The translations under genes and the position numbers were made by a program. From an uncultured Oscillospiraceae bacterium (GTDB lineage: Bacteria > Bacillota > Clostridia > Oscillospirales > Acutalibacteraceae), in NCBI GenBank assembly GCA_949283785.1, contig CASDTR010000035.1, forward strand, positions 45,666-109,665: a DNA stretch of 64,000 bases, in the 5' to 3' direction. The notes beneath the pieces were generated by a model. It made no database searches. It saw only the letters and a program-made list of their open reading frames with translations, and was not told the origin of the DNA. Positions 1 to 64,000 of this stretch are shown here, one piece after another; the stretch's first letter is position 1; each line of letters opens with the position of its first letter.

Positions 1-390
1 CTTATTTTCGCTTTGGCAGGCTGCAGCTTATTTAAGGATGAAGTGGATATTTCGGGCAAATATACTTACAGCAGTACAGTAAGCATAAGCGCCGTAGAGG
101 AAAACAGCACGGACAAAATGAAAGTTACTTATACGATTACAATAAGCGGAGACGCTGCGGATATAGCCAATTTGAAAAGCTATGAGGTGTTTTTAAGTGA
201 TGAGGCTGAAAAGCTTCTTGTTGAAACAGGCGAAGAGACATCCGAAAGCAGCGATACGAAGACTACCGTAAACGGTTCCATGATATTTGATACCTCCGGA
301 AAAAGTAAGGATGAAATATACTCTATGGTATTTATACAGGGAGTGAAGCTTACCGATAAGGACGGAAACAAGTGTGTCTTAAACGGCTGA
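1..390 (+). CDS. Lipoprotein of unknown function, 5' end outside the window
   Basis: The reading frame is open from the first base, and translation begins inside a lipoprotein signal peptide: a hydrophobic stretch ending in the lipobox LAGC. The true start therefore lies upstream and the mature protein (about 120 residues) begins at the Cys near base 22. The mature part is polar and acidic, rich in Ser and Thr, with alternating hydrophobic residues suggesting a beta-rich extracellular domain; no catalytic motif is visible. It is probably anchored on the outer face of the membrane. It ends at a TGA followed at once by a hairpin terminator. The next gene is also a lipoprotein but has its own promoter. 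I do not recognise the family. Confidence 0.75.
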   Translation, partial: LIFALAGCSLFKDEVDISGKYTYSSTVSISAVEENSTDKMKVTYTITISGDAADIANLKSYEVFLSDEAEKLLVETGEETSESSDTKTTVNGSMIFDTSGKSKDEIYSMVFIQGVKLTDKDGNKCVLNG

Positions 391-396
391 TATTTA

Positions 397-432
397 AAAA
401 AACTTCCGTACGTTTTGTGCGGAGGTTTTATA
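397..432 (+). terminator. Rho-independent-like terminator of the partial lipoprotein gene
   Basis: AACTTCCGTAC and GTGCGGAGGTT form a stem with G-U pairs around a TTTT loop, followed by TTTATATG. It lies 10 bases past the stop codon. Confidence 0.6.
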
Positions 433-464
433 TGTTTATGTGAGTCAACATTCAAGGCCTGTCA

Positions 465-493
465 TTGACAAATGCTTATTGGTATGATAATTT
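465..493 (+). promoter_or_regulatory. Putative sigma-A promoter of the DUF4097-like lipoprotein gene
   Basis: A perfect -35 TTGACA (465-470) precedes an AT-rich -10 region: TAATTT with a 17-base spacer, or GATAAT with 15. The gene starts about 27 bases downstream behind AGGAGG. Confidence 0.5.
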
Positions 494-519
494 ATATTTT
501 ACAGTTAGGAGGATGTAAT

Positions 520-1329
520 ATGAAAAAAGTTATTGCTGTTCTGCTGGCGCTGATGCTTTTGTTAACCTTTGCGGGATGCGGTGACAGTTCCGGCGTCAAG
601 GAAAGCGATTCTTCGGACGTAAACATCGGTGACAAAACGGAACAAACGGAAAAGCAGGACAACAAAGGTTATAAGAGCATTGAGATAACTGCCGACGTCG
701 GAGCGGTAAAGATAAGAACTGCCGAGGAGTTTTCTCTTAAGACAAGGAATATAAACGAGTCGTGGCTTAAAATAGAAGAGGAAGGGAAATCATATAAGTT
801 GACGTATTCGCCCGATGTTTCCGATTCCTCAACCGTAGGAGGCTCCACACATGAGCTGATTCTTTATATTCCCGAAGATGACTGTCCCGAAGAAATAATA
901 ATTACCATGGGAGCGGGATATTTGGAGGCCGATGATTTAACCTGTGAGAGCATACGCATAAATCAGAGCGCAGGAGCTGTCAGAGTCAGCGGACTTACAG
1001 CCGACAAGGGTGATTTTAGGTGCGGCGCAGGATACTTCAATGTAGAAAACCTTAAAATCAAGGATACCCTTGATATAACCGGAGGCATGGGCTATTCTGA
1101 TATAGCGGGAGATTTCGGAAAAAATGTAACAGTCAACGGCGGAGTAGGTGCGATGCGCCTTGATTTTGACGGCTCAAGAGATGATTACGCCATCAGCGCG
1201 AACACCCCTACACGCGTTTTATATGTTGACCACGCTTTGTATAGCACTTCCGATGAGGATGATTCATCCGAGGGCGTAATAACCGTAGATGGAGGAATCG
1301 GCAGAATAGATATTAATTTTACTGCCTGA
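520..1329 (+). CDS. Lipoprotein with DUF4097-like beta-repeat domain
   Basis: The start is the ATG at 520 (MKKVIAVLL...), 6 bases behind AGGAGG; an in-frame upstream ATG at 472 would put non-signal residues before the signal peptide and lacks a site. The signal peptide ends in the lipobox FAGC, so the protein is lipid-anchored on the outside. An acidic Ser/Asp linker follows, then about 200 residues of short repeated beta strands with Gly-Ala turns (GAGYLEADD, GAGYFNVEN, GGMGYSDIAG, GGVGAMRLD). This pattern fits the DUF4097/DUF2154 parallel-beta-helix family, often found with stress or envelope systems. Specific function unknown. It is monocistronic, with its own promoter and a strong terminator. 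Confidence 0.75.
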   Translation: MKKVIAVLLALMLLLTFAGCGDSSGVKESDSSDVNIGDKTEQTEKQDNKGYKSIEITADVGAVKIRTAEEFSLKTRNINESWLKIEEEGKSYKLTYSPDVSDSSTVGGSTHELILYIPEDDCPEEIIITMGAGYLEADDLTCESIRINQSAGAVRVSGLTADKGDFRCGAGYFNVENLKIKDTLDITGGMGYSDIAGDFGKNVTVNGGVGAMRLDFDGSRDDYAISANTPTRVLYVDHALYSTSDEDDSSEGVITVDGGIGRIDINFTA

Positions 1330-1345
1330 TTTTTTAATTATAAAT

Positions 1346-1386
1346 AAAGACGGTGTGCGGGATTTTTTGGCACACCGTCTTTTGTT
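1346..1386. terminator. Bidirectional terminator between convergent genes
   Basis: AAAGACGGTGTGC pairs with GCACACCGTCTTT; the right side runs into TTTTGTTTT and the left side, read on the minus strand, into TTTATTTATAATT. It can end both the lipoprotein gene and the blaR1-like gene. Confidence 0.85.
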
Positions 1387-1387
1387 T

Positions 1388-3313
1388 TCAGATGTCTGTC
1401 TGTGGGGCGGGAGGAATGGGGACATTTTCCCCTCGGGAATTCATGTAAAACCATTGTATTTCCGCATCTGCTTCTGAAACCGTGACGCTTCCGAAGGGAC
1501 TTTTTTCACTCGGAAGAGGTATTTCCTCAAGGCCGATATATTGACTTTGGCCATCGGAGAAGCTGTCAGCTGCAAATATTTCATAGGCGCCCGAGATGTT
1601 CCCGAGGGCAAAGCTGAATTTTAAATTCCTGCCGCCGACGCTGAAATGAACGGAATCAGTCGTAATCACCGTTTCGCTCTTTTCGTCCTTGGGATAAAAC
1701 CTTGAAGTTACAAGAGTGTATCTGTATTCACCGTGCTCTTCCTGTTCCCGCAGAACACTGCAGCCCATTCCGCCGTCGATTTCCCAAAGCTCCAGAACAT
1801 ATCCGTCATAGTCGCTGTGACTGAAGGTATAGAAAACATAGGGAAGCTCATCGGGCTTCAGGGCGTCTTTTGCCGCGAATTCACTCAGTGAGGCCGGATA
1901 TGTCTGGGTGCTTTTTGCGTCGGCGGAAAAAATATGTGTCACGTCAAGCTCGCCGCTTCCTGTGCAAACTATCAAATTGCTGCCGCCTGTGCATGGGATG
2001 ATATATGCTGCGTCATCGTCTCCTTCGATAAAATAGGCTTCCTGCTCCCCTTTTTTGAGGAGCTTTTCTATTTTCTTTGCCTGCTTTTCCGCTTTTTCAT
2101 CGTATGCTGCTGAGGTGACGCAAAGGGCTATTGATTTTTTTACGTCTGAAAATTCTGTTTTTTCAAGCTCTCCCAAATATTTGTACTGCTCCTGTGTGCT
2201 GACGCTTTTATACATCTTTCCGTCTGAGGTGACAAAGAAGGAGCACTCGCTCAGAGCGTTGCCTGTAACTGAAAAGGAAGGGTCTGCCCACAGACACTCG
2301 TTTATTTTGTATCGTGTACCAACATAAGGCGTTTCCTTGGGTATGGGATTGCCGATAAAGATAACCGATAAAAAAACGATGACTATTGAGGAAAGAACGG
2401 TTATGATAACTGCAGGCTTTTTGTATTTCAGGATATTCTTTATTCTCTGCTTTACGGAGCTTTCGCCGAAAGCAAGAGGGATACCCGAAACTACTCTTTT
2501 GCCTGCGGAGAGATTGAGAAGGGACGCCGAATAGTCGGCTCTTACATCCTCCTTCATTTTATCCATGACCGCTTCATCGCAGGACATTTCCATATCCCTG
2601 CCCGAAAGGCAGAAAGCGAGCCATATGAAGGGATTGAACCAGTGAAAGCAGAGCACCGCGAAGGACAAAAGCCTTATTATGTGGTCGCCTCTTTTTATGT
2701 GGCAGCGCTCGTGAAGGATTATGTATTGAAGCTCCTCCTCTTTTACTGAAACGGGGAGATAGATTTTCGGCGAAAAGATTCCCTTTACAAATGGCGTTGT
2801 GATTTTATCGCAGACATATATGTTTTCCCTCAGCAAAACCGCTTCCCGCAGCTTACCTTTAAGCTTTATGAATGAAAAGGCGCCGCAGAGAGCCATTGCG
2901 GCGGCTCCGGCAAGCCATATAAATCCCGACACTGTAAAAAGTTCGGGCTTAAACAGGCTGTTTTCGCTTTTGCTTTCCGTCACGGATAATGTGCTGTGAG
3001 AAGACAGCAGCGCCGCCGTAATGTTTTCTCCCCTTTCCGCCTCTATATAGCTGTTTTCAAAGTCCGCATTTTCCTCAGAGAAATCTCTGATCCCGTTTTC
3101 GGTGAAAATGCCGTCGGAGACGGTTTCGGGTACGGCCGAGAAGGGCAGGGAAAAGGAGACGGGACACAGAAGCCTAAAAAGCACCGCCGACCACAGAATG
3201 CAGGAAAATATTTTAGGGGATTTTTTAAGAAAAAGCCTTACAAAAACCACAAACAACGTAATTATTGCGCCTACTGCGCTCATGTTGAGAACGGTGTAAA
3301 ACAGAGTATTCAT
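1388..3313 (-). CDS. BlaR1/MecR1-type M56 metallopeptidase antirepressor
   Basis: A 641-residue membrane sensor-protease. The N-terminal half has four hydrophobic segments (about 5-30, 37-60, 125-150 and 300-325) and, between the third and fourth, the zinc-peptidase motif HERCH (residues 201-205), the HExxH of family M56. In the BlaR1/MecR1 scheme, an external signal activates this cytoplasmic protease, which leads to removal of the partner repressor. The extracellular C-terminal 300 residues do not show the SxxK/SDN penicillin-binding motifs of BlaR1, so the signal need not be a beta-lactam. It sits 5 bases downstream of the BlaI-type gene in one operon. No beta-lactamase or PBP gene is next to it, so the target may be elsewhere. 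Confidence 0.85.
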   Translation of the reverse strand: MNTLFYTVLNMSAVGAIITLFVVFVRLFLKKSPKIFSCILWSAVLFRLLCPVSFSLPFSAVPETVSDGIFTENGIRDFSEENADFENSYIEAERGENITAALLSSHSTLSVTESKSENSLFKPELFTVSGFIWLAGAAAMALCGAFSFIKLKGKLREAVLLRENIYVCDKITTPFVKGIFSPKIYLPVSVKEEELQYIILHERCHIKRGDHIIRLLSFAVLCFHWFNPFIWLAFCLSGRDMEMSCDEAVMDKMKEDVRADYSASLLNLSAGKRVVSGIPLAFGESSVKQRIKNILKYKKPAVIITVLSSIVIVFLSVIFIGNPIPKETPYVGTRYKINECLWADPSFSVTGNALSECSFFVTSDGKMYKSVSTQEQYKYLGELEKTEFSDVKKSIALCVTSAAYDEKAEKQAKKIEKLLKKGEQEAYFIEGDDDAAYIIPCTGGSNLIVCTGSGELDVTHIFSADAKSTQTYPASLSEFAAKDALKPDELPYVFYTFSHSDYDGYVLELWEIDGGMGCSVLREQEEHGEYRYTLVTSRFYPKDEKSETVITTDSVHFSVGGRNLKFSFALGNISGAYEIFAADSFSDGQSQYIGLEEIPLPSEKSPFGSVTVSEADAEIQWFYMNSRGENVPIPPAPQTDI

Positions 3314-3318
3314 AGAAT

Positions 3319-3678
3319 TTACCTCCTGTTTTCCTCAATGAGCTTTTTGAGCTCTTCAATCTCCCTGTCAGATAATTTTTTTCTTCTTGTGAAAGCTGCG
3401 AGAAATCCCGGAAGGGAGCCGTTGAAGGTCTCGTCCACAAACTCCTCGCTTTGCAGGGAATAAAAATCCTTTTCCGAAATGAGGGAGGTGACGCATCCGT
3501 CCGAGTTTTGAAAAATCCCTCTCAGGCAAAGTCTTTTAAGGACTGTGTAAGTGGTGGATTTTTTCCACCCCAGTTCCTTTTCGCACAGCTTAACAAGGTC
3601 CCCTGAGGATACGGGCTCGTTATCCCAGATTATTTTGGCGAATTTTCCTTCAATTGCCCCGAGTCTGTATTCCGACAT
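3319..3678 (-). CDS. BlaI/MecI/CopY-family transcriptional repressor
   Basis: A 119-residue winged-helix repressor. The ATG at 3678 (MSEYRLGAIEGK) is chosen because GAGGTG lies 8 bases upstream; the frame is open 30 codons further but without a site. The N-terminal half carries the BlaI pattern: E..IM.ILW replaced by EGKFAKIIWDNEPVSSGDLV, then KKSTTYTVLKRL as the recognition helix with a Thr-Thr-Tyr-Thr core. The C-terminal part is the dimerisation and protease-sensitive region, ending in a charged helix. It precedes the M56 antirepressor by 5 bases, and the pair presumably autoregulates through the TAC/GTA dyad upstream. Confidence 0.9.
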   Translation of the reverse strand: MSEYRLGAIEGKFAKIIWDNEPVSSGDLVKLCEKELGWKKSTTYTVLKRLCLRGIFQNSDGCVTSLISEKDFYSLQSEEFVDETFNGSLPGFLAAFTRRKKLSDREIEELKKLIEENRR

Positions 3679-3710
3679 ATTTTGATCACCTCTTTTTCTT
3701 AATTTTGGTC

Positions 3711-3721
3711 TACTATATGTA
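3711..3721. promoter_or_regulatory. Possible BlaI-type operator upstream of the repressor gene
   Basis: TAC-TATAT-GTA is an interrupted dyad, similar to the TACA/TGTA half-sites bound by BlaI/MecI/CopY repressors, about 33 bases upstream of the repressor start and overlapping a possible -10 region. Short, so uncertain. Confidence 0.4.
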
Positions 3722-3770
3722 AACCTGCACTTCGGTCTTATTGTAGCACCCCGTTTCCGCAAAGTCAAGG

Positions 3771-4113
3771 ACCTGCCTGTTAAGGGCAGGTCATAGTTTG
3801 TCGATAAAGTTATTTTTATGTTGAAATAATATTTTTAAGCTGTTTTGCACGATTAAGAAGAAATCCGATACAGCGCAGAAAACAACGCAGCATCAGAGCT
3901 TTTTCGATGTGCTTTCTCTGTCGAGAGAACCTTCCTGCGGGAGGATATATTTGCTGTGCGCTCTGCCTTAAATGCGCGAAACACACCGGGCTCAGTCTGC
4001 AATCCCTCAGTCGAAGCTTCGATTTGCAAGCTTTCTTTGACAAGGAAGCCGAGTTTTTGCACAGAATTTAAGGCTTTTCGACAGTCTTAAGGATCTGCCC
4101 TTAACGAGCAGGC
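3771..4113. repeat. Intergenic segment bounded by 22-base imperfect inverted repeats
   Basis: The 460-base gap between the repressor operon and the fucosidase gene holds no convincing gene. It is bounded by inverted repeats: 3771-3792 (core GTTAAGGGCAG) and 4092-4113 (core CTGCCCTTAAC). Over 22 positions 18 match as reverse complements. The left copy is itself a small hairpin (ACCTGCC...GGCAGGT). The interior has further small stems (GAAGCTTC). It could be a MITE-like or REP-like element, or a degenerate relic; no transposase is present. Confidence 0.45.
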
Positions 4114-4140
4114 TCTCTTCTGTGAGTGCTGAAAATTGTG

Positions 4141-5691
4141 TTATTTCTCTGCGTCAGCCGCAGCCTTTTTGTTTTTGCGCCTTTCGTTGAGCAAATAAAT
4201 TTTGCTGCCCGTTTCACGGAAAAATTTTTCCGCCTTTGAAGCGAAAATTTCAAATTTTGTAAAGGTGGGAACGCCGCCGTTTTCGCAGTAAGCAGTGATG
4301 TTCTGAATATAGGGAACGCTGCGGCAAGAGGTTATTTTGACCTTAATTCCATTAGCGGAAATTTTCTCGAAAAGGGCAAGCTTCCTGAAGCCGATTACGG
4401 TACCCGAATACACTTTTTTCTCCCCGCTGTCCGTAAGGGCGTAAATTTCAAAGGCTTCAACGCGCTGTGAAAAATCGCACTGCTCTTTTAACGCCGCCTT
4501 ATCTATCAGTGCAGGCGCCGCAAAATTCAGGGTTATTGTGTAAGAATCCTTTTCTTCGGCGGGAGAATAGGCACTTTCATCGTCTGCGGTTACGTTTTTG
4601 CAGGGGAAGCCGTCCCTTGCCGTGTCGGCGCAGACGCAGGAGACCTTTACCGGGTATTCAAAGGCGCTTTCTGTTGCCTCTCCCAGCTCTGCAAGACGTT
4701 TAACGTCATTTTCCGCCAAAAGTCCCTCTTTTGACGGGGGAGCGGTGAGCAGAAGCAGGCTGTTGCCCCAGACGGAGGTGTAGTAAATATTGAGAAGGTT
4801 TTTGAGGCTTCTTACTCTGCTGTCCTCTTTTTTGTGATAGAACCAGCCGGGACGCACCGAAACGTCTACCTCGGCGGGATACCAGATGAATTCGTCATAG
4901 GGTGCGAGAGCCTTTCGGCTGCCGATGTCCTCCTTTACGGTGTCGGCGCTCTGCATCTTTTCCCCGTCCTCGTCCTGCTGGCTCTTTGCGGCGATGTTCT
5001 GTGTGCTGAACTGAAATTTCGGCACTACGTTCCATTCGCTCTCGCGGGCATAGCCCCCCTCGTTGCCTACCCAGCGGACGTCGGGGCCGCAGTTTGAAAT
5101 GCAGGCGTTGGGCTGAAGAGTACGCACGGTATCGTAAATTCTGTCAAAATCGTATTTTTGCTTAGGCTTTCCGTCCATATGGGCTCCGCAGGCTCCGTCG
5201 AGCCATACGCAGAAGATTTCCCCGTAGCCTGTCAGGAGCTCCGTGAGCTGAGCTATGTAAAAATCATTGTATTTATCAGTGCCGTAATATTCACTGTTTC
5301 TGTCCCACGGGGAAAGGTATATTCCGAATTTAAGGCCGAGCTTTTTGCAGGAGTCGCTCACTTCCCTTACTACGTCGCCTTTGCCGTTTTTGTAGGGGCT
5401 GTTTTTAACTGAATATTCTGTTGTATCGGTAGGCCAAAGGCAGAAGCCGTCGTGGTGCTTGCAGGTGAGTATGACCCCTTTTGCTCCCGCTTTTTTCACC
5501 GCTTCCACCCATTGGTCGGTGTTCTGGTTTGTGGGATTAAACATGTTTGCAGGGGTTTTTCCGTCTCCCCATTCCTTACCCGTAAAGGTGTTCATGCCGT
5601 AGTGGAAAAACACGTTGAAGCCCATTTCCTGATATGCCTTCTGTCTTTGAGACGGGACTACGCTTATGTATCTCTCGATTTCTTTATCCAT
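4141..5691 (-). CDS. GH29 alpha-L-fucosidase, cytoplasmic
   Basis: About 516 residues with no signal peptide, so it likely acts on imported fucosylated oligosaccharides. The ATG at 5691 is preferred over the in-frame GTG two codons upstream, as AGGCGG lies 7-8 bases before it. The catalytic domain shows GH29 hallmarks: GFNVFFHYGMNTFTGKEW near the N terminus, KHHDGFCLWPT (about residues 78-88), GIYLSPWDRN (about 123-132) and VWLDGACG, whose Asp (about 165) is the expected nucleophile. The last 150 residues look like a discoidin/carbohydrate-binding beta-sandwich. It has no immediate partner transporter; an AT-rich spacer and a terminator of the next gene lie upstream. Confidence 0.9.
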   Translation of the reverse strand: MDKEIERYISVVPSQRQKAYQEMGFNVFFHYGMNTFTGKEWGDGKTPANMFNPTNQNTDQWVEAVKKAGAKGVILTCKHHDGFCLWPTDTTEYSVKNSPYKNGKGDVVREVSDSCKKLGLKFGIYLSPWDRNSEYYGTDKYNDFYIAQLTELLTGYGEIFCVWLDGACGAHMDGKPKQKYDFDRIYDTVRTLQPNACISNCGPDVRWVGNEGGYARESEWNVVPKFQFSTQNIAAKSQQDEDGEKMQSADTVKEDIGSRKALAPYDEFIWYPAEVDVSVRPGWFYHKKEDSRVRSLKNLLNIYYTSVWGNSLLLLTAPPSKEGLLAENDVKRLAELGEATESAFEYPVKVSCVCADTARDGFPCKNVTADDESAYSPAEEKDSYTITLNFAAPALIDKAALKEQCDFSQRVEAFEIYALTDSGEKKVYSGTVIGFRKLALFEKISANGIKVKITSCRSVPYIQNITAYCENGGVPTFTKFEIFASKAEKFFRETGSKIYLLNERRKNKKAAADAEK

Positions 5692-5773
5692 ATGCACACC
5701 GCCTGTTAAATTGCTTAATTAACTGTATGATAATATAGAAGTCTGTCACGGTCAACAAGGGACGGAGAAAAAG

Positions 5774-5809
5774 AAACGCATCCGCCTTAGAAAAAATGCG
5801 GATGCGTTT
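5774..5809 (-). terminator. Terminator of the amidohydrolase operon
   Basis: AAACGCATCCGC pairs with GCGGATGCGTTT around a 12-base loop, and on the minus strand the stem is followed by CTTTTTCTCC. It lies just past the stop codon at 5815. Confidence 0.8.
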
Positions 5810-5814
5810 GGCTG

Positions 5815-7419
5815 TTATGCTGTATAAATTTCCTTGCCGTTTTTGATTGTTTTGACGATTTTAATTTTATCAAGGCTTTCGGGGCCGATTTCCAGCGGGT
5901 TTTCCGAAAGAATCACAAAATCCGCCTTCTTTCCCTTTGCCGCAGAGCCTCTTATATCCTCTTCAAAATACTGCCTTGCGGCGTTTATCGTAACGGCCTT
6001 GAGAGCTTCATAAACGGAAATTCTTTCATCTTCACCGAGGATGCGGCCCTTTTCGGTTTTTCTTAAAACTGCGCACTGAACGGTTTTGAGCATGTCGGGC
6101 GGCGTTACGGGTGTATCCTGATGAAAGGTGAAGGGGAGAGCGTATTTGAGAGCAGTTCCTGCGGGACTGAGCTTTTCTGCTCTTTCGGCGCCTAAGTTTT
6201 CAAGGTGTATTTCTCCCCAGTGCGAGATATGGTAAATGAAAAAGGAGGGGATAAAGCCGAGGTCGGCGGCTCTTCTGAGCTGGTCTTTGCGGATAAGCTG
6301 AGCGTGGATAATGACGGGCCTTATTCTTTTAAGGGCTTCTCTGCCGGAGGAGCCGTGTTTTTTCTCATAGATTTCACAGGCTCTTTCTCCGCAGTCAAGA
6401 AGCTGCTGAGCCGCCATATCGCCGTTGCAGTGGGCGAGGAGCTGTCTTTTCTCTTCCATCCCTTTTAAAAGAGCCGACGTGACCTGCTCGTCCTTCATTG
6501 TGCCGTATCCGCAGAAGTCTCCGTCATTGTATGGCTCTGTAAGCCATGCGGTTTTTCCCTGAGGGGAGCCGTCAAGGAAGATCTTATATCCTCCTGCCTT
6601 AAAGGGTGCGCCGTATTCTTCCGCCTCTTTGCCCAAGGAAAATACCTCTGTGCCTGCGCCTATATCGCTGTATGCGGTGATATTCAGGTACATTTCCCCG
6701 CTTCTAAGGAAGCCTCGATAGAGGGGTATCATTTCCTTTGCGAAAAAGCCCTCCTGTACATATGTGATGCCGTGGGAGGCATAGAGCTCCTGTCCTTTTC
6801 GGCAGGCCTTTATAAAGTCATCGGGGGATGGCATGGGTACTTTTTTCTGGAAAGAGATAAAAGCGCTCTCCTCCATAAAGCCCGTCAGGCCTTTTTCGTC
6901 CCTTGCGATTTTCCCGCCCTCGGGGCAGGGGGTGTTCTCGTCTGCGGAAAGCTCTTTAAGGGCAAGGGAGCCGAAAACTCCCATATGCCCCGAAACATGC
7001 TCGATTACAACGGGATTAAGAGGTGCGGCCGTATCTAAGACAGCTTTGGAGGGGTGTTCTTTTTCTCTGAGCAGGTTCTGGTCATAGCCCTTGCCCGTTA
7101 TCCAGACCCCTTCGGGGATATTGTTCTCCTTTATGAAAGACGCAATCCTGTTTTTAATGTCATCGAAGGACTGAGCGTTACCCAGCGGTACCTGCAAAAA
7201 TGAAAAAGCCGCCGAAATAAAGTGGCTGTGGGCGTCGATGAAGGCGGGCATAAGGGTCTGCCCCTTGAGATCGTAAAGGGAAGCGTCGTTTTCCGCTTTC
7301 TCCCTGAGCTCTTCAAAGCCGCCCGTTTCGGCGATGATTCCGTTCTCCACCAAAACAGCCTCAGGGAAAACACCGTCCTCCATTGTGATAATGCTTCCGC
7401 CGTAATAGAGAGTTTTCAT
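5815..7419 (-). CDS. Amidohydrolase-3 family metal-dependent hydrolase (YtcJ-like)
   Basis: 534 residues, the normal length for the family. The N terminus forms the small beta-sandwich (GGSIITMEDG, VENGIIAETG), followed by the metal-binding motif DAHSHF at about residue 62 and then the TIM barrel. Further barrel-end metal ligands are seen in AHCNGD (about 329-334), IIHAQLI (about 368) and FHQDTPV (about 432). Members deacylate or hydrolyse amides of unknown substrates, so the substrate is not predictable here. ATG start at 7419 behind GGAG. It is 14 bases downstream of the patatin gene, so the two form a leftward operon that ends at the hairpin beyond 5815. Confidence 0.85.
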   Translation of the reverse strand: MKTLYYGGSIITMEDGVFPEAVLVENGIIAETGGFEELREKAENDASLYDLKGQTLMPAFIDAHSHFISAAFSFLQVPLGNAQSFDDIKNRIASFIKENNIPEGVWITGKGYDQNLLREKEHPSKAVLDTAAPLNPVVIEHVSGHMGVFGSLALKELSADENTPCPEGGKIARDEKGLTGFMEESAFISFQKKVPMPSPDDFIKACRKGQELYASHGITYVQEGFFAKEMIPLYRGFLRSGEMYLNITAYSDIGAGTEVFSLGKEAEEYGAPFKAGGYKIFLDGSPQGKTAWLTEPYNDGDFCGYGTMKDEQVTSALLKGMEEKRQLLAHCNGDMAAQQLLDCGERACEIYEKKHGSSGREALKRIRPVIIHAQLIRKDQLRRAADLGFIPSFFIYHISHWGEIHLENLGAERAEKLSPAGTALKYALPFTFHQDTPVTPPDMLKTVQCAVLRKTEKGRILGEDERISVYEALKAVTINAARQYFEEDIRGSAAKGKKADFVILSENPLEIGPESLDKIKIVKTIKNGKEIYTA

Positions 7420-7433
7420 AATTATTCTCCTTT

Positions 7434-8300
7434 TCAGCCGGCTTCTGCGTTTCTGTCCTCAAGATAGTTCATAAGGCTGTCGCAAAGCTTTTCGGCGACC
7501 TCATGGCCGTGTTCATAGGCGGCCTTCAGCTTTTCCCTGTTCTTTTCCGCTGTTTTGACGTTGAGGGGGAATTCCGGTCTGATTACGAATATGCGGCCCT
7601 TTTTCTCAAGGTCGTATATATATTCAAGGGTTTCGTTATAGACGATGTGCCTTTGGGCTACGGATTTAACCATTTCGGGATATTTTTTGTAAGCTCTTTC
7701 GATAATGGGAAGAGCGCGTGTCTTTTGCTTTATGAATCCTTCCGGCTGAGTGAGCACCACGACGTTTTTCGTGCAGCCCATTTCTATGGACTTTTTAATG
7801 GGTATTGAGTCGGCTATTCCGCCGTCAAGATAGGGAATGCCGTCAAAATATACCTCCTTTGACACTAAGGGGAGAGAACTGGAAGCGTGGATGTATTCAA
7901 CGTCGTCAAAGAGATCCTTTACCCTCTTGTATTCCGCCTGTCCCGTAAGGCAGTTGGTGATGGCCGCATAAAATGCCGTGCCGTTTTTTTTGAAAGTCTC
8001 ATTATCTATGGGATAGAGCTTTTCTGGAATTTCATGGTAAATCATTTTCGGGCCGAAGAGATCTCCCGTTTTAATGAGATTTCCCATGCTTAAAAATTCT
8101 TTTCTGTCAAGGTAATCCACTGTTACGCTGTAAGCTCTGCCGTGCTGGTTAGACAGAAAGCTGCAAGCGTGGCAGGAGCCAGCGGATACGCCTATACAAT
8201 TGTCGAAATGTATATTCTTCTCGAGGAAGAAATCGCACACGCCGGCGGTAAAAACACCTCTGAGACCGCCGCCTTCAAGTACAAGTCCTGTTTTTTCCAT
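7434..8300 (-). CDS. Patatin-like phospholipase (RssA/YjjU type)
   Basis: 288 residues from the ATG at 8300, which follows AGAGG at 8 bases; the open frame upstream is AT-rich promoter DNA. The patatin catalytic set is complete: oxyanion loop EGGGLRGVF (residues 7-15), nucleophile elbow GVSAG (about 36-40, Ser 38) and the dyad Asp in YLDGGIADSIP (about 160). No signal peptide or membrane segment is seen, so it is probably a cytoplasmic or membrane-associated acyl hydrolase. First gene of the operon with the amidohydrolase, divergent from the DUF4430 gene across an AT-rich 197-base spacer. Confidence 0.9.
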   Translation of the reverse strand: MEKTGLVLEGGGLRGVFTAGVCDFFLEKNIHFDNCIGVSAGSCHACSFLSNQHGRAYSVTVDYLDRKEFLSMGNLIKTGDLFGPKMIYHEIPEKLYPIDNETFKKNGTAFYAAITNCLTGQAEYKRVKDLFDDVEYIHASSSLPLVSKEVYFDGIPYLDGGIADSIPIKKSIEMGCTKNVVVLTQPEGFIKQKTRALPIIERAYKKYPEMVKSVAQRHIVYNETLEYIYDLEKKGRIFVIRPEFPLNVKTAEKNREKLKAAYEHGHEVAEKLCDSLMNYLEDRNAEAG

Positions 8301-8497
8301 TTTCTGAGCCTCTTTTTCATGGATTTTAATGGTGAAAATTTTTCGTATCGGAAAATATTTTACCACAAAAAAGCGGAAATACAAATTTTAAAGATGGTAA
8401 AAAGAAAAAAGTACAAAAGATTTTAATTTTTTTAAAGCGGTTTTCGGAGAAATATTGTATAATCGTTTATATAAATTTTTAAAACGAGGTGTAAAAC

Positions 8498-8893
8498 ATG
8501 AAGGAAAAAAAGAAAGTTATAATTGCGGTGGTGGCTCTTGTGGCGGCCGTCGCCGTATTTGCGGGGATTTATTTTGCATTCGGACGTCCCGACACAAGTG
8601 AAGGCAGCAAGACTGTCACCGTTGAGGTTTCAGCCCCCGATTACTCAAAGACCCATGAAATCAAAACCGACGCCGAGTTTTTAGGCGACGCCCTTAAAGA
8701 AGAGGGAATGATAGAGGGCGAGGACAGCCAGTACGGACTGTTTATAACCACAGTTGATTCCATTAAGGCCGACGACTCAAAGCAGCAGTGGTGGTGCATA
8801 ACCAAGGGCGGAGCCGACGTTATGACGGGAGCCGATTCAACGCCCATAGCCGACGGCGATACCTTTGAGCTCACCCTCAAGGAAGGATATTGA
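8498..8893 (+). CDS. Membrane-anchored DUF4430 (transcobalamin-C-like) protein
   Basis: 131 residues: a short basic N terminus, one transmembrane or uncleaved signal segment (about 6-27), then a DUF4430 domain outside the membrane. The family pattern is visible in EFLGDALKEEGMIEG, QYGLFITTVDSI and the aromatic QQWWCITKGGADVMTGADSTPIADGD..EL. DUF4430 is related to the C-terminal domain of cobalamin-binding intrinsic factor/transcobalamin. GAGGTG lies 7 bases before the ATG, and TATAAT at 8458-8463 is a good -10 without an obvious -35. Its TGA overlaps the ATG of the ECF S component by one base, implying translational coupling and a joint role in substrate capture. Confidence 0.8.
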   Translation: MKEKKKVIIAVVALVAAVAVFAGIYFAFGRPDTSEGSKTVTVEVSAPDYSKTHEIKTDAEFLGDALKEEGMIEGEDSQYGLFITTVDSIKADDSKQQWWCITKGGADVMTGADSTPIADGDTFELTLKEGY

Positions 8894-9393
8894 TGAAAAT
8901 ACGGGAAATTGCGGTTTCCGCTTTTCTTACGGCAATATTGTATTTGCAGCAGGTGGCTCTGTCTCCTCTGCCGAACATTCATCTTTGCGCACTGCTTCTG
9001 ATTTTGTACACGCTGTATTTTCCGAAGCTGGTGTTTCCCGTAACCGCCGCCTTCATACTTCTCGAAGGCATAACCTACGGCTTCGGCATGTGGTGGATAA
9101 GCTATCTCTACATCTGGCCGCTGCTTGTGGCTCTGGTATTTCTTTTCCGCAGAAATAAGTCTAAGTGGTTCTGGGCGGCGGTGGGGGGAGGCTTCGGCCT
9201 CATATACGGAGCGCTGTGCGCGATACCCTATCTGTTTATAGGTGGTATCTCAACTGCTACGGCTTACTGGATCGCAGGCATACCCTTTGACCTTATTCAC
9301 TGCGTGGGAAATTTTGCAGCAATCGCCCTTTTGTGGAAGCCGTTGGAGCGGGTATTCAAAAAGCTGGGCGGCTCCATGAAAAAAGGAGTGTAA
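8893..9393 (+). CDS. ECF transporter S component (substrate unknown)
   Basis: 166 very hydrophobic residues with about six membrane segments, the usual size and topology of an energy-coupling-factor S component. The start is the ATG at 8893 inside the overlap TGATG with the preceding stop. Features fitting the family include an N-terminal small-residue helix (FLTAILYLQQVAL), Gly-rich GGGFGLIYGALCAIPYLF and the loop IAGIPFDLIHCVGNFAAIALL, close to the usual AGIPFDxxHxxGN of these proteins. ATPases and the T component are not adjacent, so it presumably uses a shared ECF module. Pairing with DUF4430 hints at a corrinoid or related ligand, but this is inference. Confidence 0.8.
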   Translation: MKIREIAVSAFLTAILYLQQVALSPLPNIHLCALLLILYTLYFPKLVFPVTAAFILLEGITYGFGMWWISYLYIWPLLVALVFLFRRNKSKWFWAAVGGGFGLIYGALCAIPYLFIGGISTATAYWIAGIPFDLIHCVGNFAAIALLWKPLERVFKKLGGSMKKGV

Positions 9394-9491
9394 AGGAGAG
9401 CCGAACAGGGAGCTGATCCCGCGGTATTCTATTTTAAAGGATAAAAAACTGAGGATAACATTAGGAAAAATCAGGTTAAGAAGGTGGTTTT

Positions 9492-10130
9492 ATGAATCAG
9501 AAGGAGCGTATGCTGGCCGGACTTCCCTATAAAGCATGGCTCGACGGCCTTTCTCGGGAAAGGCTCGAAAACAAAAAGAGAATATACGAGTATAACAATC
9601 TCCCTCCCGAAAGGTGGGGAGAGATGACGGAGCTCATAAAGAATATCCTGGGAAAAACGGGGAAGGAGGTCCATATAGAGCCGCCCTTCCGCTGCGATTA
9701 CGGCAGGAATATTGAGGTGGGCGAGAATTTTTACTCAAATTTTAACCTTGTCATCCTGGATGTGGGAAAGGTGAAAATCGGGGATAATGTCATGTTCGGT
9801 CCCAATGTGGCCGTTTATACTGCGGGACATCCTCTTCACCACGAGTCCCGAAACAGCGGCTACGAATACGGCATAGGCATAACAATCGGAAACAACGTCT
9901 GGATAGGCGGCAATACGGCGGTGATGCCGGGGGTGACGATCGGCGACAACTGCGTCATAGGCGGCGGAAGCGTCGTCACGAAAGATATCCCTCCCGACTG
10001 CATAGCCGTGGGCAATCCCTGCCGTGTGATTCGGAAAATAACCGATGAGGATAAAAAGTATTATTTTAAAGACAGGGAATTTGACGTTGACGACTATCTT
10101 GATTCTGTCTTTAATGTTTCGGAGCTGTAA
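9492..10130 (+). CDS. Maltose/galactoside O-acetyltransferase family protein
   Basis: 212 residues with the left-handed beta-helix fold. The N-terminal Maa domain (KERMLAGLPYKAWLDGLSRER) is followed by hexapeptide repeats (VKIGDNVMFGPNVAVYTAG, ITIGNNVWIGGNTAVMPGVTIG, DNCVIGGGSVVTKDIP). The catalytic His is in TAGHPLHHESR (about residue 115). It transfers acetyl from acetyl-CoA to a sugar hydroxyl; the physiological acceptor is not known. ATG start at 9492 behind AAGAAGGTGG. Monocistronic between the ECF module and a strong terminator. Confidence 0.92.
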   Translation: MNQKERMLAGLPYKAWLDGLSRERLENKKRIYEYNNLPPERWGEMTELIKNILGKTGKEVHIEPPFRCDYGRNIEVGENFYSNFNLVILDVGKVKIGDNVMFGPNVAVYTAGHPLHHESRNSGYEYGIGITIGNNVWIGGNTAVMPGVTIGDNCVIGGGSVVTKDIPPDCIAVGNPCRVIRKITDEDKKYYFKDREFDVDDYLDSVFNVSEL

Positions 10131-10157
10131 AACTTTGAAAAAATAAAATACACAAGC

Positions 10158-10203
10158 AAAACGCCCCCTTGTGCTCTTAAAACTCAGCACGAGGGGGCGT
10201 TTG
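10158..10203. terminator. Strong terminator after the acetyltransferase gene
   Basis: AAACGCCCCCTTGTGCT pairs with AGCACGAGGGGGCGTTT over 17 bases with one G-U pair. It serves the acetyltransferase gene and, read leftward (TTTGCTTGTG), perhaps the convergent HAD gene too. Confidence 0.85.
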
Positions 10204-10220
10204 AATTTCTGAATAACAAA

Positions 10221-10886
10221 TTATAGTTCCTTGATGAGATCGGATAAAGTATAGTTTTCTTCTCCTTTGTTTCTAATAATTTTAATGAATTTGCATCCTG
10301 CGTTTTCTGCGGTTTTTCTGTCTTTTTCTTCATCACCTACGAACAATAATTCATTGGTCTTTATTTTAAGTTCCTTTGCAATATAATTCAAACCGTAAGG
10401 ATTTGGTTTTCTGTAACCGCAGCTGAGAGAAGAAACGTATAAATCAAAATATTGTAATAAGTCAATTATATCTCTCCTGAAAAATTCATCAGGCATTGCG
10501 GCAGGCAAATCGGTTAGTGTCGCAATTTTATAATTTTTTTCCTTCAATTTAATTATGGAAGGAACAGTTTCTTTATAAATAATCGGAATCAGATGCAATT
10601 CTTCAAAGAATGAATAAATAAATTCATCTATCGGAAAATTTAAATTCCATTCTTTTATTGCATGTGAAAAAATATATTGCGGAGTATATTCCTTTTCTCT
10701 GTAATTTAATCTGGGATTATATGATTTTAAGATTTCAACAGATCTGTCAATTTCCGTTTCGCTGACATCACATTGATATTTTTTGCTCACGGAGTTAAAG
10801 CTCTTTTTGTAATAATTAACCCATGAATATGGCATACCGTTATATTCCATAAGTGTACCGCCAATATCGAAAACAACAGCTTTCAT
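10221..10886 (-). CDS. HAD-superfamily hydrolase, AT-rich
   Basis: About 221 residues of the HAD-IA type. Motif I is VVFDIGGTL, where the second catalytic Asp of the usual DxD is Gly; this DxGGT form is common in part of the family but weakens a phosphatase prediction. Motif II Thr is in TLTDLPAA (about 133), motif III Lys in GYRKPNP (about 168) and motif IV in LLFVGDEEKDRKTAENAG. Cap domain is helical (C1). The ATG at 10886 (MKAVVFD) is preferred over a GTG three codons upstream. The gene is clearly richer in A+T and in AAA/ATT codons than its neighbours, which suggests recent transfer. Substrate unknown. Confidence 0.85.
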   Translation of the reverse strand: MKAVVFDIGGTLMEYNGMPYSWVNYYKKSFNSVSKKYQCDVSETEIDRSVEILKSYNPRLNYREKEYTPQYIFSHAIKEWNLNFPIDEFIYSFFEELHLIPIIYKETVPSIIKLKEKNYKIATLTDLPAAMPDEFFRRDIIDLLQYFDLYVSSLSCGYRKPNPYGLNYIAKELKIKTNELLFVGDEEKDRKTAENAGCKFIKIIRNKGEENYTLSDLIKEL

Positions 10887-10965
10887 AATTTCCACATCCC
10901 GACTCTCATTTCATTGTGAGATTTTCTCTGACAATTTATTGCAGAAAAAATATAAAAATTAATAT

Positions 10966-11526
10966 TTATTCAACAATAAGATTTAAGCACAGTCCTGCCG
11001 CTCCGCACAGAACCATTACAAGAATGGGATTCCATTTGAATTTACGAAGAATCACAAAAGCGGCAAGAAAAAGTCCGCAGCCTATAAGGTCAAAGGTTTC
11101 AAGATTGATTTTTTCTCCGCCGAAAAGCACCATGGAGAGAATGGAGAGCCCTGCTCCCGCTATAAGGGCGACTACGGCAGGACGAAGGCTTGCCAGTACG
11201 CTTTGAAGCAGGGACATTTCTTTATACCGATAGTAAATAAATGCAAGTATAGAAACTATGATGCATGAGGGGAGAATGCAGCCGAAAGTAGCTATTACGG
11301 CTCCGGGAATACCTGCGATTCTAATTCCCACAAAGGTGGCGCTGTTTACGGCTATTGGGCCGGGCGTCATTTCGGCAATGGTTATAAGGTCGGTAAATTC
11401 ACCCATGGTGAGCCAGTGGTAGTTGTCCACAACCTGACTTTGTATCAGTGGCATTGCGGCGTAGCCTCCGCCGATGCTGAAAAGCCCAACCTGCAAAAAG
11501 GAGAGGAAAAGGCGCAGGTAAATCAT
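10966..11526 (-). CDS. Chromate transporter, half-length CHR protein (second of pair)
   Basis: 186 residues, one CHR domain with about six membrane segments. The family signature is clear: FSIGGGYAAMPLIQ near residue 17 and AEMTPGPIAVNSATFVG near residue 52. Short CHR proteins occur as adjacent pairs that together equal one long ChrA. The ATG overlaps the stop of the partner by 4 bases (ATGA), so the two are translated together. CHR proteins export chromate in known cases, but many homologues in anaerobes have no tested substrate. Confidence 0.9.
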   Translation of the reverse strand: MIYLRLFLSFLQVGLFSIGGGYAAMPLIQSQVVDNYHWLTMGEFTDLITIAEMTPGPIAVNSATFVGIRIAGIPGAVIATFGCILPSCIIVSILAFIYYRYKEMSLLQSVLASLRPAVVALIAGAGLSILSMVLFGGEKINLETFDLIGCGLFLAAFVILRKFKWNPILVMVLCGAAGLCLNLIVE

Positions 11527-12119
11527 TTTTTACGCTCCTTTCTCTTTTTTGCAAATGCGCTTGCTGTCCCTACGGACGCAGCCGCTATGATGATGTATAT
11601 TACGTTGACGTCAAAGAAAAAGGTCCCTGCGAAAGCGGCAAGCATAATGAGGATGTGCAGCAGGGAGCGCACTTTTATGACCTTTGAGCCGAGAGAACAC
11701 ACAATGTCCAGAATCACCGCCGCGACGCCTGCCTGCATTCCTTTTAGTACCAAAGCCACATACTTATTGGAGGCAAAGGCGGCATAGAAAAATGATATTA
11801 CCGAAAGTATTATCATCGGCGGCAGAATTGTTCCGAGAGTCGCAACTATCATTCCCGTGAACCCGGCAACACGCCAGCCTACAAGGATTGCGGCGTTTAC
11901 GGCTATGGCCCCGGGAGAGGATTGGGCAAGGGCGGTGAGATCCAGCATTTCCTGTTCATCGATCCAGTGAAGTTCATCCACAAACTTCCTCTTCATAAAG
12001 GTTATTATTACGAAGCCCCCGCCAAAGGTAAAGGTGCTTATGTAGAGAGTGCTCAGAAACAGCTTAAGCAAGGTTTTGCTCTTTTTTTCGTTTTTAATTG
12101 GCTTTGTCTCGTTTTCCAC
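11523..12119 (-). CDS. Chromate transporter, half-length CHR protein (first of pair)
   Basis: About 198 residues with one CHR domain: FTFGGGFVIITFMKRKFV (about residue 35) and AQSSPGAIAVNAAILVG. The start is taken as the GTG at 12119, as GGGGAG sits 7-8 bases before it; the GTG three codons upstream would be too close to that site. A charged, Lys-rich N-terminal tail precedes the first membrane helix. Opposite membrane orientation of the two halves is the usual arrangement for split ChrA, as far as the family is known. Leftward two-gene operon with the next gene. Confidence 0.88.
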   Translation of the reverse strand: MENETKPIKNEKKSKTLLKLFLSTLYISTFTFGGGFVIITFMKRKFVDELHWIDEQEMLDLTALAQSSPGAIAVNAAILVGWRVAGFTGMIVATLGTILPPMIILSVISFFYAAFASNKYVALVLKGMQAGVAAVILDIVCSLGSKVIKVRSLLHILIMLAAFAGTFFFDVNVIYIIIAAASVGTASAFAKKRKERKK

Positions 12120-12213
12120 TGAGTTCACTCCCCAAAAAGCGATAGATATACCGAAACTATTATAGTGGTAAGGGGAAGTTTTTTCCAGTGCTTTTTAATA
12201 AGGTAAAAAATTT

Positions 12214-12236
12214 AAAAATCCCCAAAGGGGATTTTT
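12214..12236. terminator. Compact A/T-flanked terminator hairpin
   Basis: AAAAATCCCC-AAA-GGGGATTTTT, near-perfect and flanked by A and T runs on both sides. It is the distal of two tandem hairpins behind the zinc ABC operon and shields the chromate genes. Confidence 0.75.
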
Positions 12237-12255
12237 GTAAATTCAGTTTAAAGCA

Positions 12256-12289
12256 AAACGGGAAACCGCCGTCAAAGGGTTCCCCGTTT
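12256..12289 (-). terminator. Terminator of the zinc ABC transporter operon
   Basis: AAACGGGAAACC pairs with GGGTTCCCCGTTT, with one bulge. It lies 7 bases past the permease stop codon and is followed on the minus strand by TTGCTTT. Confidence 0.7.
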
Positions 12290-12295
12290 AAGCTT

Positions 12296-13132
12296 TTACT
12301 TTTTCTTTCTGAAAATATATGAGACAAAGAACAGCACCGCAGAAATGAGGACTATTGTAGCTCCCGCGGAGGTGTTTAGATAGAAGGAGAAAATAACGCC
12401 TGCGATACCTGAGGAAAGGGAGAGCCCAACCGATGAGAAAAGATACTGCCTTGAATTTGTTGAAAAGTTTCTGGCGCATGCGGCGGGTAAAATAAGCATT
12501 GAGTTAATGAGAAGCACACCCACCCATTTTATGGAGAGCATGACCACTACCGCAACAAGCACTACGAATATATTTTCGATGAGGGCTACCCTTACTCCGC
12601 GGCTTGCGGCAAGCTCGCGGTTTATGCTCACGAGTGTGAGCTTATTGTAAATCAGAGCCCAGATTATTGTGACGCACAGGAGCGTCACGGCGAGAATGAG
12701 TATCTCCGAGGGGGTGACGCTTAAAATATCTCCTATGAGATAGGAGGAATACTTTGAAAATCCTCCGCCCACTGAGAGGATCACAAGGCCAAGGGCTATG
12801 GCCGCCGAGGAAAAGACGCTTATGACCGTATCGGCGGAAGCTGTGCCTGCGGAGCGGACCTTTGTGATGATAAGAGCTAAAAGTATTCCGAAGGCCACCA
12901 TGCTTATGAGCTCGTTGTCAACGCCTAAAATCACGCCCAAGGCGATGCCCGTAAGAGCTGAGTGTCCCAAAGCGTCGGAAAAGAAAGCCATGTTGTGGTT
13001 TACCGCCATTGTGCCGAGCATGCCCAGAAGGGGAGTTATGAGCAATACCGCAAGCAAGGCGTTCTTCATAAAATCATACTGCGCCCAGGTAAAGGGGAGC
13101 AGTGTTTCCGTAATCTTGTATATAACTTCCAT
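12296..13132 (-). CDS. znuB: Zinc/manganese ABC transporter permease (ZnuB/MntB family)
   Basis: 278 residues with 8-9 membrane helices and the ABC-3 family signature: NHNMAFFSDALGHSALTGIALG, GTASADTVISVFSSAAIALG, LVSINRELAASRGV and WVGVLLINSMLILPAACAR. GAGG lies 6 bases before the ATG. It completes the transporter with the ATPase and the binding protein upstream. The 69 bases separating it from the ATPase stop contain only a 22-codon open frame with no site of its own. The divergent Zur-like gene argues for zinc. Confidence 0.9.
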   Translation of the reverse strand: MEVIYKITETLLPFTWAQYDFMKNALLAVLLITPLLGMLGTMAVNHNMAFFSDALGHSALTGIALGVILGVDNELISMVAFGILLALIITKVRSAGTASADTVISVFSSAAIALGLVILSVGGGFSKYSSYLIGDILSVTPSEILILAVTLLCVTIIWALIYNKLTLVSINRELAASRGVRVALIENIFVVLVAVVVMLSIKWVGVLLINSMLILPAACARNFSTNSRQYLFSSVGLSLSSGIAGVIFSFYLNTSAGATIVLISAVLFFVSYIFRKKK

Positions 13133-13201
13133 TTTAAACCTCGTGCGACGGCGCGATAAAGGCGTTGGCCTTCATCCCCGTGAATTTTTCCTTAATGTAT
13201 T

Positions 13202-13936
13202 TTAACCTATTGTACCGAATGCCTTTCGGAATTCTTCGGAGCCGAAGACCTCTTCAACGGTGCCCGAGATAAGTCCGCCCCGATGAAGCAGGAGCACCTT
13301 GTCGGCATATTGGCGTACCAGCTCAAGGTCGTGGGAGACCATGACGATGGCCATGTGGTACGTCTTTCTCAAATCGGCAACCTGCTTATAAAACTGTTCC
13401 GAGCCCACGGTATCGACGCCGGAAACGGGCTCGTCCAAAATAAGCAGTTCAGGTACGGGATAGATAGCCTGGCAGAGCATCACGCGCTGGAGTTCTCCTC
13501 CCGAAAGCATGCCCAGGGAGCGCTTTGAAAGGTCCCTGCACCCCGATTTTTCGAGGGATTCCAGCACCTGTGCCTTTTCCTTTTTCTTTCCTCCCAGCCA
13601 TACGGGGAAGCAAGAGCGTCCCGCAAGTAGAAAATCCATTACGCTCATGGGGGAGCTTCTGTCAAATTCCAGGAACTGGGGAACATAGCCTATTTTGATT
13701 TTCTCTATTACGTCGCCGCTGTGGGAGGCGTATTTTACGGAGCCGCTGTGACGGATTTCTCCCAAAATGCTTTTTAAAAGCGTGGTCTTGCCCGCCCCGT
13801 TTACGCCTATGAGGGCCGTAAGCTGACCGCAGTGCATATCGAAGCTTATATTGTCCAGGAGTAGCTCCCTGCCCTTTTTTACGGTTAAATTCTTTATTTC
13901 CACGCTGCAAAGTCCGCAGCCGTTTTCAGCTTTCAC
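13202..13936 (-). CDS. znuC: Zinc ABC transporter ATP-binding protein
   Basis: 244 residues with all ABC motifs: Walker A GVNGAGKTT (about 43-51), Q-loop VPQFLEFD, signature LSGGELQRV (about 148), Walker B LLILDEP (about 166-173), D-loop SGVD and the switch His in MVSHDLE. The ATG overlaps the stop codon of the binding-protein gene by 4 bases (ATGA), a sign of coupled translation. It energises uptake through the ZnuB-like permease. Confidence 0.93.
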   Translation of the reverse strand: MKAENGCGLCSVEIKNLTVKKGRELLLDNISFDMHCGQLTALIGVNGAGKTTLLKSILGEIRHSGSVKYASHSGDVIEKIKIGYVPQFLEFDRSSPMSVMDFLLAGRSCFPVWLGGKKKEKAQVLESLEKSGCRDLSKRSLGMLSGGELQRVMLCQAIYPVPELLILDEPVSGVDTVGSEQFYKQVADLRKTYHMAIVMVSHDLELVRQYADKVLLLHRGGLISGTVEEVFGSEEFRKAFGTIG

Positions 13937-14868
13937 GAAAGCACCGCCTTTTTGATTGTCTCGCAGTTTTCGAGCATTATTTTTTCGTATGAATCCTTTG
14001 AGCCGTCGCCGCTTGTTACGGGATTGAGGGTATATACCGGTACTCCTGTTTCATTTGACAAAACCTGCGCGGCTGAGCCTTTATAATCAGGCTCCGTAAA
14101 AATGGCTTTAATATCATTTGACTTTATGAGCTCCGTGAGCCTTACAAGCTCTTTTGTACCCGGCTCGGCTCCGTCGTCGCTGTCGAAGCTGGCGGCAAAG
14201 ACAAGTGAGTAATCCTCGGCAAAATAGTCGTAGGCCTCGTGGAAGGAAATGAACTCGGCTCCCTTGCAGGAAGCCAGCTCCGTCTTTATTGTGCTGTCGA
14301 GTGCATAGAGCTTTTGAAGATAGATTTCAAGATTTTCCGAAATTCTTTTTTCGTATTGCGGAAAGACCTTTATAAGTCCCGCCGCAATGTTTTCGGTCTG
14401 CCTGGCGGCATTCTTCGGGGACATCCATATATGGGCGTTTCCCTCATGGTCATGGTCGTGGCCGTGTTCTTCCTCGGCTTCGTGGTTATGGCTGTCCTCG
14501 TCATCCGCTCCGATTATCTCTATGCCCTGTGATGAGTCGATAACGGGTGCATCGGACATCTCGGTGGCTTTTTCGAGAAATTCCTCCATGCCCGCACCGT
14601 TTATCACAACGGCCTTCGCCGTCGCAAGAGCTTTCATGTCCTTTGGCATGAGGGTGTAGTCGTGGAGACATCCGTTGTGATTTTCCGTCATGTTTAGGAT
14701 TTTAACGTCCTCTATTCCGTCAAGGAGATTGAGGGTGAAGATGTATACGGGATAAAATGTAGTAAGTATGATGCTTTTATCCTCGTACTCGTCGCCTGCT
14801 GAGCATCCAGTGAATGCCGCGGAAAAGAGAAGTATAAAAGAGAGAAAAAGGGAAACAAATCGCTTCAT
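13933..14868 (-). CDS. znuA: Zinc-binding lipoprotein of the ABC transporter (ZnuA/AdcA type)
   Basis: 311 residues. The ATG at 14868 opens a signal peptide (MKRFVSLFLSFILLFSAAF) with lipobox FTGC, so the mature protein is lipid-anchored outside. Zinc ligands of cluster A-I proteins are recognisable: His in NHNGCLHDYTLMP, His in GNAHIWMSP, His in SFHEAYDYF and Asp in FTEPDYKGSAA. A His/Asp/Glu-rich loop (EDSHNHEAEEEHGHDHDHEG) lies just before the second ligand, typical of zinc rather than manganese binders. The nearest AGGCGG is 15 bases from the ATG, so the exact start is less sure. First gene of the operon, divergent from zur. Confidence 0.92.
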   Translation of the reverse strand: MKRFVSLFLSFILLFSAAFTGCSAGDEYEDKSIILTTFYPVYIFTLNLLDGIEDVKILNMTENHNGCLHDYTLMPKDMKALATAKAVVINGAGMEEFLEKATEMSDAPVIDSSQGIEIIGADDEDSHNHEAEEEHGHDHDHEGNAHIWMSPKNAARQTENIAAGLIKVFPQYEKRISENLEIYLQKLYALDSTIKTELASCKGAEFISFHEAYDYFAEDYSLVFAASFDSDDGAEPGTKELVRLTELIKSNDIKAIFTEPDYKGSAAQVLSNETGVPVYTLNPVTSGDGSKDSYEKIMLENCETIKKAVLS

Positions 14869-14954
14869 TTTATATGATATTATCCGCCTGAGAATCAGAC
14901 GCTGCCTTTCTTCAAAATTAACTGTGTTTTTTATTAAGCTCAAAAAAGAAAAAG

Positions 14955-14987
14955 CTTATTGCAAATCAGTTGCAATAAGTATATAAT
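14955..14987. promoter_or_regulatory. Palindromic Zur/Fur-type operator overlapping the zur promoter
   Basis: CTTATTGCAA (14955-14964) and TTGCAATAAG (14970-14979) form a perfect 10-5-10 palindrome. The left arm contains the -35 TTGCAA (14959-14964), followed after exactly 17 bases by the -10 TATAAT (14982-14987), giving a rightward promoter for the regulator. The site lies between the divergent znu operon and the regulator, so one operator can control both. Confidence 0.8.
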
Positions 14988-15035
14988 GAAACAGCGGATA
15001 TGTCAACAATTCAGGAAGGCAAAGAGGTGGAAAAA

Positions 15036-15485
15036 GTGGAAAAAGCGCGCCGTCAGACCCCGAGGAAAAAGGCGATTTCAGAGATAATAGAAAATTCTCA
15101 TGAGCCCATGACAGCCGAGGAGATTTTTGAAAAGGCAAGTCCTCTTTTTAAGAATCTCGCCATAACCACGGTTTACAGGACCTTGGACGCCATGGAACAG
15201 AGCGGGGAGATAAGCCGAAGTATTTATGATGACGGTGTTGCAAGGTATGTTTGCAGCAAGACCCACCGCCATTTTCTGACCTGCCTCAAATGCCGCAAAT
15301 CGGTGGCAATAGAAGGCTGTCCCTTTGAATCGGCGGAGGAGGAGATCTGCCGAAAGACTGGATTTAAGATTTCGAAGCACAAGGTTGAGCTTTTCGGATA
15401 CTGTCCCGAATGTCAGCGAACTGAGCCCGGCAGCGTGACGCTGCACCCAAGCCTTACGCCGAATGAAGACAACGAAAAAACATAA
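15036..15485 (+). CDS. zur: Fur-family metalloregulator, probably Zur
   Basis: About 149 residues from GTG 15036, which has GAGGTGG five bases upstream. An in-frame ATG at 15000 exists, but it would be almost at the predicted transcription start and has no ribosome site. Winged helix: PMTAEEIFEKASPLFKNLAITTVYRTLDAMEQSG with the recognition helix TTVYRTLD. The metal-sensing part has SKTHRHFLTCLKC (His-rich site and first CxxC), KHKVELFGYCPEC (second CxxC of the structural zinc). Position opposite a zinc importer supports Zur over Fur or PerR. Likely autoregulated through the 25-base palindrome in its own promoter. Confidence 0.88.
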   Translation: MEKARRQTPRKKAISEIIENSHEPMTAEEIFEKASPLFKNLAITTVYRTLDAMEQSGEISRSIYDDGVARYVCSKTHRHFLTCLKCRKSVAIEGCPFESAEEEICRKTGFKISKHKVELFGYCPECQRTEPGSVTLHPSLTPNEDNEKT

Positions 15486-15794
15486 CCGTCTGCACGCAAT
15501 CCGCACATCAAGTGGCGGCAATGAGCTGCTATAATTGCCTGCATGTAGGCTGAGCCTGCACGCAAAACAGCGGAAAGCAGCAATGACTGCCTGCGCTTAA
15601 AAGATTCGAAAAATGAGCGGAAGCATGTTCAATCGTCTCTTTGTACATGTATGTTTAACAACAAAAATAACCGTCTGCCTTAAAGGTTCAACTTTTCGGC
15701 GGACGGTTATTTAATTATGCGTTCAAAGGGACTGAAAGGAAATATTTATTGTACTGCATGCGATATACGTCTGCGCTTAAAAGACGCTGAAATC
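15486..15794. other. Intergenic region with short repeats
   Basis: No gene is supported in these 309 bases. ATAACCGTCTGC occurs at 15483 and again at 15668, the latter inside a terminator stem. CTGCGCTTAAAAGA occurs as a direct repeat at 15591-15604 and 15771-15784. Short dyads such as GCAGG/CCTGC are scattered between them. This looks like degenerate repeat DNA rather than coding sequence. Confidence 0.5.
15667..15711. terminator. Terminator between zur and the PH-domain gene
   Basis: AATAACCGTCTGCC pairs with GGCGGACGGTTATT around a 17-base loop, followed by TAATTATG. It is about 180 bases past the zur stop, so it may serve either convergent gene. Confidence 0.65.
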
Positions 15795-16229
15795 TTAATT
15801 CTCCTCATCGGAACCGTTTTCTTTTTGCTTGAGCTTTAACTCCGTGACGAAATCGAATTTATCTTTTGGCGATACGATAATATTTTTCTTTTTGCCGTTT
15901 TTAAAATAGGTGATGACAAGTCTGTCCCTTGAGAGTGCAGCGGAATCTCCCGTTACGGAGCCCGGCTGGCATGACACTATCATATTGTAGGGAATGACTT
16001 TTTTCGTGAACAGACCGCTTCTCACCGTAAGGGCCGAGTCGCCCGTGACGTAATAAGTAAACAGATATGTGGGAAGCAGGAAAAGGAAAAACATCAGCCC
16101 AAACATTATCGCCGCAAGGAGCATGGTGGCGTTTCCCAGAGAGGCGGCGTAGATGGTGTATGCGGTAAAAGCGCAGAAAACGATAACGCTCAGATGGAAC
16201 CACCAGTCGATTTTTGATTTATATTTCAT
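15795..16229 (-). CDS. Membrane protein with bacterial PH domain (YyaB-like)
   Basis: 144 residues. Two adjacent membrane helices (about 12-30 and 35-58) are followed by a bacterial PH-type domain: TGDSALTVRSGLFTKKVIPYNMI, then the family signature SAALSRDRLVITY and IIVSPKDKFDFVTEL. Such proteins are small membrane-anchored PH proteins of unknown role. AGGAG lies 9 bases before the ATG. Leftward, and monocistronic as far as can be seen. Acidic C-terminal tail. Confidence 0.8.
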   Translation of the reverse strand: MKYKSKIDWWFHLSVIVFCAFTAYTIYAASLGNATMLLAAIMFGLMFFLFLLPTYLFTYYVTGDSALTVRSGLFTKKVIPYNMIVSCQPGSVTGDSAALSRDRLVITYFKNGKKKNIIVSPKDKFDFVTELKLKQKENGSDEEN

Positions 16230-16253
16230 TGCTGAACTGCTCCTTAATTTAAT

Positions 16254-16286
16254 TTAAAAAACCGGAGAAGCGCAGAGCCTCTCCGG
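16254..16286 (-). terminator. Terminator of the aldolase gene
   Basis: CCGGAGAG-like stem (CCGGAGA...CTCTCCGG) followed on the minus strand by GGTTTTTTAAATT, just downstream of the fba stop codon. Confidence 0.8.
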
Positions 16287-16306
16287 ATACGGGTTTAGGA
16301 AAAAGA

Positions 16307-17242
16307 TTACGCCTTGCCTGCGCAGCCGAGAACGCAGTTGATCTTATGCTCAACGACTTCCTTGATAGCGTCGCGGGCGGGAGTAAGATACTGTCTGGGA
16401 TCAAAGTGGCCGGGATTCTCAGCAAGATGCTTACGGATGGAAGCTGTCATTGCAAGACGGATGTCGGAGTCAACATTGATTTTGCAAACCGCCATGGAAG
16501 CAGCCTGACGAAGCATATCCTCCGGGATACCGATAGCGTCGGGCATCTTACCGCCGAATTCGTTGATCATCTTTACATACTCGGGCATTACTGAGCTTGC
16601 GCCGTGAAGGACAATGGGAAATCCGGGAAGCTTCTTGGAGACCTCTTCGAGGATGTCGAAGCGGAGCTGAGGCTTCTGGCCGGGTTTGAATTTGTAAGCG
16701 CCGTGGCTTGTGCCGATTGCGATAGCAAGGGAGTCAACACCTGTGCGTGTTACGAAATCGTAAACCTGCTCGGGATCTGTATAATGAGCGTCCTCAGCGC
16801 TTACGTTGACATCATCCTCGATGCCTGCAAGCTGTCCGAGTTCGCCTTCAACTACTACGCCGTGAGCATGAGCATACTCAACAACCTTCTTTGTAAGAGC
16901 CACGTTCTCCTCATAGGGATGAGCGGAACCGTCGATCATAACGGAAGTGAAACCGCCGTCGATGCAGCCTTTGCAGGTCTCGAAATCGGGGCCATGGTCA
17001 AGGTGAAGGGCAATAGGAAGGCCTGTCTCCTCGGCGGCTGCCTCAACGAGCTTTACAAGATAGCCGTGATGAGCGTATTTTCTTGCTCCTGCAGAAGCCT
17101 GAAGGATAACAGGCGCATTGAGCTCCTTGCATGCGGCTGTAATTCCCTGAACGATTTCCATGTTGTTTACGTTGAAAGCGCCGATGGCGTATCCGCCTTC
17201 ATAAGCCTTCTTAAACATTTCTGTTGTAGTTACAAGTGGCAT
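16307..17242 (-). CDS. fba: Class II fructose-1,6-bisphosphate aldolase
   Basis: 311 residues, zinc-dependent TIM-barrel aldolase of glycolysis, cleaving fructose-1,6-bisphosphate to DHAP and glyceraldehyde-3-phosphate. The start is the ATG at 17242 (MPLVTTTEMFKKAY), with AAGGAGTG 7 bases upstream. Motifs: AFNVNNMEI, ALHLDHGPDFETC with catalytic Asp and zinc His (about residues 80-83), VMIDGSAHPYEENV, zinc His in GTSHGAYKF (about 178) and VLHGASSV (about 207). It is monocistronic with a clear terminator, as is usual for this housekeeping gene in Firmicutes. Base composition and codon use look like a highly expressed gene. Confidence 0.96.
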   Translation of the reverse strand: MPLVTTTEMFKKAYEGGYAIGAFNVNNMEIVQGITAACKELNAPVILQASAGARKYAHHGYLVKLVEAAAEETGLPIALHLDHGPDFETCKGCIDGGFTSVMIDGSAHPYEENVALTKKVVEYAHAHGVVVEGELGQLAGIEDDVNVSAEDAHYTDPEQVYDFVTRTGVDSLAIAIGTSHGAYKFKPGQKPQLRFDILEEVSKKLPGFPIVLHGASSVMPEYVKMINEFGGKMPDAIGIPEDMLRQAASMAVCKINVDSDIRLAMTASIRKHLAENPGHFDPRQYLTPARDAIKEVVEHKINCVLGCAGKA

Positions 17243-17328
17243 GTTAAACACTCCTTTTAATTTCTCGGTATATTATACCCTATTAAAAGACTATTGTCAA
17301 AGCATTAACATCCTAAACGTGCTTATCT

Positions 17329-19080
17329 TCAGAAAAAGAGGAATTTCTTTTTCCTGTGTCCGATGTCGTGCTTATTGGTTATATAGACGCTGTCGGATGA
17401 GCAGCCCTCAAGCTCAAGGACAACTATCTCGTTGTCGTCCTGAAGGATTACGCCGGGAAGGTAAAGGGACCTCTGAGGTCCGATGTCCCAGTATCTTCCG
17501 AGATTGAAGCCGTTTACAAAGACGCAGCCCTTGGTAAATCCGTCAAGATGCACGAAGCAGTCGGCTCTCGAGGAGGTGCGGAAGGTGCCCTTTTTGAAAA
17601 GGGGGTATCCCGTGCCGCCGGTATATCTGAAATTGCTGACTTTTGTATTGAGAGGGATCGAGAAAATTTCCCAGCCGAAAAGTATCTGATTGCCAAGACG
17701 TATCCGGGATACACCCTTGCGGTCATACATATGTATTCCGTAGTTTGTGCGTCCCATGGATTCTACAAGTATATCAAGCTGCACTTCGCCGGAAATTTTT
17801 CCTATATCCATGCCCTGATCTTCGTCGTTTCTGTAAATTCGGCCCTTGTACTCACCGTCCACAAAGATATAGGCTCTGTCGCGGAGCTCGTCAAGGTAGA
17901 GCTTTTTATTGTAATAGCCCTTTACCTTCTTGCGGTAGAGGATGAGTCCGTGGAACTGGTCCAGGTCCTCCATGCTCTTTGGGAAGGGGCTCTCGTATTT
18001 TGCGGAAACGGCTTCAAGATTCTGCATGAGGGAAGCGGACTGGGTTAGCTTTACCTCGCCGATGTTCTGAAGCTCGGGTTCCGGGGGAAGCTTTGCGGGG
18101 GCAAGTCCCTGATGCTGAAGGAGCACTTTCCTTACGGCGTAATATTTGGGGGTGTAGCCACCCCATTCCGTAAGGAGGGCGTCGTCGTCGTAGCTGGTGA
18201 TTGTGGGTTTGTATTCGGAGTCACAGTTGGCTCCTGCGTTAAAGCCGAAATTGGTGCCGCCGTGGAACATGTAGAAGCTGAAATTGCCGTCCGCATTGAG
18301 CATGTTTTTAAGCTCGGGAACTACTGTTTTATAGGAGCGGGTATGGTGTTTGCATCCCCAGTTATCGAACCAGCCGTTCCAGAATTCACCGCACATTAGG
18401 GGGGCGTCGGGCTGGATTTTTTCCAGTGTCCTGAAAGCTCCCTTAACGTCGGAGCCGAAATTGGCCACTTTGAAGATATGGGGGAGAGTGCCTCCGGAGA
18501 GCATCCAGCTTTCCGGACCGTCGGAGGTAAACATCATTACCTCACAGCCGCATTCCTTCATAAGGTTTTCGATGAAAGCAAGATACTCCTTATCGTTGCC
18601 GTAGCTGCCGTACTCGTTTTCGACCTGCATGGCTATGATGTTTCCGCCTTGGGTCACCTGATGGCTGTAAAGCCTTGAAAAAAGTTCCTTGTAGAAATCC
18701 CTGACGTGGGCCGTGTAGAGGGGGTCCATGCAGCGAATATGGAGATTTTTGTCTTTGAGGAGCCATGAGGGTAGTCCTCCGAAATCCCATTCGGCACAGA
18801 TATATGGACCCGGACGCACAATGGCGTTGAGGCCAAGATACTGGGCTATATCAAGGAAACGCTCGATATCAAGGATTCCAGAAAAGTCAAATTCACCTTT
18901 TTTAGGCTCGTGGAGATTCCAGCACACATATGTTTCAACCGTATTGAATCCGGCAAGTTTCAATTTAAGGAGCCTGTCCTCCCAATATTCAGGCAGATTG
19001 CGGAAGTAATGTATCGCACCTGCATAAATGTTAAATTTTTCTCCTTTAAGGAAAAAGTCCTTCCCCTTATAGGTAATCAA
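17329..19080 (-). CDS. GH35 beta-galactosidase
   Basis: 583 residues. TTG at 19080 is chosen as start because GGAGGG lies 7 bases upstream and a promoter -10 (TATAAT, minus strand) sits inside the longer open frame. The GH35 barrel is clear: IYAGAIHYFRNLPEYWEDRL, ETYVCWNLHEPKKGEFDFSG, acid/base Glu in MQVENEYGSYG (about residue 165) and nucleophile Glu in CGEFWNGWFD (about 244). Two C-terminal jelly-roll segments follow (FHGLILYRKKVKG, FVNGFNLGRYWDIGPQRSLYLPG). No signal peptide, so it is a cytoplasmic enzyme removing terminal beta-galactose. It stands alone with its own promoter. Confidence 0.94.
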   Translation of the reverse strand: MITYKGKDFFLKGEKFNIYAGAIHYFRNLPEYWEDRLLKLKLAGFNTVETYVCWNLHEPKKGEFDFSGILDIERFLDIAQYLGLNAIVRPGPYICAEWDFGGLPSWLLKDKNLHIRCMDPLYTAHVRDFYKELFSRLYSHQVTQGGNIIAMQVENEYGSYGNDKEYLAFIENLMKECGCEVMMFTSDGPESWMLSGGTLPHIFKVANFGSDVKGAFRTLEKIQPDAPLMCGEFWNGWFDNWGCKHHTRSYKTVVPELKNMLNADGNFSFYMFHGGTNFGFNAGANCDSEYKPTITSYDDDALLTEWGGYTPKYYAVRKVLLQHQGLAPAKLPPEPELQNIGEVKLTQSASLMQNLEAVSAKYESPFPKSMEDLDQFHGLILYRKKVKGYYNKKLYLDELRDRAYIFVDGEYKGRIYRNDEDQGMDIGKISGEVQLDILVESMGRTNYGIHMYDRKGVSRIRLGNQILFGWEIFSIPLNTKVSNFRYTGGTGYPLFKKGTFRTSSRADCFVHLDGFTKGCVFVNGFNLGRYWDIGPQRSLYLPGVILQDDNEIVVLELEGCSSDSVYITNKHDIGHRKKKFLFF

Positions 19081-19113
19081 AGTTAAACCCTCCTTTGTGT
19101 TGTTTTCGGCTTC

Positions 19114-19142
19114 ATTATACATAAAAAATGTTTATTAGTAAA
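19114..19142 (-). promoter_or_regulatory. Promoter of the GH35 gene
   Basis: On the minus strand TTTACT (19142-19137) and TATAAT (19119-19114) are separated by exactly 17 bases, about 34 bases upstream of the TTG start. Confidence 0.75.
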
Positions 19143-19319
19143 GGAAAAACAATGGGATTTAATGTATTATTATAAAAGTTTATGTATATTTTTTGCACAT
19201 TTTATCTAAATAGAAAAAAGAGGCATTGTGAATTGAAAAGCTTCGGAGACAATTGCTGCGCGATGACGAAAGCTCGGGGCAGATATGAGAGATTTACGCG
19301 GCGCCATATATGGTTTGTA

Positions 19320-20003
19320 TCAGTCTCCGCAGGTTTTTTCGGCAAGGATTTTCACAGCCTCGTTTCGCGACTGCGATATTTCTTTCAACATGCTTTCGTA
19401 AAAGGATACGGCGGCAGGCTGCCTTTGCAAAGCGATCTCTTTTCCCCTTTCCGTATAGAATTTCGAGTAAAGCTTTTCGAGTTTCTTTTTATATTCCTGA
19501 AAGAAGGAGGGTTCTTCGTCATCTGCTCCGTCGGATACGGCGCCGTCTTTATTTAATGAATATAACGGCTCGCCTGCTTTTCCTTTGTAAAAAATGGTTC
19601 TTGCAATACCCAGCGCACCGGCAGCGTCTGTTTTGTCGGCGTCAAAAAGAATTTTTTCTTCAACGGTTTCAGGGGGATTGCTGCTTCTGAACCTGTGGGT
19701 TAAAATGCATGAAGCGACTTTTTTCGCAAAATCTTCCGAAAATCCGTTTTCGATGCAGAAAACATATGCTTTTTTCGCTCCGACTTCGGCATGGCACAGC
19801 CCAGGGTTTTCAAGCTGCTCTCTGCGCCCTGTATCATGCAGCAGACAGGCGGCGATGAGAACGTCGTAATCCACCTGCTTTTCATACTGCGCAATGTCGA
19901 GAGCCGTAAAAAGAACCCTGTAAACGTGCTCTCTGTCATGGGCGCTGTCGCTCGTTGATGAAAGCATATAATTTTTTATTAATTCAAAATCCTTTTTCTT
20001 CAT
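19320..20003 (-). CDS. HD-domain phosphohydrolase
   Basis: 227 residues. The metal-binding HD pattern is present in order: SAHDREHVYRV (about residue 22), LIAACLLHDTGR (about 52-56, the HD pair) and ILFDADKTDAAG (about 122, the distal Asp). It resembles the YedJ/uncharacterised HD family that hydrolyses nucleotides or related phosphates; the substrate is unknown. ATG start at 20003 with GAGG about 11 bases upstream. Monocistronic, leftward. Confidence 0.85.
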   Translation of the reverse strand: MKKKDFELIKNYMLSSTSDSAHDREHVYRVLFTALDIAQYEKQVDYDVLIAACLLHDTGRREQLENPGLCHAEVGAKKAYVFCIENGFSEDFAKKVASCILTHRFRSSNPPETVEEKILFDADKTDAAGALGIARTIFYKGKAGEPLYSLNKDGAVSDGADDEEPSFFQEYKKKLEKLYSKFYTERGKEIALQRQPAAVSFYESMLKEISQSRNEAVKILAEKTCGD

Positions 20004-20259
20004 TTTATTTTTACCTCAAAACACAGATTTTCAGGTTAAGTATAACATGACAGGGATGTTTTTTCTCTTCCTCCACTGAATTTAATTGCTGATATTTAAT
20101 TGTGTAATTGCGCAAACGGTGATTTTGGTTTACAATCCTATTATATTAATGACTGTACGTTTATTCTGTTGTGATTTTTATGGAGATATGAGGCTTTATA
20201 CATGCAAACGCAAACACTTAAATTTGTGTTATAACAATGCTTTTAGAGGAGCTGACAAT

Positions 20260-20757
20260 ATGGATTATTTGATTAGAAAAGCAAAATCAGGTGACGAATC
20301 AGATTTGGCTTATATACAAACTGAGAGTTGGAAAGCGGCATTTCATAATATTTTGTCAAATGAAGTATTGCAGAAAGCTACACAAATGAATCGTGCCACA
20401 GAAATGTATAAGAGATCGCTTGATGAAGGCGTTGGAAATGGTTATATTCTTGAGGTGAACGGCAAACCTCATTGCATCGCTTGGTGGGATAAAGCAAGGG
20501 ATAAAGATATGCCGGAATATGCGGAGCTTATCTGTATTCACAGTTTACAGGATAAGTGGAGAAAAGGATACGGAACAAAAATGATGGAAAGGGTGTTAGC
20601 TGATATTAAAGCTGCCGGATATATTAAAGTAATGCTTTGGGTCTTTGCGGATAATAATAGGGCAAGGAATTTTTATGAAGCATGCGGATTTGCTACATAC
20701 GGAAAGATTAAGACCTGTTTTGACACAATAGAAATATGTTATGAGAAATCTTTATGA
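20260..20757 (+). CDS. GNAT-family N-acetyltransferase
   Basis: 165 residues from the ATG at 20260, behind AGAGGA; the longer open frame upstream has no site. GNAT motif A is visible as ELICIHSLQDKWRKGYGTKMMERVL, with the CoA-binding Q/RxxGxG/A form WRKGYGT, followed by motif B KVMLWVFADNNRARNFYEACGF. The acceptor substrate cannot be predicted. The gene is AT-rich relative to its neighbours (many AAA, ATA and TTT codons) and stands alone, which may mark a recently gained gene. Confidence 0.88.
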   Translation: MDYLIRKAKSGDESDLAYIQTESWKAAFHNILSNEVLQKATQMNRATEMYKRSLDEGVGNGYILEVNGKPHCIAWWDKARDKDMPEYAELICIHSLQDKWRKGYGTKMMERVLADIKAAGYIKVMLWVFADNNRARNFYEACGFATYGKIKTCFDTIEICYEKSL

Positions 20758-20937
20758 ATTTTAATTTACTTGAGAGTTGGCTATATTTCGTTTAAAGTCT
20801 TTTGGAGTAATATGTGTAAATATTTTACCTTGTTGGTTACGGTTTATAAGATTTTTTCTGTCCGTTAAAAATTTTTTCAATGCTGTGCAATAAAACGCAG
20901 ATACCCAGCATTATATAGTCAGAAAGGACAAAAGCTT

Positions 20938-21543
20938 ATGTTTTTATTTCTATCTTTATCCATGCCGGCTGAGATAAAGAGCATGGCCGCCGGGGCGCCT
21001 GAGCTCAGCGACGAGCTCATAGCCAAAACCGGAGAGGGCGACGGCGAAGCATTCAGACTTCTCTACTCCCTTACCGATAAGGCGGTTTACGGCTTTATCC
21101 TGTCTATACTGAAAAATCACCATGACGCAGAGGACGTTATGCAGGATACCTATTTGAAGATAAGAGAATGTGCGCATCTTTATAAACCTATGGGCAAGCC
21201 CATGGCCTGGATTTTCACCATAGCACGCAACTGTGCGCTGATGAAAATCCGCCGCGATAAAAAAATCGTAGAGCTTACGCCCCGTGAAGATGTGGACGAA
21301 AAGGGCTTCGATCAGGTGTCCGACCTGGAAGACCGCCTTGTGCTTGAGGCAGCATTCGGAGTATTGAACGATACGCAGAGGCAGATAGTGATGCTTCACG
21401 CCGTTTCGGGAATAAAGCACCGTGAAATTGCCGAAATACTTGAATTACCGCTTTCCACGGTTTTATCTAAATACGCAAGGGCGCTTTCAAAGCTGAAAAA
21501 ACACCTTGAGAATTCGGAAAGGAGAGACGGAGATGACAAATAA
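20938..21543 (+). CDS. ECF-type RNA polymerase sigma factor
   Basis: 201 residues with region 2 (FRLLYSLTDKAVYGFILSILKNHHDAEDVMQDTYLKI; the DAEDVMQD core binds core polymerase) and region 4 (LVLEAAFGVLNDTQRQIVMLHAVSGIKHREIAEILELPLSTVLSKYARALSKLKK, the -35-binding helix-turn-helix). The ATG at 20938 has AGAAAGGA 8 bases upstream; alternative Met codons at residues 9 and 16 are possible. It overlaps the membrane anti-sigma gene by 11 bases. Its target promoter and signal are not visible from sequence. Confidence 0.92.
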   Translation: MFLFLSLSMPAEIKSMAAGAPELSDELIAKTGEGDGEAFRLLYSLTDKAVYGFILSILKNHHDAEDVMQDTYLKIRECAHLYKPMGKPMAWIFTIARNCALMKIRRDKKIVELTPREDVDEKGFDQVSDLEDRLVLEAAFGVLNDTQRQIVMLHAVSGIKHREIAEILELPLSTVLSKYARALSKLKKHLENSERRDGDDK

Positions 21544-22864
21544 AGAGATCGAAGCGAGACTCAAGAGAGCCGTTTCCGATATGACTCCCGATGTTTTTGA
21601 AAAGGTGATGTCCGCTGACGTCGTCAAAGACGAAAGGATGGCGAACATAATGCCAAGTAAGAATAATAAGAAAAAATTTGCAGGGAAGATAATCGCTGCC
21701 TGTGCAGCTGTCGCCATAATGTTTGGCGGCGCCGCATATTTTGCAGGCAACGCCCTTACGGAATCGAAAATCACAATTGACGTAAATCCCAGCGTTGAAA
21801 TCATAACGGGAAAATCCGACAAGGTCAAAAAAGTTGAACCCCTCAACGAGGACGGAAAAATCATCATTGACGGTATGGATTTCAAAAATACCGACGTTGA
21901 CGTAACGGTAAATGCTCTTATCGGCTCCATGGCTCAAAAGGGGTATCTCAGTGAAGTGAACAATGAAAACGTGCTTGTAAGCGTTCAGAACGACGACGCC
22001 CAGAAGGCCGAGCGCATACGCATTGAGGTAGTGAGCAATGTCAGAAAGGCTCTGAGCGACAACAATGTTTCTGCTACGGTATTCAATCAGGTTGTGACCG
22101 ACGACAAGTCCGTAGCCGATACGGCCAAGGAATACGGTATCTCCTACGGCAAGGCGGCGTTTATCACCCAGCTCCTGACGATCGCCCCCGACCTTGATGC
22201 GAAGACCCTTTCATCAATGACCATTTCCGAAATCGCTGCTCTTGTGGAGAGCAAGAATATAGATATCAGCAAGATCATCCGCTATGAATACGATGACAGC
22301 ATCCATGAGAACATCGAGGACGCCATTGAGGATTGGAACGAGCAGGAAAAGGCAAACGCACTTGTCTCCCAGGATGAGTATATCGGCATGGAGAAAGCCC
22401 TCTATGCGGCTCTCGACCATGCGGGAGTGTCCGAGGATAAGGCATACGACATCAGCGTGAAGCTTGAGGCCGACGAGGACGGAATCGAATACGAGGTCGA
22501 GTTCAAGTGCGACGGCACTGAATATGAGTATGACATCGACGCGCTTACAGGCGCAGTGAAGAAATACGAGTCGGAAAAGGATGACGACTACGTCAAGCCC
22601 GCCGAGACAGTCGCATCCTCATCGGCGGCTTCCTCATCCGAGAATGTTATCGGCGAGGATAAAGCCAAGGAGATAGCCTTTAAGGCGGCGGGAGTTTCGG
22701 CCTCCGACGCCAAGAAGGTTTCCGTAAAGCTCGAAAGTGACGACGGTGTCGTAAAATACGAGGTGGAGTTCGACTTTGATAAGTACGAATACGAGTACGA
22801 TATAAACGCCTACACGGGCGCGGTCATTTCCGGGGAAAGGGATATTGACGACGATATAAGATAA
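21533..22864 (+). CDS. RsgI-like transmembrane anti-sigma factor with two PepSY-like domains
   Basis: 443 residues; ATG 21533 has GGAGAGACGGAG upstream. Layout: cytoplasmic N terminus (1-48, presumed sigma-binding), one membrane helix (about 50-72), then the RsgI middle domain starting SKITIDVNPSVEIITG. The Asn-Pro at residues 85-86 corresponds to the self-cleavage site described for RsgI proteins. Then come about 130 mostly helical residues, a PepSY-like domain (about 275-345), a Ser/Ala/Glu linker and a second PepSY-like domain (about 370-440), whose copies share ISVKLE/VSVKLE...YEVEF..YEYDI.A.TGAV. Overlap with the sigma gene makes them a sigma/anti-sigma pair. Typical RsgI proteins partner SigI; here the partner is ECF-like. 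Confidence 0.85.
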   Translation: MTNKEIEARLKRAVSDMTPDVFEKVMSADVVKDERMANIMPSKNNKKKFAGKIIAACAAVAIMFGGAAYFAGNALTESKITIDVNPSVEIITGKSDKVKKVEPLNEDGKIIIDGMDFKNTDVDVTVNALIGSMAQKGYLSEVNNENVLVSVQNDDAQKAERIRIEVVSNVRKALSDNNVSATVFNQVVTDDKSVADTAKEYGISYGKAAFITQLLTIAPDLDAKTLSSMTISEIAALVESKNIDISKIIRYEYDDSIHENIEDAIEDWNEQEKANALVSQDEYIGMEKALYAALDHAGVSEDKAYDISVKLEADEDGIEYEVEFKCDGTEYEYDIDALTGAVKKYESEKDDDYVKPAETVASSSAASSSENVIGEDKAKEIAFKAAGVSASDAKKVSVKLESDDGVVKYEVEFDFDKYEYEYDINAYTGAVISGERDIDDDIR

Positions 22865-22894
22865 GTTCAAGAAGCTTTTTGATAAGAATATTTA

Positions 22895-22930
22895 AAAGAG
22901 CCGCCTGCGATTTTCGCAGACGGCTTTCTA
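22895..22930 (+). terminator. Terminator of the sigma/anti-sigma operon
   Basis: AAAGAGCCGCCTGCGA pairs with TCGCAGACGGCTTT around TTT, then CTATTTAC. About 30 bases past the stop. Confidence 0.8.
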
Positions 22931-23091
22931 TTTACTGCACATAAATTTCTTTTAAAATAACGATTTTTAATCAAAATAATACTAAAAACTTGAAAAAGAA
23001 GCGGCGTTATAGTAATATATAAATCTATATTTGATTAAATGTTTGATTAAATATTCGAAGAAAATTTGACCTTGCTTCGGGGGAGAAAGAT

Positions 23092-24450
23092 ATGGAAAAG
23101 AAAAAAAGAAAAGCCGAAAAGGGGAACCCTGCCGCACTGCTGCCAATAGCCGTATTTCTGGTGCTGTTCGCCGTAATAGGAATAGTGTCGGGTGATTTTT
23201 ACAGTATGCCCGCCGTAGTTGGCTTTGTGATAGCCCTTGTCGTGGCTCTGTTCCAGAACAGAAAACTGGGCTTTGAGGAGAAAATGGCAGTGTTTGCCAG
23301 AGGCGCAGGCGATACCAACGTTGTCACGATGATACTCATTTTCATCTTTGCGGGAGCCTTCAGCGGAATAGTGAAGGCTGCGGGAGGCGTTGAGAGCACG
23401 GTAAATTTCGGCCTTTCCGTGCTGCCCTCGAGCCTTGCGGTTCTCGGTGTTTTCGTAATAGGCTGCTTTATTTCTACCTCCATGGGCACCTCCGTAGGCA
23501 CCATTACAGCCCTCACCCCCATTGCGGTAGGTATTTCTGAAAAAACAGGTATGCCCATTGCCCTGTGCGTAGGCGCCGTCGTGTGCGGAGCCATGTTCGG
23601 CGACAATCTCTCCATGATCTCTGATACCACCATAGCGGCCTGCCGTACCCAGGGCTGCGAAATGAAGGATAAATTCAAGCAGAATTTTCTCATAGTTCTC
23701 CCCGCCGCCGTAATAACCGTCGTGCTGCTGGTATTAAAAGCGGGAGGAGGCAATTACTCGGTCCAGGGAGACCTTTCCTATAATCTTTTCCAGATCCTTC
23801 CATATATGATAGTCCTCGTAGGAGCCCTTGTCGGACTTAATGTATTTGTGGTTCTGGGCAGCGGCATAATAGCCTCTGCCGTCGTGGGAATATTTGTCGC
23901 CGGGAAATTCACGTTTCTCGAGATGTTCGGAATCCTCGGCGAAGGCATCACCTCCATGTACGATATTTCGATAATCTCACTTATCGTTGCGGGAGTGGTG
24001 TCCCTTGTAAAGGAGAACGGCGGTATCCAGTTCATACTTAACGCCATACGCTCCAGGGTGCGCACCACCAGAGGAGCGGAGATGGGCATTGCGGGACTTG
24101 CCTCCCTTGTGGATATCTGCACCGCCAACAACACCATAGCCATAGTTATCGCCGCGCCCATAGCCAAGGAGATAGGCGATGAATACGAGGTCAAGAACAA
24201 GACGGTGGCGTCGCTCCTTGACATATTCACCTCCGTCTTTCAGGGCATCATCCCCTACGGCGCACAGCTTCTGACAGCGGCAAGCCTTGCGGCCGTCACC
24301 CCTGTTGAGATAATCCCTAATCTATATTACCCCATACTCATGGGAGTTTCCGCCTTCGTGTTTATAATCTTTAAAATCCTTCCCGGACAAAGAAAGGCCG
24401 CCGAAATGAAGAAAGAGGACAAAATAACGGAGCGGCAGGGAGAAAAGTAA
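23092..24450 (+). CDS. nhaC: NhaC-family Na+/H+ antiporter
   Basis: 452 residues with about 11-12 membrane helices. The NhaC signature is present: FIFAGAFSGIVKAAGGVESTV, STSMGTSVGTITALTPIAVGIS (about 140), GAVVCGAMFGDNLSMISDTTIAA (about 165-187, the conserved GDxxSPxSDT-like loop) and ASLVDICTANNTIAIVIAAPIAKEI. It exchanges Na+ (or a coupled amino or organic acid) for protons in the cytoplasmic membrane; the NhaC group includes both, so the cargo is not certain. ATG 23092 follows GGGGGAGAAAG. Own promoter region and terminator, hence monocistronic. Confidence 0.9.
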   Translation: MEKKKRKAEKGNPAALLPIAVFLVLFAVIGIVSGDFYSMPAVVGFVIALVVALFQNRKLGFEEKMAVFARGAGDTNVVTMILIFIFAGAFSGIVKAAGGVESTVNFGLSVLPSSLAVLGVFVIGCFISTSMGTSVGTITALTPIAVGISEKTGMPIALCVGAVVCGAMFGDNLSMISDTTIAACRTQGCEMKDKFKQNFLIVLPAAVITVVLLVLKAGGGNYSVQGDLSYNLFQILPYMIVLVGALVGLNVFVVLGSGIIASAVVGIFVAGKFTFLEMFGILGEGITSMYDISIISLIVAGVVSLVKENGGIQFILNAIRSRVRTTRGAEMGIAGLASLVDICTANNTIAIVIAAPIAKEIGDEYEVKNKTVASLLDIFTSVFQGIIPYGAQLLTAASLAAVTPVEIIPNLYYPILMGVSAFVFIIFKILPGQRKAAEMKKEDKITERQGEK

Positions 24451-24467
24451 AAAATAATCGCATTTTA

Positions 24468-24502
24468 AAGCCGTGACGGACAAATTAATTTCACGGCTTT
24501 TG
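24468..24502 (+). terminator. Terminator of nhaC
   Basis: AAAGCCGTGA pairs with TCACGGCTTTT around a 13-base loop, followed by TGCG. Only a short T run, so moderate strength. Confidence 0.65.
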
Positions 24503-24648
24503 CGCTGTCCCAAAGGTTTTGAAAAAGTCGTTTCTATTGACACTATGACGTTTTTTGTTATAATAAAAGGAGGCAGGCCCGAATGTCTGCCGACCGAAAC
24601 CACGTCAAAAGAGCAAACATATATCAGCTAAAAGAGGGTGAGTCACCA

Positions 24649-25707
24649 ATGAAAAAAATCGCTTTGTTCCAAAGTGATTTGCAGGTAGGCGGTATCCAGA
24701 AATCCCTTTTGAATCTGCTCAATCTCATAGATTTAAACGAATATGAAATTGATCTGTTTCTATTCAGCAAGGGCAATTTTTTCCGCAGCTCCATTCCGTC
24801 GGAAGTGAACGTCATTGAAGCAGAGGCGTATCCCTCATATAATAAGCTCATGCCCTTTGCGGTTGCGCGAAAAATGTACGGTAAAAGCGTAAGCCGTGAG
24901 AAAGAATATGATATAGCCATAGATTTCAACAGCTACTGGAACGAGTGCGCCGTAGGGGCGCTGTGTTCCAATGCCAAAAAGCGAATAATGTGGATACATA
25001 CCGACATGGAGCGCCGCTACGAGGATAACAAAAAGTTCAGACTTTTATATAATCAGTTTAAATCGAAATTCAGATATTACGATGAATTTGTCGCGGTGTC
25101 TCGGGGAGCGGCGGACGCTTTCCGCACCCTTACCGGAATAAAGGATAAAAAGATCACTGTTATACCGAATCTTGTAAACGTAAAAGAGATACTCTCAATG
25201 AAGGAAGAGGAGACGCAATTTTCTCCGGAAGAAAGCTGTGTCAATATAATGGCCATGGGTTATCTTGCTCCCGTAAAGGGCTACGACGAAATGCTTCTTC
25301 ACATGAAGGAAGCCTGTCAGGCCAGGGACGATCTGCGGCTGTACATTATGGGAGACGGCCCCCTGAAGGAGGAGCTCCGTAATCTGTGCGCTCAGTACGG
25401 AATCGACAAAAAGGTATTTTTCCTGGGTAATCAGCAGAACCCCTACCGTTACCTGAAAAAAGCCGACGCCTTTATAATGACCTCAAGGTATGAGGGTCAG
25501 GGCATTGCCCTGAGAGAGGCTCAGTGCCTCGGCTTACAGCTTCTGTTTCCGAAGCGTCTCGAAAAATATAACGACGGCTTGAAAGGCTGTGAGGATTTGA
25601 CGGACGCTATGATACATCTTGAAAAAGCCGAAAAGAAGCCGGATATGCTCACGGAGTATACCGAAGGCATTTTGCGGAGCTTTGCGGAAATAACGGATGC
25701 ACAATAA
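24649..25707 (+). CDS. GT4-family glycosyltransferase
   Basis: 352 residues from the ATG at 24649 (MKKIALFQSDLQVGGIQKSLL), behind GAGGGTGAG. GT-B fold: the N-terminal half has the GG-loop VGGIQKSLLNLL and a conserved IMWIHTDME; the C-terminal half binds the nucleotide sugar with NIMAMGYLAPVKGYDEML, LYIMGDGPLKEEL and the EX7E-like ADAFIMTSRYEGQGIALREAQCLGL. No membrane helix, so a peripheral cytoplasmic enzyme. It opens a three-gene run with a WecG/TagA transferase (21 bases on) and a UDP-ManNAc dehydrogenase-like gene, suggesting assembly of an undecaprenyl-linked surface polymer. Confidence 0.88.
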   Translation: MKKIALFQSDLQVGGIQKSLLNLLNLIDLNEYEIDLFLFSKGNFFRSSIPSEVNVIEAEAYPSYNKLMPFAVARKMYGKSVSREKEYDIAIDFNSYWNECAVGALCSNAKKRIMWIHTDMERRYEDNKKFRLLYNQFKSKFRYYDEFVAVSRGAADAFRTLTGIKDKKITVIPNLVNVKEILSMKEEETQFSPEESCVNIMAMGYLAPVKGYDEMLLHMKEACQARDDLRLYIMGDGPLKEELRNLCAQYGIDKKVFFLGNQQNPYRYLKKADAFIMTSRYEGQGIALREAQCLGLQLLFPKRLEKYNDGLKGCEDLTDAMIHLEKAEKKPDMLTEYTEGILRSFAEITDAQ

Positions 25708-25728
25708 CAGGAAGTGAAGGGTTAAAAA

Positions 25729-26445
25729 ATGGAGAAAGAAACTATATTGGGAGTACAGGTCTGCGTTACGGACTATCCCCAGATAAAGGCGGCAATCAAA
25801 GAGGACCTGGAAGCACAGAGAAAGGCTTTTCTGGTGGCTATCAATCCCGAAAAGATTTTGAAGGCCCGCAAAGACGAAGCCCTTAAAAATCTTCTCAACA
25901 ACGCTACATACCAGATTGCCGACGGTGTAGGAGTGGTGTATGCTTCAAAGCTCAGAGGCGGTAAAATAAGAAGCCGCGTAACGGGCATAGACAGCATGAA
26001 AATGCTCTGCGAATTATCCGACGAAAACGGATACAGAATATTCATGTACGGCGCTAAGGAGGAAATCCTTCAAAAGGCCAGGGAAAAGCTTATTGAGACA
26101 TACCCAAATATTCAGATAGCGGGAACAATGAACGGCTATCAGAAGGACAAGCAGGCTGTTGTGGACGCGGTAAACGCCTCCAACGCCGACATAGTGCTTG
26201 TGGCCATGGGTTCTCCCAGACAGGAAAACTGGATAGTTGAAAATATGGATAAGGTCTGCGCAAAGGTGTTCCAGGGCGTAGGCGGCTCCTTTGACGTTGT
26301 GAGCGGAACCATTCCCCGCGCTCCCCGGTGGATGCAGAAATGCGGCCTTGAGTGGCTTTTCCGTCTCCTTCGAGAGCCAAAGCGCATAGGCAGGCAGATC
26401 CATCTTGTGTCGTTTTTATTTTTGGCGCTCTTCTCACGCCATTAA
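25729..26445 (+). CDS. WecG/TagA/CpsF-family (GT26) glycosyltransferase
   Basis: 238 residues, typical length. Motifs: VAINPEKILKARKD (about 38), QIADGVGVVYASKLRG (about 64-79, with the conserved Asp and Gly), KVFQGVGGSFDVVSGTIPRAPRWMQKCGLEWLFRLLREPKRIGR, the C-terminal membrane-binding tail. In known members the enzyme adds N-acetylmannosamine or its uronic acid to lipid-linked GlcNAc. It is 34 bases before a UDP-ManNAc dehydrogenase-like gene, fitting a ManNAcA-containing wall or capsule polymer. ATG 25729, with GAAGTGAAGG upstream. Confidence 0.92.
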   Translation: MEKETILGVQVCVTDYPQIKAAIKEDLEAQRKAFLVAINPEKILKARKDEALKNLLNNATYQIADGVGVVYASKLRGGKIRSRVTGIDSMKMLCELSDENGYRIFMYGAKEEILQKAREKLIETYPNIQIAGTMNGYQKDKQAVVDAVNASNADIVLVAMGSPRQENWIVENMDKVCAKVFQGVGGSFDVVSGTIPRAPRWMQKCGLEWLFRLLREPKRIGRQIHLVSFLFLALFSRH

Positions 26446-26478
26446 GATAAAAAGCAAAAATAAACGGAGGGTGACATT

Positions 26479-27702
26479 ATGCACGTTTGTGTAGTAGGAC
26501 TCGGATATATCGGTTTGCCCACGGCTTTGTCCCTGGCGGCAAACAATGTAAAGGTTACGGGAGTTGACTATAACCGTGACCTTACAAAGAAATTGCAGAA
26601 CGGAGAGCTTACCTTTGAAGAAAAGGGTCTCGATCAGCTTTTTGCCGACGCTCTCAAAAACGGTATTGTCTTTTCAAACGAATATGTAGCCGCCGACGCT
26701 TACATTGTAGCGGTGCCGACGCCTTATGAGAAAGACAACAAGAAAATCGATCCCACTTATGTTGTAAACGCCGTAAAGAGCGTTATGGAAGTATGCCCCA
26801 AGGGCGGCATCGTAATTGTGGAATCCACGATTTCTCCCGGAACTATCGACAAGTTTGTACGTCCCGTAATCGAGGAAAAAGGCTTTGTCCTCGGTAAGGA
26901 TATCCACCTTGCCCATGCTCCCGAGCGTATCCTTCCCGGAAATATGCTCTATGAGCTTTCACACAACGCCCGTACAATCGGCGCCGACGAGCCCGAGATA
27001 GGCGAAAAGGTCAAGGAGATTTACAGCAGCTTCTGCAAAGCTCAGATCGTTGTAACGGATATACGCACAGCCGAAATGTCAAAGGTTGTTGAGAATACAT
27101 TCCGCGATATCAACATAGCTTTTGCCAACGAGCTTGTAAAAATCTGCCGCAGCGGCGGAATGGACGTTTACGAGATCATCAAGATAGCAAACCTTCATCC
27201 CCGTGTAAACATCCTTACACCCGGCCCCGGCGTCGGCGGTCACTGCATCTCCGTTGACCCCTGGTTCCTTGTGGGCGATTATCCCGGACTTGCAAACATC
27301 ATTCTTGCGGCCCGTAAGATAAACGACTCAATGCCCGAGTTCGTCCTTGAGAGAATCAATGAAATCATGAAGGAGAACGGCCTCAAGGACGTTACCCGCG
27401 TAGGTCTCTACGGCCTGACATACAAAGAGGACGTTGACGATATCCGTGAGAGCCCCACTCTTCAGATGCTCGAGTGTATGGAGCGCCACCTCGCTTCCGG
27501 CGTAAAGGTATACGATCCCTTTATCTCCGCCGACATAGTTCCCAACCAGTACCATGACCTTGACGCCTTCCTCAATGATGTGGATATGGTAGTCGTACTT
27601 GTGGGACATTCAGAGATCCGCAACAACCTCGATAAGCTCAAGGGTAAGGTAGTTCTTGACACACGTCATCTGCCCGGCCTCGAGGACGCTTACAAAATGT
27701 AA
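26479..27702 (+). CDS. wecC: UDP-N-acetyl-D-mannosamine (UDP-sugar) 6-dehydrogenase
   Basis: 407 residues of the UDP-glucose/GDP-mannose dehydrogenase family. N-terminal Rossmann motif VVGLGYIGLPTAL, VPTPYEKDNKKIDPTYV, ESTISPGT, APERILPGN, then TAEMSKVVENTFRDINIAFANE and catalytic Cys in PGPGVGGHCISVDPWFL (about residue 256). The APERILPG and FRDINIAFANE forms match the WecC/TviB branch rather than UDP-glucose dehydrogenase. It oxidises the C6 hydroxyl to a uronic acid with NAD+. The epimerase WecB that would supply UDP-ManNAc is not in the window. GGAGGGTG precedes the ATG; a strong terminator follows. Confidence 0.92.
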   Translation: MHVCVVGLGYIGLPTALSLAANNVKVTGVDYNRDLTKKLQNGELTFEEKGLDQLFADALKNGIVFSNEYVAADAYIVAVPTPYEKDNKKIDPTYVVNAVKSVMEVCPKGGIVIVESTISPGTIDKFVRPVIEEKGFVLGKDIHLAHAPERILPGNMLYELSHNARTIGADEPEIGEKVKEIYSSFCKAQIVVTDIRTAEMSKVVENTFRDINIAFANELVKICRSGGMDVYEIIKIANLHPRVNILTPGPGVGGHCISVDPWFLVGDYPGLANIILAARKINDSMPEFVLERINEIMKENGLKDVTRVGLYGLTYKEDVDDIRESPTLQMLECMERHLASGVKVYDPFISADIVPNQYHDLDAFLNDVDMVVVLVGHSEIRNNLDKLKGKVVLDTRHLPGLEDAYKM

Positions 27703-27728
27703 TTTTCGGTATTTGATATCCGTAAAGG

Positions 27729-27759
27729 AAAGGACGCAGAGAAATCTGCGTCCTTTTTT
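27729..27759 (+). terminator. Strong terminator of the surface-polymer operon
   Basis: AAAGGACGCAG-AGAAAT-CTGCGTCCTTTTTT, a perfect stem with a T run. Confidence 0.92.
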
Positions 27760-27799
27760 GATGAAAGAGGATATAAATCAAATTTTCCAAAAATAAAAA

Positions 27800-27825
27800 C
27801 CGCCCGAACCGTGAAGGCCGGGCGG
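27800..27825 (-). terminator. Terminator of the small Cys-tail membrane protein gene
   Basis: CCGCCCG pairs with CGGGCGG, and on the minus strand GGTTTTTATTTTTGG follows. Confidence 0.85.
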
Positions 27826-27844
27826 CATTTCGTCAAATTAGATT

Positions 27845-28036
27845 TTAGCCGACTGTTGTTTCGGAGACAAACTCATCGTCACAGCAGGAGCATGAAACAT
27901 AGTTTTCATATTCATCGTGAGGGATAGCCTTTTTCTTAGCCATAAACTTATTTACGGCATAATAGATAGCTGCCGCTACGCCTGCGATTGCCGCAACAAC
28001 TGCAAGAACCTTCAAGAGCTTTTTAACAAAATCCAT
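27845..28036 (-). CDS. Small membrane protein with CxCC tail, unknown function
   Basis: 63 residues from the ATG at 28036, with GGAGGTG 7 bases upstream. One membrane helix (about 7-27, VLAVVAAIAGVAAAIYYAV), a basic stretch (NKFMAKKKAIPHDE) and a tail containing SCSCCDDE. The tail is probably cytoplasmic given the basic residues after the helix, and its three Cys with acidic neighbours could bind a metal or react with thiols. Its own promoter (TTGACT-N17-TATAAT) and terminator support a real gene. I do not recognise the family. Confidence 0.75.
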   Translation of the reverse strand: MDFVKKLLKVLAVVAAIAGVAAAIYYAVNKFMAKKKAIPHDEYENYVSCSCCDDEFVSETTVG

Positions 28037-28081
28037 AAGAAACACCTCCGTTAATTTCAGTTTTCTTTTGCGTTCAAAAAG

Positions 28082-28110
28082 ATTATAAACAACATGAGCG
28101 GAAAAGTCAA
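28082..28110 (-). promoter_or_regulatory. Promoter of the CxCC small membrane protein gene
   Basis: Minus strand TTGACT (28110-28105) and TATAAT (28087-28082) with a 17-base spacer, about 46 bases before the start codon. Confidence 0.8.
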
Positions 28111-28251
28111 TGAATAATCTGTAAAATGTCTAAATTAAAAAATATCAGAAGATTGGTATTTATAAGTTTTAGCTAAAACAAATTTCAAAAACCGCGTAAT
28201 TCTAAAAGTAAGGAGAAACGCCTCTACAGGAAATAATTAAATAAAAAAGAC

Positions 28252-28298
28252 AAAAGACAGGCGTAAAACGGTTTTCAGCCGCTCTCCGTCTGTCTTTT
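28252..28298 (-). terminator. Terminator of the SOS-box small membrane protein gene
   Basis: AAAAGACAG pairs with CTGTCTTTT, with a smaller inner stem (AAAACGG/CCG). On the minus strand TTTTGTCTTTTTTATTT follows. Confidence 0.75.
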
Positions 28299-28342
28299 AA
28301 ATGCAGTTATGAAAGGATTATTTCAAAAAAAGGTGTTGGAAT

Positions 28343-28621
28343 TTATGCCGCTCTTCCCGAATCGGTACCTGTTCTGACTTTTCTGCGGGGAGACCTGGGA
28401 TTCGGCTCAGTGCGTACTCCGGCCGCTTTTCGGTGCGCCGGAATAGCTTCTGCTCGTCTTGCAGCAGCCGATTTTCTGACTGCGGAAATTACGGTGTGCT
28501 TGATTTTAAGGATGATTTTATCCTCAAAATCGATTACTTTTTCTTCATTGAGATATCCGAAAATCAAAAGTCCTGTCGCAAGTATTGAAAATAATATTGT
28601 CAAAATGGAATCAAGTGCCAT
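28343..28621 (-). CDS. Small membrane protein under LexA-type control
   Basis: 92 residues from the ATG at 28621, 8 bases after GGAGG. One N-terminal membrane helix (about 3-23, LDSILTILFSILATGLLIFGY), a short acidic-amphipathic segment (LNEEKVIDFEDKIILKIKHTVISAV), then a very basic, Arg/Pro-rich tail without regular structure. The upstream region has a near-consensus sigma-A promoter with two LexA (CGAAC-N4-GTTC) boxes, so expression is likely DNA-damage-induced. Membrane topology, size and regulation recall SOS division inhibitors such as YneA of Bacillus or SidA of Caulobacter, but there is no LysM domain and no sequence likeness I can claim. Function is therefore inference. Confidence 0.75.
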   Translation of the reverse strand: MALDSILTILFSILATGLLIFGYLNEEKVIDFEDKIILKIKHTVISAVRKSAAARRAEAIPAHRKAAGVRTEPNPRSPRRKVRTGTDSGRAA

Positions 28622-28638
28622 GATAAATACCTCCTCTG

Positions 28639-28707
28639 CGAACATTTGTTCCTCACTTACAATTTGTATTATATCACATCAAAATCAAATGTCAATACAA
28701 ATGTTCG
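28639..28707 (-). promoter_or_regulatory. SOS promoter with two LexA boxes
   Basis: Minus-strand promoter TTGACA (28695-28690), 16-base spacer, TATAAT (28673-28668). Box 1, CGAACATTTGTTCC at 28639-28652, lies between -10 and the ribosome site and fits the Firmicute consensus CGAACRNRYGTTYC at 13 of 14 positions. Box 2 at 28694-28707 (CGAACATTTGTATT on the minus strand) overlaps the -35 and keeps one perfect half-site. Two boxes flanking the core promoter are the classic arrangement for tight LexA repression. A perfect hairpin (TCAGTCCC...GGGACTGA, 28722-28743) without a T run lies just upstream. Confidence 0.85.
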
Positions 28708-28924
28708 ACATTTTTTGACGTTCAGTCCCATTATCGGGACTGAGCTCTGAAAAAGTATATTTCAACTTTCTTGAGGGAAGTATATCACAATATATGGCAG
28801 ATGTCAAGGGGGAATTAACAATATGTTGTGCTTGCCTATGTTTCATAAGGTGTTTTTCAACAACAAAAAACGAAAAAATCAGGCATTTTCGGATATAAAG
28901 ATGAAAAAAGAAAAATTAAATAAA

Positions 28925-28948
28925 AACGGCGTTCGAAAGAACGCCGTT
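28925..28948 (-). terminator. Strong terminator of the yebC-family gene
   Basis: AACGGCGTTC-GAAA-GAACGCCGTT, a perfect 10-base stem with a GNRA-type loop, and TTTTTATTTAATTTTTC on the minus strand. Confidence 0.93.
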
Positions 28949-28955
28949 GAAATTA

Positions 28956-29684
28956 TTATTCCTCGTTTTCCCAGTTGTGCCAGACTGCCTGAACGTCGTC
29001 GTTGTCCTCAAACATCTCGAGCATCTTGCTCATGTTTTTGATGTCGTCCTCGTTTGTGAGGGCAGTGTATGTACTGGGTACATACTCGACCTCTGCCGAA
29101 ACAAAGGTGTAACCTGCTGCCTCAAGAGCGTCTCTTACGGCGCCGAGATCCGATACCTCGGTTCTGATATCGAATACGTCGTCGTCGGTGAGGAAGTCGG
29201 AAGCGCCCGCTTCGAGAGCGTCCTCCATAAGCTTTTCCTCGTCCACGTCCTCTTTCTCGATGAGGATGACGCCCTGCTTTGTAAACATGAAGGAAACGCA
29301 GCCTGTCTGCCCCATGTTTCCGCCGTACTTGTCGAAGTAGTGGCGAACGTCTGCGGCGGTGCGGTTGCGGTTGTCGGTGAGAGCCTCAACTATAACCGCG
29401 ATGCCTGAGGGGCCGTATCCCTCATATACGATTTCCTCATAGTTGTCTGCGTTGCCGTCTCCCGACGCCTTCTTGATGATTCTCTCAATGTTATCGTTGG
29501 GGACGTTATTGGCCTTCGCCTTTGCAATGACGTCTTTGAGCTTTGAGTTTGATGACGGATCGGGGCCGCCTTCACGGACCGCTACGGCGATTTCTCTGCC
29601 TATTTTAGTGAAAACCTTGGCGCGCTGACCGTCGGTTTTTTCTTTTTTACGCTTGATTGTACTCCATTTTGAATGTCCCGACAT
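28956..29684 (-). CDS. YebC/PmpR-family protein (TACO1-like)
   Basis: 242 residues, full length. N-terminal signature [25 protein letters not shown], then [17 protein letters not shown] and the central [53 protein letters not shown], all diagnostic. The family was named for transcriptional regulation, and more recent work links it to relief of ribosome stalling at proline runs; which applies here cannot be read from sequence. ATG 29684, behind AGGAGG. Monocistronic with a strong terminator. Confidence 0.95.
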
Positions 29685-29769
29685 ATAAAATCCTCCTGAA
29701 AAAATATAACTTTAATATTTTATCACAATATTTGAGCCTTTGCAAATACGCAAAGGAATAAAGGACTGT

Positions 29770-30669
29770 TTACTGATTGTTTTCGTCGGCGGATTTAAAG
29801 CCTTCTCCGAGGATTTCTCCCGCCTCGCTGATTATGGTAAAGGTATTGGGGTCAACGGAGGTTATGATTTTGTTTATCCTCGAAACCTCGCTGCTTCTTA
29901 CGGCGCAGATGACCATGTTTTTATCCTTGCCCGTGTATCCGCCCTTTACGGGGAGAATGGATACCCCGCGGGGAGTCTGCCCTGTGACGGCCCTTGCAAT
30001 GTCGTCCGCCTTTTCCGTAAATACCATGAGCATTTTGCCGTTGCCTGTGCCGTAGAGGATGTAGTCAATGGCCCTTGAGCTTACGAAAACCGTAATGATA
30101 GCGTACAGGACGCTTTCGATGCTTTGGAAAACTATTCCCGAAATTGCGATTACGAGCAGGTCCGCCGCAAGTATGACCCTTCCCATGGAGATGTGGGGCC
30201 ATTTAAGACGCAGGAGCCTTCCCATAATATCGGTGCCGCCGGAGGTAAATCCTCTCATAAGGATCAGGGCAAGGCCGGCGCCGTTGAGGACTCCGCCGAA
30301 AAGGCAGGCCAGCAGCTCGTCGCCCTGATAGGCGGGGAGGAAGACGGCCGTTATATCGAGCATTGCGGAAAGGAGCACCGTTACTCCCGCTGAGCCGACT
30401 ATGAATTTAAAGCCCAGGAATTTCCAGGCCAGCAGGAAAAGGGGGATGTTGATGATGAGGTTTGCCGTACCGATAGGGATTATGTCGGACACATAATTTA
30501 TGACTATGGCAAGGCCCGTCGCCCCTCCGGGAGCGATTTGGTTGGGGGCCGTAAACATATTTACGCCTACGGAGTAGAGAAAGCAGCCCGCGGTACAAAA
30601 AATGAAGTGGGTTATGATTTCCCTTACTCTCTCTCGTCCGGGAGATTTGAATTTGGTTTTCTTTTTCAC
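29770..30669 (-). CDS. YitT-family membrane protein (DUF161 + DUF2179)
   Basis: 299 residues with five to six helices in the N-terminal two thirds (FIFCTAGCFLYSVGVNMFTAPNQIAPGGATGLAIVINY is the family opening) and a soluble C-terminal DUF2179 domain (GKMLMVFTEKADDIARAVTGQTPRGVSILPVKGGYTGKDKNMVICAVRSSEVSRINKII). The start is GTG at 30669, with GGCGGTG upstream. Function of the family is unknown. It follows Mini-III by about 125 bases on the same strand, probably a separate transcript or loosely linked. Confidence 0.92.
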   Translation of the reverse strand: MKKKTKFKSPGRERVREIITHFIFCTAGCFLYSVGVNMFTAPNQIAPGGATGLAIVINYVSDIIPIGTANLIINIPLFLLAWKFLGFKFIVGSAGVTVLLSAMLDITAVFLPAYQGDELLACLFGGVLNGAGLALILMRGFTSGGTDIMGRLLRLKWPHISMGRVILAADLLVIAISGIVFQSIESVLYAIITVFVSSRAIDYILYGTGNGKMLMVFTEKADDIARAVTGQTPRGVSILPVKGGYTGKDKNMVICAVRSSEVSRINKIITSVDPNTFTIISEAGEILGEGFKSADENNQ

Positions 30670-30795
30670 GCTTAATCACCGCCGTAAAATATTTTTCATA
30701 AAAAAGACTTTTTATGGGATAACTGCGCTTGATAAGATTGTGCTGAATATGCCGCGCTGAAAACGCAGGCATATATACAAAAATATTATATTCCG

Positions 30796-31188
30796 TTATC
30801 TTCCGTTTATCAAACGGAAAATTTCCCGTACGCGCTGAATTTCGCCTTTCAGATAAAGATAACCAAACAGGGCTTCGAGACCTGTGGCGTAGTGATAATC
30901 GGCAGGGTTTGAATTTTTGGGCAAATGGTGGGTTCTGGTGTTGCGGGCTCTTTTGAAAACTGACGCTTCCTCTTCCGTGAGAAGAGGAAGGATATCTTTT
31001 ATCGCCTGGGCCTGAGCCGATGCCTTAACCTTATCTACTGCAAGCCTGTGCAGTGCGTTGACGGGTCGGTTGGCGTCGGATACAAGGGTTTCCCTCACCA
31101 GCAGGTCGTAGACTGTATCGCCCACGAAGGCAAGGGCCAAGGAGCTGAGCTGCAGGGGATCGCAAGAATTTCCTGAAAGTATCTCCAT
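30796..31188 (-). CDS. mrnC: Mini-ribonuclease 3
   Basis: 130 residues: the RNase III catalytic domain without a double-stranded-RNA-binding domain. Motifs SSLALAFVGDTVYDLLVRETLV (signature with catalytic Asp), RARNTRTHHLPKNSNPADYHYATGLEALFGYLYL (the A-T-G-x-E-A-L-x-G-x-L box). It matures 23S rRNA ends in Firmicutes. Usually beside cysS; here it is 13 bases downstream of obg, so the two share a transcript and a ribosome-related role. Confidence 0.94.
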   Translation of the reverse strand: MEILSGNSCDPLQLSSLALAFVGDTVYDLLVRETLVSDANRPVNALHRLAVDKVKASAQAQAIKDILPLLTEEEASVFKRARNTRTHHLPKNSNPADYHYATGLEALFGYLYLKGEIQRVREIFRLINGR

Positions 31189-31201
31189 TTTTGTTTCCCC
31201 G

Positions 31202-32482
<1,281 letters not shown>

Positions 32483-32926
32483 TTAAAGGGTCTTGTCTCT
32501 TGTCATCTGAAGGTACGGCAGATCTTTAAAGCCGTATCTTTCATAAAGATGTTTTACCCTGAGATTGGCTTTGCATACCTCGAGGCGGATTCTCGGTGTG
32601 TTTTCATATTCATTCAAAAGCCATTCCATGAACTGTGAGCCGAGACCTGAGCCTCTGAACTCGGGAAGAATGTAGAGTTCGTCGAGCACCACTGTCATTC
32701 CCCCCGCTTCGCAGCTCCAAAAACAGGGAAGGAGGGCATAGCCTGCCCTTTTGCCGTCCTTTTCTATGATGCAGCCCCTGACGTTTTTATTTAAAACTGC
32801 CTCAAAGGTTTTTGAGAAATTATCCTCACAGACGGGAGCAATGGCGCTGTCTCCGCCGTAAAAATCCCTGCTCATGGCCATGTACGCTGTACGGTCTTTT
32901 TCGGTAAAGTCCCTTACGGTTAACAT
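32483..32926 (-). CDS. GNAT-family N-acetyltransferase
   Basis: 147 residues. N-terminal strand VRDFTEKDRTAYMAMSRDFYGG; CoA-binding motif A LDELYILPEFRGSGLGSQFMEWLL; motif B RIRLEVCKANLRVKHLYERYGF. It lies directly upstream of obg, 12 bases apart, but its substrate is unknown. ATG 32926, behind AAAGGAGC. Confidence 0.9.
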   Translation of the reverse strand: MLTVRDFTEKDRTAYMAMSRDFYGGDSAIAPVCEDNFSKTFEAVLNKNVRGCIIEKDGKRAGYALLPCFWSCEAGGMTVVLDELYILPEFRGSGLGSQFMEWLLNEYENTPRIRLEVCKANLRVKHLYERYGFKDLPYLQMTRDKTL

Positions 32927-32948
32927 TTGTCAAGCTCCTTTCATAGCA

Positions 32949-32980
32949 ATTGCCGCAACGCGGTTAACGAAGCGGCAATT
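32949..32980 (-). terminator. Hairpin after the PASTA-protein gene, weak terminator
   Basis: AATTGCCGC pairs with GCGGCAATT. It lies between the pseudokinase stop and the GNAT start, but the minus-strand side continues TATGAAAGG without a T run, so it may only be a partial terminator or an RNA-stabilising stem. Confidence 0.45.
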
Positions 32981-33000
32981 AGAAAATCTGTTATAAAAGC

Positions 33001-34707
33001 TTACTGTGCATCCTGGGTGCTTTCGGAGAGCGCTTCGTCGCCGGCTGAAGGTGTCTCTTCGGCTGAAGAGGGCTCGGCGGCTGTTTCAGGTTCTCCCCAT
33101 ACCTGGAGGAAAATCTTTTCGTCCACTCTGTATTCCTTTTCAAAATCTGTAGGAGTCATGGAGTAAACGGTTCCTGCCTCATGAGTTCCGTCGTTGAGTC
33201 TGGTAACCTTGGAAATATTTGTAAATCCTTCCTCTTCGAGAGCCTTGACAGCGTCCTCATATTTTGAATTTACAACGTTGGGAAGCTTAGCCATTTTAAG
33301 TCCCTTGCTCACCACAAGAGTAACCTTGATCTTTCCGTTTGCGGGAAGAGTCCGTGTGGATTCGGGCTCGGGATCCTGAGAAATTACCATGCCTTCCGTA
33401 ACGGTATCGCTGTATTCTTCCTTTACCGTGAATTCATAGGTGGCATTCCAGCTTGCCGTAGCGCGGATGGTAGAATAATACTGGCCTTCAAATTTGGGTA
33501 TCTGGATCTGCTGTTCGCTGACAGAGCCGCTGGGAAGAATATCATCGTTTTCGCTGCTCTTGAAAATATCCTCTCGGAAAGCAAGGAGGACGACTACGAT
33601 TATAATGGCAATGCAGGCCACAGCGCTGAGCACGCCTGCTCGGAGAGCGATCTTTTTGTTTTCCCTGCTCATTCCCTTTTTCTGTTTCTTTTGTGGAACT
33701 TCATCCTCCTTGGAGTAGGGGATGCCTGCCGTATATCCTCCCGATAAACTGGAAGCGGCTGAAAGCTCACCTCTGAGCTGATCTACTGTGCGGGTCCTGT
33801 CCTCGGGAAGGATCTGCATGGCGTTTATCATGGCGTTTATGACATAAGCAGGGATCTGCTCTGCAAACTTACCCGGAATCATCATTTTGTCATTTGTGAC
33901 CCTTGAGGTGGCTTCGATGGGGGTGCTGCCGATGAGAGCTCTGTAAAGGACAGCTGCGAAAGCGTAGATGTCGGTCCAGGGTCCCTGTCTGCCTTCAAAG
34001 CCGTATTGTTCAATTGCGGCGTAGCCGGGGAAGAGCTGAGCTGTAATATCACCTCGTGCGGTTCTCGCCTGGCCGATACTGAAGCCGGTAATGCGCACCT
34101 TGTTGTCGCTGCCTATTATCAGGGTAGAGGGAGAAATACCTCTGTGGATTATTCCCGCAGTGTGCAGAGTGCCGAGAGTAGAAAGTACGGGCATAAACAT
34201 TGAACGCGCCTGTTCCCAGGAAATATATCCGTTCTTGCTCTGGAGCAGGTAATCACGGAGTGTAATTCCCTCAATATGTTCTGATACGGCATAAGCGGTG
34301 CCGTAGTCTTCTACGATGTCGAAAGCCGAGATAAGGGCGGTGAGTCCTCTCATTCTTACCAGCTTGCGCCAAAGCTCCAGAAAGCTCTGATAGCAGTCAC
34401 TGAATACGGATTCCGAACCGATCTGTGGTTTAAGTTCAAGGGTTTCGGCATCTCTCTGAGATATGGCGTCCGGAAGAAACTCTCTTATGCATACGGGAGT
34501 ATTTTGGGTTGAATCCCATCCCATGTATGTCGCACCGTCTCCGTTGAATTCGAGAAGTCTGCCTACCAGATAGCGTCCGCCCACAAGGGTGCGAAGGGGA
34601 AGGTGGGGAAGCATCTGAGGAGAATCGGCACGGAATCCGCAGTAAGGGCACTGCTTTTCGCCGCCTGTTTCCCTCATGCAATTCATGCAAAGATTTTCAG
34701 TATTCAT
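33001..34707 (-). CDS. Zinc-ribbon, membrane-anchored pseudokinase with PASTA-like repeats
   Basis: 568 residues. N-terminal zinc ribbon (Cys 7, 10, 20, 23: CMNC..CPYC), kinase-fold domain (about 42-320), basic segment, membrane helix (about 355-377) and two extracellular PASTA-like domains (about 401-468 and 473-537), then an acidic Ser/Ala/Glu tail. The overall plan is that of PrkC/PknB, which sense muropeptides. The kinase is almost certainly inactive: the VAIK Lys is Arg 75 (VCIREF), the HRD Asp is Gly 190 (HRGISPST), the loop Asn is Thr 195, and DFG is GFS (208-210). The APE-like and Asp-Trp core (PGYAAIEQY, GPWTDIYAFAAVLY) remains. It may act as a wall-sensing scaffold. Own promoter; ATG behind GAGGATC. 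Confidence 0.88.
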   Translation of the reverse strand: MNTENLCMNCMRETGGEKQCPYCGFRADSPQMLPHLPLRTLVGGRYLVGRLLEFNGDGATYMGWDSTQNTPVCIREFLPDAISQRDAETLELKPQIGSESVFSDCYQSFLELWRKLVRMRGLTALISAFDIVEDYGTAYAVSEHIEGITLRDYLLQSKNGYISWEQARSMFMPVLSTLGTLHTAGIIHRGISPSTLIIGSDNKVRITGFSIGQARTARGDITAQLFPGYAAIEQYGFEGRQGPWTDIYAFAAVLYRALIGSTPIEATSRVTNDKMMIPGKFAEQIPAYVINAMINAMQILPEDRTRTVDQLRGELSAASSLSGGYTAGIPYSKEDEVPQKKQKKGMSRENKKIALRAGVLSAVACIAIIIVVVLLAFREDIFKSSENDDILPSGSVSEQQIQIPKFEGQYYSTIRATASWNATYEFTVKEEYSDTVTEGMVISQDPEPESTRTLPANGKIKVTLVVSKGLKMAKLPNVVNSKYEDAVKALEEEGFTNISKVTRLNDGTHEAGTVYSMTPTDFEKEYRVDEKIFLQVWGEPETAAEPSSAEETPSAGDEALSESTQDAQ

Positions 34708-34800
34708 AACAGTTGATCCTCTCCTGTTTTTTCCGCATTTGCGGTTACATAGAATTATCTCTGTGCTGTAATACGGTTTCTCATTTTTACGTTACACGAT

Positions 34801-34830
34801 ATAATATCAAATTTGACTGCTGTTTGTCAA
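34801..34830 (-). promoter_or_regulatory. Probable promoter of the pseudokinase gene
   Basis: Minus-strand TTGACA (34830-34825), 18-base spacer, TATTAT (34806-34801), roughly 94 bases upstream of the start codon. Confidence 0.6.
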
Positions 34831-34939
34831 GGAATAAGCCCTTATACGGCCTTTTTCAGGAGAAAAGAAACGCGAAATCTCGGAAAAGCCCCCCGCTTTA
34901 AAGCACCCGCAGAAAAAGTTGCTTTTTCCTTGATTGTAA

Positions 34940-34989
34940 TTTTGCAGCTCTTCAAAACTGCAAAATGGATTTTATCCGCCGTTTTGAAG
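34940..34989. repeat. Overlapping inverted repeats in the 471-base intergenic region
   Basis: TTTTGCAG (34940-34947) pairs with CTGCAAAA (34959-34966), while CTTCAAAAC (34950-34958) pairs with GTTTTGAAG (34981-34989). The two stems share bases and cannot form together. They lie upstream of both divergent promoters, so their role is unclear. The rest of the 34708-35178 gap holds the two promoters and no gene. Confidence 0.45.
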
Positions 34990-35011
34990 ATGGGCTGAGT
35001 TTACTTTTTTC

Positions 35012-35040
35012 TTGCGAATGTGTATATTATCATATACAAT
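35012..35040 (+). promoter_or_regulatory. Promoter of the amino-acid permease with internal palindrome
   Basis: TTGCGA (35012-35017), 17-base spacer, TACAAT (35035-35040). The spacer is filled by a perfect palindrome TGTATAT-TATC-ATATACA (35021-35038), well placed for a repressor. The leader to the ATG is about 130 bases. Confidence 0.65.
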
Positions 35041-35178
35041 AAAGTATATTTGTAAGTGACGAATAAAGTGAGGGAACGTTCACATTTAATAACTGAGGCA
35101 GATCAATACATGTAAGCAGCATCATTATTTGATTCAGCGGATTGATGGAAAACAAAACCCAAGGCAAAGGAGGATACC

Positions 35179-36522
35179 ATGGAGCGAAGTACGAAAAAAT
35201 ATTCCCTGCCCACTGCTGTTGCCATGATTGTGGGCATCTGTATAGGCTCGGGTATATTTTTCAAAACCGACAATATCCTTTACGCTGCCGGAGGAAGCGT
35301 TGCGAAAGGAATAATCGTATTTGTTCTGGGGGCCGTAAGCATAGTTTTCGGAGGCCTTACCTTCGGGGAGCTTGCCAAGCGCACGGATTCCGCAGGAGGT
35401 CTTATAGGGTATGCTGAAAAATTCATTTCTCCGCGAGCCGCCTGTGCCGCAGGATGGTTTCAGACCTTCGTCTATTATCCGGCGCTGCTTGTGGTTGTGG
35501 CAAGAGTTATCGGAGTTTATACCTGTATGCTTTTCGGACTGGAAAACAAATTAAGTACCGAAATGGCCATAGGTTTAGTGTTCTGCTGTTTCTCATATAT
35601 ATATAACTGCGCTGCACCGAAATTCGGCGCACTGTTTCAGAATCTGTCAACGGTTGTAAAGCTGATTCCGCTGGTGCTTTTTGCGGCGGCGGGGTTTCTG
35701 TTCGGGAAGCCTCACTTGACGGCCGTATCCGAAGCAACTGCCGTCAGCTCCGTGGGCTGGATAAGCGCCGTCGCCCCAATCGCCTTTTCCTATGACGGCT
35801 GGATCATCTCAACGTCTATTTCTCACGAAATAAAAAACGAATCCAAAAATCTGCCGCGTGCTCTTGTAATAGGTCCTCTTATAGTTCTGGGGGTATATGT
35901 GGCTTATTTTACGGGCGTTTCCCTTTTTCTCGGTCCCGATGCCATAATCTCCATGGGAGACTCCCACGTTTATTCCGTTGCCGGAACTCTGTTCGGAGAA
36001 GCCGGCGGAAAAATTATTTTGATTTTTATAATCATATCAGTAATGGGAACGGTCAACGGTATAATACTGGGCTATATCCGTATGCCCTATTCTCTGGCAG
36101 TAAGAGGAAATATGGTGCCGTTCTCTGCAAGGCTTTCAAAACTCGGTGAAAAAAGCAATATCCCTCTTTATTCCGCCGCAGTTTCCTTTGTCCTGACGCT
36201 CATATGGAGCTTTGTCCATTATTTTGTTTCAGCAAGGGAGCTTATGGCAAATTCCGATATATCCGAGGTGTCGGTGGCCATGAGCTATGCCGTTTATATC
36301 CCGCTGTATTATAAAGTATATACCCTTTATAAAAAGGGAGAGATAAAGAGTTCATTTTTCGGAGTCGCATGTCCGATTTTGGCGGCGGCAGGGTCCTGCA
36401 TAGTGTTTTTCGGAGCCCTGAAAAATCCTGACCTCGTTCCCGTGGCGCTTATTTTTACGGTGCCTGTACTGCTTTCCCTGATATATTTTTCTCCCGACGA
36501 AGAGAAACGGAAAAAAAGCTGA
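35179..36522 (+). CDS. APC-superfamily amino-acid permease
   Basis: 447 residues with about 12 membrane helices. Family markers: TAVAMIVGICIGSGIFFKTDNIL at the first helix (GxGIF substrate-binding break), FGELAKRTDSAGGLIGYAEKF and APIAFSYDGWIISTSISHEIKNESKNLPRAL at helix 6 and its following loop. This matches the LAT/YbeC-like subgroup of amino-acid permeases or exchangers, with unknown substrate. AGGAGGATACC precedes the ATG. Monocistronic with a good terminator. Expression probably controlled at the palindrome in its promoter. Confidence 0.9.
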   Translation: MERSTKKYSLPTAVAMIVGICIGSGIFFKTDNILYAAGGSVAKGIIVFVLGAVSIVFGGLTFGELAKRTDSAGGLIGYAEKFISPRAACAAGWFQTFVYYPALLVVVARVIGVYTCMLFGLENKLSTEMAIGLVFCCFSYIYNCAAPKFGALFQNLSTVVKLIPLVLFAAAGFLFGKPHLTAVSEATAVSSVGWISAVAPIAFSYDGWIISTSISHEIKNESKNLPRALVIGPLIVLGVYVAYFTGVSLFLGPDAIISMGDSHVYSVAGTLFGEAGGKIILIFIIISVMGTVNGIILGYIRMPYSLAVRGNMVPFSARLSKLGEKSNIPLYSAAVSFVLTLIWSFVHYFVSARELMANSDISEVSVAMSYAVYIPLYYKVYTLYKKGEIKSSFFGVACPILAAAGSCIVFFGALKNPDLVPVALIFTVPVLLSLIYFSPDEEKRKKS

Positions 36523-36532
36523 ATTGCATATT

Positions 36533-36568
36533 AAACCCGTCTGAGTTTTACACACAGACGGGTTTTGT
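36533..36568 (+). terminator. Terminator of the permease gene
   Basis: AAACCCGTCTG pairs with CAGACGGGTTTT around an 11-base loop; the convergent ABC ATPase gene ends 9 bases further. Confidence 0.85.
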
Positions 36569-36576
36569 CATTGAAC

Positions 36577-37347
36577 CTAGTTTTTATCGGGATTTTCGGC
36601 TTCCGCTTTTTCATCGGTGCCTTTTCTCTGCTGCAGACGTTCCTTGCGAGCCTCAAAATAAGAATCGTTTACATAGTCCTCGATCTTTTTGCCGTCCTGT
36701 ATCCTGATGACACGGCCGGCAGAGTCGGCAATGGAATTGTCGTGGGTAATGAGTATTACGGTTCTTCCCTCGTCGCAGAGCTCATTGAGGATTTTCATGA
36801 CCTCCTTGCCGCTGTGAGAGTCAAGGTTTCCGGTAGGCTCGTCGGCAAGTATAACCGGAGGCTTTGCCGCTACTGCCCTGGCGATAGCCACACGCTGCTG
36901 CTGTCCGCCCGACATCTCTGCAGGCTTGTGGTTGATTCTGTGACCCATGCCCACCCTTTCAAGGGCGTCGAGGGCAAGCCTTTTTCTCTCTTCTGAGCCC
37001 ATACCTCTGTACACCAGCGGAAGTTCCACGTTTTCTCTTGCGGAAAGGCTGGGGATAAGATTAAATCCCTGGAAGATAAATCCGATTTCCTTATTTCTGA
37101 TTTCAGATTGCTCGTCGTCGGAAAGCCCTTCCGTATTGTTTCCGTTCAGATAGTATTCTCCGCTTGTGGGCACGTCCAAGAGACCGAGCATATTCATAAG
37201 CGTTGATTTGCCAGAGCCCGACTGTCCTACGATTGCGACGAACTCTCCTTCGTCGATAGTCAGGGAAATGCCGTCCAGAGCGTGGACCTCGTTTTCACCG
37301 GGATTATAGATTTTATAAACATTTCTTACGTCAACAAGATGGGGCAT
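36577..37347 (-). CDS. ABC transporter ATPase, MacB/LolD type
   Basis: 256 residues. Walker [10 protein letters not shown] (about 40-48), Q-loop [22 protein letters not shown] (LolD/MacB form), signature [14 protein letters not shown], Walker [14 protein letters not shown] and switch His ITHD. A charged tail of about 35 residues follows the domain ([16 protein letters not shown]). The usual MacB-type FtsX-like permease is not adjacent, so the partner must lie elsewhere or this is an orphan. ATG 37347; GGCGGTG upstream. Confidence 0.93.
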
Positions 37348-37507
37348 GTGAACACCGCCTGATATATATTTTATGAATTATAATAAATTTTAAGTCTGTG
37401 AAAAAAGCAAGTCAAGACGCATTTTGTAAATTATATATGAATGAAACGGAATAAAAATCCCTTCTGAGGGAAAAACAAAGTTGAAAACGAAACGAAGGGT
37501 GAAAAAC

Positions 37508-37951
37508 ATGGCAGTAACGGGAAAAGAATATGAAAAAATGGCGCAGAAGGCGTCACCTGCGAGCCCCATGGTGAAAAATTTTTTAATGGCGTATCTGACG
37601 GGCGGGCTTATTTGTACTTTCGGAGAAGGACTTTTTACTCTTTACTCCTATTTCGGAGCATCTGAAAAGGATGCTCGTACCGCCGTTTCGGTAACACTTA
37701 TATTTATAACCGCTTTTTTGACAGGCATAGGTGTATTTGATAAAATAGCTCGTTTTGCGGGAGCGGGAACCATAGTGCCTATAACGGGCTTTGCCAATTC
37801 CGTAGCTTCCCCCGCTCTGGAGTTTCAAAGCGAGGGTAGGATAATGGGAACGGGAGTTCAGATGTTTTCCATAGCGGGACCCGTCATAGTTTACGGTACG
37901 GCCGCCGCCGTGGTATACGGGCTTATAGTCTGGATTTTCCGCTTATATTAA
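37508..37951 (+). CDS. spoVAC: Stage V sporulation protein AC
   Basis: 147 residues, four membrane helices, from ATG 37508 (MAVTGKEYEKMAQKASP), preceded by GAAGGGTG. Family marks: VKNFLMAYLTGGLICTFGEG, FDKIARFAGAGTIVPITGFANSVASPALEFQSEGRIMGTGVQMFSIAGPVIVYG. SpoVAC forms the mechanosensitive channel for dipicolinic-acid passage in the spore inner membrane. First of a run with spoVAD, a 55-residue membrane protein and a thioredoxin. Normally expressed in the forespore; I could not pick out a convincing sigma-G promoter. Confidence 0.95.
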   Translation: MAVTGKEYEKMAQKASPASPMVKNFLMAYLTGGLICTFGEGLFTLYSYFGASEKDARTAVSVTLIFITAFLTGIGVFDKIARFAGAGTIVPITGFANSVASPALEFQSEGRIMGTGVQMFSIAGPVIVYGTAAAVVYGLIVWIFRLY

Positions 37952-37975
37952 TTTTAGCTGGAAGGTGAAGAAATA

Positions 37976-38989
37976 ATGGCGGAAAGAACAGGTAAATACA
38001 CTCTCAGCTTTCCATCAAAGCCTACAATTGCGGGTAGCGCCGCAGTTGTGGGCAAAAAGGAGGGCGAAGGCCCTCTTGGAAAGGAATTTGATAAAATTTA
38101 TACTGACAGTACGGCAGGCGAGTGCTCCTGGGAAAAAGCTGAAAGCGCAATCCAGCGGGAGGCGATAATAAGAGCCCTTGCAAAGTCGGATACTGCGGCA
38201 TCTCAAGTGGACGCTGTTATCGCAGGCGATCTGCTCAATCAGTGTATAGGGACTACCTTCGGCCTGCGCGAAATGAATATCCCCTTCACGGGAGTATACG
38301 GAGCCTGTTCCACAATGGCTCTTTCCCTGCTCATGGGAAGCGTCATGGTGGACGGCGGAGCGGCTGATACCTGCGTGTGTGCAACGTCTTCTCATTTTTG
38401 TTCTGCGGAAAGGCAGTTTCGTTATCCTCTGGAGTACGGCGGACAGAGACCTCCCGCCGCTCAGTGGACGGTTACGGGAGCGGGCGCCGCAGTGCTTAAA
38501 AAGGCGAAGGGAAAAGTCAGAATTACGAAGGGCATAATAGGCCGCATTCAGGATCTGGGTGTACGAGATACTAACAATATGGGCGCTGCCATGGCCCCGG
38601 CAGCCTGCGCCACCATAACGGATTTTCTGAATGATACCTCCACATGTCCCGAGGATTACGACATGATTCTCACGGGAGATCTGGGCTCCGTGGGCTCTAA
38701 GCTTCTTCGCGAACTTATGGTAAAGGAATCCGGAGTAGATATTTCTTCCGTACACAGAGACTGCGGAGTTATGATTTTTGATCCGAGCAAGCAGGACGTA
38801 AATGCGGGAGGCTCAGGCTGCGGATGCAGCGGAGCCGTAGTGTGCTCCTATATAATGAGGCTCCTCAGAGAAGGAGAAATTAAAAGTGTACTTTTTGTGG
38901 GTACGGGAGCCCTGATGTCTCCCACCTCTTCAAAGCAGGGAGAATCAATTCCCGGAATTGCTCACGGAGTGCTGCTCAGCGTAGATTAA
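37976..38989 (+). CDS. spoVAD: Stage V sporulation protein AD
   Basis: 337 residues, thiolase-like fold. Motifs: AEKAESAIQREAI-like start, DAVIAGDLLNQCIGTTFGLREMNIPFTGVYGACSTMALSLLMGS with the thiolase-type Cys, CVCATSSHFCSAERQFRYPLEYGGQRPPAAQWTVTGAGAAV, and a Gly/Cys-rich GGSGCGCSGAV. SpoVAD binds dipicolinic acid during its uptake into the forespore. 24 bases after spoVAC, ATG 37976 behind GAAGGTGAAG. Confidence 0.96.
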   Translation: MAERTGKYTLSFPSKPTIAGSAAVVGKKEGEGPLGKEFDKIYTDSTAGECSWEKAESAIQREAIIRALAKSDTAASQVDAVIAGDLLNQCIGTTFGLREMNIPFTGVYGACSTMALSLLMGSVMVDGGAADTCVCATSSHFCSAERQFRYPLEYGGQRPPAAQWTVTGAGAAVLKKAKGKVRITKGIIGRIQDLGVRDTNNMGAAMAPAACATITDFLNDTSTCPEDYDMILTGDLGSVGSKLLRELMVKESGVDISSVHRDCGVMIFDPSKQDVNAGGSGCGCSGAVVCSYIMRLLREGEIKSVLFVGTGALMSPTSSKQGESIPGIAHGVLLSVD

Positions 38990-39027
38990 GGTGAAAAATA
39001 AGAATTGTAACTGAAAGGAGAATTGAA

Positions 39028-39195
39028 ATGCTCAGACTTTTGAGAGACCTAAATATTCTTTCCATGGCCGGAAGGACCCTTAAAATAATCGAAATAGTAA
39101 GATACGTTATTGTGGCTGCAGCAGTAGCGTTCGCTCTTGCCGAGGGAATAAGAGCAGCCGCGGGAGCGGCTAAGGGAATAACGGCGGGAGAATAA
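39028..39195 (+). CDS. Small membrane protein in the spoVA cluster
   Basis: 55 residues, ATG 39028, AAAGGAG 8 bases upstream. Begins MLRLLRDLNILSMAGRTLKIIEIVRY, then a membrane helix (VIVAAAVAFALAEGI) and an Ala/Gly-rich end. It occupies the place where spoVAE stands in most spoVA operons, but at half its length and without SpoVAE features. It is 38 bases after spoVAD and 39 before the thioredoxin gene. Its position implies sporulation-linked expression. I do not recognise it. Confidence 0.65.
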   Translation: MLRLLRDLNILSMAGRTLKIIEIVRYVIVAAAVAFALAEGIRAAAGAAKGITAGE

Positions 39196-39234
39196 TATTC
39201 GGAAAAAATGATGCTCCGAAGGGGAGGGTGTTAA

Positions 39235-39519
39235 TTGCTGGAAAAAGTTACCGATGAAAATTACTTTTTTCAGGTGGAGCAGAGCGAAAAGCCGGTGGTG
39301 CTCTGCTTTTACGCTTCATGGTGTGAGCAGTGTCAGAGGCTTTTGCCTGAGCTTGAAAAGATAGCCGCCGAAAAAGCGGATTTTTACAGGCTTTGTATTG
39401 CCGACATAGATTTTGAAAAAAGGCTGGCTCAGCAATTCAGGGTCGAAAACGTGCCGAGTGTTTTTCTTGTGACTGGGGAAGAGAAAAGAGAGGCGAGCCT
39501 TGAGGAAATATTTGAATAG
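39235..39519 (+). CDS. Thioredoxin-like protein (CEQC active site)
   Basis: 94 residues, start TTG 39235, with GGGAGGGTG upstream. Thioredoxin fold: VVLCFYASWCEQCQRLLPELEKIA carries the CxxC pair (Cys 31 and 34), then the cis-Pro segment RVENVPSVFLV. Active-site context WCEQC is unusual next to the classic WCGPC. No signal peptide. Last gene of the spoVA run, suggesting use during spore formation or germination. Confidence 0.88.
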   Translation: MLEKVTDENYFFQVEQSEKPVVLCFYASWCEQCQRLLPELEKIAAEKADFYRLCIADIDFEKRLAQQFRVENVPSVFLVTGEEKREASLEEIFE

Positions 39520-39539
39520 ATTTCGTGCTCTCTTCCCCG

Positions 39540-39602
39540 TAAAAATCAAAGCGTCCGAAGATAAACTCGGGCGCTTTTTGATTTTGCGTTCAAAACGCAA
39601 AA
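39540..39602. terminator. Double terminator between convergent operons
   Basis: AAAAATCAAAGCGTCCGA pairs with TCGGGCGCTTTTTGATTTT (39541-39586), then a second stem TTTTGCGTT-CAA-AACGCAAAA (39583-39602). Both have A/T tails and can work in either direction. Confidence 0.8.
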
Positions 39603-39604
39603 GG

Positions 39605-40763
39605 CTATATAATATTTTTTCCGTATTTTAAAAGTATAAGCTCAACGATGAATACGCTTGACCAGCCGAAGTCTGCGGCTCCCAGCCCCTTGCCTGTTTC
39701 GGAATCGTAATATTCGTAGATGCTGTCGGAGTTTTCCGAGCACCAGCCGAGAATATTTTCGATATATTTCTGTGCGAGCTTTTTATATCCGTAATTGTAA
39801 AGGCCCCTTACGGCAAAATATGCAGTGTTGAGCCAGCAGGGGCCGCGCCAGTATTTGGATGAGTTGTAGTGTCTGCTGCTGTAGCTGATTGTGGGCATAC
39901 CTTTATAAAAGCACTTTGGATTTTCCGCCAGCGCTTTCATGCGAGCACCTTTCTCCGCGTCTGCTATATTTGAAAACAGCGGCATGAACGAAGCGGGGGA
40001 AAGGCGGTTTGTGAATCTTCTGAGCTTGAAATCATAGTCGCAGTAGTATCCTTTTTCAGAGCAGTAAAGCTCAGAGTTGATTTTTTCTGCGAGAGCGCTG
40101 CGCTTTTTAAGAAATTCCCTGCTGTCTGCGCCGTTTCCTATTTTTTTTCGCGATATAGGAGGCGGCAAGATAATAATCGGCCATATAGCAGTTGAGGTCT
40201 ATGGCATGGCAGTGGTTTATCTTGTGTGGAAAATCGAATCTTACGGTGTTGTCCCAGCCGCTTTCCATTTTGCTTATATTTTTGCTTATATTATAGAAAA
40301 ACAGTCTGCCGTCGCTGCGTTTTTTCTCCCACCAGCCGATATTTTTTACTATGTACGGGTAGCATCGTTTCAGGAATTCACTGTCCGGAGAAATTTTGTC
40401 GCTGCACATAATTGCCCATCCGATTACGGGAGGTTTCGTGAATTTTGTGACGGCGTTTCCGTTTGTATATATCACGTCGGGGAACTGACCGTCTCCCGAC
40501 ATACGGGAGAAGAGTATCCTTGCCTGGTCGTGAGCCAACTCCCTGTCGAAATAAGAGGCTGCTATCATATGAAAGGCGCCGTCCCGGTTCCAGACGCCTT
40601 TGTAGGTTGACGGGGACGGCACTATGCCTCTAAAATCCCCGAAGGCAAAATCCTCTGCGCCTTCGGGCTTTTGTATGATGTTGTTCTTGATTGTTTCAAA
40701 GGCTCTTTCAAGAAGAACTCTGTCACGAACGGCGATTTGCTTTAAAAAATCTTTATCAAACAC
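39605..40763 (-). pseudogene. GH63-like glycosidase split by a homopolymer frameshift
   Basis: Two overlapping frames (40763-40107 and 40168-39605) together give about 385 residues of one (alpha/alpha)6-barrel glycosidase. The first carries GVWNRDGAFHMIAASYF and ESGWDNTVRF, whose Asp is the expected acid; the second carries RLSPASFMPLF, YWRGPCWLNTAYFAVRGLYNYGY and EYYDSETGKGLGAADFGWSSVF. The break falls at eight A residues (plus-strand T 40141-40148): one A fewer would read through as AKKIGNGAD and restore the full protein. So it is a real frameshift, a phase-variable tract, polymerase slippage, or a sequencing error. Start GTG 40763, overlapping the AraC gene by 8 bases, hence one operon. 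Confidence 0.85.
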
Positions 40764-41616
40764 CGAACTTACACTTCCAATCCTTGTTGATTCCTTGTAT
40801 AGTATACTCGTTGCCGCGGTTTAGTTTTCGGAAATCCTTCGGGGAAATGCCGCAGATTTTTTTAAAACAGTTGGAAAAATAGTGGCTGTCGGCAAAATTC
40901 AGCTCCTCCGCTATCTCTCCGACAGACATGGGTGTGTTTACAAGGTAAAGTTTTGCCGCTTCTATCTTCCTTTCCATAAAATAGCGGTAGGGTGTGATTC
41001 CGTAAGTTTCATTAAAAATTCTAATAATATAGTTTTTTGAATAACCGATTTCAGAGGCTATTTCGTCAAGGGAAAGCTGCTGTTCAACTTTCAGATCAAG
41101 GTTCATGCGAATCCTTTCGGCAACGCTCATCAGACGGCTTCCGGAAGCATTTTTAATTCTTGTCAGCATACGGTGGATGATAATGGCGCCTTTTTCCGTA
41201 AGGCGAGGATAATTGTTTTCGTATTTTTTGCTCAGGGCCTCAAGCTCATTGAAATAGCACAGCACGTCGCAGTCGGGGAAACAGAACTCATCTTTAGGCA
41301 GGTAACCCTTGCAAAGGGCATCTAAAACGGGGCCGTCAAAAACGACCCATTTTTTCTTCCACAGTTCGGTTTCATCCGTGTAATATGTATGACAGCTCCC
41401 CTTAGGGAGGTAAATTACTGAATTTTTACTCGGATAGTATGTTTTTCCGTCCACTTTAAGAATTCCGCTGCCGGCAGTGATTATCTCAAGGGCGTTAATG
41501 CCGGAGCATTCTCTTGAAATATGATAATTTTTATCGCAATCCGTTTTTCCTATTACCATAATATTTACGGGAAAAGCGTCGTTGTAAAATTGCCAAAAAT
41601 TAACTCCGATGTCCAA
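40756..41616 (-). CDS. AraC-family transcriptional regulator
   Basis: 286 residues. N-terminal cupin-type sensor domain (LEIITAGSGILKVDGKTYYPSKNSVIYLPKGSCHTYYTDE) and C-terminal pair of helix-turn-helices (LSLDEIASEIGYSKNYIIRIFNETYGITPYRYFMERKIEAAKLYLVNTPMSVGEIAEELNFADSHYFSNCFKKICGISPKDFRK). The start is TTG 41616, with GAGGA 10 bases upstream. It is followed by and overlaps the GH63-like gene and is divergent from the GH36/GPH operon, so it probably activates both in response to an alpha-glycoside. Confidence 0.92.
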   Translation of the reverse strand: MDIGVNFWQFYNDAFPVNIMVIGKTDCDKNYHISRECSGINALEIITAGSGILKVDGKTYYPSKNSVIYLPKGSCHTYYTDETELWKKKWVVFDGPVLDALCKGYLPKDEFCFPDCDVLCYFNELEALSKKYENNYPRLTEKGAIIIHRMLTRIKNASGSRLMSVAERIRMNLDLKVEQQLSLDEIASEIGYSKNYIIRIFNETYGITPYRYFMERKIEAAKLYLVNTPMSVGEIAEELNFADSHYFSNCFKKICGISPKDFRKLNRGNEYTIQGINKDWKCKFGV

Positions 41617-41723
41617 AGTATTATATTCCTCACTTTTTATGATATTTTTTCTATGTTATGCAGAATTTTAATATGATATTCTTATACTAACACATAAAAC
41701 AAACTATAACAAGAGGAAATGCA

Positions 41724-43385
41724 ATGAAAATTTTATTTAAAACTATATATAAGGCGGGGAGCCAAGTTTTCACTCTTTCGGGAGAAGGGGACTTCGTAAG
41801 TGATGAAAGAGTTACCGTAAGGTCAGCCTTCAGAGACGGAGTAATTACGGCGGACGTCGTTCCGAACACCGAAATAGAAATTACAGAGTTTTCCGCAGTT
41901 TTAAAAAGGCCTGTCGAAAAGGATGAAAGGATATTTTCAAACGGATATCAGTCGTGGACTCTCAGCCGAGAATATGCTCCCGGCGACAGAATAGAGGACT
42001 TCTTTTACGCCGCCGATTGGCTGATGAATTCTGTTTTTATGCGAAAAAGCGGAGTTAACAGGGCGGGAGATGCTGTATTTGTTAAAACCCCCCACAGAAG
42101 AGGGATTTTTACAAGTGCTTCCTACGGATACATACGAAAAGGCGGGGATGCGGAAATATACGGCTCCCTCAGCGAGAGGACCGGCTTTACGTTTTTTGAG
42201 TTTAACTGTCGCAACGGTACCGTAACCATAAAAAAGGATTTGAAAGGGCTCAAATTTTCCGAGAAGAGGAGAGTTTTAGACCTTGCAATAATAAAGGCCC
42301 CCTATGAAGAGGCCTTTGACAGATATTTTGAGCTCATGGGCATAAAATGCCGAAAACATGAAAAGCTTTGCGGTTATACCACATGGTATAATTATTACAG
42401 CGGAGTCAATGAATGCATCGTGGAGCGTGATCTTAAGGCGCTTTCCGAATTCGGCGAAAACATTGATATTTTTCAGATTGACGACGGATATCAGTCTGCG
42501 ATCGGAGACTGGCTCATTTGCGACAAAGAGAAATTTCCTTCAGGCATGAAAGAGACGGCCCGAAAGATACACGAACGGGGAATGAAGGCGGGGCTTTGGC
42601 TTGCTCCGTTTGCGGCGGTAAGCTCCGGCCGCATCTTTCGGGAGCATCCCGACTGGATAGTCCGCGACGAAAAAGGGGAGCCGTATCTTGCGGGAGCCAA
42701 CTGGGGAAAGTTCTATGCGCTGGATATATATAATAAAGGAGCACGGGAGTATATCCGTCACTTTTTTGACGTTGTGCTCAATGACTGGGGCTATGACATG
42801 GTAAAGCTTGACTTCCTCTATGCCGTCTGCCTTCTTCCCATGCATAATAAAACCCGCGGAGAGATAATGTGCGACGCCATGGACCTTATCAGGGAGTGCT
42901 GCGGGGATAAGCTGGTTCTTGGCTGCGGAGTTCCCCTTATGCCGTCCTTCGGGAAGGTGGATTTCTGCCGCATAGGAGCCGACGTGGGCCTCCAATGGAA
43001 AAGGTCCCTCCACATAAACCGCGAAGGCGTTTCAACGCGCCATGCAGTTAACAATACGGTGTTCCGGCGCCATTTGGACGGACGGGCTTTCATGAACGAT
43101 CCCGATGTGTTCCTGCTTCGTGAAAGCAATATGAAAATGTCATTCGGGCAGCGCAGGCTCCTTGCAAAAATTAACGGGCTTTTCGGTTCTCTGCTTTTTA
43201 CCTCCGATAATGTCGGGGAGTACGGCGAAGAACAGAAAAAAATTCTGCGTGAGACAATGAACGCGCAAAAAGCGAAAATCGTATCTGCCGAATATACGGG
43301 CAGGAACGAGATAACATTGAAATATATCGTTTCGGGTGAAAGCAAAACCATGATATTTGATCCGAAAACGGGAGAAGAAAGATGA
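41724..43385 (+). CDS. GH36-type alpha-galactosidase
   Basis: 553 residues, no signal peptide. N-terminal beta-sandwich (IFSNGYQSWTLSREY), then the barrel: CGYTTWYNYYSGVNE, FQIDDGYQSAIGDW (substrate-binding Asp pair), AGLWLAPFAAVS, DMVKLDFLYA with the expected nucleophile Asp (about residue 363), and GCGVPLMPSFGKVDFCRIGADVG with the second catalytic Asp. Shorter than classic GH36 enzymes (about 700), in line with the clostridial subgroup. AAGAGGAAATGC precedes the ATG. It overlaps the transporter gene by 4 bases (ATGA), so it hydrolyses what that carrier imports. Confidence 0.9.
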   Translation: MKILFKTIYKAGSQVFTLSGEGDFVSDERVTVRSAFRDGVITADVVPNTEIEITEFSAVLKRPVEKDERIFSNGYQSWTLSREYAPGDRIEDFFYAADWLMNSVFMRKSGVNRAGDAVFVKTPHRRGIFTSASYGYIRKGGDAEIYGSLSERTGFTFFEFNCRNGTVTIKKDLKGLKFSEKRRVLDLAIIKAPYEEAFDRYFELMGIKCRKHEKLCGYTTWYNYYSGVNECIVERDLKALSEFGENIDIFQIDDGYQSAIGDWLICDKEKFPSGMKETARKIHERGMKAGLWLAPFAAVSSGRIFREHPDWIVRDEKGEPYLAGANWGKFYALDIYNKGAREYIRHFFDVVLNDWGYDMVKLDFLYAVCLLPMHNKTRGEIMCDAMDLIRECCGDKLVLGCGVPLMPSFGKVDFCRIGADVGLQWKRSLHINREGVSTRHAVNNTVFRRHLDGRAFMNDPDVFLLRESNMKMSFGQRRLLAKINGLFGSLLFTSDNVGEYGEEQKKILRETMNAQKAKIVSAEYTGRNEITLKYIVSGESKTMIFDPKTGEER

Positions 43386-44884
43386 AAAAAGTGGGCAAAA
43401 AAGATAGCGAAAAATCCACAAAAAGCAACGCCGTGATCCAAGGCCTTAAAAACGTCGTAACCTACTGGAAAAAACCGCAGCCGGGCAGATATGTCCCCTT
43501 CAGCGAGATAGTGGCCTTCAGCGGCGGCGGTATAGGGGTCAAAACCGTAAACGCCATGGTGAGCCAGATAAATATGTCTGCGACCTGCCTGCTTATAGGC
43601 TCTATCTATAAGCTCAGCCCCTCCAATATCTTTATACTGTTCGTGCTTTCCAATATAATCAGCGTACTTAAAACGCCAATTGTAAGCATACTCGTGGATA
43701 ACACCTACACTAAAATGGGAAAGTTCCGCCCCTATCTTCTCTGGGCTGGTATACCCTGCCTCATAGGCGTCGTGGGTATGACATGGCTAATTCCTGTTGA
43801 CGGCAGCAATATTACGAAAATGGTGCTCATAGCTGTTTTCTATAACATATTGTATATAGGCCAGCACATTTATAATAACGCATATACGGGTATTTCCCAG
43901 GTTATTTCCCCCGATTCGGGAGAACGCACATTTATTATGAGCATTTCCGAATTTGTGGCAAATCTCGGACCCTCCCTTGTGACGCTGATACTACCGATCT
44001 TCGCCCAGATCTTCTTCGGTTCCGAGGGACTTCTTGATATCCAGTCATACCGCATCCTGCTCCCTGCCTTTGCGGCGGTGGGTTTTGCGCTGGGACTTGT
44101 GGTAATGTTCAAGACAAGGGAAAGGGTCATAAAGCCCGCAAGCGAAAAGGAAGAAAAGGTAAGCTTTAAAGAGGGCTTTTCGGGTATCGCCCGCAGCCGT
44201 GATTTCTGGATCGTGTGCGTAGGCAAATTTTTTGAAGGCTGCCGAGGAGCGATAGCCCTGCTCCTCAACTGGATATGCCTTTATCAGCTTGGCAGCAGCG
44301 CCATGGCGGGCATACTGCCATCCATTACCTCCACTGCCTTTGTCCCCGGTATGCTTTTGGCTCCTCTGTTTATTAAAAAGCTTGGTTACAGAAAATTCGG
44401 ATTAGGCTCCTTTGCCCTCAATGCAATAGCCGCTCTTATAATGGTGCTCACTTTCCAAAAGAGCATATTGTTCTTTGTGATTTCCCTTTATATATTCAAT
44501 TTTGCCAGCGGACCCCAGTACATACTCCAGACCTCCCTTACCGCAGATGCTCTCGACCGGCAGCAGCTGAGAACGGGTAAGCGCGTAGAGGGCTTTGCTC
44601 AGAATATACAGCTCATGTTCTCCGTCATAGGCAGCATTTTCTCTACTGCCATACTTACCTTTGTCTATGAGCATTTCGGCCTTGCGGCGGGAGCCGACGG
44701 CCTTACGGATTACAGCGTCCTTACGAACGCCGCTATCAGAAATCCCATAATCACCTACAGCATCCTTATAGCTCTCGTGGCCTCCCTGATTTCGGCGGTG
44801 CCTTTCATCTTCTGCAATATGACGAAGGAAAAACACGCGGAGATTATTGAGGAGCTCCAGGAAAAGGCGGAAAGAGAAGTATGA
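43382..44884 (+). CDS. GPH-type sugar/cation symporter (MFS)
   Basis: 500 residues, about 12 membrane helices, glycoside-pentoside-hexuronide family. Marks: DNTYTKMGKFRPYLLWAGIP in the loop after helix 2 (the D-x-T-x-x-x-G-x-x-R-P motif), QVISPDSGERTFIMSISEF. An N-terminal charged extension of 35 residues precedes helix 1. Translation is coupled to the alpha-galactosidase. Likely imports alpha-galactosides (melibiose- or raffinose-like) with Na+ or H+; cargo is inference from context. Confidence 0.92.
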   Translation: MKKVGKKDSEKSTKSNAVIQGLKNVVTYWKKPQPGRYVPFSEIVAFSGGGIGVKTVNAMVSQINMSATCLLIGSIYKLSPSNIFILFVLSNIISVLKTPIVSILVDNTYTKMGKFRPYLLWAGIPCLIGVVGMTWLIPVDGSNITKMVLIAVFYNILYIGQHIYNNAYTGISQVISPDSGERTFIMSISEFVANLGPSLVTLILPIFAQIFFGSEGLLDIQSYRILLPAFAAVGFALGLVVMFKTRERVIKPASEKEEKVSFKEGFSGIARSRDFWIVCVGKFFEGCRGAIALLLNWICLYQLGSSAMAGILPSITSTAFVPGMLLAPLFIKKLGYRKFGLGSFALNAIAALIMVLTFQKSILFFVISLYIFNFASGPQYILQTSLTADALDRQQLRTGKRVEGFAQNIQLMFSVIGSIFSTAILTFVYEHFGLAAGADGLTDYSVLTNAAIRNPIITYSILIALVASLISAVPFIFCNMTKEKHAEIIEELQEKAEREV

Positions 44885-44931
44885 GCGAAACCTAAGTTCA
44901 AAGTTTCTCTTTACTGAGCAGTAAATATTCG

Positions 44932-44969
44932 AAATCACGCCTGCGTCGTATATGACGCGGGCGTGATTT
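44932..44969 (+). terminator. Terminator of the alpha-galactoside operon
   Basis: AAATCACGCCTGCGTC pairs with GACGCGGGCGTGATTT over 16 positions, followed by CATATTG; long stem, short T run. Confidence 0.85.
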
Positions 44970-45047
44970 CATATTGTTAAAATTTACGGAAAGTGATATT
45001 ATAAAACCGATATATATAAGAAATAATTAAAAGGACGGAGGGATTTT

Positions 45048-46172
45048 ATGCTTATTAAAAACGCAGTTGTTTACGGTAAGGATTTTGAACCCGAAAGAGA
45101 TAATATAAGAGTAATCGGTGAAAAAATAGATAGTGTAGGAGATATGTGTGCAGCTCCCGGCGAAGAGGAGCTGGATTTTGCGGGATGCATAGCCGTGCCC
45201 GGATTTATAGATATACACATCCACGGAAGAAAGGGATGCGATACCTGCGACGCAAAGACAGAGAGTCTTGAGAAGATTTCGGAAAGCCTCGCTTCTCTCG
45301 GAATAACCTCATTTTGTCCCACTACAATGACTTTGGGAAATGAAGCGCTTAAAAAGATTTTCGCCTGCACCGCCGATTATATGGGCCGCGAAAAGGGCGC
45401 ATATATCCACGGCATAAACATGGAGGGCCCCTATATTTCCCCCGCCAAAAAGGGAGCCCAGAACGGGAAGTATGTCAGGAATCCCGACTTTGAGGAGTTT
45501 AAAGGTCTGGCGGAGATCTGTCCCGTGAGCCTTGTGGACGTAGCTCCCGAAACCGAGGGGGCGGCGGAATTTGCCGCCGAGGCAAAGGATATCGCCACGG
45601 TTTCAGAGGCTCATACGAGCGCGGGATACGCCGAAGCAAAAAAAGGCTTCGACAAGGGATTCACCCACGCCACCCACCTGTTCAACGCCATGACGGGTCT
45701 GGGCAGCAGGGAACCCGGAGTTGTGGGCGCCGTATTCGACAGCGACAGCGCAACTGCGGAGCTTATCTGCGACGGGTTCCATATTTCTCCCGTGACGCTG
45801 AGAATAGCCTTTAAGGCTTTGGGAGAAAACCGCTCCGTCATAGTCAGCGACTCCATGATGGCGGCGGGCCTCGAGGACGGCGACTATGAGCTCGGGGGAC
45901 AGGATGTTTTCGTCCGCGGCGGAAAGGCGCTCCTTGCCGACGGCACTATCGCCGCCAGCACGTCCAATATACTGGAGGAGTTCAGAAATGTGATTTCCTT
46001 CGGCATACCCTTCAAGCAGGCGGTAAAGTCATGCACCGTAAATCCCGCAAGGGCGATCGGCGCGGATAAATACACGGGAACAATAGAAGCAGGCAGGTTT
46101 GCCGATATACTCATCCTCGATAAGGAGCTGAATGTAAAGGCCGTGTTTATAAAGGGCAGAAGAATTGTGTGA
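45048..46172 (+). CDS. nagA: N-acetylglucosamine-6-phosphate deacetylase
   Basis: 374 residues. Metal site HIHG in PGFIDIHIHGRKG (about 59-62), Glu in NMEGPYISPAKKGAQ (about 125), His in EAHTSAGY (about 189) and His/Asn in THATHLFNAMTGL (about 210-216), catalytic Asp in VIVSDSMMAAG (about 266). Converts GlcNAc-6-P to GlcN-6-P in amino-sugar use and cell-wall recycling. ACGGAGG lies 7 bases before the ATG. NagB is not in the window. A long-loop inverted repeat (GCGCAGCC/GGCTGCGC, 46178-46235) follows the gene. Confidence 0.95.
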   Translation: MLIKNAVVYGKDFEPERDNIRVIGEKIDSVGDMCAAPGEEELDFAGCIAVPGFIDIHIHGRKGCDTCDAKTESLEKISESLASLGITSFCPTTMTLGNEALKKIFACTADYMGREKGAYIHGINMEGPYISPAKKGAQNGKYVRNPDFEEFKGLAEICPVSLVDVAPETEGAAEFAAEAKDIATVSEAHTSAGYAEAKKGFDKGFTHATHLFNAMTGLGSREPGVVGAVFDSDSATAELICDGFHISPVTLRIAFKALGENRSVIVSDSMMAAGLEDGDYELGGQDVFVRGGKALLADGTIAASTSNILEEFRNVISFGIPFKQAVKSCTVNPARAIGADKYTGTIEAGRFADILILDKELNVKAVFIKGRRIV

Positions 46173-46290
46173 GATTTGCGCAGCCAAAATTAAAAACACC
46201 GAACAAAGCCCATAATAAAACACAGACGGCTGCGCGGATATAAACGGATAAAAATATCGGAAACAGAGCAAAAAAGTTCCCTTTTGGGGG

Positions 46291-46319
46291 TTGACCGATT
46301 GTAATTAATGTATTATAAT
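46291..46319 (+). promoter_or_regulatory. Promoter of the rpmG-secE-nusG operon
   Basis: TTGACC (46291-46296), 17-base spacer, TATAAT (46314-46319), about 86 bases before the rpmG start. Confidence 0.85.
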
Positions 46320-46404
46320 TGCTTTACCTCTTAGAGGGTTCTTTTTTTGTACCCTTAAAACGAGAGGGAGGCTAATTATTATCCGGAAAACTGGAGGTGC
46401 CGTC

Positions 46405-46554
46405 ATGAGAGTCAAAGTTACAATGGCCTGCACGGAGTGCAAACAGCGCAATTACAACACAATGAAGAACAAGAAGAACGACCCCGACAGGTTGGAGATG
46501 AACAAGTATTGCAGATTCTGCAAGAAGCACACTCTCCACAGGGAAACAAAGTAA
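46405..46554 (+). CDS. rpmG: 50S ribosomal protein L33
   Basis: 49 residues: [36 protein letters not shown] and [13 protein letters not shown]. Both CxxC pairs (CTEC and CRFC) are kept, so this is the zinc-binding C+ form. GGAGGTGCCGTC precedes the ATG. It is 15 bases before secE, the classical rpmG-secE-nusG order of Firmicutes. Confidence 0.96.
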
Positions 46555-46569
46555 GGGGAGGTAAAAAAA

Positions 46570-46896
46570 GTGGCTGATAAGATCAACAAGGAAGCAAAAG
46601 CTTCCGCTGAGAAGTCCGGCAAAAAGTCGGGCAAAGAGAAAAAGCCGGGCTTTTTTGCCAAAGTGAAACGTTTCTTCAAAGACCTTAAAGGCGAAGGAAA
46701 GAAAATCGTATGGACTGACAGAAAAACAGTCCTCAAGAGCACAGGCGTAGTTCTTGCCGCCGTTGTTATCATCGGCGCGGGAATCTGGGTTGTTGATTAC
46801 GGCCTTTCCGAACTTCTCAAGCTCATCAAGAGCCTCAAGCCCGAAGAGGCCGCCGCTATGATCAACGCCGCGGTTTATCAGCTGGGCTGGTTTTAA
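46570..46896 (+). CDS. secE: Preprotein translocase subunit SecE
   Basis: 108 residues, start GTG 46570 behind GGGGAGGT. A Lys-rich N-terminal tail (about 40 residues), then the conserved amphipathic helix FFKDLKGEGKKIVWTDRKTVLKSTGVV and a single membrane helix. Between rpmG and nusG, as expected. SecE clamps the SecY channel. The C-terminal extension after the helix (LLKLIKSLKPEEAAAMINAAVYQLGWF) is longer than in minimal SecE proteins. Confidence 0.92.
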   Translation: MADKINKEAKASAEKSGKKSGKEKKPGFFAKVKRFFKDLKGEGKKIVWTDRKTVLKSTGVVLAAVVIIGAGIWVVDYGLSELLKLIKSLKPEEAAAMINAAVYQLGWF

Positions 46897-46927
46897 GGCA
46901 GTTTAATTCTGAAAACGGAGTGGTACA

Positions 46928-47485
46928 ATGGCAAGCGATGCAAGATGGTTCGTTGTGCATACCTATTCCGGTTATGAGAATAAGGTTGCCACAAACATTG
47001 AAACGGTTGTAGAAAACCGTAAAATGTCAGATCAGATCCTTGAGGTAAGGGTGCCTACCGAAAAGGTAACCGAAATCAAGGACAATAAAACCAGAGAAGT
47101 TGAAAGAAAAGTCTTCCCCGGTTATGTACTGGTAAAGCTTGCGGTATTTTACGATGAGGAGTCGGGTACATCTGAGATGAGCGACGACGCCTGGTATGTA
47201 ATACGCAACACCAGAGGTGTTACAGGCTTTGTCGGCCCGGGAAGCAAGCCCGTTCCGCTCACTGAGGCAGAGGTTGCCGCTCTGGGCGTCGAAAAGCAGC
47301 AGGTTGAGGTAAACTACGGCGTAAACGACCTGGTTACCATAATCGGCGGTCCTTTCGACGGATTTTCGGGAACGGTTCAGGAAATTGACACGGCGAAAAA
47401 TTATGTCCGCGTCAATATCTCAATGTTCGGCCGCGAGACGCCTGTTGAATTTGAGCTCAATCAGGTTGAGGCAGTCGAAGAATAA
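46928..47485 (+). CDS. nusG: Transcription termination/antitermination protein NusG
   Basis: 185 residues: NGN domain (ARWFVVHTYSGYENKVATNIE, VEVRKVFPGYVLVKL, VRNTRGVTGFVGPGSKPVPLTEAEV) and C-terminal KOW domain (VTIIGGPFDGFSGTVQEIDTAKNYVRVNISMFGRETPVEFELNQVE). Complete, with no insertions. ATG 46928, with GGAGTGG upstream. Contacts RNA polymerase and couples it to Rho or ribosome. Confidence 0.97.
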   Translation: MASDARWFVVHTYSGYENKVATNIETVVENRKMSDQILEVRVPTEKVTEIKDNKTREVERKVFPGYVLVKLAVFYDEESGTSEMSDDAWYVIRNTRGVTGFVGPGSKPVPLTEAEVAALGVEKQQVEVNYGVNDLVTIIGGPFDGFSGTVQEIDTAKNYVRVNISMFGRETPVEFELNQVEAVEE

Positions 47486-47518
47486 TTTACGATAATTTGC
47501 GGTTTTCCGCTTATTATT

Positions 47519-47592
47519 CGCACGTTTCGTGCGAGGGGCTTCGGTCCCTGTGGGAGGAGCAGAAAGTTTTAACTGCTCCGCCATCTACCACG
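47519..47592 (+). promoter_or_regulatory. Structured leader before rplK, candidate L1-binding mRNA site
   Basis: Three stems in 75 bases: CGCACG/CGTGCG (47519-47533), GGGG..TCCC (47535-47548) and GTGG-GAGGAGCAG pairing with CTGCTCC-GCC..CCAC (47550-47590) with an asymmetric internal loop. The last resembles the helix-loop that L1 binds on 23S rRNA and on the L11-operon leader. It ends 20 bases before the rplK start. Confidence 0.6.
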
Positions 47593-47612
47593 TTACTATG
47601 GAGGTGCAAAAA

Positions 47613-48038
47613 ATGGCTCAAAAGGTTGTAGGTTTAATTAAGCTTCAGATCCCCGCCGGAAAAGCAACGCCGGCACCCCCGGTTGGTCCTGCACTGGGTC
47701 AGCACGGTGTTAACATTATGGCGTTCACAAAGGAATTCAATGAGCGCACAAAGAACGATGTGGGTCTTATAATCCCCGTTGTTATCACTGTTTACGCAGA
47801 CCGTTCCTTCACATTCGTTACAAAGACCCCTCCCGCCGCTGTTCTTATTAAGAAAGAGTGCGGAATCGAGAGCGGTTCAGGCGTTCCGAATAAGACGAAG
47901 GTAGCTACGATCACCGGTGAGCAGATCAGAAAAATCGCCGAGTTGAAAATGCCCGACCTTAATGCAGCAAGCGTAGAAGCCGCTATGAGTATGGTAGCAG
48001 GCACGGCTCGCAGCATGGGCGTTACCGTCGTCGATTAA
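47613..48038 (+). CDS. rplK: 50S ribosomal protein L11
   Basis: 141 residues from the ATG at 47613 ([38 protein letters not shown]), with GGAGGTGC upstream; the longer open frame runs through the RNA leader. The C-terminal rRNA-binding part ([42 protein letters not shown]) is complete. Forms the GTPase-associated centre with L10/L12. Confidence 0.98.
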
Positions 48039-48094
48039 TGCTCCCGGGTGGGAGGAAAAATCCGATTTAACCACTCTATGGGGAGGTACACACA

Positions 48095-48805
48095 ATGAAA
48101 CATGGAAAAAAGTATGTCGAAAGCAGCAAGCTTGTAGACAGAGCAAAGCTTTATGATCCCGCAGAAGCTCTTGACGTTGCGGTTAAGACAGCTTCCGCTA
48201 AGTTTGACGAAACAGTTGAAGTTCATGTACGTCTCGGCGTTGACTCCCGTCACGCAGACCAGCAGGTCCGCGGCGCGGTAGTTCTTCCCAACGGAACAGG
48301 TAAAAGCGTACGCGTTGCCGTTTTCGCAAAGGGTGAGAACGCCAAGGCTGCAGAAGCTGCAGGCGCTGATGTAGTAGGTGCCGAAGAGCTGGCGGCTAAG
48401 ATTCAGGGCGAAGGCTGGATGGAATTTGACGTTGCAATCGCAACTCCCGACATGATGGGCGTTGTAGGACGTCTCGGTAAGATCCTCGGACCCCGCGGAC
48501 TTATGCCCAGCCCCAAGGCGGGTACTGTTACAATGGACGTTGCCAAGGCTGTAACAGAGGCTAAGGCAGGTAAGATCGAGTACCGTCTTGATAAAACAAA
48601 TATCATTCACTGCCCCATCGGCAAGGTTTCTTTCGGCTGCGATAAGCTTTCCGAGAACTTCAACACTCTTCTCGAGGCTATCATTAAGGCTAAGCCCGCC
48701 GCAACAAAGGGTCAGTATATCCGCTCATGTGTTGTAGCTTCAACAATGGGCCCCGGAGTCAGAATCAATCCCAGCAAGATCGGTGCTGCTCCTGCGGAAA
48801 ACTGA
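48095..48805 (+). CDS. rplA: 50S ribosomal protein L1
   Basis: 236 residues, complete: [75 protein letters not shown], and the end [25 protein letters not shown]. Binds 23S rRNA at the L1 stalk and probably the leader before rplK for feedback control. GGGGAGGT precedes the ATG. Confidence 0.98.
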
Positions 48806-48821
48806 TTTTTCGCATTTTTTC

Positions 48822-48850
48822 TTGACACGGCTTCGGCTGTGTGGTATCAT
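48822..48850 (+). promoter_or_regulatory. Promoter of the rplJ-rplL operon
   Basis: TTGACA (48822-48827), 17-base spacer, TATCAT (48845-48850), directly behind the rplA stop codon. Confidence 0.85.
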
Positions 48851-48859
48851 GAATAAGCT

Positions 48860-48985
48860 GTTTAGCCGTAGACAGCGGGCGCTTTATGCATAATTCGGCT
48901 TTGGCCGTACCCGCCGAGGAGAAACTACAAGATTTGAGTTTTGTATTATTTCGCCTTTTCTGCGGCTGCGGAAAAGGCGTTTTTC
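48860..48985 (+). ncRNA. L10 leader with attenuator terminator
   Basis: The conserved Firmicute L10(L12)4-binding leader: AGCCGTAGACAGCGGGCGC and the partner ACCCGCCGAGGAG, joined by a hairpin around GCTTTATGC, followed by the terminator CGCCTTTTC...GAAAAGGCG-TTTTTC (48952-48985). Binding of L10-L12 excess is thought to favour the terminator and switch off rplJ-rplL. Confidence 0.9.
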
Positions 48986-49024
48986 TTTTCAGACGGCTTA
49001 TGTATTTTTTGGAGGTGAATTAGT

Positions 49025-49564
49025 TTGCCAAGTGCAAAGGTTTTAGAGCAGAAGAAACAAATCGTTGCTGAACTTACCGAAAGGCTTAAATCTTCCTGCG
49101 CGGGTGTTATCGTTGATTACAAGGGCATCAATGTTGCCGACGATACAGCTCTGCGTAAGGAACTCAGAGAGGCCGGCGTTAAGTACGAGGTAGTTAAGAA
49201 TACTCTTCTTCGCCTTGCCGTTAAGGAGGCTGAGATCGAGGGTATTGACGAGTGTCTTACCGGAACAACTGCCATCGCAACAAGCGCTGACGACTATGTT
49301 GCAGCAGCACGTATACTTTGCAAGTTCGCCGAGAAGCATCCCGATTTCGAGGTCAAGAGCGGATATCTTGACGGAGCTGTGATCAGCAACGAAAAGATCA
49401 TCAGCCTTTCAAAGCTTCCCTCACGCGAAATCCTTCTTGCAACTGTTTGCAGTGCATTCAATGCACCTATCGCCGCTTTCGCAAGAGCTATCCAGGCTAT
49501 TGTTGACAAGCAGGGCGCTCCCGCAGAGGAGACTGCCGCAGAGGAAGCTCCCGCTGAGGCTTAA
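49025..49564 (+). CDS. rplJ: 50S ribosomal protein L10
   Basis: 179 residues. Start TTG 49025 (MPSAKVLEQKKQIVAELTERL), with GGAGGTG 8 bases upstream. Marks: SCAGVIVDYKGINVADDTALRKELREAGVKYEVVKNTLLRLA, ending in a C-terminal helix with Ala/Glu tail that binds L12 dimers. Weak TTG start fits dosage control behind the L10 leader. Confidence 0.97.
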   Translation: MPSAKVLEQKKQIVAELTERLKSSCAGVIVDYKGINVADDTALRKELREAGVKYEVVKNTLLRLAVKEAEIEGIDECLTGTTAIATSADDYVAAARILCKFAEKHPDFEVKSGYLDGAVISNEKIISLSKLPSREILLATVCSAFNAPIAAFARAIQAIVDKQGAPAEETAAEEAPAEA

Positions 49565-49606
49565 TTAATTTAAATTTAAAACAAACTTTTTTGGAGGTAA
49601 ATTAAA

Positions 49607-49981
49607 ATGGCATCTGAGAAAATTGCTGCTCTTATTGAAACAATCAAAGAGCTTACAGTTCTTGAGCTCTCCGAGCTTGTAAAGGCTGTTGAGGACGAGT
49701 TCGGCGTATCCGCCGCTGCTGCTGTTGCAGTTGCTGCTCCCGCTGAGGCTGCTGCAGCTGTTGAGGAGAAGACAGAGTTCGACGTTATCCTTGCTGAGGT
49801 TGGCGCTGAGAAGATCAAGGTTATCAAGGCTGTTCGTGAACTCACAGGTCTCGGCCTTGCTGACGCTAAGGCACTTGTTGACGGTGCTCCCAAGGCTCTC
49901 AAGGAAGGCGTTTCAAAGGAAGACGCTGAGGCTGCCAAGGAGAAGCTTGAGGCTGTCGGCGCTAAGGTTGAGCTTAAATAA
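49607..49981 (+). CDS. rplL: 50S ribosomal protein L7/L12
   Basis: 124 residues: N-terminal dimerisation domain ([31 protein letters not shown]), Ala-rich hinge, and C-terminal domain ([71 protein letters not shown]). GGAGGTAA precedes the ATG. Present in several copies per ribosome, in line with the strong site. Confidence 0.98.
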
Positions 49982-50040
49982 GTTCTCCCTTACGGGTCTT
50001 TCATACTTCCCCCGCGGGGGAAAACATATGAACAAAATCA

Positions 50041-50069
50041 GAGCTGTCGGATTTCCGACGGCTCTTTTT
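50041..50069 (+). terminator. Terminator of rplJ-rplL
   Basis: GAGCTGTCGG-ATTT-CCGACGGCTC-TTTTTG, near-perfect. Confidence 0.9.
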
Positions 50070-50072
50070 GTT

Positions 50073-50475
50073 TTGCTGTTTTTATAGTAGGCAGGGATTT
50101 TTTGAAATTGGTGAAGCAGTTTTGATGGATTGACTGAAATTTATATCATGTTTTAAGCATCACAAAAAAGGAATACATTTATGGAATAAAGAAGGGAAAC
50201 ATAAAATGGCATATGTAAAACATTTTTGTAATAAAACAAAAACTGAAATTTATTTCTCGGAATAAAAATCAGGAAAATTTTCCAAACAGGCAAAATTCAG
50301 CCTTTTGTATTTGTAAAATAACCAAACAAAGGAATTTTGCAGCATGTTTTACAAGCAAATTAAAGAAAAAATGTAAATAATGCGAAGAAAAAAGAAGAAA
50401 AAGAAAGAAAATTGTGAATATTTTCTTCGCGTTTTGCATATAAATTTACAGTAAAAAACGTATAAAATGTCGGTA
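50073..50475. other. AT-rich intergenic region without a gene
   Basis: Four hundred bases dominated by A and T, with short runs such as AAAGAAGAAAAAGAAAG. I see no ribosome site followed by a usable frame, no convincing hairpin and no repeat longer than about 10 bases. It ends at the promoter of the GNAT gene. Confidence 0.6.
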
Positions 50476-50504
50476 TTGACAAACGAAAAAAAGGATATTA
50501 CAAT
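50476..50504 (+). promoter_or_regulatory. Promoter of the GNAT-ribokinase-nucleoside operon
   Basis: TTGACA (50476-50481), 17-base spacer, TACAAT (50499-50504), about 48 bases before the first start codon. Confidence 0.8.
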
Positions 50505-50551
50505 GAAGTCGTGATAAAACGTTTTAGCAAACATGAAAAGAGTGACGGATA

Positions 50552-50971
50552 TTGTTGCGAATTGAGGAAAACGGACTGACTGCAGAAATATATACAAATC
50601 TTCGAGTATATGCGGGAATGCAGCCCTATCCGCCCGAGGATGTAGAAAAAGCCCTGAAGGGAACGCTGTTTTCCGTTGTGGTGTGGGACGGCGAAGAGCC
50701 TGTTGCTATAGCCCGTGTCGTTGGGGACGGAAGGGTGGTATTTTTCATCAAGGATGTGGTAGTGCATCCCGACTGGCAGGGCAGAGGAATCGGACGTGCC
50801 GTTATGGAACGGGTCATGGCCTATGTTGAGCGCGAGGGAGCGCCGAACGCATATGTGGGGCTCATGTCTACGCCGGGAAAGGAAAGCTTCTATGAGAAAT
50901 TCGGATTTCATGTCAGACCCTGCGGATACGAGGGCAGCGGGATGACGTGCTATATAAATCGGGTAAAATGA
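50552..50971 (+). CDS. GNAT-family N-acetyltransferase
   Basis: 139 residues, start TTG 50552. Acetyl-CoA site in FIKDVVVHPDWQGRGIGRAVMERVMAYV (QGRGIG), with downstream SFYEKFGFHVRP. Resembles the small YjdJ/aminoglycoside-like GNATs with ending CGYEGSGMTCYI; substrate unknown. 45 bases before ribokinase, so it may be carried on the same transcript without a shared function. Confidence 0.88.
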   Translation: MLRIEENGLTAEIYTNLRVYAGMQPYPPEDVEKALKGTLFSVVVWDGEEPVAIARVVGDGRVVFFIKDVVVHPDWQGRGIGRAVMERVMAYVEREGAPNAYVGLMSTPGKESFYEKFGFHVRPCGYEGSGMTCYINRVK

Positions 50972-51016
50972 AGCCGTGAAAAATGGCATAAATATTTTAA
51001 GAAATGAGGAGCGTAT

Positions 51017-51940
51017 ATGGCGAAAAAGGTACTTACGTTCGGAAGCTTAAACATGGATCTGACAATAGAATGTGAGCGCTTGCCTCAGGGAGGCGAGACG
51101 GTACAGGGTTCGGATCTTTTGTGCAACGCGGGCGGAAAAGGCGGCAACCAGGCGGTTGCGGCGGCAAAATCCGGAGCCCAAACGGAGATGATAGCTTGCG
51201 TAGGCCAGGATATTTTCGGCGTTCAGATGATTGAAGCGTTGGAAAAGTACGGTGTAGGCTGCAAGGAAGTTCGAATAACCGATAAGGCGCAAACGGGCAT
51301 TGCCATGATCACTCGCTATGACGGAGATAACCGTATCATCCTCAGCGCAGGCGCAAACCACACCATGACCCCGGAGGACGTGGGGCTGGTGCTCCACAAG
51401 ATCGGCAGCGCGGGAGACATTCTCGTCACTCAGTTTGAATGCCGCAAGGATACCACCTTCGCCGCTCTGTGCGAAGCGCGAAACATGGGAATGTACACTA
51501 TTTTCAATCCCGCTCCCGCAAAGGAAATCCCCCCGGAGGTATTCAAAAATATAGACCTGCTGGTACTCAATCAGTCTGAGTGTGAGTTTCTCACAGGCGT
51601 TTTCCCCGGCGACGAGGCGGCCTGCCGCAGGGCTCTCGACGCAATTCAGACTCTCGGCACAAAATCCGCTATCATCACTCTCGGAGCAGCGGGCAGCATA
51701 TGCCGCACAGAGTCTAAAGAGGAGTTCCGCGAATTGGCGCGGCCCGTAAACGTTGTAGATACAACGGCGGCGGGAGATACATTTATCGGAGCGCTGGCAG
51801 CGGAGCTTTGCAGAGACAAGTCTCTGGAAGAATGCATACAGTATGCGACCAAGGCGTCGTCGCTTACAATCATGAAGTATGGGGCGCAGCAGTCCATCCC
51901 ATATAGAGAAGAAATCGAGGAATTTTTCAAGGAGGAATAA
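51017..51940 (+). CDS. rbsK: Ribokinase (PfkB family)
   Basis: 307 residues. PfkB signatures: NAGGKGGNQAVAAAKSGA (signature 1, about 39-56) and the ATP/anion-hole motif VVDTTAAGDTFIGALAAEL (signature 2, with catalytic Asp near residue 255). N-terminal FGSLNMDL and SAGANHTM fit ribokinase. It phosphorylates ribose freed by the nucleoside hydrolase encoded 2 bases downstream. ATG 51017, with GAGGAGCG upstream. Confidence 0.93.
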   Translation: MAKKVLTFGSLNMDLTIECERLPQGGETVQGSDLLCNAGGKGGNQAVAAAKSGAQTEMIACVGQDIFGVQMIEALEKYGVGCKEVRITDKAQTGIAMITRYDGDNRIILSAGANHTMTPEDVGLVLHKIGSAGDILVTQFECRKDTTFAALCEARNMGMYTIFNPAPAKEIPPEVFKNIDLLVLNQSECEFLTGVFPGDEAACRRALDAIQTLGTKSAIITLGAAGSICRTESKEEFRELARPVNVVDTTAAGDTFIGALAAELCRDKSLEECIQYATKASSLTIMKYGAQQSIPYREEIEEFFKEE

Positions 51941-51942
51941 AC

Positions 51943-52866
51943 ATGTTAAAGCAAAGACCGATTATTATTGACACGGACCCCGGTATTGACGATGCTCTCG
52001 CCATAGCGATTGCTCTGTTTTCAGGCGAGCTGGACGTCAGGCTGATAACCACGGTAGCGGGAAACGTTTCCATTGAGAAGGTTACCCGTAATGCCCTTCG
52101 TCTTTTGACATTCTTCGGCAAGGAAGTACCTGTTGCAATGGGCGCCCGCAAGCCCCTTATCGGACCTCTTGTAGACGCTTCCGATATCCACGGAGCCAGC
52201 GGCATGGAAGGATTCGACTTCCCTGAGCCCCGGGAGGATCTTCTCCTTGAGGAAACAGCTATCAACGCGATGCGCCGCGTGATTTTGAGCTGCGAGGAGC
52301 CCATAACCATTGTTCCTATCGGACCGCTTACAAATATTGCCCTTCTCCTTTCGGTATATCCCGAGGTAAGCAAAAACATTCGCGAGATCGTGATGATGGG
52401 CGGTTCGGTAACAAGAGGAAATAAAGGCGTTATGGCTGAGTTCAACATCGCAACAGACCCCGAAGCCGCAAAAATCGTCTTTGATTCGGGTATTCCGATA
52501 GCCGTCGCTCCCCTTGACGTAGGACTTAAAGCGCTCGTCATGCCCGAGGATACCCAGAAGCTTCTCGAGCTCGGCCAGGTCGGCCAGATGGCTCACTGCC
52601 TGTTCCGCAAATACAGAGGCGGCTCCTTTAACAGCGGCCTTAAAATGTATGACAGCTGCGCCATGGCCTATCTGCTTGCCCCTGAGCTCTTTGAAATAGT
52701 TGACACCTTCGTTGACGTTGAGCTTGCAGGCAGTCTCACCAAGGGATGCACGGTAGTTGATCTCAAAAACTATATGAAGCAGCCTCCCAACGCAAAGGTA
52801 TGCGTTGACATCGACGGAGAGGCGTTCCGCCGCTGGTTCCTTGAATCGGTAGGCAAATGTATTTAA
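51943..52866 (+). CDS. Inosine/uridine-preferring nucleoside hydrolase
   Basis: 307 residues. The Ca2+ site DTDPGIDDALAIAIAL (residues 10-25) is perfect. Others: TVAGNVS, HGASGMEGFDFPE, VPIGPLTNIALLL, MMGGSVTRGNKGVMAEFNIATDPEAAKIVF, and Asp 240 region KMYDSCAMAYLLAPELF. Cleaves the N-glycosidic bond of ribonucleosides to base plus ribose. It follows ribokinase closely, making a ribonucleoside-salvage pair. Confidence 0.94.
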   Translation: MLKQRPIIIDTDPGIDDALAIAIALFSGELDVRLITTVAGNVSIEKVTRNALRLLTFFGKEVPVAMGARKPLIGPLVDASDIHGASGMEGFDFPEPREDLLLEETAINAMRRVILSCEEPITIVPIGPLTNIALLLSVYPEVSKNIREIVMMGGSVTRGNKGVMAEFNIATDPEAAKIVFDSGIPIAVAPLDVGLKALVMPEDTQKLLELGQVGQMAHCLFRKYRGGSFNSGLKMYDSCAMAYLLAPELFEIVDTFVDVELAGSLTKGCTVVDLKNYMKQPPNAKVCVDIDGEAFRRWFLESVGKCI

Positions 52867-52934
52867 TCAAGGGCTTTACCCTGTAAAGGGTCGAGAATAG
52901 AAAGAAGCAAATTAGAAAGAAAGGAATGTGAAGT

Positions 52935-54347
52935 ATGTCCCCTATTATCATGTACGGTGCGGCTATATTGGCAGTTTGCGTAGTCGTGTTCATGCTCATT
53001 AAGAAGATGGACATCAAGATGACCCTGTTCCTGATAGGTATCATTTTGATGTACATCGCCATGGCCTTCGGCAACGGTATCGCCATTTCAGACTTTGAAT
53101 CGAGCGGTATCGCGCTGCTTGACCCGTTGAAGGCTATTGTGGATCAGTTTAAGTCCACAATCACGTCGGCCGGTTTCATTATCCTTATTCTGGGCGGTTA
53201 CTCATCATACATGAGCCACATCAAGGCCAACAACGTGACCGTCAGCGTTCTCACACGCCCCATAGCGAAGATCAAATCGGTCTACATCCTTGTTCCCCTT
53301 GTTTTCCTTCTCGGAAACGTGCTTTCACTGGTTATCCCCAGCGCATCAAACCTTGCGGTTATCTTGCTTGCAACACTTTATCCCATCATGGTCCGTGCAG
53401 GCATGAGCTCTCTTACGGCAGGCGCTATCATAGCTACAACAGCTACCGTTATGCCCACTCCTCTTGGCAGCGATAACGTTGCAATCGCCGCAGAGCTTGC
53501 CAATACCTCACAGTTTGCAGGTCTTACGGCCAGCGATTATGTATTCAAGTATCACGCAATCGTTTCTATCCCCACCCTTATCATTATGGCGGTTGTCCAT
53601 TACTTCTGGCAGCGCTTCCAGGATAAGCGTGCGGTATCAAAGGGCGAAGTCGATGCGAAGCTTCCCGATGTTGAAGAAGTTCCCGGCGGCAAATTTTTCC
53701 GCGCGGTATATGCGATTCTTCCCCTTCTTCCAATCATCCTTCTTATCGCTGTGTTCATACTTCAGTCAGCAGGCATTGAGATTGAGCTGAGCGTTGAAGT
53801 TGCTATCCTCTTCTCACTTGTCATTGCCGTTGTCTGCGAGCTTATCCGCACACGCAACGGACGTGAGACTCTTAAATCCACAGAGTCCTTCTTCAAGGGC
53901 ATGGGCGGCGCAGTTCCCATTGTCGCACTCCTTGTTGCAGGCACAACCTTCGTAAACGGCCTTAAGTCCATAGGACTTATCGACGCCCTCCAGAACGCTA
54001 TGACTGGTATCCAGGGTGAAGGAATGGGCTTCATTCTTCCCCTTATCCTTGTTGCTCTTACAGCTCTTATCGTTATCCTTTCCGGAAGCGGTACGGCTCT
54101 CTTCTTCGCAATGGTACCTCTTATGGTTCCCCTTGCAGTGGCAGCGGGTATCAGCGTTCTTGCGATTTCCGTTCCCATGGGTCTTGCAGGCAACCTTCTG
54201 CGTGCGGTTTCACCGGTTTCGGCGGTTATCATGATCGTCGCAGGCAGCATCAAGAAGGAACCTCTCGAGATTGTAAAGCGTACTTCGATCCCCATGATTG
54301 CAGGTACGGTATTTATGTTCATCCTTTCAATGATTATCTTCCTGTAA
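52935..54347 (+). CDS. DcuC-like carrier in a nucleoside-salvage operon
   Basis: 470 residues, about 12-13 membrane helices. Resembles the DcuC anaerobic C4-dicarboxylate carrier family: SAGFIILILGGYSSYMSHIKANN, LSLVIPSASNLAVILLATLYPIMVRAGMS, ATTATVMPTPLGSDNVAIAAELA, and at the C-terminal half ILSGSGTALFFAMVPLMVPLAVAAGI and SPVSAVIMIVAGS. Two inverted-hairpin repeats of this type bind the substrate. Because it follows ribokinase and nucleoside hydrolase, and a LacI gene is next, it may move nucleosides or bases rather than dicarboxylates; that is inference. ATG 52935 behind AAAGGAATGTG. Confidence 0.82.
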   Translation: MSPIIMYGAAILAVCVVVFMLIKKMDIKMTLFLIGIILMYIAMAFGNGIAISDFESSGIALLDPLKAIVDQFKSTITSAGFIILILGGYSSYMSHIKANNVTVSVLTRPIAKIKSVYILVPLVFLLGNVLSLVIPSASNLAVILLATLYPIMVRAGMSSLTAGAIIATTATVMPTPLGSDNVAIAAELANTSQFAGLTASDYVFKYHAIVSIPTLIIMAVVHYFWQRFQDKRAVSKGEVDAKLPDVEEVPGGKFFRAVYAILPLLPIILLIAVFILQSAGIEIELSVEVAILFSLVIAVVCELIRTRNGRETLKSTESFFKGMGGAVPIVALLVAGTTFVNGLKSIGLIDALQNAMTGIQGEGMGFILPLILVALTALIVILSGSGTALFFAMVPLMVPLAVAAGISVLAISVPMGLAGNLLRAVSPVSAVIMIVAGSIKKEPLEIVKRTSIPMIAGTVFMFILSMIIFL

Positions 54348-54386
54348 AAAATTTAAGCGAAGCTTGATTGCGTTAAGCATCTGAAA

Positions 54387-54441
54387 CGGAGCTGTACCTG
54401 TAAAACCGCAAAAAGTTTTATCGGTGCAGCTCCGCATTCTT
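54387..54441 (+). terminator. Terminator of the nucleoside-salvage operon
   Basis: CGGAGCTGTACC pairs with GGTGCAGCTCCG around a 24-base loop containing AAAAAGTTTT, followed by CATTCTTTTATTT. Confidence 0.8.
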
Positions 54442-54506
54442 TTATTTGCGCAGATAATGAGAATATGTTATTATAAAAAAGTATCGCTCATAGGGAGGAA
54501 TGAAAA

Positions 54507-55544
54507 ATGCCTGATAAACTCGGCGGTAAAAAAATCACCATAAAGGATATTGCAAGAGAAGCAGGAATTTCTCCGGGAGCGGTTTCCCAGATTCTCAACG
54601 ATAAGCCCTGCCGCATTTCGGACGAAAAAAAGCGGAAGGTCAGAGAGATTGCGGCCAAGCACCGCTATGTGGTCAATCAGACCGCAAGGGCTCTGGTCAC
54701 ACAGCGAAGCTATACCGTAGGGCTCATACTGCCCGATATTCAGAATACCTTTTTCTCAAAGCTTGCCAAAGTTTTGGAGGAAACTTGCCGCGAAAAGGGA
54801 TATTTCCTTATGTTCGCAAACAGCGACGATTCCTTTGAAAGCGACTGTAAGCTTCTGAGCAGGTTTGAGTCCAGAGGAGTGGACGGAATCTTTTTCATCC
54901 GCAGCAATGAGTCCTATCAGTATGAGGAGCAGCTGAGCCGACGCCTTCAAAAAATGGCGGTGCCCTATGTGATAGTGGACCGTCCGTTTTTCGGATTTGC
55001 CTGCGACCATGTCTGCTTTGACAACCGTCTGGGAGGATATCAGGCTACAAAGTACCTTCTTGAAAAGGGCCACAGGGATATCGCCTGCGTCTATCTCGAC
55101 GACAAGAGGGGCAACGGCGCCAACCGCCTTGCGGGATATCTTGACGCCCTGCGGGAGCACGGCATAGAGCCCGAGGCCGACCGTATGATAACGGGAGATA
55201 ACCGTATACAGGGCGGATACAACGCAGTGGAACCGGTGCTGAAAAGCGGCGCCACGGCGGTGCTCGTGTGCAACGATATGATGAGCCTGGGCTTTCTCCG
55301 CGGCCTTCAGGAGAGGAAATACAAGGTGCCGCGGGATATGTCGATTGTCAGCTACGACGACTCCCTGCGTGAGTTTTTGCTGGATATAACGCTTACGACC
55401 GTAACAATGGATCTGGATTTGCTGGCGCAGCGGGCAGCTGAGGTCATGCTTGGGCGCATTGAGGGTAAGAGAATCAGAGCGCAGGAAATCTATCTTGAGC
55501 CTGTGCTTGCAGTGGGAAACAGCGTGCGCAGAAAAAAGGATTGA
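54507..55544 (+). CDS. LacI-family transcriptional regulator
   Basis: 345 residues. Helix-turn-helix and hinge: ITIKDIAREAGISPGAVSQILNDKPCRISDEKKRKVREIAAKHRYVVNQTARAL, then periplasmic-binding-protein-like sensor YTVGLILPDIQNTFFSKLAKVLE...GVDGIFFIRSN...VCFDNRLGGYQATKYLLEKGHRDIACVYL. It follows the nucleoside-salvage operon on the same strand with its own ribosome site (GGGAGG) and probably represses that operon; ligand may be ribose or a nucleoside. Confidence 0.93.
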   Translation: MPDKLGGKKITIKDIAREAGISPGAVSQILNDKPCRISDEKKRKVREIAAKHRYVVNQTARALVTQRSYTVGLILPDIQNTFFSKLAKVLEETCREKGYFLMFANSDDSFESDCKLLSRFESRGVDGIFFIRSNESYQYEEQLSRRLQKMAVPYVIVDRPFFGFACDHVCFDNRLGGYQATKYLLEKGHRDIACVYLDDKRGNGANRLAGYLDALREHGIEPEADRMITGDNRIQGGYNAVEPVLKSGATAVLVCNDMMSLGFLRGLQERKYKVPRDMSIVSYDDSLREFLLDITLTTVTMDLDLLAQRAAEVMLGRIEGKRIRAQEIYLEPVLAVGNSVRRKKD

Positions 55545-55550
55545 CCGATG

Positions 55551-55574
55551 AAAAAAGGCTTTTCGGGCCTTTTT
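55551..55574 (+). terminator. First tandem terminator after the LacI gene
   Basis: AAAAAAGGC-TTTTCGG-GCCTTTTT, perfect stem with T run, 6 bases past the stop codon. Confidence 0.85.
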
Positions 55575-55607
55575 GATTCGTGCAGTCGGAAAAGTAAATC
55601 AGGCTTT

Positions 55608-55650
55608 GCCGTCTTTTTCCAAAGTGGGAGAAAAGACGGCTTTTTTTCTT
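55608..55650 (+). terminator. Second tandem terminator
   Basis: GCCGTCTTTTT pairs with AAAAGACGGC, followed by TTTTTTTCTT. Two terminators in a row isolate spoIIE from upstream transcription. Confidence 0.9.
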
Positions 55651-55676
55651 ATAAAGCTACACTAAACAACAGCGCG

Positions 55677-55711
55677 TTGCGACATCCTTTTGGCAGCGGC
55701 GGTTTTATAAT
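55677..55711 (+). promoter_or_regulatory. Possible Spo0A-type spoIIE promoter
   Basis: TTGCGACA (55677-55684), a 6/7 match to a Spo0A box (TGTCGAA) on the minus strand and also a -35-like element, followed by TATAAT at 55706-55711 with a spacer of about 23 bases. An over-long spacer with a 0A box at -35 is the known style of Spo0A-activated promoters. Weak evidence. Confidence 0.35.
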
Positions 55712-55770
55712 TGTAAATGACCCAAAAACTACGGGACAGGCTGTTAATTTACAATAAAGTGGTGTTAAAA

Positions 55771-58086
55771 ATGAGAAACAATATTTTAACTTTACCGTCT
55801 TCATATATAAAAGGAGTTCCCAGAGGGGCAAAGGAGGTTTTGTTTCATCTTCTTTCGGTTATCTGCGGCTTTGTTTCGGCCCAGACGGGGATATTCGGGA
55901 ATTACTCACCCTTCGGAGTGGCCTTTGCCGCGGCTCTTCCCGGAGAATATATCCTTTCGGGAGCCGTAGGAGCCGGAGCGGGTTATATCCTTACAAAGGA
56001 TATGGATATGCCCCTGCGTTATGTTGCAGCGCTCACTATTGTAACTATTACCGCCTATGCGGTGCGAAGGAGCGGAAAAGTAAAAAGCGAGACGCTTTTT
56101 CTCAGCCTTTGCGCCTTCGGGGCGGCTTTTTTAAGCGGTATTGCCGTATGCGTTGCAGATGGTTTTTCGGCCGGAGCCTTGATAATGTATACGGGGGAAT
56201 CGCTTCTCGCGGGAGGCAGCGCCTATTTTTTCAAGCGTTCCTTCGACGCAGGCGAAAAAGGGATAACCGCGCTTTCGGGAATGGAAAAAAGCTGCTTTGT
56301 CATAACTGGAAGCATATTTATCGCCTGTGCCTCGGGTATAACTGCTTTCGGAATTTCCCCCGGCAGGATATGCGCGATTTTAATAATTCTTTTTGCGTCA
56401 TCTTATTGGCATGAGCGCGGAGGTGCCGTTTCGGGCGCGGCGATCGGCGCCGTTATGTCTCTGCTTCCGGAGTGCGGACATCTTGGCGGCGTATATGCGG
56501 CGGGGGGACTTGTAGCCGGCGTTTTTTCCGGCGCGGGACGCTTCGCGAGCGCCTGTGCCTTTGCCCTTGCGGGCGGAGTTGTGACATTGGCTGCAGCGGG
56601 AGGAGAAAATGTTGTGCCGACCCTTGTTGAAACCGCTGGCGCCACTGTTATATATGTAATTGTGCCTGTAAAGGCATGGGAAAAGCTTAAAGAGATATTT
56701 GCAGCCGGCACACGGGAAAAAAAGAAAAACACAGGGGGAATGCGCCGAGCACTTGTAATGCGTCTTGACGTTGCGTCAAAGGCTATGGCGGAGGTTTCCG
56801 TGTGCGTTGAGAAAATCACACGGGGATTACAGGCAGCCGAAGCCCCCGAGCTCACTATTATTTATTCAAGAATACAAAATTCCGTCTGCCGCAAATGCGG
56901 GCTCCACTCCTTCTGCTGGGATAAAAATTTCAGTGACACCATAGATGTTTTCGGTCAGATGGCCAAGGTGCTTCAAAGAGGACGGGAACTCACAAGAGAT
57001 GGGCTCCCCGCGCATTTTGCCAGGCGCTGCATAAGAAGCACTGCTTTGACCGAGGCCATGGCGGCGGAATATGAGAAGTTCACCGGCGGAATAACCTCGG
57101 GACAAAAGGTTACCCAGGTCAGAGGTATTGTATCAGACCAATTCGGTGCGGTGGCCGATATGCTTCACAGCCTTTCGGAGGAATTTGAGCAGGCAAGAGG
57201 ATTTGACAGAGAGGCGGCACTGCGAATCAAAAGGGTACTTGAGCAATATTCCGTATACGCTCAGGATATATGCTGCATCACCGACCGATATGACAGGATG
57301 ACCGTTGAAATATGCTGCAAAAAGACCTCGGGAAAAATCAACGGGGGACGCCTTGCGCGGGAGATTTCCGAGGTGTGTTCAAGGGAATTTGATTTGCCGG
57401 GAATAACAGACATGGGAGCCAATGAGCTCATTACCTTCGGAGAAAGAGCGGTTTTTACGGTGGATATGGGAGCCTGCCAGTTTGCGGGCAGCGATTCTGT
57501 TCCATGCGGAGACGCTTATGAATATTTTAACGACGGAAGAGGAAGGGAGATAATGGTCATAAGCGACGGCATGGGCACGGGAAAGCGTGCCGCAATTGAC
57601 GGGAATATGGCCTCGGGCCTCCTTTCACAGCTTGTAAAGGCGGGCTTTGGCTTTGACTGTTCCCTTAAAATAGTAAATTCAGCTCTGCTCCTCAAATCGG
57701 CCGAGGAGTCCTTTGCCACCCTCGATATAACCTGTCTGGACTTGTTTACGGGAAAGGCGCAGATGTTTAAGGCGGGAGCTCCCGCGACCTTTGTGCGAAA
57801 AAAGGGTAAGGCGGCAAAAACGGAAAAGCCTTCTCTTCCTGCCGGAATTTTAAGAGAGGTTGAATTTGCCAAGACCGAAATTCTGTTGGATGAGGGGGAT
57901 ATAATACTTATGGTTTCCGACGGAGCCCTGAGCGGCGGAGATGAGTGGATACTCTCTGAGATGGAGCTGTGGCACGAGGGAACGGCCTCGGAGCTTGCCT
58001 CCCACATAGCCGATCAGGCGAGAAAAAGGCGGCCGGATATCCGTCCCGACGACGTAACGGTGACGGCGGCAATAATAGGGAAATAA
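55771..58086 (+). CDS. spoIIE: Stage II sporulation protein E (PP2C-type phosphatase)
   Basis: 771 residues. N-terminal domain with about 10 membrane helices (about 25-310), a cytoplasmic coiled and Cys-containing middle part (RIQNSVCRKCGLHSFCWDKNF is the typical SpoIIE motif) and a C-terminal PP2C phosphatase domain with metal Asp residues in VPCGDAYEYF, MVISDGMGTGKRAAIDG, ILMVSDGAL and DDVTVTAAII. Dephosphorylates SpoIIAA to activate sigma-F in the forespore. Start ATG 55771 (MRNNILTLPSSYIKG), with GGTG upstream. Complete. Confidence 0.95.
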   Translation: MRNNILTLPSSYIKGVPRGAKEVLFHLLSVICGFVSAQTGIFGNYSPFGVAFAAALPGEYILSGAVGAGAGYILTKDMDMPLRYVAALTIVTITAYAVRRSGKVKSETLFLSLCAFGAAFLSGIAVCVADGFSAGALIMYTGESLLAGGSAYFFKRSFDAGEKGITALSGMEKSCFVITGSIFIACASGITAFGISPGRICAILIILFASSYWHERGGAVSGAAIGAVMSLLPECGHLGGVYAAGGLVAGVFSGAGRFASACAFALAGGVVTLAAAGGENVVPTLVETAGATVIYVIVPVKAWEKLKEIFAAGTREKKKNTGGMRRALVMRLDVASKAMAEVSVCVEKITRGLQAAEAPELTIIYSRIQNSVCRKCGLHSFCWDKNFSDTIDVFGQMAKVLQRGRELTRDGLPAHFARRCIRSTALTEAMAAEYEKFTGGITSGQKVTQVRGIVSDQFGAVADMLHSLSEEFEQARGFDREAALRIKRVLEQYSVYAQDICCITDRYDRMTVEICCKKTSGKINGGRLAREISEVCSREFDLPGITDMGANELITFGERAVFTVDMGACQFAGSDSVPCGDAYEYFNDGRGREIMVISDGMGTGKRAAIDGNMASGLLSQLVKAGFGFDCSLKIVNSALLLKSAEESFATLDITCLDLFTGKAQMFKAGAPATFVRKKGKAAKTEKPSLPAGILREVEFAKTEILLDEGDIILMVSDGALSGGDEWILSEMELWHEGTASELASHIADQARKRRPDIRPDDVTVTAAIIGK

Positions 58087-58088
58087 AA

Positions 58089-58137
58089 TCGCCCTTTCGG
58101 ACAAATACCCAAAAGTTTTGTTCCGAAAGGGCGTTTA
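58089..58137 (+). terminator. Terminator of spoIIE
   Basis: CGCCCTTTCGGA pairs with TCCGAAAGGGCG around a 20-base loop, with TTTATG after. Confidence 0.85.
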
Positions 58138-58216
58138 TGCTTTTAAGGGAGCTGAATCCTTGCGGATTTTCTAAAATTGAATCTTTGCAAAATCCCGTGT
58201 TTGGATATTTATATAA

Positions 58217-58278
58217 TTGACTATCATCTGTGGATATAATATAATTATCAAGGAGAAAAAGCGCCCCAAAGGGTGCTT
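58217..58278 (+). promoter_or_regulatory. purA promoter and leader hairpin
   Basis: TTGACT (58217-58222), 17-base spacer, TATAAT (58240-58245). The leader contains AAGCGCCC-CAAA-GGGTGCTT (58259-58278) followed by TCTTAATT, just before the GGAGGTG ribosome site; it could slow or attenuate transcription. Confidence 0.7.
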
Positions 58279-58302
58279 TCTTAATTGCGGAGGTGTGTTT
58301 AA

Positions 58303-59586
58303 TTGGTAAAGGCAATTGTCGGAGCAAACTGGGGCGATGAGGGAAAAGGCAAAATCACCGATATGTTTGCGGCTGAGTCCGATGTAGTTATCCGCTTTCA
58401 GGGCGGAGCGAATGCAGGCCATACAATTATTAACAATTACGGAAAGTTTGCGCTGCACCAGCTTCCTTCGGGGGTCTGTTACAGCCATACGGTCAATATC
58501 ATAGGCAACGGCGTTGCAGTGGATATCCCGAAGCTTATGGATGAAATCAAATCCGTAACCGATAAAGGCGTGCCCATGCCTAAGATCATGGTTTCCGAGC
58601 GCGCTCAGATGATGATGCCCTACCATGTGCTTCTGGACGTTTACGAGGAAGAGCGCTTAGGCAAAAACAGCTACGGCTCCACAAAGTCGGGTATAGCGCC
58701 TTTCTATTCTGATAAATATGCGAAAAAGGGCTTCCAGATCTGCGAGCTTTTCGACGAGGAATATCTCAGAGAAAAGCTTGAGGGAGTGGTGGAAGTAAAG
58801 AACCTTACCTTAAAACATGTTTACGGCAAATCCGGTGACCAGCTTCTCAATGCAGATGAGATTTTCAAAACCCTCATGGAGTACCGCGACATGATAGCTC
58901 CCTTTGTGGCCGATACTGCGAAGTTTATCTCCAAGGCCGTAAAGGACGGCAAGAAGATCCTTCTGGAGGGTCAGCTGGGCTCATTGAAGGACCCGGATTT
59001 CGGTATTTATCCCATGGTTACTTCCTCTTCCACTCTTGCAGGTTACGGCTGCGTTGGAGCCGGAATACCCCCATATGAAATAAAAGACATCATCGCCGTT
59101 ACAAAGGCGTATTCGAGCGCTGTGGGCGCTGGAGAATTCGTCAGCGAGATCTTCGGCGACGAGGCAGAGGAGATGCGCAGAAGAGGCGGAGACGCAGGCG
59201 AATACGGTGCCACAACTCACCGTCCCAGAAGAATGGGCTGGTTTGACTGTGTCGCTACCCGTTACGGCTGCCAGGCTCAGGGAGCTACGGGTGTAGTGCT
59301 CACGGCCATTGACTGTCTTTCCTACCTCAAGGAAATTCCCGTATGCGTCGGCTACGAGATAGACGGCGAGGTTACAGTCGATTTCCCCGTTACGCCCAAG
59401 CTCAAAAAGGCGAAGCCCGTTCTCAAGGTGCTTCCCGGCTGGGGTACGGATATAAGAGGTATAAAGGAGTTCGACAAGCTTCCCAAGGAAGCTCAGGACT
59501 ATGTACTCTTTATCGAGAAGGAGATCGGAGTACCTGTTAAAATGGTATCCAACGGCCCCGGACGCTCCGAGGTCATCTTCAGATAA
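58303..59586 (+). CDS. purA: Adenylosuccinate synthetase
   Basis: 427 residues. Start TTG 58303, 7 bases behind GGAGGTG. GTP site ANWGDEGKGKITD (residues 8-20), FQGGANAGHTIINN, IGNGVAVD, STKSGIAPFYSDKYAKKG, THRPRRMGWFD and C-terminal GPGRSEVIF. The segment usually reading EGAQGxxLDxDxGTYPYVTSSN is EGQLGSLKDPDFGIYPMVTSSS here, a divergent form. Catalyses IMP + Asp + GTP to adenylosuccinate. Next to guaA, so both branches from IMP sit together. Confidence 0.95.
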   Translation: MVKAIVGANWGDEGKGKITDMFAAESDVVIRFQGGANAGHTIINNYGKFALHQLPSGVCYSHTVNIIGNGVAVDIPKLMDEIKSVTDKGVPMPKIMVSERAQMMMPYHVLLDVYEEERLGKNSYGSTKSGIAPFYSDKYAKKGFQICELFDEEYLREKLEGVVEVKNLTLKHVYGKSGDQLLNADEIFKTLMEYRDMIAPFVADTAKFISKAVKDGKKILLEGQLGSLKDPDFGIYPMVTSSSTLAGYGCVGAGIPPYEIKDIIAVTKAYSSAVGAGEFVSEIFGDEAEEMRRRGGDAGEYGATTHRPRRMGWFDCVATRYGCQAQGATGVVLTAIDCLSYLKEIPVCVGYEIDGEVTVDFPVTPKLKKAKPVLKVLPGWGTDIRGIKEFDKLPKEAQDYVLFIEKEIGVPVKMVSNGPGRSEVIFR

Positions 59587-59666
59587 TTTCGGTCCCCGCA
59601 GGACGTCTTGCTTTTACGATATTCACGGCATCGGACGGATGTCAATAAATATAAGGAGTTACAAAG

Positions 59667-60971
59667 ATGAAACAGGATATGATTGTGATTTTGGATCTTG
59701 GCAGCACCGAAAATACCCGAATTGCGAGAGCTGTGCGTGATTTAGGCGTATACAGCGAAATCTGCAATTACGATATCACAGCTGAGGAGCTTAAAAAGCT
59801 CCCCAATGTAAAGGGCGTTATTATCAGCGGAGGCCCTAACAATGTTGTTGACGGCGTTAAGATTGACGTAAACGACGAAATATACCAGACCGGATATCCT
59901 GTTATGGCGGCAGCTCACGAGGCAAAATGCGAGCAGGTTTTAGAAGGCTGGCCCGCAGACGACGAGGAGCTTAAAAAGATCCTTTCCGCTTTCGTGTTTG
60001 ATAAATGCTGCGCCGAGGCAAACTGGAACATGAAGAATTTCATCGCTGACCAGGTTGAGCTTATCAGGAATCAGGTAGGCGGCCGCAAGGTGCTCCTTGC
60101 CCTTTCAGGCGGCGTTGACTCCTCTGTTGTCGCTGCCCTGCTTCTCAAGGCCATCGGCAATCAGCTTTACTGCGTCCATGTAAACCACGGCCTTCTCCGC
60201 AAAGGAGAGCCCGAGCAGGTTGTAAGAGTTTTCCGCAACGAACTGGGCGCAAACCTTACATATGTTGACGCAACGGATCGCTTCCTCGATAAGCTTGCGG
60301 GAGTTGCCGACCCGGAAAAGAAGAGAAAGATTATCGGTGCAGAGTTTATCCGCGTATTCGAGGAAGAGGCGCGTAAGCTTGACGGCATCGACTTCCTTGC
60401 ACAGGGTACGATTTATCCCGATATTATAGAGAGCGGCACAAAGACAGCTAAAGCTGTCAAGGCGCACCACAACGTAGGCGGACTCCCCGAGGATCTCAAG
60501 TTTGAGCTTGTTGAGCCTCTCCGTCAGCTCTTTAAGGACGAGGTACGCGCCTGCGGCGTAGAGCTGGGACTTCCCGCAAACATGGTATACCGTCAGCCCT
60601 TCCCCGGTCCCGGACTCGGCGTCCGCTGCCTTGGCGCAATCACAAGAGACCGCCTTGAGGCTGTCCGTGAGTCCGATGCCATTCTCCGCGAGGAGTTTGA
60701 CAAGGCCGGCCTTGCAGGCAAAGTATGGCAGTACTTCACGGCTATTCCGGATTTCCGTTCGGTAGGCGTGCGCAACCATGAGAGATGCTACGAGTATCCC
60801 GTAATCATCAGAGCGGTCAACACCGTTGACGCCATGACGGCAACAGTTGAGCCTCTCGACTGGGATGTGCTCTTTAAGATTACAAAACGCATCCTCGCAG
60901 AGGTCAAGGGCGTAAACCGCGTCTGCTACGACGTTTCACCCAAGCCCATTGCGACGATTGAGTGGGAATAA
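59667..60971 (+). CDS. guaA: GMP synthase with truncated glutaminase domain
   Basis: 434 residues, about 80 fewer than usual (510-525). The ATP pyrophosphatase domain (LLALSGGVDSSVVAALLLKAI at about 143-163) and dimerisation domain (RQPFPGPGLGVRCLGAITRDRLEAVRESDAIL, ending KPIATIEWE) are intact. The N-terminal class I glutaminase domain keeps the first strands (VILDLGSTENTRIARAVRDLGVYSEI, GVIISGGPNNV) but, after GYPVMAAAHEAKCEQV (about 77-91), jumps to the linker DDEELKKILSAFVFDKCCAEANW. The catalytic Cys (GICYG) and the His/Glu of the triad are missing, so it cannot hydrolyse glutamine alone. It likely uses ammonia or a separate subunit. AAGGAG precedes the ATG. Confidence 0.93.
   Translation: MKQDMIVILDLGSTENTRIARAVRDLGVYSEICNYDITAEELKKLPNVKGVIISGGPNNVVDGVKIDVNDEIYQTGYPVMAAAHEAKCEQVLEGWPADDEELKKILSAFVFDKCCAEANWNMKNFIADQVELIRNQVGGRKVLLALSGGVDSSVVAALLLKAIGNQLYCVHVNHGLLRKGEPEQVVRVFRNELGANLTYVDATDRFLDKLAGVADPEKKRKIIGAEFIRVFEEEARKLDGIDFLAQGTIYPDIIESGTKTAKAVKAHHNVGGLPEDLKFELVEPLRQLFKDEVRACGVELGLPANMVYRQPFPGPGLGVRCLGAITRDRLEAVRESDAILREEFDKAGLAGKVWQYFTAIPDFRSVGVRNHERCYEYPVIIRAVNTVDAMTATVEPLDWDVLFKITKRILAEVKGVNRVCYDVSPKPIATIEWE
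60960..60971. other. Putative attL at the 3' end of guaA
   Basis: GAGTGGGAATAA encodes the last residues (Glu-Trp-Glu-stop) of guaA. The guaA 3' end is a known integration hot spot for tyrosine-recombinase islands, with this conserved end as the short core. The second copy (attR) would be past the right edge of the window. Confidence 0.6.
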
Positions 60972-61039
60972 GCAAAAAGTGGATATGAGGGCCTGAAAAC
61001 CCTTGAAAATACTGACTTTTTGATTTTTCAAATCCCCAT

Positions 61040-61059
61040 TTGATAGCAGATTGATAGCA
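61040..61059. repeat. Direct repeats at the element's left end
   Basis: TTGATAGCA at 61040-61048 and 61051-61059, starts 11 bases apart, about one helical turn. Possible integrase or excisionase arm sites between att core and the first gene. Confidence 0.4.
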
Positions 61060-61147
61060 CTCGTCAAATCCCGATTTATTGAGTTTGAAAAGAAAAATCG
61101 GGTGGCTTGCGAGTAGCCTGAAAATCCTTATCTTTTTATTCATAAGT

Positions 61148-61191
61148 AAAAGGTCTAACTGATTTTTGCTGATCAGTTAGACCTTTTTTAT
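61148..61191. terminator. Strong bidirectional terminator at the element's left end
   Basis: AAAAGGTCTAACTGAT pairs with GATCAGTTAGACCTTTTTT around TTTTGCT; A run on the left, T run on the right. Confidence 0.9.
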
Positions 61192-61264
61192 TTTGCTCTC
61201 ATTTATCTAAATTTTCTGATTTTGTGCAACAAATGGCCTTTCCCGTGGCCTACAAGTGAGAGGG

Positions 61265-61753
61265 TTAGATCAGACCCTCCGGCGGTACCTTAGCGCGGAT
61301 CTGGTTGCTGTCGTACTCCGGGTAGTGGTAACGCCAGCTGTCATAGTCCTCCTGAGAGATCTTACCAGCTTCCAATTTGGCCGCCTGTTCCCGCCAGGCC
61401 CAAAGCATCTCATGCAGCCGGGCAGCATCCTTGTTTTTGCGGAAATCCACCTGCAAGGCAAGCTCACCGTCCTGCTCCGTGACCTTCAGCCCATAGTTGT
61501 CCTCCAGGGTGAACAGGGTGTGCATCAGCCCCACATAGGAGTCTATATCCGGGACGGAAAGAGCATGGGGCGAGACATCCAGTACCTGTGCCAGGGCAGC
61601 AGTCAGGTCCGCCTTAGGGGTTCTTGATCCTGTTTCGTACTGTGCTAGGCGCACATCGGCAGACTTCTCCGGGAAGCCCAGCGCCATACCAAGATATTTC
61701 TGTGTCATCCCCCGCAGGAGACGGAAAAAGTGAATCCGTTCGCCAATCGCCAT
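61265..61753 (-). CDS. XRE-family repressor of the integrative element
   Basis: 162 residues from the ATG at 61753. N-terminal helix-turn-helix: AIGERIHFFRLLRGMTQKYLGMALGFPEKSADVRLAQYETGSRTPKADLTAALAQVLDVSPHAL. The C-terminal half (YGLKVTEQDGELALQVDFRKNK...AAKLEAGKISQEDYDSWRYHYPEYD) is typical of the clostridial CTn regulators of this type. It reads leftward, away from the xis-int genes, like a phage lysogeny repressor. Confidence 0.88.
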   Translation of the reverse strand: MAIGERIHFFRLLRGMTQKYLGMALGFPEKSADVRLAQYETGSRTPKADLTAALAQVLDVSPHALSVPDIDSYVGLMHTLFTLEDNYGLKVTEQDGELALQVDFRKNKDAARLHEMLWAWREQAAKLEAGKISQEDYDSWRYHYPEYDSNQIRAKVPPEGLI

Positions 61754-61788
61754 ACATCCAGCTCCCATCTATGGTTGTTCTTATCTGA

Positions 61789-61915
61789 AACATAGCATAT
61801 TTGTTTAGTCTTGTCAAGGTGATCTAAGCAAATTTATTTAATAATATTTCTTCTAAAAGGCTTGAACTAAGCTTATATGTATAGTATTATAAGGATACTA
61901 AGCGAATAAGCTTAG
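61789..61915. promoter_or_regulatory. Divergent promoters with four CTAAGC operator half-sites
   Basis: Leftward promoter for the repressor: TTGACA (61817-61812), 17-base spacer, TATGTT (61794-61789). Rightward promoter for xis-int: TTGAAC (61862-61867), 17 bases, TATTAT (61885-61890). Half-sites: CTAAGCAAAT (61824-61833), CTAAGCTTAT (61867-61876), and the dyad CTAAGC-N6-GCTTAG (61898-61915). The sites flank the rightward promoter, as in a lysogenic switch. Confidence 0.75.
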
Positions 61916-61997
61916 ACAATATGGCGCATCAAATGAGCCGCCAGATTTTTGGTTGCGAAACGGAGAAAAAGTGGCGGACATAAGTAAGGAGGCATTT

Positions 61998-62147
61998 ATG
62001 AAACACAACACTTTTAGACAGCAGTCACCAACAACTAAGAAAGGAAGGGATTTATCATGGCAAACCAGATTTTTATGCGCGTCAATGAAGTGGCCGAGGA
62101 GTTGGGGGTATCCGTGCCCTACGCTTACAAGCTCATCCGGCAGATGA
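61998..62147 (+). CDS. Possible 49-residue leader ORF overlapping xis
   Basis: ATG 61998 has a near-perfect site (AAGGAGGCATTT) and reads MKHNTFRQQSPTTKKGRDLSW..., ending at 62147, 90 bases into the xis gene in another frame. The strong site suggests it is translated; it could couple to or restrain xis translation. The second half, read through xis in another frame, does not look protein-like. Confidence 0.35.
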   Translation: MKHNTFRQQSPTTKKGRDLSWQTRFLCASMKWPRSWGYPCPTLTSSSGR

Positions 62148-62260
62148 ACGAGGAACTGGCGAAAACCGGCTGTATCACTATCTCTGGCCGGATTGACCGC
62201 AAGTTCTTCCACGAGAAGTTTTACGGAACCAGAACCGAGACGGCGAGAAAGGGGGAGTAA
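62057..62260 (+). CDS. xis: Excisionase / HTH DNA-binding protein
   Basis: 67 residues, ATG 62057, AAGGAAGGGA upstream. Small winged-helix protein of the Tn916-Xis-like/excisionase type: MRVNEVAEELGVSVPYAYKLIRQMNEEL (helix-turn-helix) followed by ISGRIDRKFFHEKFYG. Three bases before the integrase gene. Such proteins direct the integrase toward excision. Confidence 0.88.
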   Translation: MANQIFMRVNEVAEELGVSVPYAYKLIRQMNEELAKTGCITISGRIDRKFFHEKFYGTRTETARKGE

Positions 62261-62263
62261 TTT

Positions 62264-63346
62264 ATGGCGGCGTTCAAGAACAAGGACAACGGCACCTGGT
62301 ATGTGCAGTTCCGCTACACCGACTGGAAGGGTGAGCGCCAGCAGAAGCTCAAGCGTGGTTTTGCCACTAAGCGAGAGGCACTGGAATGGGAACGGGAGTT
62401 CCTGATGGAGAAGCAGGCCGATGTGAACATGACCTTTGAGAGCTTCGTTGCCCTCTATGAGAAGGACATCAAGCCCAAGCTGAAACTCAACACCTGGCGC
62501 ACCAAGGAGAGCATTATCCAGAAGAAAATCCTGCCCTATTTTGCCAAGCGGAAGTTGTCGGAGATCACATCCAAGGACATCATGCGCTGGCAGAACGAGA
62601 TCCGGGAAATGCGGGACTGTCACGGCAAGCCCCTGTCAAAAACCTACCTTAAGACGGTTCACAATCAACTTAGCGCCATTTTTAACCACGCTGCCCGGTT
62701 TTACGGCCTGAACCTCAACCCGGCCCGGCAGGCGGGGAACATGGGTGCGGAGGAACGGAAGGAGATGCTGTTCTGGACCCGGGAGGAGTACACCAAATTT
62801 TCCGAGGCCATGATGGATAAGCCGTTGTCCTTCTACGCCTTTGAGGTCTTGTACTGGTGCGGTATCCGAGAGGGCGAGCTGCTGGCCCTGACCCCGGCAG
62901 ACTTCGACTTCGAGAAACGCACTCTCACCATCAACAAGTCTTATCAGCGGATCAACAAGCAAGATGTCATCACCACCCCCAAGACGCCTAAGAGCAACCG
63001 GGTGATTCAGATGCCCCAGTTCCTGTGTGACGAGTTGCAAGACTACCTCAAGCAGCTCTACGGCGTGGAGCCAGACAGCCGGATGTTTCCCATCAGCAAA
63101 AGCTACCTCCACCGGGAAATGGACCGTGGCTGCAAGCAAACAGGGGTAAAAAGGATTCGCATACACGATTTAAGACATAGCCACATCAGTTTGTTGATCG
63201 ACATGGGCTTTACCGCCCTGGCCATCGCAGAGCGCGTGGGGCATGAGAGTATCGACATCACCTACCGTTACGCCCATCTGTTCCCCACCCGCCAGGTGGA
63301 AATGGCCGACAAGCTGGATTCGCTGAAAAATGAGAAAGGAGTGTAA
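62264..63346 (+). CDS. int: Tyrosine-type site-specific integrase
   Basis: 360 residues. Arm-binding N terminus (FKNKDNGTWYVQFRYTDWKGERQQKLKRGFATKREALEWEREF), core-binding SAM-like domain (TFESFVALYEKDIKPKL...), and catalytic domain with Arg in YWCGIREGELLAL, HxxR in IHDLRHSH, His in RVGHESIDIT and nucleophile Tyr in TYRYAHLFP (about residue 342). All catalytic residues are present. Located as expected next to the guaA attachment end. Confidence 0.95.
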   Translation: MAAFKNKDNGTWYVQFRYTDWKGERQQKLKRGFATKREALEWEREFLMEKQADVNMTFESFVALYEKDIKPKLKLNTWRTKESIIQKKILPYFAKRKLSEITSKDIMRWQNEIREMRDCHGKPLSKTYLKTVHNQLSAIFNHAARFYGLNLNPARQAGNMGAEERKEMLFWTREEYTKFSEAMMDKPLSFYAFEVLYWCGIREGELLALTPADFDFEKRTLTINKSYQRINKQDVITTPKTPKSNRVIQMPQFLCDELQDYLKQLYGVEPDSRMFPISKSYLHREMDRGCKQTGVKRIRIHDLRHSHISLLIDMGFTALAIAERVGHESIDITYRYAHLFPTRQVEMADKLDSLKNEKGV

Positions 63347-63350
63347 GAAA

Positions 63351-63686
63351 ATGTCCAAGAAGAACTATGACAACCACAACCGCTGGAGGAACAAGACGGT
63401 GGCTTTTCGGGTGTCGGCGGAAGAAGATCTCCATCTGGAAGCCCTGGTGAAGCTCACCGGCCTGACCAAGCAGGACTATATTATCCGGCGGCTGCTGGAA
63501 CGGGATGTGGTGGTCCAGGGAAACCCCAGGGTCTACAAGGCCCTGCGGGACCAGCTGGCCGCTGTGCTGGACGAGCTGCGCCGGATCGAAGCCGGGCAGG
63601 ATGTCAACGACGAGCTGCTGGACACCATCCAGATGATCGCTACCATTATGAACGGGATGCAGGAGGACTTTGCCTATGACCGATGA
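63351..63686 (+). CDS. MobC-like/ribbon-helix-helix plasmid mobilization protein
   Basis: 111 residues, start ATG 63351 four bases past the int stop. Basic N terminus (NYDNHNRWRNKTVAFRVSAEEDLHLEALVKLTGLTKQDYIIRRLLERDVVV) of the ribbon-helix-helix type and a helical C-terminal dimerisation half. It resembles the small MobC-like relaxosome proteins of integrative elements; no relaxase is in view. Stop codon overlaps the next start by 11 bases. Confidence 0.75.
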   Translation: MSKKNYDNHNRWRNKTVAFRVSAEEDLHLEALVKLTGLTKQDYIIRRLLERDVVVQGNPRVYKALRDQLAAVLDELRRIEAGQDVNDELLDTIQMIATIMNGMQEDFAYDR

Positions 63687-64000
63687 AAAAAAGAAAATGA
63701 CCGCCCAGGGCTCATCTGTTGACGCAGATGATGGGCAGTCAATCTCTCAAAATTCCAAGACCACTATACCAGACCCGGACGAAAAAAGCAATTCCCCCGA
63801 AAGAGATTTGGAGGAACTTTACCGGAAAATGCGCCGCATGAGTGACCCGGCCTACCTCCATACTGTAACCCTGGACGAGCTGATGGACAATGTGTTCGAG
63901 GGCAAGTCTGCGGTAATTGAAAACCTGCTCTATACAGGAGCGTACATCCTTGCCGGAGCGCCGAAAATCGGCAAGTCCTTCCTGGTGGCGCAGATCGCTC
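63676..64000 (+). CDS. RepA-like AAA ATPase, 3' end outside the window
   Basis: Start ATG 63676, behind AGGAGG, overlapping the MobC-like gene. The first 110 residues are seen: a polar, Asp/Ser-rich leader (MTDEKKKMTAQGSSVDADDGQ), then helix DLEELYRKMRRMSDPAYLHTVTLDELMD and a Walker A ILAGAPKIGKSFLVAQIA near the edge, as in RepA/RecA-like AAA_25 ATPases. In related elements it is part of a replication or mobilization module. Cut at base 64000. Confidence 0.8.
   Translation, partial: MTDEKKKMTAQGSSVDADDGQSISQNSKTTIPDPDEKSNSPERDLEELYRKMRRMSDPAYLHTVTLDELMDNVFEGKSAVIENLLYTGAYILAGAPKIGKSFLVAQIA

Follow-up and report, generated by a model that had tools for sequence, protein, structure and literature searches.

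Small membrane proteins encoded behind conserved LexA boxes in a group of Clostridia: an unnamed family of candidate short-lived SOS division inhibitors

Division in Gram-positive bacteria can be delayed by small, SOS-induced, single-span proteins such as YneA and SosA, which are cleared by proteolysis (PMC6851548, PMC13396833, PMC6051672). As described there, YneA of Bacillus subtilis binds FtsW TM7 (PMC13396833), and SosA of Staphylococcus is an SOS-induced single-span protein of 77 residues without a LysM domain, having a conserved stretch just past its helix and a degree of conservation at its very C-terminal end (PMC6851548). In Caulobacter, the small single-span division inhibitors SidA and DidA are reported to act on the FtsW/FtsI/FtsN group (PMC4211646), and didA is driven by the SOS-independent WYL activator DriD, which binds a pseudo-palindrome over the -35 element at one distance from the -10 (PMC12340889). 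A literature search on SOS-coupled division control in the group of Clostridia treated here turned up no paper; in the accessible part of a paper on the C. difficile LexA regulon, neither "cell division" nor "YneA" nor "sulA" is mentioned (PMC4234289).

The window, i.e. the whole stretch of 64,000 nucleotides that was analyzed, holds on its minus strand a gene for a 92-residue membrane protein, which an earlier note had proposed to be a LexA-controlled candidate regulator of cell division. The features of this locus are, in window positions:

28346..28621, minus strand: coding sequence of the 92-residue membrane protein, from sequence reading (ATG at 28621, stop codon TAA at 28345-28343)
28346..28351, minus strand: codons of the final Ala-Ala, a degron-like end (final Ala in 100 of the 102 complete pattern-found homologues)
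28630..28637, minus strand: ribosome site AGAGGAGG, from sequence reading
28639..28652, minus strand: downstream LexA box GGAACAAATGTTCG, between the -10 and the start codon, ending 17 nt before the ATG
28668..28673, minus strand: -10 element TATAAT of P1, the promoter attributed to LexA control, 16 nt from its -35
28690..28695, minus strand: -35 element TTGACA of P1 (12/12 promoter match together with the -10)
28694..28707, minus strand: upstream LexA half box CGAACATTTGTATT, fused to and overlapping the -35
28724..28741, no strand assigned: AGTCC-N8-GGACT, a perfect palindrome lying 16 bp further upstream than the half box
28779..28807, minus strand: P2, a second promoter-like site, TTGACA-N17-TATACT with TG before the -10 (11/12 match)

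The promoter TTGACA-N16-TATAAT named in the earlier note was borne out by this full match, and so were the LexA box between the -10 and the ribosome site, whose core is perfect and which departs from CGAACRNRYGTTYC at one position on the better strand, and the half box over the -35, where CGAACATTTGTATT at 28707-28694 overlaps TTGACA; the observation as a whole is stronger than first described. The Ala-terminal tail, the palindromic element and the second promoter-like site had been missed. A stretch resembling P2, recognized by eye only, lies upstream of the homologue in G002, one of two other genomes compared from the genus.

The protein has a single hydrophobic helix (residues 5-22) and a script-computed net charge of +9 beyond it, in agreement with the N-terminal membrane helix and basic tail read earlier, and it carries a charged motif, EEKVIDFED, before ending in ...DSGRAA. 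It has no Pfam match. AlphaFold2 predicts helices at residues 2-24 and 26-59 followed by an unordered tail (mean pLDDT 78, pTM 0.33). The gene is adjoined by yebC, and obgE lies 2.6 kb upstream in the window. Another small membrane protein, of 66 residues, is encoded at 27848-28045 on the minus strand; it matches no named family above cut-off, and its G002 version differs by two residues.

Both other genomes compared from the genus possess the gene with both LexA boxes kept. The G002 homologue is 49% identical and is placed as in the window, between the UDP-sugar dehydrogenase gene, the gene of the 66-residue membrane protein and yebC. The match in G001 is weak (E 0.02) and broken by a contig end, and both boxes and the promoter are present. 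Among 200 genomes of the window's bacterial family, members were detected in 80 with a three-sequence profile (E 0.1), in 78 with a 31-sequence core profile (E 0.001) and in 80 with a 59-sequence profile, the last including a probably spurious hit in G090 (a 27-residue match in a 492-residue frame). The gene was thus seen in 48 out of 135 sampled genera of this bacterial family. Samples of the order and of the class gave 14 out of 394 (E 0.01) and 2 out of 391 genomes (E 0.001), respectively, every one of them within the same bacterial family, and in these protein searches of family, order and class samples the proteins were accordingly found in one bacterial family only.

Members share a core made up of a hydrophobic helix and, after it, the motif G-[FY]-x2-E-x-K-[LV]-I-x-F-E, in which the second Glu is invariant among 59 sequences and the first nearly so, and total length in the pattern-found loci ranges from 68 to 108 residues (start codons chosen by script). 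The search for homologues of the 92 residues, as proposed earlier, uncovered an unnamed family: no Pfam or NCBIfam family was matched by more than one of 31 members, all weakly, no PHROGs family by more than two (best E in the region of 0.014-0.02), and the PDB sequences held no relative. We also considered and rejected a defense system, as PADLOC gave only three weak matches, one member each. An ObgE-like gene occurs near the family gene in 21 out of 72 loci. These small membrane proteins form an unnamed family of a group of Clostridia, many of which come from animal guts. A match to LexA_DNA_bind occurs in 76 of the 78 genomes with the gene and in 92 of the 122 without a detectable member (Fisher p 1.6e-5), the 76/78 co-occurrence having been counted by eye across two lists and archaeal control genomes giving PF01726 matches as well. 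The 92 genomes with a LexA match and no detectable member imply that the proposed checkpoint is not universal in this bacterial family, or that another protein performs it there.

In the first homologue set, a LexA box of at least 7/8, perfect in 19 cases, lies no more than 120 nt from the start in 30 of the 31 loci, compared to 16 out of 588 control windows taken from other parts of these loci; the thresholds of 7/8 here and 8/10 for the palindrome below were chosen after inspection. A further 40, mostly weaker, protein matches comprised 25 with a box and 15 without one at 7/8, and five out of six additional weak matches had one. The promoter was also sought blind to protein, by scanning one genome per species from 84,980 species for CGAACATTTGTNTTGACA-N14-18-TATAAT, which returned 112 loci; the 80 matches listed carry record titles such as Clostridia, Oscillospiraceae, Ruminococcaceae and Candidatus Fimenecus. 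A family ORF lies directly downstream in 106 of the 112 (E up to 1; 104 at E 0.001) according to profile A6, which itself includes 31 of the loci and outside these recovers 73 out of 75 at E 0.001. The older profile A3, built before the scan, gave 105 out of 112 at E 1 and 101 at E 0.001, with several A3 organisms recurring among the 112. Protein-found and pattern-found sets share organisms and were kept unmerged. Of the six misses, L134, L151 and L176 run off the end of the stretch, and the other three are genuine: L123 (by Pfam) and L152 (by eye) have the half-box/-35/-10 promoter before helix-turn-helix genes instead of a membrane protein, possibly SOS-linked mobile-element regulators, and no gene was seen behind the scan promoter in L149.

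Since the scan loci have half box, -35 and -10 in common by construction, the features that count as tests are the gene, downstream box, Ala end and palindrome alone. A second LexA box was found within 110 nt of the -10 in all 106 family loci (73 perfect), and among the first 72 scan loci 70 had a box up to the start codon, compared to 105 out of 9358 control windows. The two boxes are spaced 50-57 bp center to center in 70 loci. The earlier note had made its claim depend on a conserved LexA box upstream of homologues, and such boxes are present both in the first homologue set and throughout the family loci of the scan. With operators conserved across a bacterial family, the gene is almost certainly under LexA control, with LexA expected to bind at both sites, and DNA damage should switch it on.

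The extreme C-terminus is conserved as well. Out of 102 complete proteins from the 112 scan loci, 100 end in Ala (73 VA, 15 AA, 8 IA, 2 SA and 2 TA); L144 and L170 end in Ser, and the tail itself is not alignable among homologues. In the first homologue set the Ala end was seen in 29 out of 30 proteins, as opposed to 5 out of 68 long neighboring ORFs of the same loci. The last Ala is encoded by GCT (22), GCA (19), GCG (17) and GCC (10), with one Ser (n=69), i.e. all four Ala codons are used, which indicates that the constraint acts on the protein. The Ala end is furthermore linked to the LexA box, being present, when four sets of homologues are pooled, in 60 out of 70 box-bearing and 5 out of 22 box-less relatives (p 8e-8). 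A box without the Ala end is found in L075, L091, L092, L094, L261, L316, L322, L329, L341 and L343, the box being perfect in L091, L092, L094, L341 and L343. Membrane-core relatives with neither box nor Ala end are L051 (1486-1665), L052 (495-683), L095, L096 and L097, the first of these having KilAC antirepressor and REP_ORF2-G2P genes as neighbors, which recalls a filamentous-phage-like element.

A small residue followed by Ala at the C-terminus, as in ssrA-like degrons, is thus what these proteins have. The host tmRNA tag, DKNVSLQAA, ends in AA, as do all 23 tags obtained from 26 scanned loci, none of which ends in VA; the commonest end of the family, VA, is in this respect unlike the host-type tags. 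Among three engineered ssrA variants compared in the literature, -LVA was degraded fastest, partly also without ClpXP, which the authors ascribe to FtsH or Lon (PMC11003136; review PMC9382460). Taken together, the conserved Ala end, its link to the box and the behavior of the -LVA tag make it probable that the end is a genome-encoded ssrA-like degron and that the protein is subject to proteolysis. The family would then offer a naturally occurring example of a membrane protein carrying such an end.

Over 70 sequences, net charge averages -0.1 ahead of the helix and +5.3 across the 30 residues that follow, the C side being the more positive in 66, and none of the 70 has a second hydrophobic stretch; as far as sequence tells, all are thus small and single-span like the SOS membrane division inhibitors. 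By the positive-inside rule this charge bias predicts an N-out/C-in orientation with the C-terminus inside, opposite to YneA and SosA. Tsp-type proteases, too, accept small C-terminal residues. The Ala end might therefore be read instead by an extracellular protease of the CtpA/Tsp type, with the protein oriented N-in/C-out as YneA and SosA are, and CtpA is indeed described as acting on both of these (PMC6851548, PMC6051672); with the charge bias of 66 out of 70 members placing the tail inside, we regard this as rather improbable.

Compared to the known inhibitors, the family resembles YneA in being small, with one helix, SOS-type regulation and expected proteolysis, and its helix could bind FtsW as that of YneA is described to do (PMC13396833). 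It differs in lacking a LysM domain and any detected sequence relation, in its predicted opposite topology, in its other C-terminal signal and in its clade-restricted operator layout. The view of the earlier note that the protein has no LysM and looks unrelated to YneA is supported, with no LysM or YneA match in the window protein or among the families matched by the 31 members. The YneA model NF010723 reached its cut-off in none of the 200 genomes of the bacterial family; below cut-off it matched in 99, where among the matches listed mostly the LysM part was covered. A supposed mutual exclusivity of YneA and the family was dropped after 14 small sub-cut-off YneA candidates were inspected: ten could be read as LysM proteins (L248 and L249 partly), with no membrane helix by eye and no box at 7/8, and L251, L252, L254 and L255 yielded a fragment only. 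With SosA, compared by description only, the family shares the small single-span build, the SOS-type regulation, the absence of LysM, a conserved stretch after the helix and conservation at the very C-terminus, which in SosA is partial. The SosA tail is, however, extracellular, functionally required and a proposed CtpA substrate (PMC6851548), to which the charge bias of the family is opposed. SidA and DidA, likewise compared by description, are similar in being small single-span proteins.

On the strength of size, regulation and predicted short life, all of which match YneA and SosA, we lean towards viewing the window protein as a LexA-repressed, short-lived membrane division inhibitor, similar to these in action and unrelated in sequence, which may serve as a brief brake on division during DNA repair. 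In normal growth, LexA on the two operators (the half box over the -35 and the full box after the -10) would shut the promoter. DNA damage would remove LexA, the protein would be made in a burst, and it would insert as one N-out/C-in helix, with the motif E-x-K-[LV]-I-x-F-E next to the membrane and a basic helix at the cytoplasmic face. There it may bind a component of the division membrane, the septal wall-synthesis complex (FtsW/PBP2B group) being the likeliest candidate, and so hold septation back during repair. The small residue and Ala of the cytoplasmic tail would act as a degron for ClpXP and/or FtsH, so that the block would end soon after LexA returns. Counted against this, YneA and SosA need an extracellular part and none is predicted here, and no sequence link to a known division inhibitor was found. 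If correct, an unannotated gene of these 48 genera gains a likely role.

The protein could conceivably be an SOS-induced membrane regulator of some other process, e.g. a protease adaptor or a regulator of RodA-type wall growth, DNA uptake/conjugation or prophage release. The Ala-less, box-less core beside the phage-type genes of L051, together with L052 and L095-L097, would fit such a role, which we nevertheless judge not very likely: the chromosomal gene has a recurring place, with the ObgE-like gene nearby in the loci counted above and yebC and obgE in the window, and viral contigs yielded neither the promoter nor any relative of the element copies that could be confirmed. A phage origin was rejected, as the promoter was absent from viral contigs and 0 out of 163 pattern matches were confirmed as relatives of element-borne copies.

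TisB of Escherichia coli is a LexA-controlled membrane peptide of 29 residues that is not a division inhibitor. A growth stopper of this type would lower the membrane potential and make dormant, tolerant cells rather than act on the divisome, and it would share with our family LexA control, a single short hydrophobic helix and many positive charges; fast removal would also suit a self-toxic peptide. The conserved charged motif, the long region past the helix, the total length of the proteins and their degron-like tail set the family apart from TisB, and no Rfam RNA element was found in 27500-29700, hence no sign of an antitoxin RNA of known type, which makes this alternative unlikely.

The putative division inhibitor may, in addition, be controlled by more than LexA. 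The window copy of AGTCC-N8-GGACT is the only perfect one in the 64 kb. In the full scan set the palindrome is present at 8/10 or better in 67 out of 105 loci, 64 of these having it at 15-17 bp from the half box, and out of the spacers of 4-12 that were compared only 8 recurs. Against control windows, it was found at 8/10 or better in 51 out of 76 loci compared to 96 out of 6456, and at 9/10 or better in 45 compared to 3. Among 71 protein-found loci it lies within 220 nt in 38, as opposed to 12 out of 300 control windows (at least 9/10: 28 and 0, respectively). Seven of those 38 are without a LexA box at 7/8; the firm cases are L317, L320 and L330, plus L260, and of the seven, L074 has a box at 6/8, and the palindromes of L339, L350 and L352 appear weak or accidental. 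In the set of relatives the palindrome-to-exact-TATAAT distance is 10 bp in 15 out of 17 spacings, with TATAAT-like sites in 22 out of 57, so that a DriD-type layout (palindrome overlying the -35, with a constant gap to the -10) is seen in this set only; the window has no TATAAT 10 bp from its palindrome. The exact spacer of 8 and the fixed distances to promoters speak against a hairpin or terminator and favor a protein site. The palindrome thus suggests a candidate site of a second regulator, possibly recoverable via the 18-bp site. A literature search with the letters of the motif found no paper, and the DriD consensus as reported, ATACGAC-N7-GTCGTAT, is different (PMC12340889). In one subclade (L068, L124, L154, L195 and L203) three stacked promoters were seen by eye about 350 bp upstream of the gene, in the order palindrome-N10-TATAAT or similar, a TTGACA promoter with TTGTGGT repeats, and the LexA promoter.

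A more elaborate and decidedly tentative scheme would be a new, lineage-specific SOS checkpoint of pulse type, in which a C-in inhibitor with an inborn ssrA-like degron is paired with another damage regulator, independent of LexA, which recognizes AGTCC-N8-GGACT and has replaced LexA at the gene in box-less relatives. Should this be true, a single 92-codon gene would specify both its LexA-driven production and its destruction by a housekeeping protease, and it would combine the logic of YneA (LexA) with that of DidA (DriD), LexA boxes and palindrome together on one gene being a difference from DidA.

By itself the LexA box of the window proves little, as 15 boxes at up to two mismatches were found in the window and 15.8 were expected by chance from shuffles, and context had to decide. 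That the boxes serve a non-LexA regulator or are mere chance is very improbable, since the window box, in spite of this chance-level count, shares its type of core with dinB and uvrA, is placed like an operator and is conserved in homologues. The host genome (2.4 Mb, 71 contigs) contains 27 perfect GAACN4GTTC sites, 26 of which were examined by script and one by reading. Operator-like sites precede dinB, uvrA, the window gene and an operon of two genes that includes one for a sigma-70 region 4 protein. The core GAACAWWTGTTC is located before dinB (IMS domains) and before uvrA, which follows uvrB, the uvrA box being situated just after a TTGACA/TATAAT promoter; the window core, GAACATTTGTTC, recurs unchanged at uvrA, and its reverse complement stands at dinB. 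Related boxes, CGAACAAATATG and AAACAAATGTTTG, occur in the host lexA promoter. The remaining sites mostly lie inside long reading frames. One site (L012) is in no reading frame and has no gene at operator distance, and a fifth intergenic one, on C47, was not counted as an operator, belonging to a GGGCGAAC...GTTCGCCCTTTT hairpin, terminator-like by eye, that precedes a metallophosphoesterase gene. The two-gene operon (L005, 1414-2071, G000:C13) is a second SOS-type operon of the host genome, with the LexA box CGAACGTTTGTTCG before an ORF of 67 to 76 residues and the sigma-70 region 4 protein. It also has, 69 bp before its LexA box, the long palindrome GTACAGTCCC-N6-GGGACTGTAC, which contains the AGTCC-N8-GGACT core.
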